Assembly (NCBI RefSeq): GCF_003851885.1
Contig: NZ_BHZE01000022.1
Location: forward strand, 1-48,414
Direction: 5' to 3'
Source of the DNA: Thermaurantimonas aggregans
Lineage (GTDB): Bacteria > Bacteroidota > Bacteroidia > Flavobacteriales > Schleiferiaceae
DNA: 48,414 nucleotides
The notes beneath the pieces are model-generated. The model was given only the letters and a program-made list of their open reading frames with translations. It ran no database searches and was not told the origin of the DNA. The position numbers were made by a program, and so were the translations under genes. How positions within the stretch are numbered: position 1 is the stretch's first letter; each line of letters begins with the position of its first letter. Below, one piece after another: positions 1-48,414 of the stretch.

Positions 1-120
1 GTTGCTGTTTAAAGACTACTCGCCTCACTTAAAATGTCTATGATGGCTCTAATTTACTTCAATTAAGGGTTTTATCAAAATAAAAAAGAAGGCGTCCTTT
101 ACTTTTTGGACACCTTCTTT
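1..120. repeat. Left copy of a 120-bp terminal inverted repeat
   Basis: The first 120 bases are an exact reverse complement of 48291-48410. Identity stops abruptly inward of base 120, where the left side continues aatttttgcg and the right side tttttttgct. The inner end of the repeat holds a terminator-like hairpin. No protein is convincing in it: all three forward frames carry stops, although a short tail ending at a TAA at 64-66 could be the end of a transposase. Inverted copies at both ends fit a contig that breaks in a dispersed repeat such as an insertion sequence, but the rest of that element is outside the window. Confidence 0.9.
85..120. terminator. Terminator-like hairpin inside the left repeat
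   Basis: AAAGAAGGCGTCC at 85-97 pairs with GGACACCTTCTTT at 108-120 around a 10-base loop, with one G-T or C-A mismatch. A-rich flank precedes it and T-rich sequence follows, so it could stop transcription in both directions. The remnant on the minus strand ends at 140, just ahead of it. An identical hairpin lies at 48291-48326. Confidence 0.6.
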
Positions 121-139
121 AATTTTTGCGCTCTAAAGA

Positions 140-421
140 TTATTTCAATAAATCTATCGCCTTATCCAACTGATTGTCTTTACCTGTATTCACGAGCTGC
201 TGCACATTAAGCGGAAGAATCACCTCAGGTGTATAACCTTTACCTTCGAGTACTTCGTCGTTGATATAGCCGTAAATCTCCAAAGCTACCTGCACTAATC
301 ATCCGTTAGGCAAGAAAAACAGTACCCTTCAAAAACCTTTTTATAAGTCCAAAAGGGTTACATCGTCTCCCTTAAAAATTTAAACAGCGTTGAGCACGAA
401 ATCATTTACATCGATAAGTTC
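140..421 (-). pseudogene. Decayed gene remnant resembling the C-terminal part of an S41-type peptidase
   Basis: One minus-strand frame from 421 to the TAA at 140-142 reads as protein but is broken by a TAA and three TGA stops. The readable last part, from about 309, is LPNG-stop-LVQVALEIYGY, then an acidic GKGYTPEVILPLN segment and a lysine-rich tail. LPNG(W) followed by GKG-x-TPE is reminiscent of the end of C-terminal processing (S41) peptidases. The upstream part (ELIDVNDFVLNAV, FKGDDVTLL) looks like strands of a PDZ domain, which these peptidases often carry. TGA is used as a normal stop by other genes here, so recoding is unlikely. No full-length frame exists. The family assignment is tentative, but the decay is visible. 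Confidence 0.4.
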
Positions 422-517
422 ACTATTCCAATTGGAAATTCATATAAAGCTGAATTTTTTCAAGGCTTAAGCAAACTGAATGAATTTCTCTTTCGACTGA
501 CTGATCTAAAGAGCTTG

Positions 518-1567
518 TTATTTTTTCTTTTCAAAGGCTCGAGCTACATCTATTTCAGCCGGTACCTTTGAGCCTTTTTTTACAAAGTCAAGCAACCACT
601 CCGCCAGTTTTGGCGCCATAAGTACACCCCGACTGCCCAATCCATTGATGAAATACAGCTGTGGAAGCTGAGGGTGGGCCCCTATCAGCGGCCGTCGGTC
701 TTTGGTATTAGGCCTAATGCCGGCGTTGGTCTCTTCAACTTTGAAGGAAACATTTGCAATTTTCCGCAGTTCATCAAGCATCTCATTGGCCATCATGAGA
801 TTAGGATGTGGCGATAGGTGACGGAAGTCGTATGTAGCCCCGAGCTTCCATCGATTACCCTCGATAGGCAGTAAAAAATGGCTGAAGTGCAAGACAAAAT
901 CCCAGTTGTCGGGTAAACCGCTCAGCGTGAGCACATCGCCTCTGGTAGGGCGCATAAACGTACGCGGAAACCAGGGATTGCGCTGCCAGGCGTGAATGCC
1001 GTCGGCAAAAATGACTCCGTCGTAGCTGATACCAGCGTATTCCACGCCTGAATCGAGTATTTTAAGTCGGTCGTAATGAAATTCTTCGAAAAAAACCTTC
1101 TCCTGAAATTGCAACCTGCGGTGCACGGCCTCGATAAAGGCCCAAGTATTTACCCAGCCGGTGCGCTTCATTCGACCAGCACCGAAGGGGGCTTTTACGA
1201 AATTGGGAAGTTCAGCGATTTCTGGCTCCAGAATGGTATCCCAGAGGGGTTGTGTGGATTTTGCTTGCCAATCGTTTACCTCAGCTGCACTGTGAAAGAG
1301 TCGAAAGATGGGTTTCGGATGATAAAATGTAGCCCCCGTCAGCTTCTCAGCCCATGGATAAAATTGCTCCAGGGCCTCGAGCATTTCGCCGGCACGCCAT
1401 ACCAAGGTCATGCGCTTAAGCACCACCGGATTCCAAAGTCCCGAGGCTACCAGCGACGAATTGCTCAGCAGCGGCAGTGATATGTTGGTGATGTGAATTC
1501 CAGCCTTTTCGGCAAGCAGCGCAACTGCGCTTCCAGCTATGCCCTGACCAACCAGTAGCAGGTGCAT
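518..1567 (-). CDS. FAD-dependent oxidoreductase (DAO family)
   Basis: The 349-aa protein starts with a hydrophobic strand and a Rossmann dinucleotide motif (VGQGIAGSAVA, residues 7-17). It ends with a second FAD-contacting segment (YFINGLGSRGVLMAPKLAE, about 307-325), the arrangement of glycine oxidase/D-amino-acid oxidase-like flavoproteins. No signal peptide is seen, so it is probably cytoplasmic. It lacks the fused methyltransferase domain of MnmC, although the oxidoreductase half is similar in style. The substrate cannot be told from sequence. It lies 7 bp downstream of serS on the same strand and is probably cotranscribed with recA and serS. The ATG at 1565-1567 immediately precedes the Rossmann strand, which supports this start. 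Confidence 0.75.
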   Translation of the reverse strand: MHLLLVGQGIAGSAVALLAEKAGIHITNISLPLLSNSSLVASGLWNPVVLKRMTLVWRAGEMLEALEQFYPWAEKLTGATFYHPKPIFRLFHSAAEVNDWQAKSTQPLWDTILEPEIAELPNFVKAPFGAGRMKRTGWVNTWAFIEAVHRRLQFQEKVFFEEFHYDRLKILDSGVEYAGISYDGVIFADGIHAWQRNPWFPRTFMRPTRGDVLTLSGLPDNWDFVLHFSHFLLPIEGNRWKLGATYDFRHLSPHPNLMMANEMLDELRKIANVSFKVEETNAGIRPNTKDRRPLIGAHPQLPQLYFINGLGSRGVLMAPKLAEWLLDFVKKGSKVPAEIDVARAFEKKK

Positions 1568-1574
1568 AGCTCAA

Positions 1575-2846
1575 TTAATCGATGGCCGTAAAGCCCGTGT
1601 AGCTGTGCAACACCTCGGGCAAATGCACGCGCTGGCCGTCGAAGTTATTCTCCAGTAAAGCCGCTACTACCCGAGGCAGTGCGAGTGATGAGCCATTGAG
1701 CGTGTGACAAAGGCGGTTCCGGCCATCACCGTCTTTAAAGCGAAGCTGAAGTCTATTGGCCTGGAAGGATTCAAAATTCGAAACCGAACTCACCTCCAAC
1801 CAGCGCTTTTGCGCGGCCGACCACACTTCGAAGTCATATGTCATAGCGCTGGCAAAGCCCATATCACCTCCGCACAAGCGCAAGATTCTGTACGTAAGCC
1901 CAAGAGAGCGCAGCAATCCGGCCACGTGCTCCACCATCTCGTCGAGCAGCGCATACGAACGCTCCGGATGGCTGATAACCACGATTTCGACTTTGTCAAA
2001 CTGGTGCAATCTGTTCAGCCCACGCACATGGGCACCATACGAACCTGCCTCCCGACGGAAACAGGGTGTATAAGCCGTAAGCTTGTGGGGGAGCTCGCCC
2101 TCCATCAGTATGACATCTCTGTAGAAGTTAGTCACCGGTACCTCAGCCGTGGGGATAGCGTAGAGCTGATCCTTCTCGATGTAGTACATCTGGCCTTCTT
2201 TGTCGGGCAACTGACCGGTACCAAATCCCGAAGCCTCGTTTACAAAATGCGGTGGCTGAACCTCCTGATAACCCGCCCGGGTGTTGTAGTCGAGAAAATA
2301 GTTGATCAGCGCTCTTTGAAGGCGTGCACCCTTGCCCTTGTACACCGGAAATCCGCTGCCCGTCACTTTCACGCCAAGCTCAAAGTCGATGATGTCGAGT
2401 TTTTTAGCAATTTCCCAATGAGGAAGAGCATCGTCGGGTAAGGTGGCTGGATCGCCCCAGGTAGCTACAATCTCATTGTCGTCGGCTGATTTACCAGGCT
2501 TTACGAGCGCTGCAGGTGCATTGGGTATGGTAAGCAGGAGCTCACGAAGCTGCTCTTCGGTCTCACGAAGCTGATCTGTCAATTGTTTGATCGATTCCTT
2601 GAGGGCTGCGCTTTTTTGCATCAATATCTGTGCTTCATCTTTTCGACCTTCGCGCTGCAGCTGGCCCACTTGTTTTCCTATAGAATTGGCCTCGTTGCGG
2701 TTTTGATCGAGCTCAGTTTGAATAGCTCTACGTCGGGCATCAGCCTCTATTACTTGATTTATTAGAGCATCTGCATCCAGATTTCGTTTTTTAAGCGCCT
2801 CAATTATGCGCTCCTTGTGATCGCGTATGTCTTGCAGTACAAGCAT
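1575..2846 (-). CDS. serS: Seryl-tRNA synthetase
   Basis: This cytoplasmic class II aminoacyl-tRNA synthetase (EC 6.1.1.11) charges tRNA-Ser, and selenocysteine tRNA if present. The 423-aa length is normal. Residues 1-100 form the long antiparallel coiled-coil arm that binds the tRNA variable arm (highly charged, with EANSIGKQVGQL). The catalytic core follows: motif 2 is in the TPCFRREAGSYG segment (about 260-271) and motif 3 in the C-terminal NGSSLALPRVVAALLEN segment (about 385-401). It is 26 bp downstream of recA and 7 bp upstream of the FAD oxidoreductase, all on the minus strand. No irregularity was found. Confidence 0.97.
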   Translation of the reverse strand: MLVLQDIRDHKERIIEALKKRNLDADALINQVIEADARRRAIQTELDQNRNEANSIGKQVGQLQREGRKDEAQILMQKSAALKESIKQLTDQLRETEEQLRELLLTIPNAPAALVKPGKSADDNEIVATWGDPATLPDDALPHWEIAKKLDIIDFELGVKVTGSGFPVYKGKGARLQRALINYFLDYNTRAGYQEVQPPHFVNEASGFGTGQLPDKEGQMYYIEKDQLYAIPTAEVPVTNFYRDVILMEGELPHKLTAYTPCFRREAGSYGAHVRGLNRLHQFDKVEIVVISHPERSYALLDEMVEHVAGLLRSLGLTYRILRLCGGDMGFASAMTYDFEVWSAAQKRWLEVSSVSNFESFQANRLQLRFKDGDGRNRLCHTLNGSSLALPRVVAALLENNFDGQRVHLPEVLHSYTGFTAID

Positions 2847-2872
2847 GAAAAGAGGATTTTTTTCGATTACCG

Positions 2873-3889
2873 TTATTCAGCTTTGCCTTCCTGTATTTCT
2901 TTGAGTTTCTGGCGTACTTTGGTTTCCAGTTCATCACACAGCTCAGGATTGTCCAAGAGCAATTGTTTTACAGCATCACGACCTTGGGCCAATCGCGTAT
3001 CGCCGTAAGAGTACCAGCTCGCACTCTTTTTGATGATGCCGAATTCAGTCCCTAAATCGATGATTTCGCCTACCTTCGAAATACCCTCGCCGTACATTAT
3101 GTCAAATTCAGCAAAGCGGAAAGGTGGAGCTACCTTGTTTTTCACCACTTTTACTTTCACTCGGTTACCGGTGATGTTCTCTCCGTCTTTGATTTGTGTA
3201 CTACGGCGTATGTCAATACGCACCGAAGCGTAAAACTTCAGTGCATTTCCTCCAGTGGTCGTTTCGGGATTGCCAAACATTACGCCGATTTTCTCCCGAA
3301 GCTGATTGATGAAGATGCAGCAGCAGTTCGTCTTGCTGATGGTAGCTGTGAGCTTGCGCAGGGCTTGCGACATCAGGCGCGCTTGCAACCCCACTTTCGA
3401 ATCGCCCATTTCGCCCTCGATTTCGCTCTTAGGTGTAAGGGCTGCTACAGAGTCGATCACAATCAGATCAATAGCACCTGATCGGATGAGGTTATCTGCT
3501 ATTTCCAATGCCTGCTCTCCATTGTCAGGTTGAGATATGATCAGGTCATCAGTATTTACACCCAACTTTTCCGCATAAAATCGGTCAAAAGCGTGCTCAG
3601 CATCGATAAAGGCCGCAATGCCGCCCTGCTTTTGTACCTCGGCTATGGCGTGCAACGTCAGTGTGGTCTTACCCGAAGATTCGGGACCGAAAATCTCGAT
3701 GATTCTACCTTTCGGGTATCCACCTACACCCAGAGCCACATCCAGTCCGATCGAGCCTGTTGAGATTACCTCCATCTGTTCTACTGGAGCATCGCCCATG
3801 CGCATCACGGCTCCCTTTCCATAGGTCTTGTCCATCTTCTCAAGCGTCAGCTTCAGGGCTTTGAGTTTGGCCTCTTTATCGATACTCAT
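2873..3889 (-). CDS. recA: Recombinase RecA
   Basis: This DNA-dependent ATPase forms filaments on single-stranded DNA for homologous recombination and SOS induction. The 338-aa protein has the Walker A motif GPESSGKT at residues 68-75, the Walker B strand [10 protein letters not shown], the catalytic DAEHAFD segment and the L1/L2 DNA-binding loops ([21 protein letters not shown] and [20 protein letters not shown] regions). The C-terminus is the usual acidic/basic tail. It is the first gene of a probable recA-serS-oxidoreductase unit. No clear TAnnTTTG box or SOS operator is seen in the AT-rich region upstream. Confidence 0.98.
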
Positions 3890-4421
3890 ACTTCTATATA
3901 TTTGAAATAGTGATACTTACTTTTAAACAGAAAGAAAAATTTCAGCCGTTGAAAATAGGCTATTTGCCATTAGGATACCAAGTGTGCAGGTCCAATTTAC
4001 TGACATGGATTTCGATAACCTACTTTGATGGTTTTGAAAACACTAGTTAAATTAGTTGTAGAAATAAAAACCGCTGACAAGCCTAAAATGTATTTTCCTT
4101 AATTTTCAAATACTGGAAGGGGAATCATCGCATTCTTAAAACTCTATTTTTTTTAGCTTCAAGAATCATTTGGTGAACGACCTCTTCTTGAAGGCGATTT
4201 GGGTTAAATAAGAGTCTCTAATAAATAATCATGAAGCTATTTAAAATCAGCCCCGTAAGCAAGAAAAGCGAATACAAGCCACAGCGGCTAGACCTTGAGT
4301 GATGTGGGCCTGGATGGCCGGTCCAGACGAAATCAGCTGTTGCTGTTTCGCCTGGAACAACCCTACCCGGACACTTGAGCAAAGTGAAGGAAAAGAGGGG
4401 CCCACCCAATAGATAAAACGA
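3890..4421. other. Intergenic region between recA and the maltose phosphorylase operon
   Basis: This 532-bp region lies between divergent recA (reading left from 3889) and the end of the sugar operon (4422). Bases 3890-4150 are AT-rich leader sequence for recA with no recognisable gene. A perfect 9-bp inverted repeat, CTTCAAGAA at 4157-4165 and TTCTTGAAG at 4185-4193, has a 19-base loop; its T-run is on the wrong side for a terminator. A short minus-strand open stretch across it (NPNRLQEEVVHQM...) could be the tail of a lost gene, but it is too short to call. From 4215 to 4407 it holds a degenerate copy of the 3' element listed separately. Confidence 0.6.
4215..4407 (-). repeat. Degenerate copy of a GC-rich structured 3' element (copy 1)
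   Basis: Read on the minus strand from 4407, the sequence GGGTGGGCCCCTC...TTCCTTCACTTTGCTCA...CGGGTAGGG aligns with the opening of copy 3 (GGGCGTGCCCCTC...TTCCTTCGCTTCGCTCA...CGGGTCGGG). Downstream it has a CTGGA-CCGGCCA-TCCAG hairpin where the other copies have a GTCTGCCC hairpin, then GCTTGTATTCGC where they have GCTCATATCCGC. It begins 15 bp after the maltose phosphorylase stop codon and reads in the same direction as that gene. The open frame across it has no codon signature and is not treated as a gene. Confidence 0.5.
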
Positions 4422-6704
4422 TCAGACAGTTATCTCTTGGCCCTTGAGAATGAGTGTGATAGGCTCGCCAGTATGGCGCACAATGTGTGTACCTTCGGGG
4501 GTGGTATTGACTTCGAGAATGCGACCGTCGAAGATGATCTTGAAGCTCAGGCGCTTCCAATGACGAGGCAGCACTGGGTCGAAATACAGGCGTTGCTGGC
4601 GCACGCGCATGCCTCCGAAGCCTTCGACTACGCTCATCCAAGTGCCTGCCATAGAGGTAATGTGAAGGCCTTCGTGCACTTCTTTGTTGTAGTCGTCGAG
4701 ATCGAGGCGAGAAGTGCGGAGGTAAAGCTCGTAGGCCTTGTCGATCTTGTGTAGCTTGGCAGCGAGCACTACGTGTACACATGGGCTGAGCGACGACTCG
4801 TGTACGGTGCGTGGCTCGTAAAAGTCGAAGTGGCGCTGGTGCTGCTCATGGGTAAAGTCGTCTTCAAAAAAGTAGAAGGTCTGTAGGGTATCTGCCTGTT
4901 TGATGAAGCAGGATCGCAGGATGCGGTCCCACGACCAATGCTGATTGATAGGGCGCTCGCTCATAGGCAGCTCTGATGCTAAGCGCTGCTCCTTGTCGAG
5001 GTAACCTTCCTGCTGAAGGAAGATTTGGTACTTCTCAGAATATGGGAAGTAAATATTTTGAATGATTTGTTGCCAAAAGGCAGGTTCCTTATCGGAGTCG
5101 AAATTGGTCTTTTGGAGTACTAGCTGAAGCTGGTCAGGAAAATGGGTGCGGAGCAGGTCAATGGTATTCAGGGTGTACTGCATGCACCAGCGGGCGATGT
5201 ACGAGGTGTAAAAGTTGTTGTTGATGTTGTTTTCGTACTCATTCGGGCCTGTGACACCGAGCATTACATACTGTTGCTTGTCTTCGCTCCAGTTGAATCG
5301 CTGTGCCCAGAAGCGTGATATAGCGATCATGACTTCTAGGCCGTAGTCGGCCAAATACCGAATGTCACCAGTGTACTCTACGTAGCGCTTGATGGCTATG
5401 ACCATTGCACCGTTGCGGTGGATTTCTTCAAAGGTGATTTCCCATTCGTTGTGACACTCTTCTCCGTTGATGGTGACCATAGGATAGAGGGCTGCTCCAC
5501 CGGTAAAGCCGAGTTTTTGGGCATTTTCGATGGCTTTGGGGAGGTGGCGATAGCGGTAGAGCAGGAGGTTGCGCGCTACGTCGGGCTTACGGGTACTGAG
5601 GTAGAAGGGGAAACAGTATGCTTCAGTATCCCAATAGGTGACACCACCATACTTCTCACCGGTAAAGCCTTTTGGGCCAATGTTGAGGCGGGGATCTTCA
5701 CCGGTATAGGTCTGGTTGAGCTGGAAGATGTTGAATCGTATGCCTTGTTGGGCCTCAGGATCGCCCTCAATAATGATGTCGGAAGTTTCCCAGATGCGTG
5801 CCCAGGCCTCGGCTTGCTCGTGCAGCAAGGTATCAAAGCCGGTACGCATAGCTTCTGAGGCTTTTTGATCGGCCTCTTCGGCTACTTTATCTTTAGGGTA
5901 GTTGAGCGATGAAGTGATGGCTGCATACTTGTAGAGGGTGTAAGTAGTGCCTTCATCGGTTTTGATTTCAAATCGGTTGGCTACATATTTTTCACGACGG
6001 ATGTTTTCGGGATAGAGGGTGATGTGACGCCCGTTGGCTTCAAGTTCATAACGCATGGCCGCAGCCACATGAAAATTGGTCTTTTTGGTAGAAGCCACGT
6101 TGATAGCTTTTTGAGAAGCGACCGAGGTAAAAACTTCGTCCCAGAATTTTTCGCCGTAATTGGAGTCTTCGTTATGAACGTCGAAATCGAGGTATGGCGT
6201 GTATGTAATGACTGGCGAAAAGCCTTTCGGGGTGATAGAATAGCGAATGGCGCCAATTTCGTCGCGTTTTATGGAGAGGAAACGGATGGCTTCCACTTCA
6301 ATGCGCTGCATATCGCTGAAGTGCGCTGTAAACCGACGCAGCAGGTAGCCCTCTTTCATATTGAGTTCCCGGTAGAAGTCGGTGACTTTTACCCTGGCTA
6401 GATCGAGGGGCTGACCATCTATGAGGATATCGATTCCAATCCAATTAACGGAGTTAATTACTTTGGCAAAGTATTCAGGGTAGCCGTTTTTCCACCAGCC
6501 CACGCGCGTCTTGTCGGGGTAATAGACCCCGGCGATGTAGCTGCCCTGCATAGAGCGTCCTGAGTACTGCTCCTCGAAGTTAGCGCGTTGGCCCATACGG
6601 CCATTTCCAAGGGCAAAAAGGCTTTCGGAACAGGGATGCAAGGCGGGGTCGAATCCGCGTTCGATGATCTTCCATTCATCGGTGATGAGATATTTTCTGT
6701 GCAT
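4422..6704 (-). CDS. mapA: Glycoside hydrolase family 65 maltose phosphorylase
   Basis: The predicted reaction is maltose + phosphate to beta-glucose-1-phosphate + glucose (EC 2.4.1.8) in the cytoplasm. The 760-aa length is typical of GH65 phosphorylases: an N-terminal beta-sandwich to about residue 270, then an (alpha/alpha)6 barrel, then a short C-terminal beta-domain. Signature segments are QQGIRFNIFQLNQTYTGED (319-337) and NIGPKGFTGEKYGGVTYWDT (341-360); the catalytic acid is Glu489 in TGPNEY. NIGPKGFTGEKYGG is the form found in maltose phosphorylases, whereas trehalose and kojibiose enzymes usually have a different residue pattern there, so maltose is the best guess, not proof. It is the last gene of a four-gene operon, 16 bp after beta-phosphoglucomutase, which uses its product. 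Confidence 0.9.
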   Translation of the reverse strand: MHRKYLITDEWKIIERGFDPALHPCSESLFALGNGRMGQRANFEEQYSGRSMQGSYIAGVYYPDKTRVGWWKNGYPEYFAKVINSVNWIGIDILIDGQPLDLARVKVTDFYRELNMKEGYLLRRFTAHFSDMQRIEVEAIRFLSIKRDEIGAIRYSITPKGFSPVITYTPYLDFDVHNEDSNYGEKFWDEVFTSVASQKAINVASTKKTNFHVAAAMRYELEANGRHITLYPENIRREKYVANRFEIKTDEGTTYTLYKYAAITSSLNYPKDKVAEEADQKASEAMRTGFDTLLHEQAEAWARIWETSDIIIEGDPEAQQGIRFNIFQLNQTYTGEDPRLNIGPKGFTGEKYGGVTYWDTEAYCFPFYLSTRKPDVARNLLLYRYRHLPKAIENAQKLGFTGGAALYPMVTINGEECHNEWEITFEEIHRNGAMVIAIKRYVEYTGDIRYLADYGLEVMIAISRFWAQRFNWSEDKQQYVMLGVTGPNEYENNINNNFYTSYIARWCMQYTLNTIDLLRTHFPDQLQLVLQKTNFDSDKEPAFWQQIIQNIYFPYSEKYQIFLQQEGYLDKEQRLASELPMSERPINQHWSWDRILRSCFIKQADTLQTFYFFEDDFTHEQHQRHFDFYEPRTVHESSLSPCVHVVLAAKLHKIDKAYELYLRTSRLDLDDYNKEVHEGLHITSMAGTWMSVVEGFGGMRVRQQRLYFDPVLPRHWKRLSFKIIFDGRILEVNTTPEGTHIVRHTGEPITLILKGQEITV

Positions 6705-6720
6705 AGTATGCGTGAGTTTT

Positions 6721-7392
6721 TTAAAAAGTGTGTTTTAAAACTTCGGTGATAACAATAGACGGAGTGAGAAACTCAAGTGAGCCCGCGTGAAAGTCAGCCA
6801 CATCCGGTGGCAGCATGTAGCCAATGCCTACAGTGTGCATACCGCCATTTTTGGCAGCTTGTATGCCCGCCAGCGAATCTTCGAATACGATGCACTCTTC
6901 GGGTTTTGCGTTGAGCGCTTCGGCCCCGAGCAAAAAGACCTGAGGATCGGGCTTTGACTTGGGGGCTTTATTTCCGTCGATGAGGGCATCGAAGAGGTGA
7001 AGCACGCCGAGCTTTTCGACGATGGGTATGGCATTTTTGCTGGCTGAGCCTAGGGCTGATTTGATGCCGGCATCGCGGGTAGCGAGTAAAAATTCGCGGG
7101 CCCCTGGCAGCAAGTCGTTAGGCGATATGTCTTGAATGTATTCGAGATACCATAGGTTTTTCTGTTCAGCCAGGCGCTTTTTTTCCTCGTCGGGCAGAGT
7201 AATTCCACCCCAATGAAGGATTTTTTCCAAGCTTTCCATGCGGCCTACGCCTTTCAGCTGTTCGTTTTCCTCTTCGCTGAAGTCGAAGCCGAGCTCGTTG
7301 GCAAGGCGCCTCCATGCTTTGTAGTGGTATTTGGCCGTGTCGGTGATTACGCCGTCGAGGTCGAAGATGAAGGCCTTAATTTCATGTGTCAT
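6721..7392 (-). CDS. pgmB: Beta-phosphoglucomutase (HAD superfamily)
   Basis: The enzyme converts beta-glucose-1-phosphate to glucose-6-phosphate (EC 5.4.2.6) in the cytoplasm, the step directly after an inverting GH65 phosphorylase. The 223-aa protein has the HAD catalytic pair Asp11 and Asp13 (FDLDGVITDT), where Asp11 is the nucleophile and Asp13 the general acid/base. It also has an alpha-helical cap (SEEENEQLKGVGRMESLEKIL), motif II in ALGSASKNA, a Lys in KSKPDPQVF, and the metal-binding acidic pair in VFEDSLAGIQAA. Cap and core match the beta-PGM subfamily. It overlaps the upstream methylglyoxal-synthase-like gene by 4 bp (ATGA), so the two are translationally coupled, and is 16 bp from mapA. 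Confidence 0.93.
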   Translation of the reverse strand: MTHEIKAFIFDLDGVITDTAKYHYKAWRRLANELGFDFSEEENEQLKGVGRMESLEKILHWGGITLPDEEKKRLAEQKNLWYLEYIQDISPNDLLPGAREFLLATRDAGIKSALGSASKNAIPIVEKLGVLHLFDALIDGNKAPKSKPDPQVFLLGAEALNAKPEECIVFEDSLAGIQAAKNGGMHTVGIGYMLPPDVADFHAGSLEFLTPSIVITEVLKHTF

Positions 7393-7781
7393 GCGCGACG
7401 GGCAGTTTCTTTTTTGATCAAGCCAAGAATGATGAGCTCAGCAGCCTGCGTATTGGTGGCGATAGGTACATTGTGGTAGTCGCAGGCATCGAGCAGGTTC
7501 TGAATGTCTTGGTGGTAGGATTGTTTAATGGACGGATCGCGAAGAAAGATGACAAAAGAAATTTCACCCTTCTCAATCATTCGGGTGATTTCAATGTAGC
7601 CACCGCTTTCACCCTTGTTTACGTGAAGGATATCGAGGCCCGGCTGGCTGGCTTCAAGAGCATCGGCAGTGCGGCCGGTGGCTACCAGCGACTTCCCCCA
7701 GAGCCAGTCTTTGCGCTCTTTTAAAAATTCAATAAGTACAGGCTTGAGCTTGTCATGCGCTATTACAGCAATTTTTTTCAT
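7389..7781 (-). CDS. Methylglyoxal synthase-like protein with a divergent active site
   Basis: The 130-aa protein aligns over its length with methylglyoxal synthase, which converts dihydroxyacetone phosphate to methylglyoxal. IAVIAHD (His9, Asp10), ATGRTADAL, the GG of a GESGGY loop, FLRDP (Asp82) and VPIATNTQAAELII match. The catalytic base of the E. coli enzyme (Asp71 in GGDQQ) is replaced by Tyr62, and the position of His98 holds Tyr89 with a histidine one residue later (His90). T47 of the TGTTG loop becomes Arg37. The fold assignment is strong. Catalysis as a methylglyoxal synthase is doubtful; a sugar-phosphate sensor or a different lyase is possible. It sits between a sugar kinase and pgmB, overlapping each by 4 bp. 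Confidence 0.8.
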   Translation of the reverse strand: MKKIAVIAHDKLKPVLIEFLKERKDWLWGKSLVATGRTADALEASQPGLDILHVNKGESGGYIEITRMIEKGEISFVIFLRDPSIKQSYHQDIQNLLDACDYHNVPIATNTQAAELIILGLIKKETARRA

Positions 7782-8650
7782 ACGGCTGATTTTTCCAAAA
7801 TATTTAAGTAATGAATGTGATAGTGAATAAGACCCTCAAGAGGTTTTTGAATGATGTTGTTGATTTTCAGATCAAGAGCATTAGCTACCTCTTGCAAATA
7901 TTGTCGGAAGTGATAAGCAACGGAGCCTACAAAGTTGATTTCAAGCGATCGAGCGTCTTTGAAACAAAGCACATGGGTCTTAAGAAAGAGTTCGAAGCCT
8001 TCCCTAACAATTTGCTGAAAGATCGGTTGATGAATATGCTTGTGCACAAATACGCTGAAACTTGCCAAAAACACATTGGCGTGAGGCTCGTTGTACACCC
8101 GACGAAAGATGTCGTCTTTAGTCATGTGATAGGTATTGTAGAAGTCGTCGGCTACCTCCTTTGGCAACTGCTTGTACAAATACATGGCCAGTAATTTTTT
8201 GCCGAGCCAGCTAGCACTGCCCTCATCGCCGAGAATGTAGGCTAAAGCAGGTACTTCTTCATATATCTTTTGGCCGTCGAAGTAGCAACTGTTTGACCCT
8301 GTGCCTATGATGCAGGCGATTTCAGGTTTTCCTGTAAAAGTGGCATAAGCAGCAGCTACCAGGTCGTGGTCTACATGTACGCGTGCATTTGGAAATACAC
8401 GTCTCAACCCAGTAGCAATGATTTCTTTGTAATAATCAGAAGAGCATCCGGCTCCATAGAAATACACCTTTGTGACTTTATCTCTTTGTTTTTGAATAGT
8501 TTCGAGTTTTAACATTTCGGTGTACACTACATCGGCTGAATGAAAAAAGGGATTGAAACCCATGTGTCTGATCCCTTCATACACAGAGCCGTCATCGTTG
8601 AGCAAAACGGCATCACACTTTGTAGAACCGCTTTCAGCCAAATAAATCAT
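7778..8650 (-). CDS. BadF/BadG-type ATPase, N-acetylglucosamine kinase-like
   Basis: The 290-aa protein of the ASKHA (actin/hexokinase) fold resembles the N-acetylglucosamine/glucosamine kinase-like family of Bacteroidota. The phosphate 1 motif is AESGSTKCDAVLL (residues 5-17), the phosphate 2 region is ACIIGTGSNSCYFDG, and the adenosine-side glycine segment is ILGDEGSASWLGKKLL. It is the first gene of the sugar operon, so it probably phosphorylates a hexose or amino sugar in the cytoplasm. In this context one candidate is the free glucose released by maltose phosphorylase, but specificity cannot be read from sequence. The start is supported by the glycine-rich motif directly after it. A TAnnTTTG-like box lies 35-42 bp upstream. 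Confidence 0.8.
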   Translation of the reverse strand: MIYLAESGSTKCDAVLLNDDGSVYEGIRHMGFNPFFHSADVVYTEMLKLETIQKQRDKVTKVYFYGAGCSSDYYKEIIATGLRRVFPNARVHVDHDLVAAAYATFTGKPEIACIIGTGSNSCYFDGQKIYEEVPALAYILGDEGSASWLGKKLLAMYLYKQLPKEVADDFYNTYHMTKDDIFRRVYNEPHANVFLASFSVFVHKHIHQPIFQQIVREGFELFLKTHVLCFKDARSLEINFVGSVAYHFRQYLQEVANALDLKINNIIQKPLEGLIHYHIHYLNILEKSAV

Positions 8651-8684
8651 GGATTAAGAGAATTTTAAGTAATATAATGGGTGT

Positions 8685-8692
8685 CAAAAATA
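8685..8692 (-). promoter_or_regulatory. Possible -7 promoter box for the sugar operon
   Basis: The minus strand reads TATTTTTG, matching the Bacteroidota -7 consensus TAnnTTTG, 35-42 bp before the kinase start. No good TTG at -33 spacing is visible, so this is a weak call. The rest of the 301-bp gap to the divergent mazG-like gene (8651-8951) is AT-rich and holds no recognisable gene. Confidence 0.35.
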
Positions 8693-8951
8693 CACTTAGC
8701 CAACTGAAAGAAAGGAAACATTTAGCAGGTTTTGAAGTGCAATAGTCCTTTAATACATGAAGCAATCCTTTGAATTTTGAGATTCAGCGGTTTAATCGGC
8801 CTGTATTTTTATTGAAATGCGCACATGAAAATGAACTTTTCGCAGTTAAACCCAATGTTGTAATATACTAAATCTCATGTATGGAAGGGAACGTACAAGT
8901 GTTTTGCATGAAGAGAAAGTATCTTTCACCCACTGAAAAGCTACCCAACAA

Positions 8952-9290
8952 ATGAGTGTAAAAAAACCCATTTCTCAATTACAAGAAATTGTAGATCATT
9001 GGATTAAAAATCACGGTGTGCGCTACTTCAACGAGTTGACCAATATGGCGCAACTCACAGAAGAAGTGGGTGAAGTGGCTCGTATTATAGCCCGTCGATA
9101 TGGTGAGCAGAGCGAAAAAGAATCGGACAAACAAAAAGACCTTGGCGAAGAGCTAGCCGATGTACTTTTTGTGGTACTTTGTCTAGCCAATCAGACCGGT
9201 ACCGATTTACAGGCTGCCTTTGATCGTCGAATGGACAAAAAGACTAAAAGAGACCATGATCGCCACCATTCTAATGAGAAATTGCGCTAA
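8952..9290 (+). CDS. MazG-like nucleotide pyrophosphohydrolase
   Basis: This 112-aa, all-alpha protein of the MazG/dUTPase superfamily hydrolyses (d)NTPs to monophosphates, probably for house-cleaning of non-canonical nucleotides. It has the metal-binding pattern of acidic residues over two helices: LTEEVGEVARII (Glu-x-x-Glu, about 36-41) and LGEELADVLFVVLCLA (Glu-x-x-Asp, about 63-67). A single domain with no fusion and a basic C-terminal tail matches small stand-alone members. Its 3' end overlaps the start of the next gene, suggesting coexpression. No clear promoter box was found. Confidence 0.85.
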   Translation: MSVKKPISQLQEIVDHWIKNHGVRYFNELTNMAQLTEEVGEVARIIARRYGEQSEKESDKQKDLGEELADVLFVVLCLANQTGTDLQAAFDRRMDKKTKRDHDRHHSNEKLR

Positions 9291-9711
9291 AATTATTGGT
9301 TTACTGCTGGGATGCGTTTTGAGCGTTTCTTCTTATGCTCAGATTAAAGGCGAGGTGCAGGCCCTGCATACGGTTAAATTCCGTTGGATGATCGAGCGCA
9401 ATCTCGACTCTCTGTCCCTGCTTCTGCATCCCAAGCTTCAATATATCCACTCCAACGGTTGGATAGAATCGCGCGACGAAGTGCTCGACAATATTCGATC
9501 CGGAAAGCTGATTTACAGACAAGTAGATATTAAATCGACTTCTGTGCATCAGAGAGGTAAAAATGCAATAGTCAAAGGTGAGGGCACCTTTCACGTAACC
9601 TTAGACGGAAAAGACCTTTCTATACCACTCAGCTACGAAGAAAACTACCTGAAATCTCGCAAAGGTTGGCAGCTCATCTACCGAAAATCGCAGCGCATAT
9701 CCACTCAGTGA
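9274..9711 (+). CDS. Small exported NTF2-like (DUF4440-type) protein
   Basis: From the ATG at 9274 the protein (145 aa) opens with a clear signal peptide (MRNCAKIIGLLLGCVLSVS, cleavage after SYA). The mature part resembles the SnoaL/NTF2 cone fold of DUF4440 proteins: a helix with a DSLSLLLHPKLQYIHSNG strand, a RDEVLDNIRSGKL helix and a C-terminal KSRKGWQLIYRKSQRIS strand. The function of this family is generally unknown; some members are enzymes and others bind small ligands. Upstream in-frame starts (9220, 9256) would put charged residues before the signal and run deeper into mazG, so 9274 is preferred. It overlaps mazG by 17 bp and converges with the ABC gene by 7 bp. Confidence 0.7.
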   Translation: MRNCAKIIGLLLGCVLSVSSYAQIKGEVQALHTVKFRWMIERNLDSLSLLLHPKLQYIHSNGWIESRDEVLDNIRSGKLIYRQVDIKSTSVHQRGKNAIVKGEGTFHVTLDGKDLSIPLSYEENYLKSRKGWQLIYRKSQRISTQ

Positions 9712-10676
9712 TTCTGTAGAGCCACCTTCCAGCGCTCTTTGGGCGCAAAGTGGTTGTGAGGATAATAGACATAAAGCAAATACCCGTCAGCCTCGATAAG
9801 CACCATGTAATACATTCCTAAATATTCAGCCCGCATCACTCTGCAAGGTATTCCATGTGTGCGACTAAGGATGAGTTTATGTGGTCTTAATACCACGTTT
9901 TCAGAATCTTGTGCATCTATTCGATAGCCAAAATTCTTAGTTAACCACTGTACCGGCACCAGATTGTAATGCCCGAGCAAGCCGGCCACATATTCATTAG
10001 CAGGTGACTCATACACTTCTCTCGGCGAGCCTATCTGAACGATTTTTCCATTGTAAAGTACACTGATGGAATCAGCTAATTGAAGTGCCTCACTACCCTC
10101 GTGCGTAGAGATGATTAAAGTCTTATACCCGCGAAGCCATTGAATGATGTCTTTAATGTTTTCAGCATTTTTAAAGTCCTGGTTGCTCAGCGGCTCATCC
10201 ATTAAAAGCACTTGAGGTCGCTTGGCCAGTGCAGCAGCAAAAGCCACCCGCTGTTTTTGTCCGCCTGATATATCAACCGCTCTGCGCTCGAGTATTTCTG
10301 AGATGTCCAGCTTTAAAGCCACATCGCGAATGATGTCCTCTTCTTCCTGCGGACCGTATCCGTGCAAACGCCGGCGGATGTTTTCTTTTACTGTACTGTA
10401 AGGCAACAAGTCAAACTCTTGATTCAAAAATGCCACATGCCTAAAGCCGGGTATAGGTGACTCTTCCAGCTGTTTCCACACCTCTCCATTGCTTTCAATG
10501 GCACCTTGCTCGGGCAGAAGTTCGCCTGCAATCAGCTTCAGGAGGGTTGACTTTCCGCTACCGCTTTTTCCCAACACTACATGAGTCTTCTTGCTTTCAA
10601 AATGGGCTGATAAGTTTTCAAAAATCTTTTGCCTGGCATTGTATCCAAACGTTATCTCCCGCAAAGTGACGTCCAT
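9705..10676 (-). CDS. ABC transporter ATP-binding protein with TOBE-like C-terminus
   Basis: With the start at 10676 this is a 323-aa ABC ATPase. Walker A is GKSGSGKST (36-44), the signature is ISGGQKQR (136-143), Walker B is LLMDEP (157-162), and the switch histidine is in ISTHEG. After the ATPase core the protein continues with YVAGLLGHYNLVPV and VVLRPHKLILS, resembling the TOBE region of PotA/CysA/FbpC-type importers. No permease or binding protein is nearby, so the substrate is unknown. A longer frame to 10826 exists, but its 50 extra residues are lysine-rich, unlike the family, and overlie the promoter of the divergent tRNA gene, so the inner ATG is chosen. Confidence 0.85.
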   Translation of the reverse strand: MDVTLREITFGYNARQKIFENLSAHFESKKTHVVLGKSGSGKSTLLKLIAGELLPEQGAIESNGEVWKQLEESPIPGFRHVAFLNQEFDLLPYSTVKENIRRRLHGYGPQEEEDIIRDVALKLDISEILERRAVDISGGQKQRVAFAAALAKRPQVLLMDEPLSNQDFKNAENIKDIIQWLRGYKTLIISTHEGSEALQLADSISVLYNGKIVQIGSPREVYESPANEYVAGLLGHYNLVPVQWLTKNFGYRIDAQDSENVVLRPHKLILSRTHGIPCRVMRAEYLGMYYMVLIEADGYLLYVYYPHNHFAPKERWKVALQNH

Positions 10677-10779
10677 TCGAGTATTTTGAACAAATGTGGT
10701 TGTTAAAGTTTCAAAAGAAATATCCTTTTTATCAAAACTGCTTTTTATTTTTTTTGAACAAATTTTTTTCAAAAAAGAC

Positions 10780-10811
10780 TTGCTTAATTGAAAACAGCGC
10801 CTATACATTTG
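10780..10811 (+). promoter_or_regulatory. Promoter of tRNA-Asn (-33 TTG, -7 TACATTTG)
   Basis: TTG at 10780-10782 and TACATTTG at 10804-10811 are 21 bases apart, matching the Bacteroidota consensus TTTG/TAnnTTTG. The -7 box ends 22 bp before the mature tRNA 5' end, leaving a short 5' leader. Confidence 0.7.
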
Positions 10812-10833
10812 CAGCCCAAAATTCAAAAAACAA

Positions 10834-10907
10834 TCCTCCTTAGCTCAGTTGGTTAGAGCACCTGACTGTTAATCAGGGGGTCCCAGGTTCAAGCCCTGGA
10901 GGGGGAG
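10834..10907 (+). tRNA. tRNA-Asn (anticodon GTT)
   Basis: The 74-nt cloverleaf has acceptor stem TCCTCCT paired with AGGGGGA, a D-arm with AGCTCAGTTGGTTAGAGC, an anticodon stem CTGAC(T)GTT(AA)TCAG with GTT in the loop, and a T-arm CCAGG-TTCAAGC-CCTGG. The discriminator base is G and CCA is not encoded. It stands alone, between its own promoter and its own terminator. Confidence 0.97.
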
Positions 10908-10915
10908 CAACGAGT

Positions 10916-10949
10916 AAAAAAGCCGTGGCACGATGCCGCGGCTTTTTTG
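10916..10949 (+). terminator. Rho-independent terminator of tRNA-Asn
   Basis: AAAAAAGCCG(T)GGCA pairs with TGCCGCGGCTTTTTT around a CGA loop, followed by T-rich sequence. It begins 9 bp after the tRNA. Confidence 0.9.
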
Positions 10950-11291
10950 TCATTGTCAGTTGCAAAACTGCATTATTTCAGACAGAATACATCGATATAC
11001 CTGATGTAGACCAGATAGAAGCTCTTTCGTAGGTACTTCGATCTTAAATTTTTGCTTTTGGCCTCCTGATAGCTAAACATCCCCATCATCTGTAGTAATT
11101 CAGCGCTTTACAAAAGTCATCTGAAGAGAACGCCTTATACGAACTGCTTTTCAAAAGGTCTGTGATCTAGGGAGCTACTTTCACTTCAAAGACAATACTT
11201 AATTAAACCAAAAAATAACATTTAGCAATCTTATTTAGAATTTCTCTAAATACATTTGCCTTATCTAAATTTATTCTAAATAAAAATAAGA
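10950..11291. other. Intergenic region upstream of the TonB-dependent receptor
   Basis: This 342-bp region has no gene I can support. Short minus-strand open pieces near 10970-11160 (one reads KFKIEVPTKELLSGL before a stop) may be remnants of a lost gene but change frame within 100 bp and cannot be assigned. Bases 11200-11291 are AT-rich and hold the receptor promoter and palindrome listed separately. Confidence 0.5.
11233..11258 (+). promoter_or_regulatory. Palindromic operator and -7 box of the FecA-like receptor
   Basis: TTTAGA at 11234-11239 and TCTAAA at 11245-11250 form a perfect inverted repeat with a 5-base spacer, extended by one pair (A at 11233, T at 11251). It abuts and shares a base with TACATTTG at 11251-11258, a good -7 element, so a bound protein would block the promoter. 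Two more TCTAAA half-sites follow in direct orientation at 11264 and 11275. A palindrome of the same geometry lies before the gene at 24325. A Fur- or DtxR-type metal regulator is inferred from the target gene. Confidence 0.65.
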
Positions 11292-13514
11292 ATGAAAAAT
11301 ACCTACTTGTTTGGAATTTTGGTTTGTAGCCTAAATCTGATTGCCGATCCAGATACCACCCTCCTCAACGAAGTAACCATCATCGGTAGCCGAATGGAAC
11401 GCATTACTGGATCAGGCGAGCAAATTTCGGCCGAGAGATTGCTACGGCTCAATCAACCTGACTTCACAAAGGTTTTGCGACTGGTACCTGGAGTAAACAT
11501 CCGCGATGAAGAAGGATTTGGCCTTAGGCCAAACATTGGAATGAGAGGCACCAGCGTCGACCGCAGCCGAAAAATTACCTTAATGGAAGATGGCATTCTT
11601 ATAGCTCCTGCTCCATATGCTGATCCACCAGCTTATTACTTTCCCACCTTTATGCGCATGGAAGGAGTAGAAGTACTCAAAGGCAGCAGCCAAATCAAAT
11701 ACGGGCCCTACACCATTGGCGGTGCTATCAATCTCTTGTCAACCTCCATTCCTGACCGGTTTAAAGCCAGCCTGTCAGCAGCTTATGGTACTTTTAATAC
11801 TAGTCAGCTTCGGATAACAGCCGGTGATACCAAAGGAAATTTTTCCTATGTCTTCGACGCAGGTCGCTGGGCTACTGATGGGTTTCGCCAGCTTGACAAT
11901 GGTGGCAACACCGGTTTCGAACGTCGCGATTTCATGGGAAAAATTCGCTATGAAACTCCTTCAAATGCAAAAATCAAACAGTCGATCATGCTGAAATTTA
12001 TGGCTATGACTGAAAACAGCAATGAAACCTATCAAGGCCTCACTTTTCAGGATTGGCAGTCAAATCCCTTACGCCGTTATGCATCGTCGCAACTCGACAA
12101 GCTCGATATGAACCATCAACACATCTCACTGCATTACGCCATTCAACCCCATAAAGATCTGATAATCACAACTCAAATCTACCAAAATAACACCTTTCGT
12201 ATCTGGAACAGAGCAGCCAGTGCCGGAGGCCAGTCGGTATTGAACATCATCAATAATCAATCAAACTTCACAACCCCTTACCAAATTCTCACCGGCCTGG
12301 CCGACGGCCAAATTCAGTATCAGAGTGCTCCCCGCACCTACCTTTCCAATGGCATTCAATCACAGGCCAAGTATTTCTTTAATTTCGGACAAGTAAAAAA
12401 CACCTTCTCCGCAGCTATTCGCTATCATATCGATGAATCAGATAGACGAAACACCCGCTCAATCTATCAAATGACCGAAGGAAAACTCATCCTCACCCAG
12501 GCTGGCATCTCGGGCAATGCAGAAAATCAAATTCGCAAAGCAGAAGCACTCTCCGGTTTTGTAAACTACGATGCCGAATTTGGCCGACTACTCCTATCTG
12601 CAGGTGTCCGCATTGAAGATGTAACACTCCAAGTACTCGACTACGGTACACAAGACAATGCCCGCACTGGAGCAAATCTCAAAACTGCCTCCAATTCCCT
12701 TACTGTCCTTCTGCCCGGAGTGGGCTTTAATTACCAGACACACTCCGGAAGCCACCTCTTTGGCGGCATTTACAAAGGCTTCTCACCTCCTGGCCCACCC
12801 AGATTAGACTCCATTCGCCAGGCCGAAGCCGAAACAGCCTTTAACTATGAACTGGGATACCGCATCTCCAAAGATCAGTTTCAGTTTGTAGCTACCGTTT
12901 TTTACAACGACTACATCAATATTCTGGGATCCGATGCAGCCTCTACCGGAGGTATGGGTACAGGCAACATGTACAACGCAGGCCGTGCTACCACCCTTGG
13001 CTTTGAATTTACCGCTGAGTCTGATCTTCTTCATCTCCTCCAATATAATTCATCCTTCCAGCTGCCTCTTCGAATTGCCTACACATACAGCGACTCGCGC
13101 TTCCGCGAGACTTTCATCAACGCCGGAGGAGACTGGGGCACAGGACAGATCAACGCTGGCGATCTGATCCCCTTCATCAATCCCCATATCCTCACCGCTA
13201 CACTAGGGCTCGACCGCCTTGATCGCTGGAATTTTACCCTCATTGCCCGCTATACCTCTGCCATGCGTGTACGTCCGGGCCAGGGCGCGCTCATCTTCCC
13301 CGATCAGGTCACCGATCTCAGCCAGATGAATGCTGTGCGCAGCAACTGGTTTTTCGACCTCTCAGGCAACTACCATCTAACACCCAAGGTGGCCCTTACA
13401 GCATTGATCAACAACTTATTCAATAACTTAGCCATCGTCTCTAACCTGCCCCAAGGGGTGCGTACCGGCATGCCCTTCAGCGTACTGGCCGGTGTACGTT
13501 TTCAAATCCAGTAA
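11292..13514 (+). CDS. TonB-dependent outer-membrane receptor, FecA-like
   Basis: The 740-aa outer-membrane barrel imports a ferric siderophore or ferric citrate-type ligand using TonB energy. A short signal peptide (MKNTYLFGILVCSLNLIA) is followed directly by the TonB-box region (TTLLNEVTIIGSR), with no carboxypeptidase-like extension. The plug domain spans about 45-150 with NIGMRGTSVDRSRKITLMED and VEVLKGSSQIKYGPYTIGG, close to the FecA group. The rest is beta-barrel, ending in VLAGVRFQIQ. No FecI/FecR-type regulators are adjacent and no N-terminal signalling domain is present. Transcription probably depends on iron through the upstream palindrome. A terminator and a GC-rich 3' element follow. 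Confidence 0.9.
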   Translation: MKNTYLFGILVCSLNLIADPDTTLLNEVTIIGSRMERITGSGEQISAERLLRLNQPDFTKVLRLVPGVNIRDEEGFGLRPNIGMRGTSVDRSRKITLMEDGILIAPAPYADPPAYYFPTFMRMEGVEVLKGSSQIKYGPYTIGGAINLLSTSIPDRFKASLSAAYGTFNTSQLRITAGDTKGNFSYVFDAGRWATDGFRQLDNGGNTGFERRDFMGKIRYETPSNAKIKQSIMLKFMAMTENSNETYQGLTFQDWQSNPLRRYASSQLDKLDMNHQHISLHYAIQPHKDLIITTQIYQNNTFRIWNRAASAGGQSVLNIINNQSNFTTPYQILTGLADGQIQYQSAPRTYLSNGIQSQAKYFFNFGQVKNTFSAAIRYHIDESDRRNTRSIYQMTEGKLILTQAGISGNAENQIRKAEALSGFVNYDAEFGRLLLSAGVRIEDVTLQVLDYGTQDNARTGANLKTASNSLTVLLPGVGFNYQTHSGSHLFGGIYKGFSPPGPPRLDSIRQAEAETAFNYELGYRISKDQFQFVATVFYNDYINILGSDAASTGGMGTGNMYNAGRATTLGFEFTAESDLLHLLQYNSSFQLPLRIAYTYSDSRFRETFINAGGDWGTGQINAGDLIPFINPHILTATLGLDRLDRWNFTLIARYTSAMRVRPGQGALIFPDQVTDLSQMNAVRSNWFFDLSGNYHLTPKVALTALINNLFNNLAIVSNLPQGVRTGMPFSVLAGVRFQIQ

Positions 13515-13535
13515 AGCGCTTCTTCATTGCAATCA

Positions 13536-13567
13536 AAAGGGGGCTGCAGTGCCCCCTTTAATTTTTT
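13536..13567 (+). terminator. Rho-independent terminator of the TonB-dependent receptor gene
   Basis: AAAGGGGGC (13536-13544) pairs with GCCCCCTTT (13551-13559) around TGCAGT, followed by AATTTTTT. It is 21 bp after the stop codon. Confidence 0.9.
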
Positions 13568-13599
13568 CGATGAATCTGTTTTTTTTTTTTTTTTTTTTA

Positions 13600-13850
13600 G
13601 GGCGTGCCCTTCGCAGCACGCCCTGGCGGGCAGCTGCTCAGGTCGGGCTAGTGGCTCATACTCGCCTTGCAGGTGGGGGTGGTACATTTTATTTGTCTAG
13701 TCCCAGCTACAGCCGGCTTCTCAAGGGCTGCGTTGTCTGCCCTGGCGGGCCAGCCAGCCTCTCCCTTTGTACCACAAGCCCCACCTGCTGCGGCTCATAT
13801 CCGCCACTATCCCTCACGCAACAGCAGCCTTCGGCTGCTATTGTTTCCAA
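13600..13850 (+). repeat. GC-rich structured 3' element (copy 2)
   Basis: It begins directly after a 20-base T tract (13579-13598) with GGGCGTGC pairing with GCACGCCC (13600-13607 and 13616-13623). It shares blocks with copy 3: GGGCGTGCCC, GGTCGGGCT, GGGCTGCGTTGTCTGCCC, CAGCCAGCCTC, GCTCATATCCGC and ATCCCTCACGCA. TGCCC-tggc-GGGCCA forms a hairpin in the same place as in copy 3. TGCGT (13729-13733) can pair with ACGCA (13816-13820) to close the module. It ends in a strong hairpin, AACAGCAGCC-TTC-GGCTGCTATTGTT. Open frames crossing it have atypical composition (Ser/Pro/Cys-rich) and are not called genes. From memory, elements of this style are widespread in Bacteroidota intergenic DNA. Confidence 0.75.
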
Positions 13851-13878
13851 TGAATTCTAAATGTTTTTACACCGACCT

Positions 13879-14097
13879 TCAATCCTTCACCTCTTCATAG
13901 TCCACATAATCCCCCACATTTTTATTCGACTGCCTCAACTGATTGGGGTCGTATATGATCTTAATTCTCTCTGAGGATGAATTCGTAGAGCTCGAAGACG
14001 ACTTTTTGTTGTAGCCCTCCATAAAGGGCCCCACAAAATATTTGTACACCACTATGATTAAGTAGGTTAAAACAAGTAAGGACAGAAAAAAACGCAT
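13879..14097 (-). CDS. Small membrane protein, DUF4834-like
   Basis: The 72-aa protein has one N-terminal membrane helix (FFLSLLVLTYLIIVVYKYFV, about 3-22), then a short FMEGYNKK segment, a serine-rich linker and an acidic tail ending GDYVDYEEVKD. This layout matches the small DUF4834 membrane proteins of Bacteroidota, whose function is not known. It lies 15 bp downstream of carB on the same strand (carB reads first). No catalytic motif is visible. Confidence 0.65.
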   Translation of the reverse strand: MRFFLSLLVLTYLIIVVYKYFVGPFMEGYNKKSSSSSTNSSSERIKIIYDPNQLRQSNKNVGDYVDYEEVKD

Positions 14098-14112
14098 TGA
14101 TCTGCAAATTAA

Positions 14113-16962
14113 TTATCTGCTCAAATATAAGTTTCGTTCGCTATACACCTTCTTAAATACTGGATCGCGAAGGTTTTTAATAAAGTGAATGGCCTCGCCT
14201 GTCGATCGCATCTGCGGACCGAGCTCTTTGTTTACGTTCGGAAACTTGTTGAATGAAAATACCGGTATTTTAATAGCATATCCGTCAAGTTGAGGCTTGT
14301 ATTCAAAATCTTTCACCTTGTTTTCACCCAACATAAAGCGCGTTGCGTAGTTCACATAGGGCTCCCCGTATGCCTTTGCGATAAAGGGCACTGTACGGCT
14401 TGCCCTCGGATTGGCCTCGATCACATACACCACATCGTTTTTGATGGCAAACTGCACATTGATGAGCCCTTTCACTTTCAAGGCCTTTGCTATGGTGATA
14501 GTATGCTCTCGAATTTGCTCAATAATTAGTGGCCCCAGATTAAAGGGTGGTAGTACAGCATGGCTATCACCCGAATGAATGCCACAGGGCTCAATGTGTT
14601 CCATAATGCCAATGATGTACACATCTTCTCCATCTGCTATGGCATCGGCTTCAGCCTCAATTGCCCCATCCAGATAGTGATCAAGTAGTACTCTATTGCC
14701 CGGAAAGTCTTTGAACAACTCCACCACGTGGTGTTCGAGCTCTTCCATGTTGATGACGATCTTCATGCCCTGTCCGCCTAGTACATAACTCGGACGCACA
14801 AGTAGCGGAAAGCCCAGCTCTTCAGCCACTTCGTAGATCTGATCTGGATCAGTGATCACATCAAATTTCGGATACGGTATGTTGTGCTCTCTGAGTAAAT
14901 TCGAAAACTTTCCGCGGTCTTCTGCCAAGTCAAGCGACTCGAAGCTGGTACCAATGATAGGTATGCCGTAGCGATGCAGTTTCTCAGCCAACTTCAGAGC
15001 CGTCTGCCCGCCCAGCTGCACGATTACCCCAATAGGCTTTTCATGCAAAATGATCTCATATATGTGTTCCCAAAATACTGGTTCGAAGTACAGCTTGTCC
15101 GATATGTTGAAATCGGTCGAGACAGTTTCAGGGTTGCAATTGATCATAATGGTCTCGTAGCCACACTCGCGAGCAGCCAATACACCATGCACACAGCAGT
15201 AGTCAAACTCGATTCCCTGCCCGATGCGGTTTGGGCCGCTGCCGAGCACCACTACTTTTTTGCGATCCGAAACCTTACTGTCGTTTTTTACTTCCAGCGA
15301 GCCATCGGGTCGCATTACAGGCATCTCAAAGGTGGAATAGTAATACGGAGTCTTTGCTGGAAACTCGGCAGCACAAGTATCAACGAGTTTGTACACTCGT
15401 TTGAAGCCATACTCCATCCGTTTGTTAAACACCTCACTTTCGAGCCTACGCAGCATGTGGGCAATTTGCCTGTCGGCAAAACCCTTTTGCTTTGCCTCAA
15501 AGAACAACTCCGGTGGTAAAGACTCGAGGGTATGCTCTTCAATACGACGCTGGGTATTGGCCAGATCCTCGATTTCACGCAAAAACCACATATCGATCTT
15601 CGTGATTTCATGGATTTTGCGAAGCGGTATGCCCAACTGTATGGCGTCGTAAATCACAAAAATTCTGTCCCAGCTCGGATTTGCCAGCTTCTCGAGCACT
15701 AGGTCTTGATTGGTCAGCCCTTTGCCATCAGCTCCCAATCCATTGCGCTTGATTTCGAGCGATTGAGCCGCCTTGTGCAAGGCTTCTTGAAAACTGCGAC
15801 CTATACCCATTACCTCGCCTACAGACTTCATCTGCAATCCAAGTCGGCGATCAGCCCCTTCAAATTTGTCGAAGTTCCAACGAGGTATTTTTACGATTAC
15901 GTAATCGAGCGTAGGTTCGAAGTACGCCGATGTTTCACCGGTTATGGGGTTGGGCAGCTCTGTCAGATGATATCCAAGGGCCAATTTAGCGGCAATTTTG
16001 GCAATTGGATACCCAGTAGCTTTACTTGCTAAAGCTGATGAGCGCGACACCCTCGGGTTGATCTCGATAGCTACAATATCTTCTTTTTCATCCGGACTTA
16101 CTGCAAACTGCACATTACATCCCCCGGCAAACTTGCCCAGATTTCGCATCATCTTAATGGCCATGTCGCGCATGCGCTGATAGGTGCGATCACTCAGCGT
16201 CATGGCTGGAGCTACGGTGATCGAGTCGCCTGTGTGAATACCCATCGGGTCGAAATTCTCAATCGAGCAGATGATCACCACATTGTCGTTGCTGTCGCGC
16301 AGCAGTTCGAGCTCAAATTCTTTCCAACCCATCAAAGCCTTGTCGATCAGCACCTCGTGTATCGGACTCTCTTCCAAACCGCGCTTCAGCAAGCTGTCAA
16401 AGTCCTCTTTGTGGTACACGATAGATGCTCCTGAACCTCCAAGCGTAAACGAAGGCCTGATACATAGGGGGAATCCAAATTCTTGGGCAATTTCTTTTCC
16501 TTTCAGATAGGATGTGGCAATCTTCGAAGGTGCGTAGGGTATGCCCTGCTGATCGAGAAACTGCCGGAAGCGCTCCCGATCTTCTGTAATGTGAATGGCT
16601 TCAATATCTACACCGATAATTCTGACACCATATTCCTGCCAAAGCCCTTGTTTATCAGCTTCAATACATAGATTTAAGGCAGTTTGGCCTCCCATGGTGG
16701 GCAATACAGCGTCGATTTTTCGCTCTTGCAGAATTTTTTCCAGACTCTCAACAGTTAGAGGCAAAAGGTATACATGGTCGGCCGTTACCGGATCGGTCAT
16801 GATGGTGGCCGGATTGCTGTTGATCAGTGTGACTTCAATGCCCTCTTCGCGTAGAGATCGGGCAGCTTGCGACCCACTATAATCAAATTCACAGGCCTGT
16901 CCGATCACAATAGGTCCCGATCCTATAATGAGTACCGATTTAATGCTGGTGTCTTTAGGCAT
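14113..16962 (-). CDS. carB: Carbamoyl-phosphate synthase large subunit, short form
   Basis: This subunit makes carbamoyl phosphate from bicarbonate, two ATP and ammonia delivered by CarA, for arginine and pyrimidine synthesis (EC 6.3.5.5). The two homologous ATP-grasp halves are present: the first carries IGSGPIVIGQACEFDYSG and NPRVSRSSALASKATGYPIA, the second GSGPNRIGQGIEFDYCCVH and EANPRASRTVPFIAK, with the oligomerisation domain between. At 949 aa the protein stops soon after the second half (LGPQMRSTGEA), where E. coli CarB (about 1073 aa) continues with a roughly 120-aa methylglyoxal-synthase-like domain that binds UMP and ornithine. From memory, short CarB also occurs in Flavobacteriaceae. 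carA is about 30 kb away. Confidence 0.96.
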   Translation of the reverse strand: MPKDTSIKSVLIIGSGPIVIGQACEFDYSGSQAARSLREEGIEVTLINSNPATIMTDPVTADHVYLLPLTVESLEKILQERKIDAVLPTMGGQTALNLCIEADKQGLWQEYGVRIIGVDIEAIHITEDRERFRQFLDQQGIPYAPSKIATSYLKGKEIAQEFGFPLCIRPSFTLGGSGASIVYHKEDFDSLLKRGLEESPIHEVLIDKALMGWKEFELELLRDSNDNVVIICSIENFDPMGIHTGDSITVAPAMTLSDRTYQRMRDMAIKMMRNLGKFAGGCNVQFAVSPDEKEDIVAIEINPRVSRSSALASKATGYPIAKIAAKLALGYHLTELPNPITGETSAYFEPTLDYVIVKIPRWNFDKFEGADRRLGLQMKSVGEVMGIGRSFQEALHKAAQSLEIKRNGLGADGKGLTNQDLVLEKLANPSWDRIFVIYDAIQLGIPLRKIHEITKIDMWFLREIEDLANTQRRIEEHTLESLPPELFFEAKQKGFADRQIAHMLRRLESEVFNKRMEYGFKRVYKLVDTCAAEFPAKTPYYYSTFEMPVMRPDGSLEVKNDSKVSDRKKVVVLGSGPNRIGQGIEFDYCCVHGVLAARECGYETIMINCNPETVSTDFNISDKLYFEPVFWEHIYEIILHEKPIGVIVQLGGQTALKLAEKLHRYGIPIIGTSFESLDLAEDRGKFSNLLREHNIPYPKFDVITDPDQIYEVAEELGFPLLVRPSYVLGGQGMKIVINMEELEHHVVELFKDFPGNRVLLDHYLDGAIEAEADAIADGEDVYIIGIMEHIEPCGIHSGDSHAVLPPFNLGPLIIEQIREHTITIAKALKVKGLINVQFAIKNDVVYVIEANPRASRTVPFIAKAYGEPYVNYATRFMLGENKVKDFEYKPQLDGYAIKIPVFSFNKFPNVNKELGPQMRSTGEAIHFIKNLRDPVFKKVYSERNLYLSR

Positions 16963-16991
16963 GGTGATAATATCATTTTAAAGAAAAGGAT

Positions 16992-17026
16992 AAAAAAAAA
17001 GGTGTTACCGTGTGGCAACACCTTTT
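16992..17026 (-). terminator. Terminator of rpmH
   Basis: AAAGGTGTT (16998-17006) pairs with AACACCTTT (17017-17025), with a further CC/GG pair in the loop. On the minus strand the stem is followed by a run of nine T. It lies between rpmH and carB, so carB should have its own promoter or depend on read-through. Confidence 0.85.
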
Positions 17027-17048
17027 GTTATTTCATCAATGCTATGCA

Positions 17049-17207
17049 TTAACCCTTGTAATATGGTTCGTCAGATACGGTGAGTTTCTTTCTGCCACGT
17101 GCCCTGCGAGCAGCCAATACTCTACGACCGTTGGCTGTACTCATGCGCTTGCGAAATCCGTGCTTGTTTACACGCTTGCGGTTCGATGGTTGAAATGTTC
17201 TTTTCAT
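17049..17207 (-). CDS. rpmH: 50S ribosomal protein L34
   Basis: A short gene found by translation: [17 protein letters not shown], then [22 protein letters not shown] and a tail VSDEPYYKG. The 52 aa and the MKRTFQPS...R-x-K-x-HGFR-x-RM signature are diagnostic of L34, a basic protein of the large ribosomal subunit. A consensus promoter lies 70-99 bp upstream and a terminator 22 bp downstream, so it is a single-gene unit. The dnaA/rnpA neighbours common in other phyla are absent. Confidence 0.97.
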
Positions 17208-17276
17208 TTATGTACAGATATTTATCGGTGTCTTTTAACAATTATCGAAGCCAAATACCCTTTTTCAATCGGGCTG

Positions 17277-17306
17277 CAAAGATAGGCTAAGCCTTGTAAT
17301 CTACAA
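17277..17306 (-). promoter_or_regulatory. Promoter of rpmH (TTG-N19-TATCTTTG)
   Basis: On the minus strand TTG (17304-17306) is followed after 19 bases by TATCTTTG (17277-17284), an almost ideal Bacteroidota promoter. It leaves a leader of about 60 nt before the L34 start. Confidence 0.8.
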
Positions 17307-17415
17307 GGTTAGATTGAAAATTAATTTTTCTATGAGGATTTAAAGGACCTGTTACTTGCATTTGCCAGGAGCGATAGATCTCTAGAAAAAATGTAAGTAG
17401 TTAATGTAACTGCAA

Positions 17416-18921
17416 CTATTCAACATCTTTTTTCAACTCTTCGAAAGCATTTCCAAGCTTTTCGCACAGATCACTGGCGAGCACAGCCTCTTCACTACCT
17501 CTCGACTTTAGCGCTATATCGCCTGATAGCCCATGAAGGTACACACCAAGCTTAGCAGCCTTTTCTAATGAATATCCACCGGCTATGAGCGCCAATAAAA
17601 TTCCGGTGAGTACATCACCCGAACCCGCAGTAGCCATTCCAGCGTTTCCGGTGGGGTTAAAGTACACGTTACCTTCAGGAGTATATATGCGCGAATACTT
17701 TCCTTTGTAAACAACTGTACAGCCCGATGATTGCACAAAAGCCCTCAAGGTTCGATGAAACTCCATCTGTTTGCTATTTCCAAACAATCGAGCGGCTTCA
17801 CCTGGATGTGGTGTAATGAGATGTTGTTTTCCAAGCCGTTTTTGCCAGTGGTGTTGGGCGATTAAATTGAGTGCATCAGCATCGAGTACAGTAGGAATTT
17901 CGAATTCCAGCATCTGATCGAGCAACTCAGCAGCCGCTGAACTGGTACCTAATCCCGGGCCTATGGCTATAGCATCGGGCTCTACAGCGGATATTAAGTC
18001 GTTGATATTTACTTCATTTAAATCAAAAGAAATGGCCTCAGGCCGTGCAAAGGGCAATGCCTGTGTGGCCCGCGAACCGCAGGCCACGTAGAGCAACCCT
18101 ACTCCTGCCCTTAGTGCAGCTGTGGCCGATAGAATTGCAGCACCAGAAGTATGGCCAATGCCCCCGACCAATAGTGCTCTACCGGCTTGCCCCTTATGTA
18201 TCCATGTATTTCGGGGTTGGTAAACCTTAGCTACTTCTTTTTTTTCAAGTAGATAGTGATTTGTCTGAACACTTCTTAAAAATTCGTGATGGAGTTTAAT
18301 ATCTGCAATTCTCAGCTCTCCTGCGAGAGGCCCTGTGGGCATCATCAAAAAGGACAGTTTTGGGAATTGAAAGGTAATGGTTAAATCGGCCGCTACGATC
18401 GTTTCTATATTGTTGTGATCATTATCGTCAGCAAACATGCCTGAGGGTATATCTACGGAAATTTTTTTGTTTGACAAATGATTTATAAATCGCACCACAT
18501 CTGCAGCTAATCCCTCAAGCGGGCGACTCAAACCGCTGCCATACAGCGCATCAACGATTATTGTATCGCTAGTTACACGTATGTCTTCCGGTTTCTGAAT
18601 GGGTATAATTTCAATACCTTTTTCTCGAGCTCTGTGTTGATTGATTAGGTTATCTTCAGAATATTTTTCTGAAGGAAGCAGATACACCGCGACCTTGTGA
18701 AAATTTTTCAGCGACCGAGCGATTCCAAGTCCGTCTCCACCATTATTTCCTGGACCACAGAGTATCACCACTGGTTTGTGGTAATCGAAATATGGTGATT
18801 GTACATACTCCATTACCCATTCATGTACAGCCCTTTCCATTAAATCAATAGAAGCAATAGGTTCATTTTCAATGGTATATTGGTCTGCTTCCCGGATTTG
18901 TTCGGCGGATAATATCTTCAT
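17416..18921 (-). CDS. nnr: Bifunctional NAD(P)H-hydrate epimerase / dehydratase
   Basis: This enzyme repairs hydrated NAD(P)H. The N-terminal YjeF_N domain (about 1-210) epimerises NAD(P)HX; the C-terminal carbohydrate-kinase-like domain (about 225-495) dehydrates it using ADP or ATP (EC 5.1.99.6 / 4.2.1.136). Visible motifs are KILSAEQIREADQYTI at the start, the epimerase GPGNNGGDGLGIAR loop, and in the second domain ITPHPGEAARL and NAGMATAGSGDVLTG, which carries the catalytic Asp. The 501-aa length is normal. The start is the family's usual one, although it lies 53 bp inside the end of coaE. It follows the YbbR-like gene and coaE in one unit. Confidence 0.95.
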   Translation of the reverse strand: MKILSAEQIREADQYTIENEPIASIDLMERAVHEWVMEYVQSPYFDYHKPVVILCGPGNNGGDGLGIARSLKNFHKVAVYLLPSEKYSEDNLINQHRAREKGIEIIPIQKPEDIRVTSDTIIVDALYGSGLSRPLEGLAADVVRFINHLSNKKISVDIPSGMFADDNDHNNIETIVAADLTITFQFPKLSFLMMPTGPLAGELRIADIKLHHEFLRSVQTNHYLLEKKEVAKVYQPRNTWIHKGQAGRALLVGGIGHTSGAAILSATAALRAGVGLLYVACGSRATQALPFARPEAISFDLNEVNINDLISAVEPDAIAIGPGLGTSSAAAELLDQMLEFEIPTVLDADALNLIAQHHWQKRLGKQHLITPHPGEAARLFGNSKQMEFHRTLRAFVQSSGCTVVYKGKYSRIYTPEGNVYFNPTGNAGMATAGSGDVLTGILLALIAGGYSLEKAAKLGVYLHGLSGDIALKSRGSEEAVLASDLCEKLGNAFEELKKDVE

Positions 18922-19501
18922 AAATGTGTAAAATTTGTTTTATCAGTGAATGTTTTCCATCGTTCAAAACCACATAATCAGATAGTTGAATGCGTTGCTT
19001 GTCAGCCCATTGGCGTGCAATACGACTTTTTATTTCCTCTACACTTAAATCTGAGCGCTTTTGCACGCGTTCGATGCGTATGTTTTCAGGTGCTACAATG
19101 CTGATGACAAAATCACAATCGTTGTACGTACCTGCTTCAAAGAGTATTGCAGCTTCTTTGATGACAAAGAGCGCTTTTTGAGCGGTAATCCAATTTTTAA
19201 AATGCTCTTTTACTGCCGGATGTGTGAGAGAATTCAGTACTTTCAGCTTTTCAGGATTTGAAAAAACCTCTCGAGCCATAAAGGGTCTGTTGAGGCCTTG
19301 AGATGTGTATGACTCCGACCCAAAGTGCAAAAGAATGTTTTCGCGGATGTTAGGATCTGTATCTATGAGTTTTTTAGCCTCATCATCGGCTATGTAAACG
19401 GGTACCCCCAGGTGCCGAAATAAGTTGGCAGCAGTAGTTTTTCCGCTGCCAATTCCGCCGGTCAGGCCTACACAGTAGGGAAGTCGCTCAATTGACTTCA
19501 T
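18869..19501 (-). CDS. coaE: Dephospho-CoA kinase
   Basis: This cytoplasmic enzyme catalyses the last step of coenzyme A synthesis, phosphorylating the 3'-OH of dephospho-CoA with ATP (EC 2.7.1.24). It has the P-loop GLTGGIGSGKTT near the N-terminus, IADDEAKKLIDTD (substrate-binding DD), a lid with RVQKRSDLSVEEIKSRIARQW, and VVLNDG. Length is about 210 aa, slightly long because the C-terminal tail (RRTNPGSRPIYH) runs over the start of nnr. The ATG at 19501 is chosen; one at 19513 is also possible. Both overlap the end of the YbbR-like gene, so the three genes are tightly coupled. Confidence 0.93.
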   Translation of the reverse strand: MKSIERLPYCVGLTGGIGSGKTTAANLFRHLGVPVYIADDEAKKLIDTDPNIRENILLHFGSESYTSQGLNRPFMAREVFSNPEKLKVLNSLTHPAVKEHFKNWITAQKALFVIKEAAILFEAGTYNDCDFVISIVAPENIRIERVQKRSDLSVEEIKSRIARQWADKQRIQLSDYVVLNDGKHSLIKQILHIYEDIIRRTNPGSRPIYH

Positions 19502-20366
19502 GCACCGATGCAATTTTCAGATTTCGAATTCTTTGGCAATTCACGCTAGAGCGAATTTCTGCTTTAAATCCCACGTTTTCAACTCGGCGAATCTGAATGC
19601 ATTTGTCCAATTGATCTAATTGATCGGTAACAGGAATTTCAAACGATAATGTAAAATCATAGAATGTTCCATTGATTCGGCGCTTTAAAGTTATTTTTTC
19701 AGGTTTCCATTGTCCGATTTCAGCTAAAACTTTGATAATCTGCACATTTGAAACGGTACCCTCAGGCAAGTGAGGTTTTAGCTTTATTTCCACTTCTTGA
19801 AGTCTTCGATCCCTCCTGAGTTTAAGAGTTCCCAGCTGTATTTCCTTAACTTGCAAGTCATTAGCTTCGCGATGTAAAAGGGGAATGTATTCCGGATAAA
19901 TGCGCGCATTCACCAATTCAAAAGGCTGAGGTACTTCGAAGTTAATTCGCACTGGCAATTTTTTAACGGTTGAAAACCACGGGCTAAACCATACAGTATC
20001 AGGTACAATACGCACAATGGTATGCTCGCGAAGCAATTCTTGAAAATCGTTTTTAGTCAAATACCAGCGATTCGAAGGGGTATGAAAATTAAACGAATGA
20101 AAATTAACAGCTAAAATGCGAGGAATACTTTTTTTGTTTTTCGTATTTAGGTGAAAAATCTCCACTTTTAGTTTAGACGAATCGGCCAAGTATATTTTAG
20201 GAAGCTGTTTTACCTCAATGTAGGTTGTTGTTCCTGGTAGATCCTGTTGGTTTAATTGATTAAAAATCACTAAGATTACTACAGCACCTAGAATGATAAA
20301 AAAAGTGCTGTGATATGACAGGAAGAATTTAATTTTCTGATAAAGATCTAATGGAAATTTATTCAA
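19488..20366 (-). CDS. YbbR-like domain protein
   Basis: The 292-aa protein has a short cytoplasmic N-terminus, one membrane helix (TFFIILGAVVILVIF, about 21-35), and an extracytoplasmic part of repeated beta-rich segments (LPVRINFEVPQPFELVNARIYPEYI, VKEIQLGTLKL, EVEIKLKP) typical of YbbR repeats. In Firmicutes the related CdaR regulates a diadenylate cyclase. In Bacteroidota the gene commonly precedes coaE, and its role is not established. It is the first gene of the YbbR-coaE-nnr unit. Confidence 0.75.
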   Translation of the reverse strand: MNKFPLDLYQKIKFFLSYHSTFFIILGAVVILVIFNQLNQQDLPGTTTYIEVKQLPKIYLADSSKLKVEIFHLNTKNKKSIPRILAVNFHSFNFHTPSNRWYLTKNDFQELLREHTIVRIVPDTVWFSPWFSTVKKLPVRINFEVPQPFELVNARIYPEYIPLLHREANDLQVKEIQLGTLKLRRDRRLQEVEIKLKPHLPEGTVSNVQIIKVLAEIGQWKPEKITLKRRINGTFYDFTLSFEIPVTDQLDQLDKCIQIRRVENVGFKAEIRSSVNCQRIRNLKIASVHEVN

Positions 20367-20442
20367 CTCGGCGTCTAATTATTTGACAAATTTCGCTTTA
20401 AACAATATTGTGTATCGATTAAAAAACGCTTGTCAACACAAA

Positions 20443-20470
20443 TAAAAAAGCCGCAGTAAATCTGCGGCCT
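20443..20470 (-). terminator. Terminator of the FadN-like gene
   Basis: GCCGCAG (20450-20456) pairs with CTGCGGC (20462-20468) around a TAAAT loop. On the minus strand the stem is followed by a run of six T. It lies 24 bp after the stop codon of the beta-oxidation gene. Confidence 0.88.
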
Positions 20471-20493
20471 AAAATATGATATTTTGTTAAATA

Positions 20494-22908
20494 TCAATTT
20501 CTTAGCGGCTTTCCGGTAGTGAGCATGTGCTGAATGCGCTCAAGGGTCTTGCGCTGTGTACACAAGTGAAGGAAGGCTTCGCGCTCGAGGTCCAGCAGAT
20601 ATTGTTCACTTACTTGAGCAGGTTCAGAGAGGTCGCCTCCAGCCATTACCCAGGCGAGTTTATTCGCCATATGCGCTTCGTATTCTGTGGCATAGCCACC
20701 CTCTACCATCTGATGTATTCCTACGGCAAACATTCCCAAAGCTGTGCGTCCTAACACCTTAAACTTATCGCGTGTAGGCATCACATATCCACTCTCTGCC
20801 AATGAGATGGCTAAATTTTTCGCGTCAGAAATCAGTCTGTTTTTGTTTAATGAAATTCGATCGCGGCCCTCTACCAAAAAGCCAAATTCAAAAGCCTCAG
20901 TAGCTGAAGTGGCAACTTTAGCGGTGGCGATCTTGTAGAAATATTCGCGTAGTACATTCAATTCGATGTCGTCTTTTACATATCTCAAGGCACTTCTTCG
21001 AGTAAGCTCCTTGGTACCACCACCACCCGGAATAACCCCAACTCCGAATTCAACGAGACCCATGTAGGTTTCAGCTGCAGCCTGTACAGCATCGGCATGC
21101 AATACCAGTTCACAGCCTCCGCCGAGCGTCATACCATGTGGTGCCACCACTACTGGCACATGACTATAGCGCACGCGCATTACCGTATCCTGGAAGTACT
21201 TAATGGCAAAATTCAGCTCATCGTATTCTTGCTCTATGGCCATCATGTACACCATCATCAAGTTTGCCCCTACTGAAAAATTTGCACCTTGGTTAGAGAT
21301 AACTACTCCTCTAAAGTCGCGCTCAGCCAATTCAATTCCTTTGTTAATTCCAGATAAGACCCCTGAGCCCAGGGTATTCATTTTCGAGCGAAACTCTATG
21401 TTCAAAATTCCATCGCCGAGGTCGATCACTGAGCATTCGGAATTGCTCCACACAGTGGATGTATGGCGACGATGGTCGAGTATGATGATTCCTGAGAGAT
21501 CAGGTCTGACCTTGAAAGAAGCAGATGGTATGTCAAAGTACTGCTGTGTTCCATCTGAGGTTTGGTAAAACTTGTCAATGCCTTTTTCCGATAGATCTTT
21601 TACCCACTGAGGCACTTTGTAACCTTGCGATTCAGTGAGCTCAATACCCTTTCGTATGCCAAGGGCATCCCAAATCTCAAACGGTCCATGCTCCCAGCCA
21701 AATCCTGCGCGCATGGCAGCATCTATGCGATAAAGTTCGTCAGATATTTCAGGAATTCGATGAGCTACATATGAAAACAAGGCTGCAAACGACTTGCGGT
21801 AAAACTCACCAGCTTTGTCTTGACCGGCTATGAGCACCTTGTAGCGATCAGAGAGGTTATCAATCGTCTTAGTTTGCTCCAGCGTCGGAAATTTTGCTTT
21901 TTTCTGTTGGCGGTATTCTAAAGTATTGAGATCGAGGCTTAGAATTGTTGAAGAACCATCGGCATTCTTTACTTTTTTATAAAAGCCTTGACCAGTTTTA
22001 TCGCCTAACCAGTTGTTTTCCATCATTTTCTGAATGAAGTCGGGCAAGCGGAAGAGCTCGCGCTGTTCGTCGTGAGGCAGAGCCTGATAAAGTCCATTGG
22101 CAACATGCACAAGGGTATCGAGGCCCACTACATCAGCCGTGCGGAAAGTAGCTGATTTCGGACGACCAAGTACAGGACCGGTAAGTTTGTCAACCTCTTC
22201 AACAGTTAAGCCCATATCGCGAATGGCATGGAAAATAGCCATAATTCCAAACACTCCCACTCTATTGGCTATAAAAGCAGGTGTATCCTTGCACAATACT
22301 GTGGTTTTACCTAAAAAACGATCGCCCCAGTAAAGGAAAAAATCTGTAATAGTAGGGTCAGTGTAAGGAGTTGGAATGATTTCTAAAAGAGGTAAATAGC
22401 GCGGAGGATTGAAAAAATGTGTTCCGAGAAAATTTCGCTTAAAATCGTCACTTCTTCCTTCGGCCATCAGATGAATGGGAATGCCCGATGTATTGGAACT
22501 TACGATGCTTCCGGGTTTACGGTATTTTTCTACTTGGTCAAATATGCTCTTTTTTATGTCAAGTCTTTCTACAACAGCCTCAATAATCCAATCGCACTCC
22601 TTGATTTTTGGAAAATCGTCTTCAAAATTGCCCGTAGTGATTCTTGATACGTAGCGCTGAGAATACACTGGTGAAGGATTGCTTTTAACTGCTATGGCTA
22701 ACGCTTGATTTACAATTCGATTTCTAACTTCTGGGCTTTGTAGAGTCAATCCTTTTTTCTCTTCGTCGGGCGTGAGCTCTTTCGGTACTATATCGAGCAA
22801 CAGCGATGGAATGCCAGCATTAGCGAGGTGCAAGGCAATGCGCGAACCCATTATACCTGAACCAAGTACGGCAACTTTGCGAATCCAACGGTTTTTTGGA
22901 GTATTCAT
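20494..22908 (-). CDS. 3-hydroxyacyl-CoA dehydrogenase / enoyl-CoA hydratase (FadN-type)
   Basis: This cytoplasmic beta-oxidation enzyme hydrates enoyl-CoA and oxidises L-3-hydroxyacyl-CoA with NAD. In the 804-aa protein the order is dehydrogenase first and hydratase last, the reverse of E. coli FadB and like B. subtilis FadN. The NAD-binding motif is VLGSGIMGSRIA (about 14-25), the dehydrogenase signature is LGTHFFNPPRYLPLLEI, and the second 3HCDH domain follows. The crotonase part carries an oxyanion-hole segment (NQGANFSVGANLMM) and GGGCELVLHADAVQAAAETYMGLVEFGVGVIPGGGGTKEL. The gene stands alone, without a thiolase or acyl-CoA dehydrogenase next to it. A TATTTTTG box lies 32-39 bp upstream. 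Confidence 0.92.
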   Translation of the reverse strand: MNTPKNRWIRKVAVLGSGIMGSRIALHLANAGIPSLLLDIVPKELTPDEEKKGLTLQSPEVRNRIVNQALAIAVKSNPSPVYSQRYVSRITTGNFEDDFPKIKECDWIIEAVVERLDIKKSIFDQVEKYRKPGSIVSSNTSGIPIHLMAEGRSDDFKRNFLGTHFFNPPRYLPLLEIIPTPYTDPTITDFFLYWGDRFLGKTTVLCKDTPAFIANRVGVFGIMAIFHAIRDMGLTVEEVDKLTGPVLGRPKSATFRTADVVGLDTLVHVANGLYQALPHDEQRELFRLPDFIQKMMENNWLGDKTGQGFYKKVKNADGSSTILSLDLNTLEYRQQKKAKFPTLEQTKTIDNLSDRYKVLIAGQDKAGEFYRKSFAALFSYVAHRIPEISDELYRIDAAMRAGFGWEHGPFEIWDALGIRKGIELTESQGYKVPQWVKDLSEKGIDKFYQTSDGTQQYFDIPSASFKVRPDLSGIIILDHRRHTSTVWSNSECSVIDLGDGILNIEFRSKMNTLGSGVLSGINKGIELAERDFRGVVISNQGANFSVGANLMMVYMMAIEQEYDELNFAIKYFQDTVMRVRYSHVPVVVAPHGMTLGGGCELVLHADAVQAAAETYMGLVEFGVGVIPGGGGTKELTRRSALRYVKDDIELNVLREYFYKIATAKVATSATEAFEFGFLVEGRDRISLNKNRLISDAKNLAISLAESGYVMPTRDKFKVLGRTALGMFAVGIHQMVEGGYATEYEAHMANKLAWVMAGGDLSEPAQVSEQYLLDLEREAFLHLCTQRKTLERIQHMLTTGKPLRN

Positions 22909-23099
22909 ATGCTGTGAAAAGTATCAATTAAGTCTTGGTCAAAAATAGACAAAAAAATATTATGCATGCATAAAATATCGTTCGCAAAACAAGATTCATG
23001 TATTTGAATCAAATTCTTAAACGAATTTTATACTACGACTTTGGTAAGGGACATCTTTAAGCAATCAATAAATCTACCTATGCCAAAAACCCGCCTGAA

Positions 23100-24213
23100 A
23101 TGAACCCCGCCCGTTATCCTATCGGTCATCAAGACTTTGCCAAAATCCGGGAGCAAGGTTTCGTTTATATGGATTAAACGGAATTTCTTCATCAGCTTGC
23201 TAGCTGAGGAGGGTACAACTTCCTCTCCCGTCCGTGCAGGTTTGGCTAGTCGTTGCTGGTCAGTGCCATGGAGTACCTCTTCAGGGGCAGAAGAGACCTC
23301 TTCGAAGGCCTCTTCATCTACGACAAATCGGACTTTCAGGAGTATCCCGGTCATCAAAATACCCTTTGCCAGCATTAGCTATCGCGAGATTTCGCTTTCT
23401 ACGGCCCTCAACGACGAACTCGACCGCATCGCCTATAGTTACGGTCACTCACTTGCTGGTCAGAGCCTATCGGTAAAGTTCGGCGAATTGATAAAAGTGC
23501 TCCACACTGCCAGTGGCCAAAAGGTGGTCGTCCTCATCGATGAGTACGACAAACCCTTGATCGATTACCTCGACAAGGATAGCCTACCCTGTGCACGCCA
23601 AAACCGCAGTGTGCTCAAGAGCTTCTACTCCGTGTTGAAAAATGCCGACCCCAACCTGAAGCTGGTCTTCATCACTATTCTAAACTGTTTCATCTATTAA
23701 AAACCTGTACTAGACCATAACATTCTGACTTTCCCCAACTTAGAAATAAAACAAGCCTATGTGGAGATGCTAGCCGATGCCTTCACCTACGGTCGTAAAC
23801 CAGGATCAGCCACGTCCGTACTGAGCAAACTGCTCGAAGCTTTGAAACACAAAAGAGAAGAAGTCCTAAAAGATGCCATAAATCAAGTATTTGCCGATAT
23901 TCCTTACGACCTGTGGATAAAGAACAATGAGAAGTTTTTTCATGCTCTGGTGTATTTGATCTTTACCCTTGCCGGCATGCACATCTTCAGCGAAGTACAC
24001 ACCAGTCGAGGCAAAGCCGATAGCATCGTAGTGCTGGGCGATAGCGTGTATTGCCAGGAGTTTAGGCTCGATGGCTCAGCCGAAGAAGTCCTCCGACAAA
24101 TTGAACAAAATGGCTACCTCGACCGCTGGAAAAACTCCGGCAAACACTTCCACAAAATCGGCATCAACTTCAACTCCCAAACCTGCCAAGTAGAAGAACT
24201 GCTGAAGGTGTAA
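23100..24213 (+). pseudogene. Broken AAA-ATPase-like / PD-(D/E)XK nuclease-like gene
   Basis: From ATG 23100 the frame reads MNPARYPIGHQDFAKIREQG, then FVYMD-stop-TEFLHQLAS-stop-GGYNFLSRPCRFG-stop-SLLVSAMEYLFRG, so three in-frame stops fall in the P-loop region. One extra G near 23346 shifts the frame. The part after it (ISYREISLSTALNDELDRI, VVVLIDEYDKPLIDYL) continues the ATPase to LKLVFIT, where an in-frame TAA (23698-23700) and an internal deletion occur. The frame resumes as LTFPNLEIKQAYVEML and ends with the nuclease-like domain (GKADSIVVLGDS, QEFRLDGSAEEVLRQI). This is the AAA-ATPase_like plus PDDEXK_9 family, often multicopy in Bacteroidota and sometimes linked to mobility. The full-length parent would be about 500 aa. 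Confidence 0.85.
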
Positions 24214-24302
24214 TATCAAATATTTTCCAAATCTCATAAATTAAGAAAGAAACCCTTTTAATATTTGCTTAACCTTAAAAATACAAAGAAAACCTTCCTT
24301 TG

Positions 24303-24319
24303 TTTAGAATTAATCTAAA
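24303..24319 (+). promoter_or_regulatory. Palindromic operator upstream of the T9SS cargo gene
   Basis: TTTAGA (24303-24308) and TCTAAA (24314-24319) form a perfect 6-5-6 inverted repeat 6 bp before the ATG. It overlaps a -7-like TTCCTTTG ending at 24302. The same geometry is found before the FecA-like receptor (11234-11250). The sequence after each site is also alike (TAAAAATGAGAAA here, TAAAAATAAGAATGAAA there). Confidence 0.6.
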
Positions 24320-24324
24320 TAAAA

Positions 24325-26823
24325 ATGAGAAAGATTCTATTACCTCTTTTGCTGATTTTCACAGGACTACTCAGAGCACAAGTTCAGAATGAACCAACTC
24401 CAACAACACAAGGACTATGGGGAGCTGCAGAAAATAGCTTTGGGGAGCTCTTTATGGTTGGGAACAACGGGACCATTATCAAGCGAAATGCGGGTTGTAC
24501 TCCGCAATGGAACTCGGTAACTTCGCCAACTACCTCTGGACTGCGTGCCATCGCATTTACAGGAGATAGTATAGGGATCATCGTTGGAGTTAGTGGTACA
24601 ATGCTGCGAAGCACCAACCACGGAAATACCTGGACCTCCATTACATCAGGCACTACGGCAGGCTTACTTGACGTTGTTGCCGACGATTCGGTCGTAATCG
24701 TAGTGGGTGGCGGTGCCACCAGTGGCAATGTGGTCATTCGGTCTAATAACTATGGACTTACCTGGACAACCGTAGTGAATAATCTACCGGCAGCACCTTT
24801 TAGCATTGCTAAAGTGACTGACAATACGTATGTGCTATGTGGAGTTCAGGGCATAGTATATCGCTCGACTGACAAGGGGCTCACCTGGACCGCCGTAACC
24901 GGCCCATTTGCTGGCACGCTCTCTTCCGTTGACTTTTTTGACAATTTAAATGGCATGATTTGCGGACAAAACGGTGCCGTTTATAAGACCACAGACGGCG
25001 GCATAAGTTGGACCACTATTAACGTAAATCAAACCACATTTTACAATGGCGGCAAGGTTTTAAAACCCTGGCGCTACTTAATGGTAGGAAACGGTGGTGC
25101 GGCACTGCAGGCAGATTCAGCCGGAAATGGAACAGCAATAAACCTCAACACTTCGCAAGCCATGCGGGTAGTGCATCAATATCGCGATCGGATTTACATT
25201 GCTGGTAACCAGGGTTTGGTGTATACTATTCCTTATGATGGTGATTATCCCACGCTCTTTCAAGAAAATTTTTGTGCATTTACGGATAGCGTTCAACCAC
25301 CAGTCGGTTGGTCTAACTCTTCGCCTTTTACAAATAGGGTATGGCGATTCGACAATCCTTTCCCAGTTAGCCAAAGTGTAGCAAGCCAGTTTATCCCACC
25401 ATTTGCCGCATATCAAAGCGGCTTTTTCGGATCGGGAGCTGATAGTGCCATACTTACAACGCCTTCATTAAGCACAGTAGGAGCCATTTTTCCACTTGTG
25501 CAATGGAATGAATATGTACAGCCCCCTCTTTCTGGCACAATGACCATGTACATCCAAGCTTTTTCAAACGGCCAATGGAATACGATTTATCAATCGAATG
25601 GTCCGATGGACGGAAATGCATTTGTTTCATTAGCAGCTTCACCAAAACTAAAAAACACAGCCAGGCGTAGCGCCAGACTTCCGCTGCCCAATCAAACTGG
25701 AATTCAATTGCGATTTATCATTTCAGGTGTAAATGCTGTGAATGGACTCTGGCTGATTGATGACATACGAGTAATCAATGCCCCTTACGATGTGCGTCTT
25801 GAATCTATCAACTATGATTCAACATGCCTGCCAATTACTACAGATAGTCCAGAAGGCGTAATTTTTAACAGCACTAAAGTGGACCACTACCCGATTTTAT
25901 CGCGATTGCAAACGCCTACTGGAGTTATTCATCGCACGGTGTATGAAACAGTGGCCCCAGAATCACATTATATATTTTCGCTCGTTAATGCACCAATAAA
26001 CATTTCAAATGGCGACAGTCTCTTTGTATCAATTATTTCTACTGACTCATCCCTTTCAAACAATTCAAAATACTTTAAATACAATTTTTTAACCTCATCA
26101 CCAGGTACAAATGGGGCATCCTTTACCCTGTGTGGCAACGATACCATTCAAGTGAATCTATCTCCATCAGCAGGTATAGCTGTTCAATGGTTATTAAATG
26201 GAAATCCTTATTCCAATCAACCAAATATCTCAGTCTTTCAACCGGGAGTGTACACCGTGACTTACTCGAGTGGCAGTTGTACGATTACCGACTCTATCGT
26301 GGTCAATCAAATCTTGCCTTTGCCGAATCCTTTGACCTCAGTTCAAGACACTTTTGTACCTGCTACAAATCTGGCAATACCCATTGGCACAGCTGATTCT
26401 ATGCGTATTACGATTACGCATGCCACAAGTGGAATACTGACCCAAACAACCGTAACGAACAATTTTAACTACAGCATACCCAATACTTTAGGTAGCATTC
26501 AGATCTCGGTGATTCTTTACAAAAGCAATTGTCAATTTACCTACAACAAAAACGCTTGGATTGTGTCGGGACTTTCCTTAGATGAAAACGGCTTGAAAGC
26601 CTTGCGCATCTTTCCAAATCCCGCTAATTCTGAAATTTTCTTACAACACAATCGTCCAATACAATCACTTCGACTGTTAGATGCTTCAGGTAAAATTGTT
26701 ATAGAAGTTCAAGAATTTTTTGATAATGTGTTGAATATTTCGAGCCTCAAAAATGGATTATATTTTATTGAAGTTCATGACATTGAAAGCAATACCCTCA
26801 GACAGAAGTTGATCAAGATCTGA
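24325..26823 (+). CDS. Secreted protein with YCF48-like repeats and T9SS C-terminal sorting domain
   Basis: The 832-aa protein has a signal peptide (MRKILLPLLLIFTGLLRAQ). Residues about 25-300 contain repeats of the type GNNGTIIKR...W-S, VGVSGTMLRSTNHGNTWTSI and GQNGAVYKTTDGGISWTTI, which form a BNR/YCF48-style beta-propeller. A beta-sandwich-like segment follows (FQENFCAFTDS...VGWSNSSPF...WRFDNPFP, about 315-490), then Ig-like stretches. The last 70 or so residues (LRIFPNPANSEIFL ... GLYFIEVHD ... LRQKLIKI) are a type A T9SS sorting domain, so it crosses the outer membrane by T9SS and is probably surface-attached. The ligand is unknown. The upstream palindrome shared with the receptor hints at metal-dependent expression. 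Confidence 0.85.
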   Translation: MRKILLPLLLIFTGLLRAQVQNEPTPTTQGLWGAAENSFGELFMVGNNGTIIKRNAGCTPQWNSVTSPTTSGLRAIAFTGDSIGIIVGVSGTMLRSTNHGNTWTSITSGTTAGLLDVVADDSVVIVVGGGATSGNVVIRSNNYGLTWTTVVNNLPAAPFSIAKVTDNTYVLCGVQGIVYRSTDKGLTWTAVTGPFAGTLSSVDFFDNLNGMICGQNGAVYKTTDGGISWTTINVNQTTFYNGGKVLKPWRYLMVGNGGAALQADSAGNGTAINLNTSQAMRVVHQYRDRIYIAGNQGLVYTIPYDGDYPTLFQENFCAFTDSVQPPVGWSNSSPFTNRVWRFDNPFPVSQSVASQFIPPFAAYQSGFFGSGADSAILTTPSLSTVGAIFPLVQWNEYVQPPLSGTMTMYIQAFSNGQWNTIYQSNGPMDGNAFVSLAASPKLKNTARRSARLPLPNQTGIQLRFIISGVNAVNGLWLIDDIRVINAPYDVRLESINYDSTCLPITTDSPEGVIFNSTKVDHYPILSRLQTPTGVIHRTVYETVAPESHYIFSLVNAPINISNGDSLFVSIISTDSSLSNNSKYFKYNFLTSSPGTNGASFTLCGNDTIQVNLSPSAGIAVQWLLNGNPYSNQPNISVFQPGVYTVTYSSGSCTITDSIVVNQILPLPNPLTSVQDTFVPATNLAIPIGTADSMRITITHATSGILTQTTVTNNFNYSIPNTLGSIQISVILYKSNCQFTYNKNAWIVSGLSLDENGLKALRIFPNPANSEIFLQHNRPIQSLRLLDASGKIVIEVQEFFDNVLNISSLKNGLYFIEVHDIESNTLRQKLIKI

Positions 26824-26850
26824 GCTTTTTAAAACAACCTCAATCTCCCT

Positions 26851-26885
26851 CGCCCGACATGGTATCTTTGGCCCCATGTCGGGCG
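26851..26885 (+). promoter_or_regulatory. 10-bp inverted repeat bracketing the flippase promoter and start codon
   Basis: CGCCCGACAT (26851-26860) is exactly complementary to ATGTCGGGCG (26876-26885), which includes the ATG start codon. The 15-base loop holds TATCTTTG (26863-26870), a good -7 element. A transcript from this promoter would start at or next to the ATG. A read-through transcript from the upstream gene would fold the start codon into the stem. Confidence 0.6.
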
Positions 26886-28129
26886 TATTATTTCGCAATT
26901 TTTCATATATCACCCTATCTCAAGCGGCTAATTATTTGATTCCGCTTATTACCATTCCTTATATCAGCCGAGTGGTAGGGGTAGAAAAATTTGGCTGGCT
27001 CGAATTCTCGTATTCCGTAGTATTGTATTTCATTCAGCTGGTCGAATACAGTTTTGACATCACCGCTACGCGTAGAATGGCAGTAATCAGCCATAATCCC
27101 ATTTTGGTTTCCAGGCTTTTTAGCACAGTTTTCTGGAGCAAGATGATTTTATGGGCACTTAGCACTGTAATCTTTGGGCTTCTTCTGGCTACAAATACTA
27201 TTTTTAGAGCATACGCATGGCCCTTATTAGGCTACTATTTCATCACATTTTCTTTTGTTTTGAGTCAAAATTGGTTTTTTCAGGGACTTCAGAAATTGGG
27301 AGTTGTAGCTCTTGCAAATGTGGGATTAAAGCTCATCTTTGCTATACTTCTTTTCCTTTTCGTCAAAGCAGAATCAGATTATTATCTGGTAGCTGTAAGT
27401 ACTACAGTCGGCTATTTATTGGTTTCCATGGTCACATTCTGGTATGCCTTTCGACTCATACCCGAGCTTAGAGTGTATTTTCCGGGCTTCAAGCTGATCA
27501 TTAGGAACATTAAAAATGGATTTTACATTTTCTCAGCAGGTATGGCCAATAAATTTTATGCACTTTCAGGGATGTATTGGGCTGGAACATTGCTGGGGAC
27601 TGCTCAACTCGGCCATTTCAGTGCAGCTCACAAACTGTACATGGTAGTACAAAGCATGATGTTTTATCCGGTACAAATGACACTTCTACCCCATCTGTCA
27701 AAGAAAATGATGGAAGGTTTTGAAGTTTACAAAAAGACATTTTTCCGGTATTTAAAATGGATTCTGCTTTCTACTTCACTAGTATCTGTTTTACTGTATC
27801 TGATGTCGCCATTTGTCTTCAAGGTACTTTTTGGCAAAGATTTTTTGCACGCGCATACTCTATTTGATCTTTTTATTCCTTCATTGATTGCAGGTGTTTT
27901 TATAAATCTTATTGTTTATCAAGCCTTTATACATCTGAAGCGCGATGATTTGCACTTTAAAGTGCTAGTGGTATTGATGGTTATATCGATTACAGGTAAT
28001 TACATCGCAATTAAACACTTTGGAGCCATCGGAGGAGCTGGTTTCCGATCAATCATGGATATGCTTTATGTGTTACTTTCTTGGTGGTGGCTTTTACGAG
28101 CTTTCAAACAATATTTGACTAAAGCGTGA
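26876..28129 (+). CDS. Oligosaccharide flippase family (Wzx-like) membrane protein
   Basis: The 417-aa polytopic inner-membrane protein of the MOP/PST family flips lipid-linked oligosaccharides for surface polysaccharide. It opens with FRNFSYITLSQAANYLIPLITIPYISRVVG, the typical first helix with a conserved P-x-x-x-x-PYI-x-R pattern, followed by about a dozen hydrophobic helices and YVLLSWWWLLRAFKQY at the end. It overlaps the following glycosyltransferase by 4 bp (GTGA), so the pair is coupled. No polymerase, acetyltransferase or other transferases are adjacent, so this is an isolated two-gene piece rather than a full polysaccharide locus. Confidence 0.85.
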   Translation: MSGVLFRNFSYITLSQAANYLIPLITIPYISRVVGVEKFGWLEFSYSVVLYFIQLVEYSFDITATRRMAVISHNPILVSRLFSTVFWSKMILWALSTVIFGLLLATNTIFRAYAWPLLGYYFITFSFVLSQNWFFQGLQKLGVVALANVGLKLIFAILLFLFVKAESDYYLVAVSTTVGYLLVSMVTFWYAFRLIPELRVYFPGFKLIIRNIKNGFYIFSAGMANKFYALSGMYWAGTLLGTAQLGHFSAAHKLYMVVQSMMFYPVQMTLLPHLSKKMMEGFEVYKKTFFRYLKWILLSTSLVSVLLYLMSPFVFKVLFGKDFLHAHTLFDLFIPSLIAGVFINLIVYQAFIHLKRDDLHFKVLVVLMVISITGNYIAIKHFGAIGGAGFRSIMDMLYVLLSWWWLLRAFKQYLTKA

Positions 28130-29055
28130 ATCCTGAAGTATCTGTAATTCTAAGCGTTTACAATGCTCAGCTGTATCTAGCTGAATGTATTGAAAGTGTA
28201 CTTGCGCAGAGCTATGAAAATTTTGAGTTGTTAATCGTAGATGATGGTTCGACTGACGGCTCTTGGGAAGTTATCGAGGGCTTTTCTGATAAGCGAATTC
28301 GGGCATTTCAAATTCAAAACTCCGGGGTAGCAAAGGCTAAAAATTACTTACTTGAAAGAGCTCGTGGTCGCTGGATTGCTGTCATTGATGCTGATGATGT
28401 ATGGCATCCATTGAAGTTAGAAATTCAGCTCAAATTTCTTGAAAAGCATCCGGAGTATATCCTTGTAGGTTCGTTTGCTCAGATAATCGACAAGGATGGA
28501 AATCTTCTTCACATCGAACCCAAAATGACCGACTGGCAAACAATTTCTAAGTTGATTGAGCAGAAAAATCTCTTTACTCACAGCTCAGTGATTTATAGTA
28601 GAAATGCTGCTGTGGAATTAGGAGGTTATCGCACTGAAGTGCACCAATATTTGGCTGACTATGAACTAATGAAGGCGTTGTGTCGAAAAGGCAAAGCTGC
28701 TAACATACCGGTAGCACTGGTAAAATACCGCATCGTACCCTATTCGGTTACTACGGGTTACGGACAAAAAAGAAAAACAACTTCTGATAAGATTCGCATG
28801 GCCAACTACCACTACAGCTTAGCACGCATCCATTTTTTGTATGTGAGAGACTTTAAAAAGTTTTACAAAAACTTGTGGCTCAGCATTTTTGAAAATCCTT
28901 TTTTAGGAAAAGCCCATAGGCTTCTCTTAATCAGAGCACTACCGATGGTTGCTAGCATAATGAAGCAAAAAGTGTTGAAAAAAGAAGGTTTTGAATATCT
29001 GAAACAATTAGAAAAACCTGAACAATATCTCGCTAGGCTTTCAAAAGATTTCTGA
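28126..29055 (+). CDS. Family 2 glycosyltransferase
   Basis: The 309-aa protein has a GT-A domain at the N-terminus: VSVILSVYNAQLYLAECIESV (5-25), ELLIVDDGSTDGSWEVI, and the metal-binding DADD in WIAVIDADDVWHPLKLEIQ, followed by an acceptor region with HSSVIYSRNAAVELGGYRTEV and DYELMKAL. The tail is basic (KMKQKVLKKEGFEYLKQ style) and could associate with the membrane. The GTG start overlaps the flippase stop by 4 bp. It probably adds a sugar to a surface polysaccharide or lipid-linked glycan; donor and acceptor are unknown. Its 3' end overlaps the convergent thioredoxin-like gene by 23 bp. Confidence 0.87.
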   Translation: MNPEVSVILSVYNAQLYLAECIESVLAQSYENFELLIVDDGSTDGSWEVIEGFSDKRIRAFQIQNSGVAKAKNYLLERARGRWIAVIDADDVWHPLKLEIQLKFLEKHPEYILVGSFAQIIDKDGNLLHIEPKMTDWQTISKLIEQKNLFTHSSVIYSRNAAVELGGYRTEVHQYLADYELMKALCRKGKAANIPVALVKYRIVPYSVTTGYGQKRKTTSDKIRMANYHYSLARIHFLYVRDFKKFYKNLWLSIFENPFLGKAHRLLLIRALPMVASIMKQKVLKKEGFEYLKQLEKPEQYLARLSKDF

Positions 29056-29644
29056 TAATGGTTTCAATTTCCAATTTCGTACAGGCACCTTTGTCTTTAT
29101 TGTACCACATCTGTAGGCCGTGAATGATTTTTTGAACATCGCCGGTCGCTTTTAAGCGAATGTACAGTTCCTGTGCATGTGCCGGTCTCGGACCCCAGGA
29201 GGCTAATTCGTTGAGCTGTTCGTCGATAAAAATTACCTTTGGAATGCTTCGGCCTCCATTTGTAAGGTATTCGTCCATTAAGTCAAGGTGCTGATCTCGA
29301 TAGAGAAAGCGAAGAGACAGGCCATTTTGTAACGAGATGTAATGGAGTACTGGTGAAACATGAGCGGCATCGCCACACCAGCTCTCGGTGAGGGTGAGCA
29401 TAGTGATTTTTTTATCAACCGAAAAGTCGAAGGCGAATTGTTCAGGATTCAGCGTTTTCAGCCATCGGGTCATCCGTTGGTAGCCCATCTTGGTGTATTC
29501 GACGTACTCGGCTGATTGATTTAATCCCGAAGTTTTTGATGCTTTAACCTGCTGTTCCACTTCCTTGAGGTAGTCTTCGAAAGACATGGATGCCTTCAAC
29601 TTGGCAGCCATCCACTGCTTTCTGTCGGTTTCGAGTTGAATCAT
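29033..29644 (-). CDS. Thioredoxin family protein with a single active-site cysteine
   Basis: The 203-aa protein starts with about 70 charged helical residues ([17 protein letters not shown]), then a thioredoxin fold with [21 protein letters not shown] (Cys90), [17 protein letters not shown] and [13 protein letters not shown], which carries the cis-proline. The usual CxxC is reduced to CGDA, so Cys93 is an alanine. This matches the Thioredoxin_9 group of Bacteroidota and Firmicutes. Single-cysteine members may reduce mixed disulfides or act on a bound thiol, and a specific role is not known. No signal peptide is seen. It is coupled to rocD by a 4-bp overlap. Confidence 0.8.
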
Positions 29645-30888
29645 TTTTGAAATTCGGTGAAAACTTTACTCAAAATACCACAGGCTTCTCTCATTTGTTC
29701 TTCGGTGATAACAAGGGGTGGAGCAAAGCGGATGATATTACCGTGGGTAGGTTTGGCAAGTAGTCCGTGGTCTTTTAGAGCCAAACAGATATTCCAGGCT
29801 GTTTTGCTCTGAGGGGTATCGTTTATAACGACTGCATTCAGTAGGCCTTTACCGCGTACAGTTGAGATTAGATCAGGACGGAGGTTTTGTATCTTTTGCA
29901 TTTCTTCTCTAAAGATGAGGCCCATTCGATAGGCATTTTCTGGCAAGTTTTCTTCGATTACTACATTGAGCGCTGCCATAGCGACGGCACATGCCAGGGG
30001 ATTGCCCCCAAAAGTGCTGCCATGCTGTCCGGGGCGTATGGTGAGCATCACCTCATCGTCGGCCAGGATCGCAGAAACAGGCATAACACCCCCAGAGAGT
30101 GCTTTTCCTAGCACTAAGATGTCGGGTCTAGCCCTTTCATAATCGGTAGCAAGCATTCGACCCGTGCGGCCAATGCCGGTTTGCACTTCATCGGCTATAA
30201 AGAGCACTTTGTAATGCGTGCATAACTTGCGAACGCCTGCCAGATAGCCTTCATCGGGTACCACTACCCCAGCCTCGCCTTGAATGGGTTCAACCATAAA
30301 AGCAGCGATGTTTGGATTGCTGCTCAGTTCCTTTTCAAGCGCTTCTAAATCGTTGTAAGGAATAATTTTAAAACCAGGCATGTATGGACCAAAGTTGGTG
30401 TAGCTCTCCGGATCGGTCGAAGAGCTAATGGCTGCAAGGGTTCTGCCCCAGAAATTGTTTTCGGCAAAGAGAATTACGGCTTGATTTTCTGGAATTTTTT
30501 TTATCTCATATGCCCACTTTCGGGCGAGTTTAATGGCCGTTTCACCACCTTCGACGCCAGTGTTCATCGGCAACACACGTTGATAACCGAAGAGCTCGCA
30601 CATGTATTTTTCATATCTGCCCAAAACACTGTTGTAAAAAGCACGAGAGGTAAGGGTGAGTTTTTGGGCTTGTGCCATGAGCGCATCAATTATTTTTGGA
30701 TGACAATGTCCTTGATTTACAGCAGAATAAGCAGATAAAAAGTCAAAGTAGCGCTTACCTTCCACATCCCATACAAACACACCTTGTCCTCTATCAAGCA
30801 CTACCGGGATGGGATGATAGTTGTAAGCTCCATATTTTTTTTCGAGTTCAATGGCTTCGGCTGATGAAAAGGTTGATTCTGTAAGCAT
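29641..30888 (-). CDS. rocD: Ornithine aminotransferase
   Basis: This PLP-dependent class III enzyme transfers the delta-amino group of ornithine to 2-oxoglutarate, giving glutamate-5-semialdehyde (EC 2.6.1.13), and links arginine to proline and glutamate metabolism. The 415-aa protein has [16 protein letters not shown] (50-65), [18 protein letters not shown] (108-125), [12 protein letters not shown], the Asp of [13 protein letters not shown], and the Schiff-base lysine Lys262 in VLGKALSGG. These patterns are characteristic of ornithine rather than acetylornithine aminotransferase. It is cotranscribed with the thioredoxin-like gene. A TACTTTTG box lies 31-38 bp upstream. Confidence 0.94.
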
Positions 30889-30918
30889 TTTATTACTTTA
30901 TTTAAAATTGCCTCATGA

Positions 30919-30926
30919 CAAAAGTA
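30919..30926 (-). promoter_or_regulatory. Probable -7 promoter box of rocD
   Basis: The minus strand reads TACTTTTG, fitting TAnnTTTG, and would give a leader of about 25 nt before the rocD start. No convincing -33 TTG lies at the right distance. Confidence 0.4.
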
Positions 30927-30971
30927 AAAAACTACAAAGCAGAAATTTCGTGAAAAAAGAACAAACTTTTT

Positions 30972-32078
30972 TTAAAAATTAAACAGATCAAAAGCCCCTC
31001 TTGTTTGTCGGTCGATGAGCAAGCAACGGGCTTGTGCTCTTTTTCGGATGCTGCGCTCGCGACAGAAGTACACATTTTCAAACCGATAAACCAGTCCAAA
31101 TTCATGTGTTCCGGCGGTATTCTGCGGGCCGAGCGCTGAGAGCACAATGTCGTAGCTGTAGGATAGGGTAAAGCCTGTAAACTGATATCCAATATTGAAG
31201 ATTAAGGACTCGATACGTCGATCGACGAGTGGATACAGCTCAGAGCGTAAGCCTAAGCCCACAAGCACGTGATCACCGAAATTGGTACTTACATGAACGG
31301 CATTGCTGGTAAGTGTGCTTTGCCAATGGCGCACATAGCCGAACGAGAGGTAATGTTGGTTTCGATTGCGATAGGGTGAACTGAGCAAAAAATGAGTAAA
31401 AAAGTGGGCAGTGTAGCGAGTAGGGATTCTATGGTCGAGGCCTATCTTGGTTTCACGGGGTCTATTCAGATGGAAACCTGAGAAACCTAGTGAGAAAAAA
31501 GAACCCTCGCGTGTGATTTCACCACGAAAGAGGATGCCCGCGGAGAGGTCATGGGTGAGATTAGAGACGTCGTTTCCGATGTTGAGCGCAGTGTTGGGCG
31601 ATACAATGCCTTGAAAGGGATCGATTTGATCAGAGAAGACTAGCTTTGACCAGTCGATGCGCTTCTGGGCTAGGCCGTACTGAAGGCCGGCGCCTATGAG
31701 GTATTTGGCTTTACGCATTTGTCGAAAGGGCCAGTTGCGACCAAAAAAACCAGGGATATTTACAGATACTGCTGTGGCAAAGTCGGTTTTATGATAACCT
31801 GCCGTTCCGACAATGTGGTCGAAGAGCCTAAGACCGAAGCCTACGCCCGTAGTAGGGCAACCAATGTCAGCTGTAGCAAGTGTGATGCTATGTGGGCCGG
31901 GCAAATTGGTCCATTGCTGACGATTGACCACGCCGATGGTAAGGTCGCGATTTACGCCGGCATAAGCGGGATTGAGATAAAGACGATTGATGTAAAACTG
32001 CGAGAGAATGGGGTCTTGAGCTTTAACCGTAAGCCAAGTGATTACCAAAAGTAGCGCTGCTGACGTGTGCCTCCGCAT
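30972..32078 (-). CDS. PorP/SprF-family T9SS membrane protein
   Basis: From the ATG at 32078 the protein (368 aa) has a signal peptide (MRRHTSAALLLVITWLTVKA) followed at once by QDPILSQFYINRLYLNPAYAG, the hallmark of PorP/SprF proteins. The rest alternates amphipathic strands of an outer-membrane beta-barrel. Family members are paired with T9SS machinery or with particular large T9SS cargo proteins such as SprB adhesins. Here no such partner is directly adjacent; the nearest T9SS cargo (32635-35400) is separated by the 3' element. The frame extends upstream to 32144, but that would place 22 unlikely residues before the signal peptide. Confidence 0.87.
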   Translation of the reverse strand: MRRHTSAALLLVITWLTVKAQDPILSQFYINRLYLNPAYAGVNRDLTIGVVNRQQWTNLPGPHSITLATADIGCPTTGVGFGLRLFDHIVGTAGYHKTDFATAVSVNIPGFFGRNWPFRQMRKAKYLIGAGLQYGLAQKRIDWSKLVFSDQIDPFQGIVSPNTALNIGNDVSNLTHDLSAGILFRGEITREGSFFSLGFSGFHLNRPRETKIGLDHRIPTRYTAHFFTHFLLSSPYRNRNQHYLSFGYVRHWQSTLTSNAVHVSTNFGDHVLVGLGLRSELYPLVDRRIESLIFNIGYQFTGFTLSYSYDIVLSALGPQNTAGTHEFGLVYRFENVYFCRERSIRKRAQARCLLIDRQTRGAFDLFNF

Positions 32079-32309
32079 TGCAGAGGTGGCTAAGTGGGTT
32101 ATTACAATTGCACTACTGAATCTCATGACTGCTTTACCATGCAAAGGAAAGTATATGTACTTCTGTAAAAAGTGGCAAATGGGATAAGCGCATGTATTTT
32201 TTTGTAGAGCTTAGCGTTTTTCGCGATTTTCAGAGATGTGTGGCTGAGGAGCTTTGATTGATATGATGTGAGATGATGCTTGAGAGATTGATGGAGATCG
32301 GATGCGTTT

Positions 32310-32575
32310 GGAGGCCGCAGCTGCGTGAGGGATCGAAGCGGATATGAGCTGAAGCGAGTGGGCAATCGGCACCTGGGTGAGGCTGGCTGCCCCTTTGGGC
32401 AGACAACGCAGCCCAGATGAAGTGGGCTATAGAAAGCACGGTGTGGTAAGCGGTGACGGAAGTGAGTAGAGCTGGTGGTGAAAAGCTGTAGTGCCGTGCC
32501 CACTCGCAAAGCGAATAAGAGCGGAGAGCCCGACCCGAACGACTGAGCGAAGCGAAGGAAGTGAGGGGCACGCCC
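32310..32575 (-). repeat. GC-rich structured 3' element (copy 3)
   Basis: On the minus strand it starts at 32575 with GGGCGTGCCC right after the terminator of the T9SS cargo gene. Its CGTGCCC can pair with GGGCACG about 60 nt further on (GCGAGTGGGCACGGC). The second half has GGGCTGCGTTGTCTGCCC with CTGCCC-aaag-GGGCAG as a hairpin, then CAGCCAGCCTC, GCTCATATCCGC and ATCCCTCACGCAGC. GCTGCGT (complement of 32406-32412) pairs perfectly with ACGCAGC (complement of 32320-32326), closing that module. Open frames through it on the same strand are Ser/His/Arg-rich and not gene-like. The 556-bp gap from 32079 to 32634 holds, besides this element and the terminator, only the leader of the PorP/SprF gene. 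Confidence 0.78.
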
Positions 32576-32583
32576 AAAAAAAT

Positions 32584-32613
32584 AAAAAAAGCCGCCCCCA
32601 AAGGGAAGACGGC
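32584..32613 (-). terminator. Terminator of the large T9SS cargo gene
   Basis: On the minus strand GCCGTC-TT-CCC pairs with GGG-G-GCGGC around TTT, followed by TTTTTTTATTTTTTT. It lies 22 bp after the stop codon and 9 bp before copy 3 of the 3' element. Confidence 0.85.
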
Positions 32614-32634
32614 TTCTGAAAGATTTGGTATAAG

Positions 32635-35400
32635 TTACTTTTTAACTACACGTGTAGTGTATGTGCCTGATGCTGTGGTAATTCTGAAGACATACACTCC
32701 TGCAGGCCAACTTTGAACATTGAGGGAGGCTCTTTCGCTGACAGATAAGGTGGTGATCTTCTGTCCTTGAAGATTGATTACCTCTACCTGAGCGGGCTGA
32801 GTAAATTCGATGTTCAGGAGCGATGAGGCGGGGTTAGGATAAATGCGGCCGATTTCGAGGGTGAGCTCTTTTACAGATACTGGATAGTTGCCTGGGCTGC
32901 CCACATCGCCGTCGAGTGAAGTGTAAGCACCGTTTACGCCGTTAATGGAAAGACCAGTATTAACGCCAGCTGTATCGAAGTTGAAAGTGAAACCGGGGGT
33001 ACCGTTGGTCCAGCTTACTTTTTTGACTTCGCGGCCGAGGCTGTCGTAGAGCACTACCATATCAGCAGCTGTGCCTAGGCCAGGGAAACCACCATTGCCT
33101 GTAAACTGATCGCGGCAGAGGATCTGCACAGCATTAGCCGGCATTTTCCACATTTGGGCAAATGCGTTTCTATTTGCTTGCAAACCTCCCCATACTACAA
33201 TGGCTTCATTGGGTGCAATGGTGATACCGTTGGGGAACACGTTGACACCTACGCGCTGCTTGTCGTCGTCCCAAGAGAATCCGTCGAGAGACACTGGAGT
33301 GCTGCCGTAATTTTTGATTTCGAACCAGTCAGCGTTAAGGTCAGAGTTGGTACTGATGGAGTTAAACATCACTTCGCTGATGGTGAGTTTTGGCAGTGGA
33401 ATGTTAATAACCGGAATGAGGTCTTCCTTGTAGCGGGGCTGAATCTGATAGCCGCCTACGAAGGGTGGATTGGTTGAAGTTGTAAACTGGCTTCCATGAC
33501 CTCTTAGGTGGAAGGTGCCCACTGGAGCAGGTTCGTTGTTGAGAGTAGTCCACTGGTTAATGCGGAGGAGGAAGGTGTCGGTACCATTGGTTACCAAAAC
33601 GTTAAGGCCTGTAGTACTTGGTGTTTGCCACTGGGTAGGGTCTACGAGGGTTAGGTTTTGGAGTTCAATGATTCTACCTTCTTCGTTTTCACCCACTTGA
33701 GTGACAATTGCCGGGGATGGGAGTGAATTGCCTGTAGATAGGATGGTCAGTGAGTCGGGCTCAAACTGGAAAAGGCCTCTGAACTGTGTAACCTTACCGA
33801 CGAGACGAAGCCGCTGACCTTCAATGGGCACAAAAGAACCTAAAGTCGGACCGACCCTACGCACCATGCAGCCTGCAGTATTGCTGTCGTTTACCAGCCA
33901 AAACTGGGCACCTTGCTGGGTGGGACTAAGGAGGTTTCCACCTGAAACGATTCCTTCGATTCGGCAGTACACGTTCAGCGAATCGAGTACACCTTGCGCG
34001 TTGACACTCCGAAGCTGTGCGATATTATAAGTAGGAATAACCGCGGGAGGAGGGGGCGGGGGTGTAGAGGTGGTAATATCAGATGCTCTTCGCGGTTGAA
34101 TTTGATAGCCTGCGGTAAAGGGAGAGGAATTGTCAAACTGATTGCCGTGGCCTATAACATTGAAAAATCCTGTGGGCTGTGGTGTACCTGAGGCAGTAGT
34201 ATTTCCGTTGATGCGCAAGATGAATGTATCGTTTACGGTATTGTACACGCTGGCGTTGAAGGAGCCCGAAGAGTTCCAAGTAGTACCTGTTACGAGACGA
34301 AGGCTATCGATGCGAATCAAACGACCTTCGGTAGCTTCGTTTGGTTTGGTTACCGTGGCGGGATTGGGAAGAGGATTGTTTTGTGACAATACGATTATGG
34401 TATCAACTGAAAACTGTATCAGTCCATTAAATTGACTTACAGCACCAGTAATTCTTAGAAAATCGCCTTCTGTCACCGTATAGGAGTTATAGTTAATCTG
34501 GCGTACAAGTAAACCTGCATCGTTATTTGGGCTTATCAACCAGAATTCTACCCCACCTTGTGAAGGTGTTCTCAAATTGCCACCTGAAACGAGGCCTTCG
34601 ATGCGGCAAGCAACATTCAGTGAATCTGCCACGCCGTTGGCATTTACACCTTTGAGGGCTGAAATGGGATAGATAGGCAATCCTGAACTGGCCTGCGGAG
34701 TGCTGGTGATGGTAATGTCATCTAATCTGACGCGCGGACGAGAACCACCTGCTCCTGCAGCTGATTGGTAGTACACCCAGCGCACCTGTACGAGGGGTTG
34801 ATTGTTGCAGGCTGCTGGCAAAGTAGCCGTGATGATGGCAGAGTCGCCTGCTACAGTAGAAGTGGTATAAAAGGCATTGCCTGGTACATTGATGAAGTTA
34901 GAAGTAGTATCGAGGCGATACTGCAATCTCAATCTGAATACGCGTGGATTGCTGGCATTGCCGTTTCCATCACCAGGTGTGGCTGTTTGTGCTTTGAAGG
35001 TAATGGTGATGTTTTCTCTGCCCAGAGCATTCAGAGCAGCCACAGCACTGCCTACATAACGTGTATTAGAAGCAGTGCCACTTGCGCAATTGTCCCAAAG
35101 AGGTGAGCTAGTAGCCTGGAAGAAAATTCCACTGTCGCCACCGCCATTGATGCGGTTACGAGATGTCAGGTTGTAGGCACAATTCCACACACCAGTTCCT
35201 GGAGCCGTACTGTCGTATGAGGCCGATGTAGGATCGGTACTGAAGTAGAACAACATGTTGTTTGGAAAGGTACCTACTGGAGCTGAAGCAGCCCATTGAT
35301 TGAAGGTATAACTACCGGTACTTAGGTTAAAGGGAGTGGGTTGCTGAGCTATTAGCCCGAGGGTGACCAGTGAAGAGAACGCAAGCAGAATTTTTTTCAT
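32635..35400 (-). CDS. Large secreted protein with two OB-like repeats, lamin-tail domain and T9SS sorting domain
   Basis: The 921-aa protein has a signal peptide (MKKILLAFSSLVTLGLIAQQ). Residues 21-235 form a beta-rich domain (VRLDDITITS at its end). Two homologous units of about 200 aa follow, at about 243-443 and 455-668. Each has SLNV-x-CRIEG-x-VSGGNL, a G-x-FWL core, L-V-G-x-V-x-QF-x-G-L-x-QF and GGYQIQPR, resembling DUF5689-type OB-fold domains. They are joined by six prolines (447-452). A lamin-tail domain (LTISEVMFNSIS...DWFEIKNYG...SLDGFSWDDD, about 675-800) and a type A T9SS sorting domain (IYPNPASSLLNIEF...GVYVFRITTASG) complete it. Lamin-tail and OB units often occur in surface nucleases or phosphatases, but no catalytic domain is seen here. 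Confidence 0.83.
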   Translation of the reverse strand: MKKILLAFSSLVTLGLIAQQPTPFNLSTGSYTFNQWAASAPVGTFPNNMLFYFSTDPTSASYDSTAPGTGVWNCAYNLTSRNRINGGGDSGIFFQATSSPLWDNCASGTASNTRYVGSAVAALNALGRENITITFKAQTATPGDGNGNASNPRVFRLRLQYRLDTTSNFINVPGNAFYTTSTVAGDSAIITATLPAACNNQPLVQVRWVYYQSAAGAGGSRPRVRLDDITITSTPQASSGLPIYPISALKGVNANGVADSLNVACRIEGLVSGGNLRTPSQGGVEFWLISPNNDAGLLVRQINYNSYTVTEGDFLRITGAVSQFNGLIQFSVDTIIVLSQNNPLPNPATVTKPNEATEGRLIRIDSLRLVTGTTWNSSGSFNASVYNTVNDTFILRINGNTTASGTPQPTGFFNVIGHGNQFDNSSPFTAGYQIQPRRASDITTSTPPPPPPAVIPTYNIAQLRSVNAQGVLDSLNVYCRIEGIVSGGNLLSPTQQGAQFWLVNDSNTAGCMVRRVGPTLGSFVPIEGQRLRLVGKVTQFRGLFQFEPDSLTILSTGNSLPSPAIVTQVGENEEGRIIELQNLTLVDPTQWQTPSTTGLNVLVTNGTDTFLLRINQWTTLNNEPAPVGTFHLRGHGSQFTTSTNPPFVGGYQIQPRYKEDLIPVINIPLPKLTISEVMFNSISTNSDLNADWFEIKNYGSTPVSLDGFSWDDDKQRVGVNVFPNGITIAPNEAIVVWGGLQANRNAFAQMWKMPANAVQILCRDQFTGNGGFPGLGTAADMVVLYDSLGREVKKVSWTNGTPGFTFNFDTAGVNTGLSINGVNGAYTSLDGDVGSPGNYPVSVKELTLEIGRIYPNPASSLLNIEFTQPAQVEVINLQGQKITTLSVSERASLNVQSWPAGVYVFRITTASGTYTTRVVKK

Positions 35401-35669
35401 ATTAAAAAATTTTCCACAAAGTACATCATAAAAAGGCAGATACTTGAATTAATTAACAATAAGATAAAAGAAGAAGGCCAATCTTAATTGTTTATTAAGA
35501 TTTTTTAACACTGATTTTCACATATTTAATATTTCAAAGGGACATTCCAATCCGTAGGTTATTTACCTGAATACTTCTTGATTAGAAGAGATTAAAAAAC
35601 CAATCGTCTCAAACGATTTAAAACAAAGTTAATCGAAGACAAGTGCCCATAAGAACGCCTTAAAAACAG
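35401..35669. other. AT-rich divergent intergenic region before guaB
   Basis: This region lies between the divergent T9SS cargo gene (start 35400) and guaB (start 35703). It is AT-rich with no gene. AATCTTAAT and ATTAAGATT near 35481-35506 form a 9-bp inverted repeat followed by TTTTTT on the plus strand, but nothing upstream on that strand would need a terminator, so an operator or a fortuitous AT palindrome is as likely. Confidence 0.5.
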
Positions 35670-35677
35670 TACATTTG
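35670..35677 (+). promoter_or_regulatory. Probable -7 promoter box of guaB
   Basis: TACATTTG matches the Bacteroidota -7 element and is the same octamer as in the tRNA-Asn and FecA-like promoters. It would start transcription near 35684, leaving about 20 nt before the ATG at 35703. A -33 TTG is not evident. Confidence 0.5.
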
Positions 35678-35702
35678 TGCGCAACTTTATCAGTTGCAGT
35701 TT

Positions 35703-37169
35703 ATGGACTTAGGTAAAATCTTGTACGAGGGCTATACATACGACGACGTTCTCCTCGTACCAGCCTATTCAGAAGTACTTCCTAGAGAAGTTGACATCAC
35801 AACGCGATTCACACGAAACATAGAGCTAAAAATACCGATCATCAGTGCCGCTATGGACACTGTGACCGAATCATCAATGGCCATTGCAATTGCACAAGAA
35901 GGTGGTATAGGTGTGCTGCATAAAAACATGACCATAGAGCAGCAAGCCATCGAAGTGCGCAAAGTGAAGCGAGCCGAGAGTGGTATGATCGTAGATCCGG
36001 TTACGCTGCGCCCTGATGCTACTGTGCTCGAGGCTAAAAAAATCATGAGCGAGTACAAAATTGGCGGCATACCCATCGTAGATGAAAACAAGCACTTGAT
36101 TGGTATTTTAACCAACAGGGATCTTCGCTTTGAAAACGACGATTCGAAGACGGTAGGCGAAGTGATGACCCGCGATAGGCTTGTAACCGCCGGCGAAAAC
36201 ACTAGCCTGCAAGAAGCCGAATCAATCTTGCAATACCATAAAATCGAAAAACTTCCGATTGTAAATCAGGAGGGAGTGTTGGTAGGACTCATCACCTACC
36301 GCGATGTAAACAAACTGAAGGTTAAACCCAACTCTTGTAAAGACAAGCTCGGCCGTCTGCGCGTAGCCGCAGCTGTAGGTGTTACTCCCGATATACTCGA
36401 GCGCGTAGACGCGCTAGTTGCCTCTTTTGTCGATGCCATCGTGATCGATACAGCCCATGGACATTCGAAAGGCGTAGTTGAAGCGTTGAAAAAAGTTAAA
36501 TCAAAATATCCTGAACTGGATGTGGTAGTCGGCAACATTGCAACCCCTGAAGCGGCCCGCTATTTGGTAAATGCAGGCGCTGATGCAGTGAAAGTGGGCA
36601 TTGGTCCAGGTTCAATCTGTACTACACGCGTCGTGGCAGGTGTGGGATTTCCACAGCTAAGCGCTGTGATGTACGTGGCTGAAAGCATTGCTGATACAGA
36701 TGTGCCCGTAATAGCCGACGGTGGCATCCGATATACAGGCGATATAGTAAAAGCTCTGGCAGCAGGGGCTGATTCTGTGATGCTTGGCTCCATGCTGGCC
36801 GGTACCAAAGAGGCCCCTGGCGAAACCATCATTTACGAAGGCAGAAAGTATAAAACCTACCGGGGCATGGGATCCATCGAAGCCATGCAATCCGGCTCTA
36901 AAGACCGCTACTTTCAAGACGTAGAAGACGACGTAAAAAAATTAGTACCTGAAGGCATCGTCGGTCAAGTACCCTACAAGGGAGAAGTTTCAGAAGTAGT
37001 CTATCAATTTATAGGCGGCCTGCGTGCAGGAATGGGCTATTGTGGAGCCAAAAACATCGACACTCTGAAAAAAACCGCCCGCTTTGTGCGAATTACTCAA
37101 GCCGGCGTCACAGAGAGTCATCCGCACAATGTGATCATTACCCGCGAAGCTCCCAACTACAGCCGATAA
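35703..37169 (+). CDS. guaB: Inosine-5'-monophosphate dehydrogenase
   Basis: The enzyme oxidises IMP to XMP with NAD, the committed step of guanine nucleotide synthesis (EC 1.1.1.205). The 488-aa protein has a TIM barrel split by two CBS domains (about 92-205). Catalytic Cys306 lies in GPGSICTTR, the flap carries GMGSIEAMQ, and the [11 protein letters not shown] and [15 protein letters not shown] segments are conserved. The ATG at 35703 is preferred over an in-frame TTG at 35694, because [18 protein letters not shown] is the usual family start and the promoter box leaves only a short leader. The next gene starts 49 bp later, so guaB may head the PPIase-MoxR run. Confidence 0.97.
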
Positions 37170-37218
37170 GAAAGCCATCGTTCTATATTTGCCAAAACTA
37201 AAACTTAAAAGCAAAAAG

Positions 37219-39189
37219 ATGACAAAAAAGCACCTTACAACAGTACTCTTGTTTGTAAGTTTCACATTTTCTGCACTTTCACAAAAAAATACTTCAAACG
37301 TTCTCTTTACAATAGACAATAAGCCGGTTTATGCGGATGAATTTTTAGCCATCTATCGCAAAAACAGGGATATAGGTCAGCAACTCGACCCAAAGAGCCC
37401 TGAGGAATACCTCAGGATGTACATCGACTTCAAACTCAAAGTAAAAGAAGCACGCGCTCAAGGGCTTGATACCTCAGAAAACTACCGAAACGAGTTCAAC
37501 AGCTACAGAGCTTCTCTGGCCAAGCCGTACTTTGTAGATAATACCGTAAACGAAGCTCTGGTACAAGAGGCCTATCAACGAATGCAAAAGGACGTGCGAG
37601 CTGGTCACATCATGCTCGAACTCCCCCAAAACGCCGGACCTTCTGATACACTGAAGGTGTACAACGAAATCATGAAGCTTCGCCAGGATATATTAGCAGG
37701 TAAAATCTCTTTTGAAGAAGCTGCTCAAAAGTATTCTAAAGACACCTACAGCGCACGCCAAGGGGGCGATTTGGGTTTTTTTACCGTGTTTAACATGGTC
37801 TATCCCTTCGAATCAGCTGCCTACAACACCCCCATTGGTCAAATATCTATGCCCATTCGCACGCAGTTTGGCTACCACCTCGTAAAAAAATACGAGGAAC
37901 GCCCGGCCCGAGGTCAAGTAGAAGTCGCTCACATTATGATCAGTGTGCCACAAAATGCTGACTCTGCCAAAGTAGCCGAGGCCGAGAAGAAAATCTATGA
38001 AATTTTCGAGCGAATCAAGAGTTTTGAGTCTTTTGAAGCGCTGGCTCGTCAATATTCCGACGACAAAGCTTCAGGCAGAAACGGAGGAAAATTGCCCCCC
38101 TTTGGTATCAATGTTATGGTAAAAGAGTTTGAAGACAAAGCCTTCAGCCTCAACGTACCTTCGTCATATACCGAGCCCTTCCGAACGCAGTACGGATTTC
38201 ACATTGTTCAGTTAATTAAAAAGTACCCCATTCCCTCTTTCGAAGAGGCAAGAAAAGAATTAGAAGTAAAAATCCAACGCGATGGAAGAGGTAACCTAAG
38301 CCGTGAAGCTGTACTCGAGCGGCTGAAAAGGGAAAACAATTACCAAGAATATCCCAAAAACATAAATGCTATTGCCAAGTTTCTTAAGCCCGCCTATTTG
38401 AAAAACGAATGGAATCCTGAGAATTACGACCGCAAAATGAAAAAGCCAATTTTCACTTTTGCGGGCAAAACATTTAAGCAATCAGACCTCATTGATTTCA
38501 TGCTTTTAAACCAGGCACAAGATGCTAAAAGCGAGACCCTTGAAAGAGAAGTTTGGAAAAATTTTCACCGATTTGTTGAAACCTACATATTCTCTTACGA
38601 AGACAGCCGTTTAGAAGAAAAATATCCGGAGTTTAGATATCTGGTAAATGAATATCGCGATGGAATTCTGCTGTTTGAAATTATGGAAAAAGAGGTATGG
38701 GGAAAAGCTATAAAAGACAGCTTAGGGTTACATGAATTCTTTAAAAATAATCAATCGAAATATCAGTGGAAAGAGCGCATGCGTGCCACCATTGTGAAAG
38801 TAACTACCGATGCTGTAGCAAAACAAGTAGAAAGGGATCTAAAGCGCAACATTTCTGTGGACACAATTGCAGCACGATTTAATAAAGTAAATCCACTTGA
38901 AATAAGCTTCGAAAGAGGACTTTTCGAAAAAGGAACTAATCAGCTTATTGACAATGTTTGGGGTAAAAAAGGGTTGAATAAACTTGCTAACAAAGAAGAT
39001 GACCGTACCGTATTTGTTATCGTCCAAGAATATCTTCCAGCTGGCCCTAAAACCTTTGAAGAAACACGTGGAATAGTTATAACAGATTACCAAAATCATT
39101 TAGAAAAAGTGTGGCTTGAATTTTTGAGAAAAAAATACAATGTAACCCTTAATCAAGAGGTTTTTGATTCTATCGTCAAAGAACTTTAA
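37219..39189 (+). CDS. Periplasmic peptidyl-prolyl isomerase with two parvulin domains
   Basis: From the ATG at 37219 (656 aa) a signal peptide (MTKKHLTTVLLFVSFTFSALS) precedes a SurA/PrsA-like N-terminal domain (VYADEFLAIYRKNRD, YLRMYIDFKLKVKEA). Two rotamase domains follow: about 128-230 (RAGHIMLELP ... GGDLGFF ... FGYHLVK) and about 236-340 (VAHIMISVP ... GGKLPPFG ... YGFHIVQL). A long C-terminal helical region is added, larger than in typical SurA. It probably folds outer-membrane proteins in the periplasm. The frame opens 10 codons earlier at a TTG, but that adds a lysine-rich stretch and is not favoured. The next ATG overlaps its stop by one base. Confidence 0.87.
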   Translation: MTKKHLTTVLLFVSFTFSALSQKNTSNVLFTIDNKPVYADEFLAIYRKNRDIGQQLDPKSPEEYLRMYIDFKLKVKEARAQGLDTSENYRNEFNSYRASLAKPYFVDNTVNEALVQEAYQRMQKDVRAGHIMLELPQNAGPSDTLKVYNEIMKLRQDILAGKISFEEAAQKYSKDTYSARQGGDLGFFTVFNMVYPFESAAYNTPIGQISMPIRTQFGYHLVKKYEERPARGQVEVAHIMISVPQNADSAKVAEAEKKIYEIFERIKSFESFEALARQYSDDKASGRNGGKLPPFGINVMVKEFEDKAFSLNVPSSYTEPFRTQYGFHIVQLIKKYPIPSFEEARKELEVKIQRDGRGNLSREAVLERLKRENNYQEYPKNINAIAKFLKPAYLKNEWNPENYDRKMKKPIFTFAGKTFKQSDLIDFMLLNQAQDAKSETLEREVWKNFHRFVETYIFSYEDSRLEEKYPEFRYLVNEYRDGILLFEIMEKEVWGKAIKDSLGLHEFFKNNQSKYQWKERMRATIVKVTTDAVAKQVERDLKRNISVDTIAARFNKVNPLEISFERGLFEKGTNQLIDNVWGKKGLNKLANKEDDRTVFVIVQEYLPAGPKTFEETRGIVITDYQNHLEKVWLEFLRKKYNVTLNQEVFDSIVKEL

Positions 39190-40103
39190 TGTATAACAAA
39201 AGGCACCAAATTATTATTCGAATTCTACAGGCTGTGATGTTCTTAACCATCACAGCCTGTTCCTATTTTAATAAACCAGAAAGTAAGGATGAGTCAACTA
39301 ACAATCAAAAGGCAATAGCTCGTTACAAGGACCAATATTTGTATCTAAGCGACATTTCAGAATCACTTGCCAATGCCGAGAATAAAAACGATAGTCTGGA
39401 AATCATCCAGCGAATGGCGCAAAATTGGCTAAGAAACAAGGTGCTCATCGACAAGGCATTATTAAACCTGGGGGATGAAATCAAAAAGTTTGAGAAACAA
39501 ATTGAGGACTACAGAAGAGATTTAATAATCTACGCGTATGAGCAGGCATACATCACCCAAAATCTAGATACAAATGTATCAACAGCAGAAATTTCAGAAT
39601 ATTATCTAAACAACAAGAACAATTACCAATTGCGGGAGAATATAGTAGTATGTGATTACGCCATCTTTCCTTTGTCAACACCCAAAATTTTAGAAATTAA
39701 AAAGAATTTTTTTCAAGCTAAATCAAAAAAAGAGACAGCAGCTCTAGAAGAGGCGGCATTGAAATATGCAAGAGCATATTCAAGAGGCGATACAAATTGG
39801 TATAATTTTTCTGAAATTATGAAAATTATTCCCTTTGCCTCCGAAGCTCTTTTGTCAACCTCAGGCCCAAAACAACTCACATTCGAAGACGAGAAATTTC
39901 TTTACCTGCTCAATATAAAACAGATACGCTCAAAAGACTCACCTGCACCGCTCGAATACGTATCTGAATACATCAGAAATACCATTTTGAATACGAGAAA
40001 ATTGGAATTACTCCGTCAGCTTGAAGAAAATCTTATGAAACAAGCATTAGATCAGAAAAATATAGAAATTTACGTTAAAGAAAAATCGAAACAAAAAGAA
40101 TAA
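39189..40103 (+). CDS. Lipoprotein, SurA-like chaperone lacking a parvulin domain
   Basis: The 304-aa protein has a lipoprotein signal (FLTITAC lipobox, lipidated Cys at about 24). The charged helical body resembles the SurA/PrsA N-terminal chaperone domain: QYLYLSDISESLANAEN, IIQRMAQNWLRNKVLIDKA, and ISEYYLNNKNNYQLRENIVV, which is where a rotamase domain would begin. The recognisable parvulin core (GG-x-LG-x-F, FG-x-H) is missing, so it may be a pure chaperone or a degenerate isomerase anchored in a membrane. It sits between two real PPIase genes, with a 1-bp overlap upstream and 2 bp to the next start. AT content is higher than in its neighbours. Confidence 0.7.
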   Translation: MYNKRHQIIIRILQAVMFLTITACSYFNKPESKDESTNNQKAIARYKDQYLYLSDISESLANAENKNDSLEIIQRMAQNWLRNKVLIDKALLNLGDEIKKFEKQIEDYRRDLIIYAYEQAYITQNLDTNVSTAEISEYYLNNKNNYQLRENIVVCDYAIFPLSTPKILEIKKNFFQAKSKKETAALEEAALKYARAYSRGDTNWYNFSEIMKIIPFASEALLSTSGPKQLTFEDEKFLYLLNIKQIRSKDSPAPLEYVSEYIRNTILNTRKLELLRQLEENLMKQALDQKNIEIYVKEKSKQKE

Positions 40104-40105
40104 AA

Positions 40106-41497
40106 ATGAGAATTTTTCTAAAAAAATTACGGGATATCAAGATATTTCTGTCGATCGCTTATGCATTGAGCCTAATACAGCCCTTGTATGCACAAGAGAA
40201 TAAGAAGGTAATCGATGGTGTAGCTGCAGTTGTAGGCAGTCGCATCATCTTAAAAAGTGAAATTGAGGCAAGCCTCGAAAATCTCGTACGACAAGGTCAA
40301 ATGGAAAATACTTTGAAAGACATGTGCAAAGTATTTGAAGATCTGTTGCTAGAAAAACTACTCGTCCATCAAGCTGAAATCGACTCTGTAGTGGTGACAG
40401 ATGAAGAGGTAGATGCCAACATCGAACGTCGCATACAGATGATCGTGCAGCAAATCGGCTCAGTTCAAAAGCTAGAAGAGTTTTACAAAAAGTCGATCAT
40501 CGAGATTAAAGAAGAGATGAGCGAATTGATCAAAGACCAAATGACTGCTGAAAAGATGCAGCGCAAAATCACTGAAAAAATTGAAGTAACTCCCTCAGAA
40601 ATTCTTGAATACTTTAATTCCATACCCCCCGATAGCCTGCCCATCGTGAATGCTGAGGTGGAATTTTCGCAGATCGTGCTCTATCCTAAAATCAGAAAAG
40701 AAGCAAAACAAGAAGCCATCGACAAGCTCAAACGCCTGAAAGAGCGTATCGAACGGGGCTCTTCATTTGCCTCTATGGCTGTTCTCTATTCCGAAGACCC
40801 CGGCTCAGCTAAAAATGGCGGTGAATACAGAGGTATTAAAAGAGGACAATTTGTAAAGGAATTCGAAGCAGTAGCATTTAATCTTCGCAAGGGCGAAATC
40901 TCCGATCCGTTTGAAACAGAATACGGCTTTCACATCGTTCAACTTCTAGCCCGTAGAGGTGAAGAACTCGACTTGCGCCACATCTTGATAAAACCTAAAA
41001 TCGACGATGAAGATCTGGAAGAAACAAGTAGGAAATTGGACTCCATCCGAACCCTCATCGTCGAAGGGGTTATCAACTTTGAAACAGCCGCCGAGCGCTT
41101 TAGTATGGATGATAACACACGCTACAACCGCGGCCTGGTGGTAAATCCTTATACCCTTGACCCCGCTTGGGAAATTGGAAACCTTGAACGCGACGTATTC
41201 ACTGTAATTCAAAATTTAAAACCTGGTCAGATTTCTGAACCTGTATTCTTTCGCAAGCCCGATGGAAAGGAGGGATTTCGCATCATTCGCTTGAATAAGC
41301 GCACAGAGGCTCATAAAATCAACCTTCAAGACGATTATAACAAGATTAAGCAGCTTGCGCTAATGGACAAGCAAAACAAAGTGTTGAGAAATTGGATTGA
41401 GAAAAAACTCCAAAGTACTTACGTAAGGCTAAATCACAATTACTACAATTGCACTTTTACGAATAGTTGGATTAAAAACTTGGCCCAGAATGAGTGA
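40106..41497 (+). CDS. SurA-type periplasmic peptidyl-prolyl isomerase
   Basis: The 463-aa protein has a signal peptide (RIFLKKLRDIKIFLSIAYALS, cleavage after LYA). The SurA N-terminal domain starts KVIDGVAAVVGSRIILKSEIEASLENLV. Two parvulin domains follow: about 178-285 (AEVEFSQIVLYP ... NGGEYRGIKRGQFVKEFEAVAF ... YGFHIVQLL) and about 290-395 (LDLRHILIKPKI ... NRGLVV ... GFRIIRL). This order matches SurA, which escorts outer-membrane proteins through the periplasm. It overlaps moxR by 8 bp and follows the lipoprotein gene by 2 bp, so the three folding factors and MoxR form one unit. Confidence 0.92.
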   Translation: MRIFLKKLRDIKIFLSIAYALSLIQPLYAQENKKVIDGVAAVVGSRIILKSEIEASLENLVRQGQMENTLKDMCKVFEDLLLEKLLVHQAEIDSVVVTDEEVDANIERRIQMIVQQIGSVQKLEEFYKKSIIEIKEEMSELIKDQMTAEKMQRKITEKIEVTPSEILEYFNSIPPDSLPIVNAEVEFSQIVLYPKIRKEAKQEAIDKLKRLKERIERGSSFASMAVLYSEDPGSAKNGGEYRGIKRGQFVKEFEAVAFNLRKGEISDPFETEYGFHIVQLLARRGEELDLRHILIKPKIDDEDLEETSRKLDSIRTLIVEGVINFETAAERFSMDDNTRYNRGLVVNPYTLDPAWEIGNLERDVFTVIQNLKPGQISEPVFFRKPDGKEGFRIIRLNKRTEAHKINLQDDYNKIKQLALMDKQNKVLRNWIEKKLQSTYVRLNHNYYNCTFTNSWIKNLAQNE

Positions 41498-42452
41498 ACC
41501 CAGGGAAATTCAAGAAGCAAAAGCTCTAATCGAAAAATTTAAAGATCTCAAGAAAGAAATTTCAAAAATTATAATAGGTCAAGATGAGGTGGTCGAACAG
41601 CTGCTCATCAGCATCATGAGTCAAGGCCACTCTCTGCTGGTAGGCGTTCCTGGTTTGGCTAAGACCTTACTCATCAATACACTGGCTAAGAGCCTCGGCC
41701 TTCAATTCAACAGAATACAATTTACTCCCGACCTGATGCCCTCTGACATCATTGGCGCAGAAATACTTGATGAAAACAGAAAGTTTAAATTCATTCCTGG
41801 GCCGATATTCGCCAATGTGATTTTGGCCGACGAAATCAACCGTACCCCTCCCAAAACACAAGCTGCCCTACTCGAAGCTATGCAAGAGAAGGCTGTAACC
41901 GCAGCAGGACATCGATATAAGTTGCCTTTGCCATTTTTTGTGTTGGCCACACAAAATCCGATTGAACAAGAAGGAACCTATCCTCTGCCAGAAGCGCAAT
42001 TAGACCGCTTTATGTTTAACATCGTGCTTGACTACCCGAGTAGAAAGGAAGAAATCGAAATCGTAAAACGCACAACGTCAGATGTATCGCCCGAAGTGAA
42101 TGTGGTTTTTACGGAAGACAATATCTGGAAGGCCTCAAGCATCATTCGTCAATTACCCGTAACGGATGTGATTTACGAATACGCCATCGACTTAGTGCGC
42201 AGAACGCGACCTAGCGATAGCAAGGCTCCCGAAATCACACGAAAATTTCTCAATTGGGGTGCCGGTCCAAGAGCCTCGCAGTATCTGGTGATGGCTGCAA
42301 AGGCTTACGCGTTCATTCATGGAAAATTCACCCCTGATGTAGATGATGTGCAGAAAATGGCCTTGCCGGTGCTTCGTCATCGCATAGTACGCAACTACCA
42401 AGCCGAAGCCGAAGGTCTCAGCACTGACGATATCATTAAAAAACTTTACTAA
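41490..42452 (+). CDS. MoxR-family AAA+ ATPase
   Basis: This 320-aa cytoplasmic AAA+ ATPase has Walker A GVPGLAKT (52-59), Walker B ILADEINRTPPKTQAALLEAMQE (from 111), sensor 1 VLATQNPIEQEGTYPLPEAQLDRFMF, and a C-terminal lid with GAGPRASQYLVMAAKAYAF. MoxR proteins act as chaperones, commonly with von Willebrand factor A proteins encoded directly downstream (BatA/BatB style). Here the downstream gene is miaA on the opposite strand, so those partners are missing from this locus and must be elsewhere if present. It overlaps the SurA-type gene by 8 bp. No terminator is visible in the 7 bp before the convergent miaA. Confidence 0.92.
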   Translation: MSEPREIQEAKALIEKFKDLKKEISKIIIGQDEVVEQLLISIMSQGHSLLVGVPGLAKTLLINTLAKSLGLQFNRIQFTPDLMPSDIIGAEILDENRKFKFIPGPIFANVILADEINRTPPKTQAALLEAMQEKAVTAAGHRYKLPLPFFVLATQNPIEQEGTYPLPEAQLDRFMFNIVLDYPSRKEEIEIVKRTTSDVSPEVNVVFTEDNIWKASSIIRQLPVTDVIYEYAIDLVRRTRPSDSKAPEITRKFLNWGAGPRASQYLVMAAKAYAFIHGKFTPDVDDVQKMALPVLRHRIVRNYQAEAEGLSTDDIIKKLY

Positions 42453-42459
42453 TCATTAC

Positions 42460-43383
42460 TCAAAAAGATCGCTGCCCTCCAGTAGCATCTAAGTCTAACG
42501 CCTCAAGCACCTCATTTTCTCGGGGAATTTTTGAAAACCAATGCATTCCATGCACCCTGTTGTACCAGGTGATTTGCCTGCGGGCATATTGCCGGGTGTG
42601 AATGATAATTTGCTCAATGCACTGGTCGCGAGTGTATTTGCCGTCGAGCATATCAAAAACTTCCCGGCAGCCAACAGTTTGCAGCGCTTGCAAGTTCTTG
42701 TAAGGATGTAGAGGTTCAACCTCTTCAAATAGGCCGTTTTTAACCATTTCACCCACGCGCCATTCGATGGCTTTGTGTAATTCTGCTCTATCTGGATTGA
42801 GGCCCAGATAGAATATTCTATAGTTTTTCTGGGTCTTAACTTTCTTATTTAAATAAAACGAAAAGGGCATACCAGTGTGATAATATACTTCTAATGCCCT
42901 TGTAAGCCTCCTTGGGTTTGATAAGTCAACTTTTTCGTAATACAAGGGATCAACTTCTTTTAGCAGCGATTGTAATGCCTCAATACCACCTTTTTCGTAA
43001 ATGCTATTAATCTGATTTCTAACCTCAACGGGTACATGTGGTACATCATCAAAGCCTTCAAGCCAAGCTTTTGCATATAATCCGCTACCGCCCACTGCTA
43101 TGCAAAAATCAGATTTTTGAAAAATATCGTGAAGCCTAACTTCAGCCAGGTCTGAAAAATCAGAAGCATTAAGTGGCTGATGAATACTTCTGAAGCCTAT
43201 AAAATGATGTTGTGCTTGAGCTAATTCTTGCTCGGTTGGCTGGGCTGTGGCTATGGGAATTTCTTTGTAAAACTGTCTTGAATCGTAAGAAAGGATTTCG
43301 GTTTGAAAAAACTGGGCCAGCTGTATGGCAAATTTAGTTTTGCCTGAGGCAGTTGGCCCACCGATTACGATCAGATGTTTCAA
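42460..43383 (-). CDS. miaA: tRNA dimethylallyltransferase
   Basis: The enzyme adds a dimethylallyl group to N6 of A37 in tRNAs reading UNN codons (EC 2.5.1.75). The 307-aa protein has the P-loop IGGPTASGKT near the N-terminus, the SYDSRQFYKEIPIATAQPT segment (the catalytic Asp of the DSRQ motif), VGGSGLYAKAWLEG, NPRRLTRALEVYYHTG and a C-terminal TRQYARRQITWYNR. The length is normal. It appears to be a single-gene unit, convergent with moxR and 22 bp downstream of the universal stress gene. Confidence 0.95.
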   Translation of the reverse strand: MKHLIVIGGPTASGKTKFAIQLAQFFQTEILSYDSRQFYKEIPIATAQPTEQELAQAQHHFIGFRSIHQPLNASDFSDLAEVRLHDIFQKSDFCIAVGGSGLYAKAWLEGFDDVPHVPVEVRNQINSIYEKGGIEALQSLLKEVDPLYYEKVDLSNPRRLTRALEVYYHTGMPFSFYLNKKVKTQKNYRIFYLGLNPDRAELHKAIEWRVGEMVKNGLFEEVEPLHPYKNLQALQTVGCREVFDMLDGKYTRDQCIEQIIIHTRQYARRQITWYNRVHGMHWFSKIPRENEVLEALDLDATGGQRSF

Positions 43384-43405
43384 ATCTGATAGCAGTTTAC
43401 AGCAA

Positions 43406-44293
43406 TTAAGAACCTATTATGCCGCCGTAAATGTCTCTTCTGGGCGTAATAGCCAATACGGGTATTTCAGAATAATAAAGTACTTTTTGAACTTCAGTGC
43501 CGAGTAATACAGTGGCAATGTCGGGTTCTTCTCCCTCCTCCGTTATGGCGAGAATATCTCCTCCGTTTTTGTAGGTAAATTCAAAAAGCTCATCGATTTT
43601 TTTACTTTCAGAATCCACCGCTTTAAAGTGGATTTCGTGCTTGATGCCTGCGTCAGTAAATACCTGATCGAGCTGTTTGAGAATAGCGAGCAGACGCGCT
43701 TTTTCTTCATCGTTTACAAAAAATCCGATAAGAGCCACGGTGGCATCAAATAAGCGTGCAAAGTGAATGACTGTCGGCGTTTTTTCTCTTGACTTGATAT
43801 CGGTATAAACGGGAAAGATGATTTTTTTTACCGTTTCTGGGTTGTTAACCCCTTTTACTACTAATACTGGTGGTTTAACAGCTGTTACCGTGCGATAGGC
43901 ATTTGAACCAATAAATTTCTTTTTAAAATTGGAAGGTCGCCCATTGGTTCCCATCACCACGAGATCAGCATCGATCAGTTCAGTGGTTTTGGCTATTTCT
44001 TCATATACTGTGCCTTTGGCAATCAAGTACTCAACTTCGAGGCCTGAATTGTTGCGCGTTTCGATAGCGAGCTGCTGAAGTTTTTCCTCTACTGTGGCGC
44101 GAACTTTTTCATCTGATTCGCTGCCATCGCCCAAAAGTCGGCTCAACAGGCTTGACTCTTCAATAACGCTGAGTAAATAAAGTCTGGCATTCATTGCCTT
44201 ACCAAAAATGATGGCCTGCTGAAGGGCTAACAGGCTTTGCTCTGAAAATCCGATGGGAACCAGTATTTTGCTTTGGTGAGACGAGGTACTCAT
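43406..44293 (-). CDS. Tandem-domain universal stress protein
   Basis: The protein (295 aa from the ATG at 44293) has two UspA-type Rossmann domains: about 9-148 (KILVPIGFSEQSLLALQQAI ... ADLVVMGTNG ... KPPVLVVKG) and about 155-290 (KKIIFPVYTDIKSREKT ... GGDILAITEEGE ... EIPVLAITPR). The first domain keeps the G-x2-G-type nucleotide segment in a degenerate form (GTNGRPSNFKKKFIGSNAYRTVTA). Tandem Usp proteins are general stress factors, and a specific role cannot be inferred. A longer start at 44329 is possible, but the family usually begins close to the first strand. A palindromic TCTAAA-AA-TTTAGA lies upstream (44362-44375). Confidence 0.82.
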   Translation of the reverse strand: MSTSSHQSKILVPIGFSEQSLLALQQAIIFGKAMNARLYLLSVIEESSLLSRLLGDGSESDEKVRATVEEKLQQLAIETRNNSGLEVEYLIAKGTVYEEIAKTTELIDADLVVMGTNGRPSNFKKKFIGSNAYRTVTAVKPPVLVVKGVNNPETVKKIIFPVYTDIKSREKTPTVIHFARLFDATVALIGFFVNDEEKARLLAILKQLDQVFTDAGIKHEIHFKAVDSESKKIDELFEFTYKNGGDILAITEEGEEPDIATVLLGTEVQKVLYYSEIPVLAITPRRDIYGGIIGS

Positions 44294-44380
44294 AGTTTTC
44301 TTAAATTCTTTTGGCTGCAAGTTAGGCAATTCGCATATAAACCAAATAATTATTCTAAAATTCTAAAAATTTAGACAAAA

Positions 44381-44408
44381 AAAATCCCACAGCGCGCTGT
44401 GGGATTTT
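44381..44408 (-). terminator. Terminator of the carA-eno-gltA operon
   Basis: AAAATCCCACAGC (44381-44393) and GCTGTGGGATTTT (44396-44408) form a perfect 13-bp stem. On the minus strand a T run follows. It lies 17 bp after the gltA stop codon, and its symmetry would allow termination in both directions. Confidence 0.9.
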
Positions 44409-44424
44409 AACAATTACAATTCGA

Positions 44425-45735
44425 TTATTTGGCATATTTCTGCATGAGAATGTCAGTAGTGGTGGAGCCTGGGCGCTCAATGGGAAAGCCGAGAGCTCTG
44501 TCCCAAATGAGGCTTGCCATAGTGCCGAGTGCTCTTGATACACCGAAGAGTACTGTGTAGAAATCATATTCTACCAGGCCGTAATACATGAGCAGCTGTC
44601 CTGAGTGTGCATCTACATTAGGCCATGGGTTTTTAACCTTGCCAGTAGCCTCGAGGATTTCAGGTACTACCTCATAAATGCGAGAAATCAACAAGAACAT
44701 TGGGTCGTGTGGCATATGTTCCAAAGCGAATTCACGCTGAGCCATGTAGCGTGGGTCAGTTTTGCGCAGTACTGCGTGGCCAAAGCCCGGAACTACCTTG
44801 CCTTCGGTAAGCGTCTTCTTAACGTATTCGGCGATTTCCTCTTTTGATGGGAGGCCACCACCTAATTCCTTCTTCATATCGAGCACCCAGCGGATCACTT
44901 CCTGATTTGCTAAGCCGTGCAGGGGACCTGCTAAACCAGCCATACCTGCAGCAAAGGCAAGATAGGGATCGCTCAGAGCTGAACCCACCAGGCGAATAGC
45001 GTGTGCTGACACATTACCACCTTCGTGATCAGCGTGAATGGTGAGGTACAAGCGCATCAGCTCGTAGAATTCAGGATTGTCAAAACCCAGCATGTGCGCG
45101 AAGTTGGCTGAGTAGTCTAAGCGCGGATCTGGTTCGATATGATCGCCATTGCGATAGGTACGGCGGTAGATGTAAGCAGCTACGCGTGGCAAGCGAGCGA
45201 TGAGGTTCATTGCATCCTCATACACGGGATCCCAGTAGTCCTTTTTGCTGATGCCTTGGCGATAGGCTTTTTGAAATTCTGACTCAGTGCGAAGAGCCGT
45301 AATACCAGCAATAAATTGCGTCATTGGGTGCGCATGCTGAGGCAAAGAGTCAATTACCTTAAAGACATGTGGAGGCACCTGAGCCCGACGAACCCAGTTG
45401 TTGCTCATTCGGCGCACAGCGTCATCATCAGGTAGCTCGTCCATCAACAGCAGGTAGAAAAGTCCTTCAGGCAGTGGCTGCTTGCCACCCGGATACTTTG
45501 GCAATTTTTCTTGAATTTCGGGGATGGAGTACCCTCTGAATCGAATTCCCTCCTCTGGATCGAGCTTTGAAGTTTCGTATATCAATCCGGTGATACCCCT
45601 CATGCCTTGGTATACCTGAGCTATGGTGTATTCACCCATTTTTTGGTCGCCATATTGAGCCACAAAATCTTTTACCTTCTTGTTGTATGGCTCGATTTTG
45701 CTTCGAAAGTGCTCTTTGAGTTTATCAGTAATCAT
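44425..45735 (-). CDS. gltA: Citrate synthase, mitochondrial-like (Si) type
   Basis: The enzyme condenses oxaloacetate and acetyl-CoA to citrate (EC 2.3.3.1/2.3.3.16) in the TCA cycle. The 436-aa protein has the catalytic residues in HADHEGGN (His), [11 protein letters not shown] (His) and [14 protein letters not shown] (Asp), plus [20 protein letters not shown]. The N-terminal [38 protein letters not shown] and the [11 protein letters not shown] pattern resemble the eukaryotic mitochondrial enzyme rather than the E. coli hexameric type. It is 24 bp downstream of eno on the same strand, the last gene of the carA-eno-gltA unit. Confidence 0.94.
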
Positions 45736-45759
45736 TTGGTTAGTGAATTAAGGGGGTTA

Positions 45760-48149
<2,390 letters not shown>

Positions 48150-48164
48150 TTTATTGTTGTTGGA

Positions 48165-48172
48165 CAAATTTA
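48165..48172 (-). promoter_or_regulatory. Probable -7 promoter box of carA
   Basis: The minus strand reads TAAATTTG, fitting TAnnTTTG, and ends 15 bp before the carA ATG at 48149. The transcript would have a leader of about 10 nt. The -33 element is unclear. Confidence 0.45.
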
Positions 48173-48290
48173 TACTTGGATTACTTGCTTATGCGAGGTT
48201 CTTAAAAAACTGTTAGTTGGTAAAAACATTATTAAATTTTTTTTGACAAATAGTAATGTGCGACGATTATGTTCGCATAAAGCAAAAAAA

Positions 48291-48326
48291 AAAGAAGGTG
48301 TCCAAAAAGTAAAGGACGCCTTCTTT
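48291..48326. terminator. Terminator-like hairpin in the right repeat
   Basis: Inverted copy of the hairpin at 85-120: AAAGAAGGTGTCC pairs with GGACGCCTTCTTT around AAAAAGTAAA, with a run of ten A before it and T-rich sequence after it. No gene is seen that would need it within the window. Confidence 0.55.
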
Positions 48327-48410
48327 TTTATTTTGATAAAACCCTTAATTGAAGTAAATTAGAGCCATCATAGACATTTTAAGTGAGGCGAGTAGTCTTT
48401 AAACAGCAAC
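48291..48410. repeat. Right copy of the 120-bp terminal inverted repeat
   Basis: Exact reverse complement of bases 1-120. Four more bases (CCGG) follow to the end of the window. On the inner side a run of A leads into the carA leader region, where no further gene is found. Confidence 0.9.
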
Positions 48411-48414
48411 CCGG

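Follow-up and report, generated by a model that had tools for sequence, protein, structure and literature searches.

REP and BIME sequences, which are associated with RAYT (Y1_Tnp) transposases, are short palindromic intergenic repeats that form a single hairpin; MITE-type non-autonomous elements are short and non-coding, with inverted outer arms; and SINE-type and one-ended (IS91/Helitron-like) movers have one fixed and one ragged end. The element described here has features in common with each of these, and also with Flavo-1 (Rfam RF01705), an orphan candidate RNA.

In the passages of its first report (Weinberg et al. 2010) that concern it, Flavo-1 is rated ‘probably’ an RNA and ‘probably not’ cis-regulatory or a riboswitch (PMC2864571). 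The parts of a Flavobacterium psychrophilum transcript study that deal with Flavo-1 describe hits in sense and antisense orientation alike relative to transcribed regions, with many outside them, together with some 5′ transcribed regions that coincide with hits (PMC9723704). Within the portions of the literature returned by our search, nothing bears on the present element beyond the Flavo-1 work.

Here, we compare two copies of a GC-rich element in a 48,414-nucleotide stretch of Thermaurantimonas aggregans DNA (the window) with related copies in the same genome, in other bacteria, and in virus contigs. The original prediction, made from sequence, was of a conserved RNA or 3′-end element that has similar sequences in other Bacteroidota, where we do find related copies, and no established name. 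As for the name, that is close to correct: Rfam has the inner module of the related copies as Flavo-1.

Two copies in the window and their relatives in the genome

Copy 1 occupies positions 13600-13819 and copy 2 positions 32323-32575, as placed by alignment, fold, and block scan; the blocks that first drew attention to them extend to 13820 and from 32322, respectively. They were first read on the + strand for copy 1 and the - strand for copy 2, which we refer to as the reader strand; the better-folding strand is the opposite one, - for copy 1 (where it is also the Flavo-1 strand) and + for copy 2. The six ordered blocks noted at both loci are each present once per locus, exact and in the same order, and nowhere else in the window, and the pair is beyond chance. 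A BLAST search of the 2.67 Mb genome gives 29 matches to the element at E <= 0.001, located at 27 places, with two copies each matched as two fragments, and a strict pattern for the 5′ half has 22 matches there versus none for a reversed control pattern. The sequence between the blocks had been thought unrelated, which fails across the family: 16 copies (15 from this genome and one from genome G001) can be aligned over their full length, some with long insertions.

Copy 1 lies between a TonB-dependent receptor gene on its left (11292-13514, + strand) and a carbamoyl-phosphate synthase large-chain gene on its right (14113-16962, - strand). Copy 2 has a gene with a lamin-tail domain and a T9SS sorting tail upstream in reader orientation (32635-35400, - strand) and a PorP/SprF gene on the opposite side (30972-32144, - strand). 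As predicted, a terminator-like hairpin precedes each copy, at 13536-13559 on the + strand, 3′ of the TonB receptor gene, and at 32617-32587 on the - strand, both resembling intrinsic terminators in simple consensus scans. Between the former and copy 1 is a run of 20 T residues (13579-13598, + strand), which in the flank profile adjoins the sharp left boundary of the copy. A small hairpin (AGCAGCC-TTC-GGCTGCT, 13823-13839) is located immediately 3′ of copy 1, and by eye similar hairpins come after several other copies in this genome. Two contigs (C24 and C21, at loci L025 and L026) end in identical terminator sequence adjoining oppositely oriented element copies, perhaps a repeat that broke the assembly. 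A coding repeat is rejected, as the open reading frames across the copies (13492-13860, + strand; 32123-32509, - strand) have no Pfam match and it is base pairing that maintains the sequence.

The preference for T in front of the element extends beyond the window. At positions -3, -2, and -1, T is found in 95, 95, and 86% of the 22 copies in this genome, 81, 81, and 78% of 118 copies in other bacteria, and 61, 51, and 80% of 31 virus-contig copies. The claim that the element follows the orientation of its upstream gene holds for T. aggregans (15 of the 17 copies that could be placed) and not for other bacteria, where 46 copies lie with and 39 against the upstream gene (46/85); the figure in virus contigs is 9/21. 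These counts cover the 123 of 172 unique copies that could be classed, 17 others having a neighbour more than 600 bases away and the rest lacking a neighbour on both sides. Because the orientation rule is random outside this genome, no general 3′-end role is evident.

A covarying three-way junction and the likely folding strand

The common core of all related copies is a three-way junction formed by a helix P1 (GCGTK:MACGC), a hairpin P2, and a swappable domain P3. In reader orientation it reads TTT-GGGCGTKNCCC-(hairpin P2)-GGTCGGGCTN-(domain P3)-N′ATCCCTMACGC-R, where K pairs with M and N with N′. In copy 1, the P1 arms are GCGTG at 13602-13606 and CACGC at 13815-13819, P2 occupies 13608-13642 between the P1 arm and TCGGGCT, and the P3 domain spans 13645-13813, closed by GGG (13645-13647) pairing with CCC (13811-13813); it has a 159-nt insert and contains the GGGCTGCGTTGTCTGCCC hairpin. 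In copy 2, the P1 arm at 32569-32573 (GCGTG on the - strand) pairs with 32323-32327, and the P3 insert is 193 nt. Both agree with the consensus at all 23 columns that are invariant among 64 aligned cores from elsewhere than this genome, most of these columns being fixed by the search pattern.

The junction is strongly supported by covariation. With one copy taken per genome or contig, K:M is a Watson-Crick pair in 105 of 107 cases against a shuffle maximum of 68, the pair being free to fail only where the other four P1 pairs held, and N:N′, which was unconstrained like the internal loops, is Watson-Crick in 99 of 107 against a maximum of 54. All four pair types are used, and G.U occurs at neither position (0/107 each). 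Among the 64 aligned cores (64 of 103 genomes or contigs entered this alignment), 95.6% of cells pair, compared to 43-51% when the partner is slid by one base, and 87 cells have two-sided changes versus a shuffle mean of 28.8. Rows with more than two core mismatches (more than one in one count) or with fewer than four of five P1 pairs were excluded before the orientation, covariation, and loop counts, so most core positions are conserved by this selection of rows. A covariance model of the core, R1, scores the window copies below significance (13.4 and 11.6 bits, partial alignments).

This covariation places the closing helix at GCGTG:CACGC (13602-13606 with 13815-13819) rather than at the TGCGT:ACGCA helix of the original prediction. 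The hairpin after GTCTGCCC, said to be kept with different bases in the two loci, has the same GCCC:GGGC stem in both and differs mainly in its loop; the base-pair changes are found in other copies instead. By eye, the P2 hairpin is present as several tandem repeats within the element at L021 (1801-2000), duplicated in L025, which suggests slippage in P2. The genome containing L028, L029, and L030 has a second type of P3 (CTCTGGGGTACGCTTCGC...) within the same outer core, and the 33 complete copies of genome G014 have a P3 type similar to it.

The strand that folds is most likely the opposite of the reader strand: both the fold and its internal loops, rich in purines, are better accommodated there. 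In consensus folding (alifold) the energy is -62.0 kcal/mol on the opposite strand versus -48.2 on the reader strand. Unpaired core bases are mostly pyrimidines on the reader strand and appear on the opposite strand as A, GA, an A.G mismatch, and 3x3 GNA/GNA loops, a type of loop that can stack as sheared G.A pairs. Among the 155 copies with N:N′ paired, to which the internal-loop count was restricted, the first loop position is G.A in 114 and the third A.G in 81; both sides are GNA in 78, the loop is fully Watson-Crick in 8, and the other 69 are neither. In five of the 16 aligned copies the 3x3 loop has changed jointly to Watson-Crick GTG:CAC, and a sixth (C3) nearly so. Loop composition gives no clear strand preference. 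RNA folds of single copies from five loci are good on both strands in three, better on the Rfam strand in L047, and poor on both in L099.

Wobble pairs were also considered. An early count sided with the reader strand (69 G.T versus 21 A.C), its excess coming mostly from one conserved T.G position in P3 that itself points to the reader strand. Without that position, the reader strand has 2 G.T and 5 A.C among 334 pairs in P2, and 5 of each among 354 in the P3 hairpin. Terminator hairpins counted for comparison have 103 and 29 among 3325, from which the reader-strand balance differs (7:10; p=0.0025) and the opposite-strand balance does not (10:7, p=0.13; 18:8, p=0.32, when the long stem is added). 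In the long P1/P3 stem of the 16 copies the opposite strand has 8 G.U versus 1 A.C, but the terminal P1 pair, with 13 G.T and no A.C on the reader strand, counts against the opposite-strand choice. The wobble counts are small and mixed, and the folded molecule may be either RNA or single-stranded DNA.

Relation to Flavo-1 and distribution

Flavo-1 matches nine of ten element loci of other genomes at E <= 0.1, six of which reach its gathering score, and always opposite to the reader orientation; the tenth locus, from G014, has no match. The Flavo-1 model corresponds to the inner P3 module – a closing helix, an A.G mismatch, a T:A pair, 3x3 purine loops, and a terminal hairpin – and resembles our element in being folded on the same strand and multi-copy. 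It differs in lacking P1 and P2, and the P3 domains of the window copies are longer (159 and 193 nt). The window copies share the closing helix, the A.G mismatch, and the T:A pair of the inner module on the Rfam strand; for its GNA/GGA internal loop, copy 2 has GAA/GGA and copy 1 has GTG:CAC instead. The window contains no Flavo-1 match at the gathering score and none at E <= 5 within either copy, and membership of Rfam by search is rejected, no known family matching them. At E <= 0.01 there are no Flavo-1 matches in this genome (G000; 150 of 461 candidates scored) or in G014, and at least 78-113 in each of five g21 genomes (taken by inference as Flavobacterium), with at most 150 candidates scored per genome. 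In one contig (G394:C1), 58 of 86 Flavo-1 matches are on the + strand (p=0.0016), with an excess in both halves of the chromosome.

Loci such as L052, L047, and L056 combine the outer core also seen in the window copies (GGGCGT...ACGC) with a Flavo-1 match, several g21 Flavo-1 matches have another outer part (AGCTATTTCCTG...CAGGGCT), and at one orthologous site with 92-94% identical flanks two genomes have the same outer part but different inner hairpins. The outer and inner parts therefore behave as modules. The window copies represent a new variant, GC-rich and with a long P3, of a larger group of elements that includes Flavo-1.

The strict 5′-half pattern is found in seven of 60 relatives including the T. 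aggregans genome, with 22 matches in the latter and 35 in G014, and in 18 of 296 genomes of the phylum (own included), two of which (L058 and L059) lack the 3′ half and look like chance hits within genes; it is absent from 33 of 35 genomes in other genera of the same family. The core model R1 identifies at least 39 of the 296 phylum genomes, at most 19 candidates being scored per genome, and misses T. aggregans, whose long P3 it does not span. Among the matches listed, the complete core is present in Flavobacterium, Pedobacter, Chryseobacterium, Fibrobacter, Treponema and Spirochaetes MAGs, and one Myxococcales MAG, the Fibrobacter, Treponema/Spirochaetes, and Myxococcales MAGs being few and MAG contamination being possible. 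Pattern matches in many further phyla lack the 3′ half. Copy number varies between genomes from none found to more than 100, these being lower bounds from different search methods.

Complete cores are also carried by virus contigs. A window copy used as query has no BLAST match in plasmids, and one viral-type query no match covering 80% of it in phages. In six virus contigs (L199, L214, L215, L223, L252, and L260) the element is 12-481 bases from related small open reading frames, and the three proteins tested (L199, L215, and L223) match PHROGs for terminase small subunits. The element as a phage TerS site was considered and rejected, as the TerS-like neighbours in these six contigs are related proteins from too few lineages. 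In two virus contigs a weak match to the 3′ half lies 3.7-5.2 kb away.

Patterns of dispersal and rival explanations

Within ten multi-copy sets, 43 of 61 copies have their nearest P3 relative in their own genome, compared to a random expectation of 6%. This holds for every copy in the T. aggregans genome (18/18), SKYG108 (16/16), Kf353 (4/4), and L232 (3/3), but for only half of those in G197 (2/4) and for none of the 16 copies in five sets of three or four (G273, G257, G209, CANNBV, and Kiruna). Genome G014 has 33 complete copies of 117-135 bases with mostly different flanks; nine of the 40 stretches taken from it gave no complete element. The left flank is alike in only one of 759 non-independent copy pairs, defining a sharp left boundary. 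The right flank is alike in 20 of the 759 (likewise non-independent), and some copies are similar for tens to hundreds of bases beyond the boundary, partly because some sit in larger composite repeats, to which some of the shared G014 tails belong. One such composite, seen by eye in the right flank of L385, has one P3 type followed some 450-500 bases on by sequence resembling the other type, inverted.

Among 163 copies, flank repeats of at least 8 nt occur in 1.2, 4.3, and 12.9% across three windows versus 0.6, 2.9, and 9.6% of controls, so that no clear target-site duplication is seen (p 0.18 in the widest window); repeats of at least 7 nt in that window occur in 36% versus 28% (nominal p 0.03, uncorrected). 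With the origin taken at dnaA and the terminus assumed opposite, there is no replication-strand bias (26/59 and 39/86), and lagging-strand mobility was rejected for this reason. Three sites, with flanks 74-94% identical, are occupied in all three related genomes compared, and two of these genomes share a fourth; this would also fit an element that is useful and inherited vertically. No clean empty site was seen: one orthologous site holds other sequence and another a short remnant. Near 381222-381730 of G456:C11 (L345), orthologous to an element site in G124, is a perfect palindrome, GGGACAAGTCGCGACTTGTCCC, with a REP-like look.

Candidate movers were sought among known protein families. The Y1_Tnp domain (PF01797) is not detected in G000, G001, G257, or G273, and is present once in G014, 11 times in G209, and in 18 of 25 genomes searched, element-free ones included. 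The reverse transcriptase domain RVT_1 is not detected in G000, G001, G010, G014, or G257, and is found in the remaining eight of 13 genomes with the element or Flavo-1 and in two of 11 without a strict match. No gene-bearing, autonomous version with the same ends was recognised among the loci listed, and inspection by eye of the 25 largest clusters of neighbouring open reading frames revealed no recurring mobile-element gene near bacterial copies. The element resembles REP and BIME sequences as a palindromic, intergenic, multi-copy repeat, and some of its genomes also have Y1_Tnp, but it forms a three-way junction rather than a single hairpin and has no replication-strand bias; movement by RAYT is weakened by the lack of detectable Y1_Tnp in the T. 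aggregans genome. Like MITEs, it is short and non-coding, has inverted outer arms, and forms genome-specific families at unrelated sites, but it differs in the lack of clear target duplications, in having no autonomous partner among the loci listed, and in a fold conserved across phyla. An attC-like integron site was also considered, and by eye the core sequences do not fit.

We slightly favour the interpretation that the window copies belong to a dispersed, non-coding, non-autonomous three-way-junction repeat, a GC-rich relative of Flavo-1 spread by an activity acting in trans; its mobility we infer from its dispersal. A transcribed structured RNA with a host function – either a small RNA or a cis-acting leader or trailer, its fold kept for binding a ligand or protein, in line with the original proposal for Flavo-1 – is possible but a good deal short of an even chance. 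It would account for the strong covariation, internal loops that are rich in purines on one strand, a degree of vertical conservation where sites are orthologous, and an opposite-strand wobble balance not different from that of terminators (p 0.13) with 8 G.U versus 1 A.C in the long stem, and would agree with the ‘probably’ RNA, ‘probably not’ cis-regulatory or riboswitch rating in the Flavo-1 passages of the first report (PMC2864571) and with those F. psychrophilum 5′ transcribed regions that coincide with Flavo-1 hits in the relevant parts of the transcript study (PMC9723704). However, those same parts have hits sense or antisense indistinctly, with many outside transcribed regions (PMC9723704), and further points against a host RNA are random gene orientation outside T. 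aggregans, copy numbers ranging from none found to more than 100, a folded strand that runs antisense to the gene before it in 15 of the 17 placed copies of this genome, and the scarcity of both kinds of wobble pair in P2 and in the P3 hairpin. The complete absence of G.U at the two covarying core pairs (0/107 at each) would instead suit a DNA site maintained by the host in the manner of the Escherichia coli BIME, the fold, extruded or single-stranded, being bound by gyrase or by a nucleoid or recombination protein, as would vertical conservation and the intergenic, mostly 3′-of-gene positions beside T-tracts in the T. aggregans genome. We think this unlikely: the element is also in virus contigs, and no strict match is present in 33 of the 35 genomes that represent other genera of the family, so no general host role is evident. 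We know of no protein that binds the element.

Movement of the element can itself be construed in more than one way. In a SINE-like retroposon, the RNA would be the antisense of the reader strand, ending in ...ACGCCCAAA, and would be reverse-transcribed from a T-run primer to leave a fixed 3′ and a ragged 5′ end. The element resembles SINE-type and one-ended movers in its T/A-tract at the fixed end and its partly ragged other end, and its better-folding, purine-looped strand is the one such a retroposon would need. A fixed 3′ end with an A-tract together with a ragged 5′ end is seen in a minority of copies, whose tails may be composite repeats. Against such a mover, some shared G014 tails are part of composite repeats, clear target duplications are lacking, and no RVT_1 is detected in either G000 or G014, both with many similar copies. 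Retroposition of this kind is very improbable. We are also doubtful of the broadest formulation, namely a modular, gene-less mobile family extending across phyla (Bacteroidota, Fibrobacterota, Spirochaetota, and phages) that moves as a folded single strand of RNA or DNA to T-tracts with no target duplication, its outer junction and inner hairpin exchangeable and Flavo-1 one of its inner modules.

Under the narrower interpretation that we favour, of a non-autonomous repeat spread in trans, the trans-acting activity would recognise the folded strand, opposite to the reader strand, and join its fixed end beside T-rich sequence. In T. aggregans the target sites may often be T-tracts that lie behind genes; this would account for copies taking the direction of the upstream gene here and not elsewhere. 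The copies would then be passengers in intergenic DNA that exert no control over the adjacent gene. As for the original prediction of a conserved RNA or 3′-end element, a conserved, structured, and covarying element is what we find; the strand, the closing helix, and a general 3′-end role are not borne out.

For Flavo-1, these comparisons add a conserved outer junction (P1 and P2) that is lacking in the Rfam model and point to a likely strand. They also show that its parts can be exchanged and that it has relatives in virus contigs and in further phyla, and its behaviour is more that of a spreading repeat than of a riboswitch. If this is true, an orphan RNA would become a testable question of what copies Flavo-1-type elements, and whether it does so as RNA or DNA.
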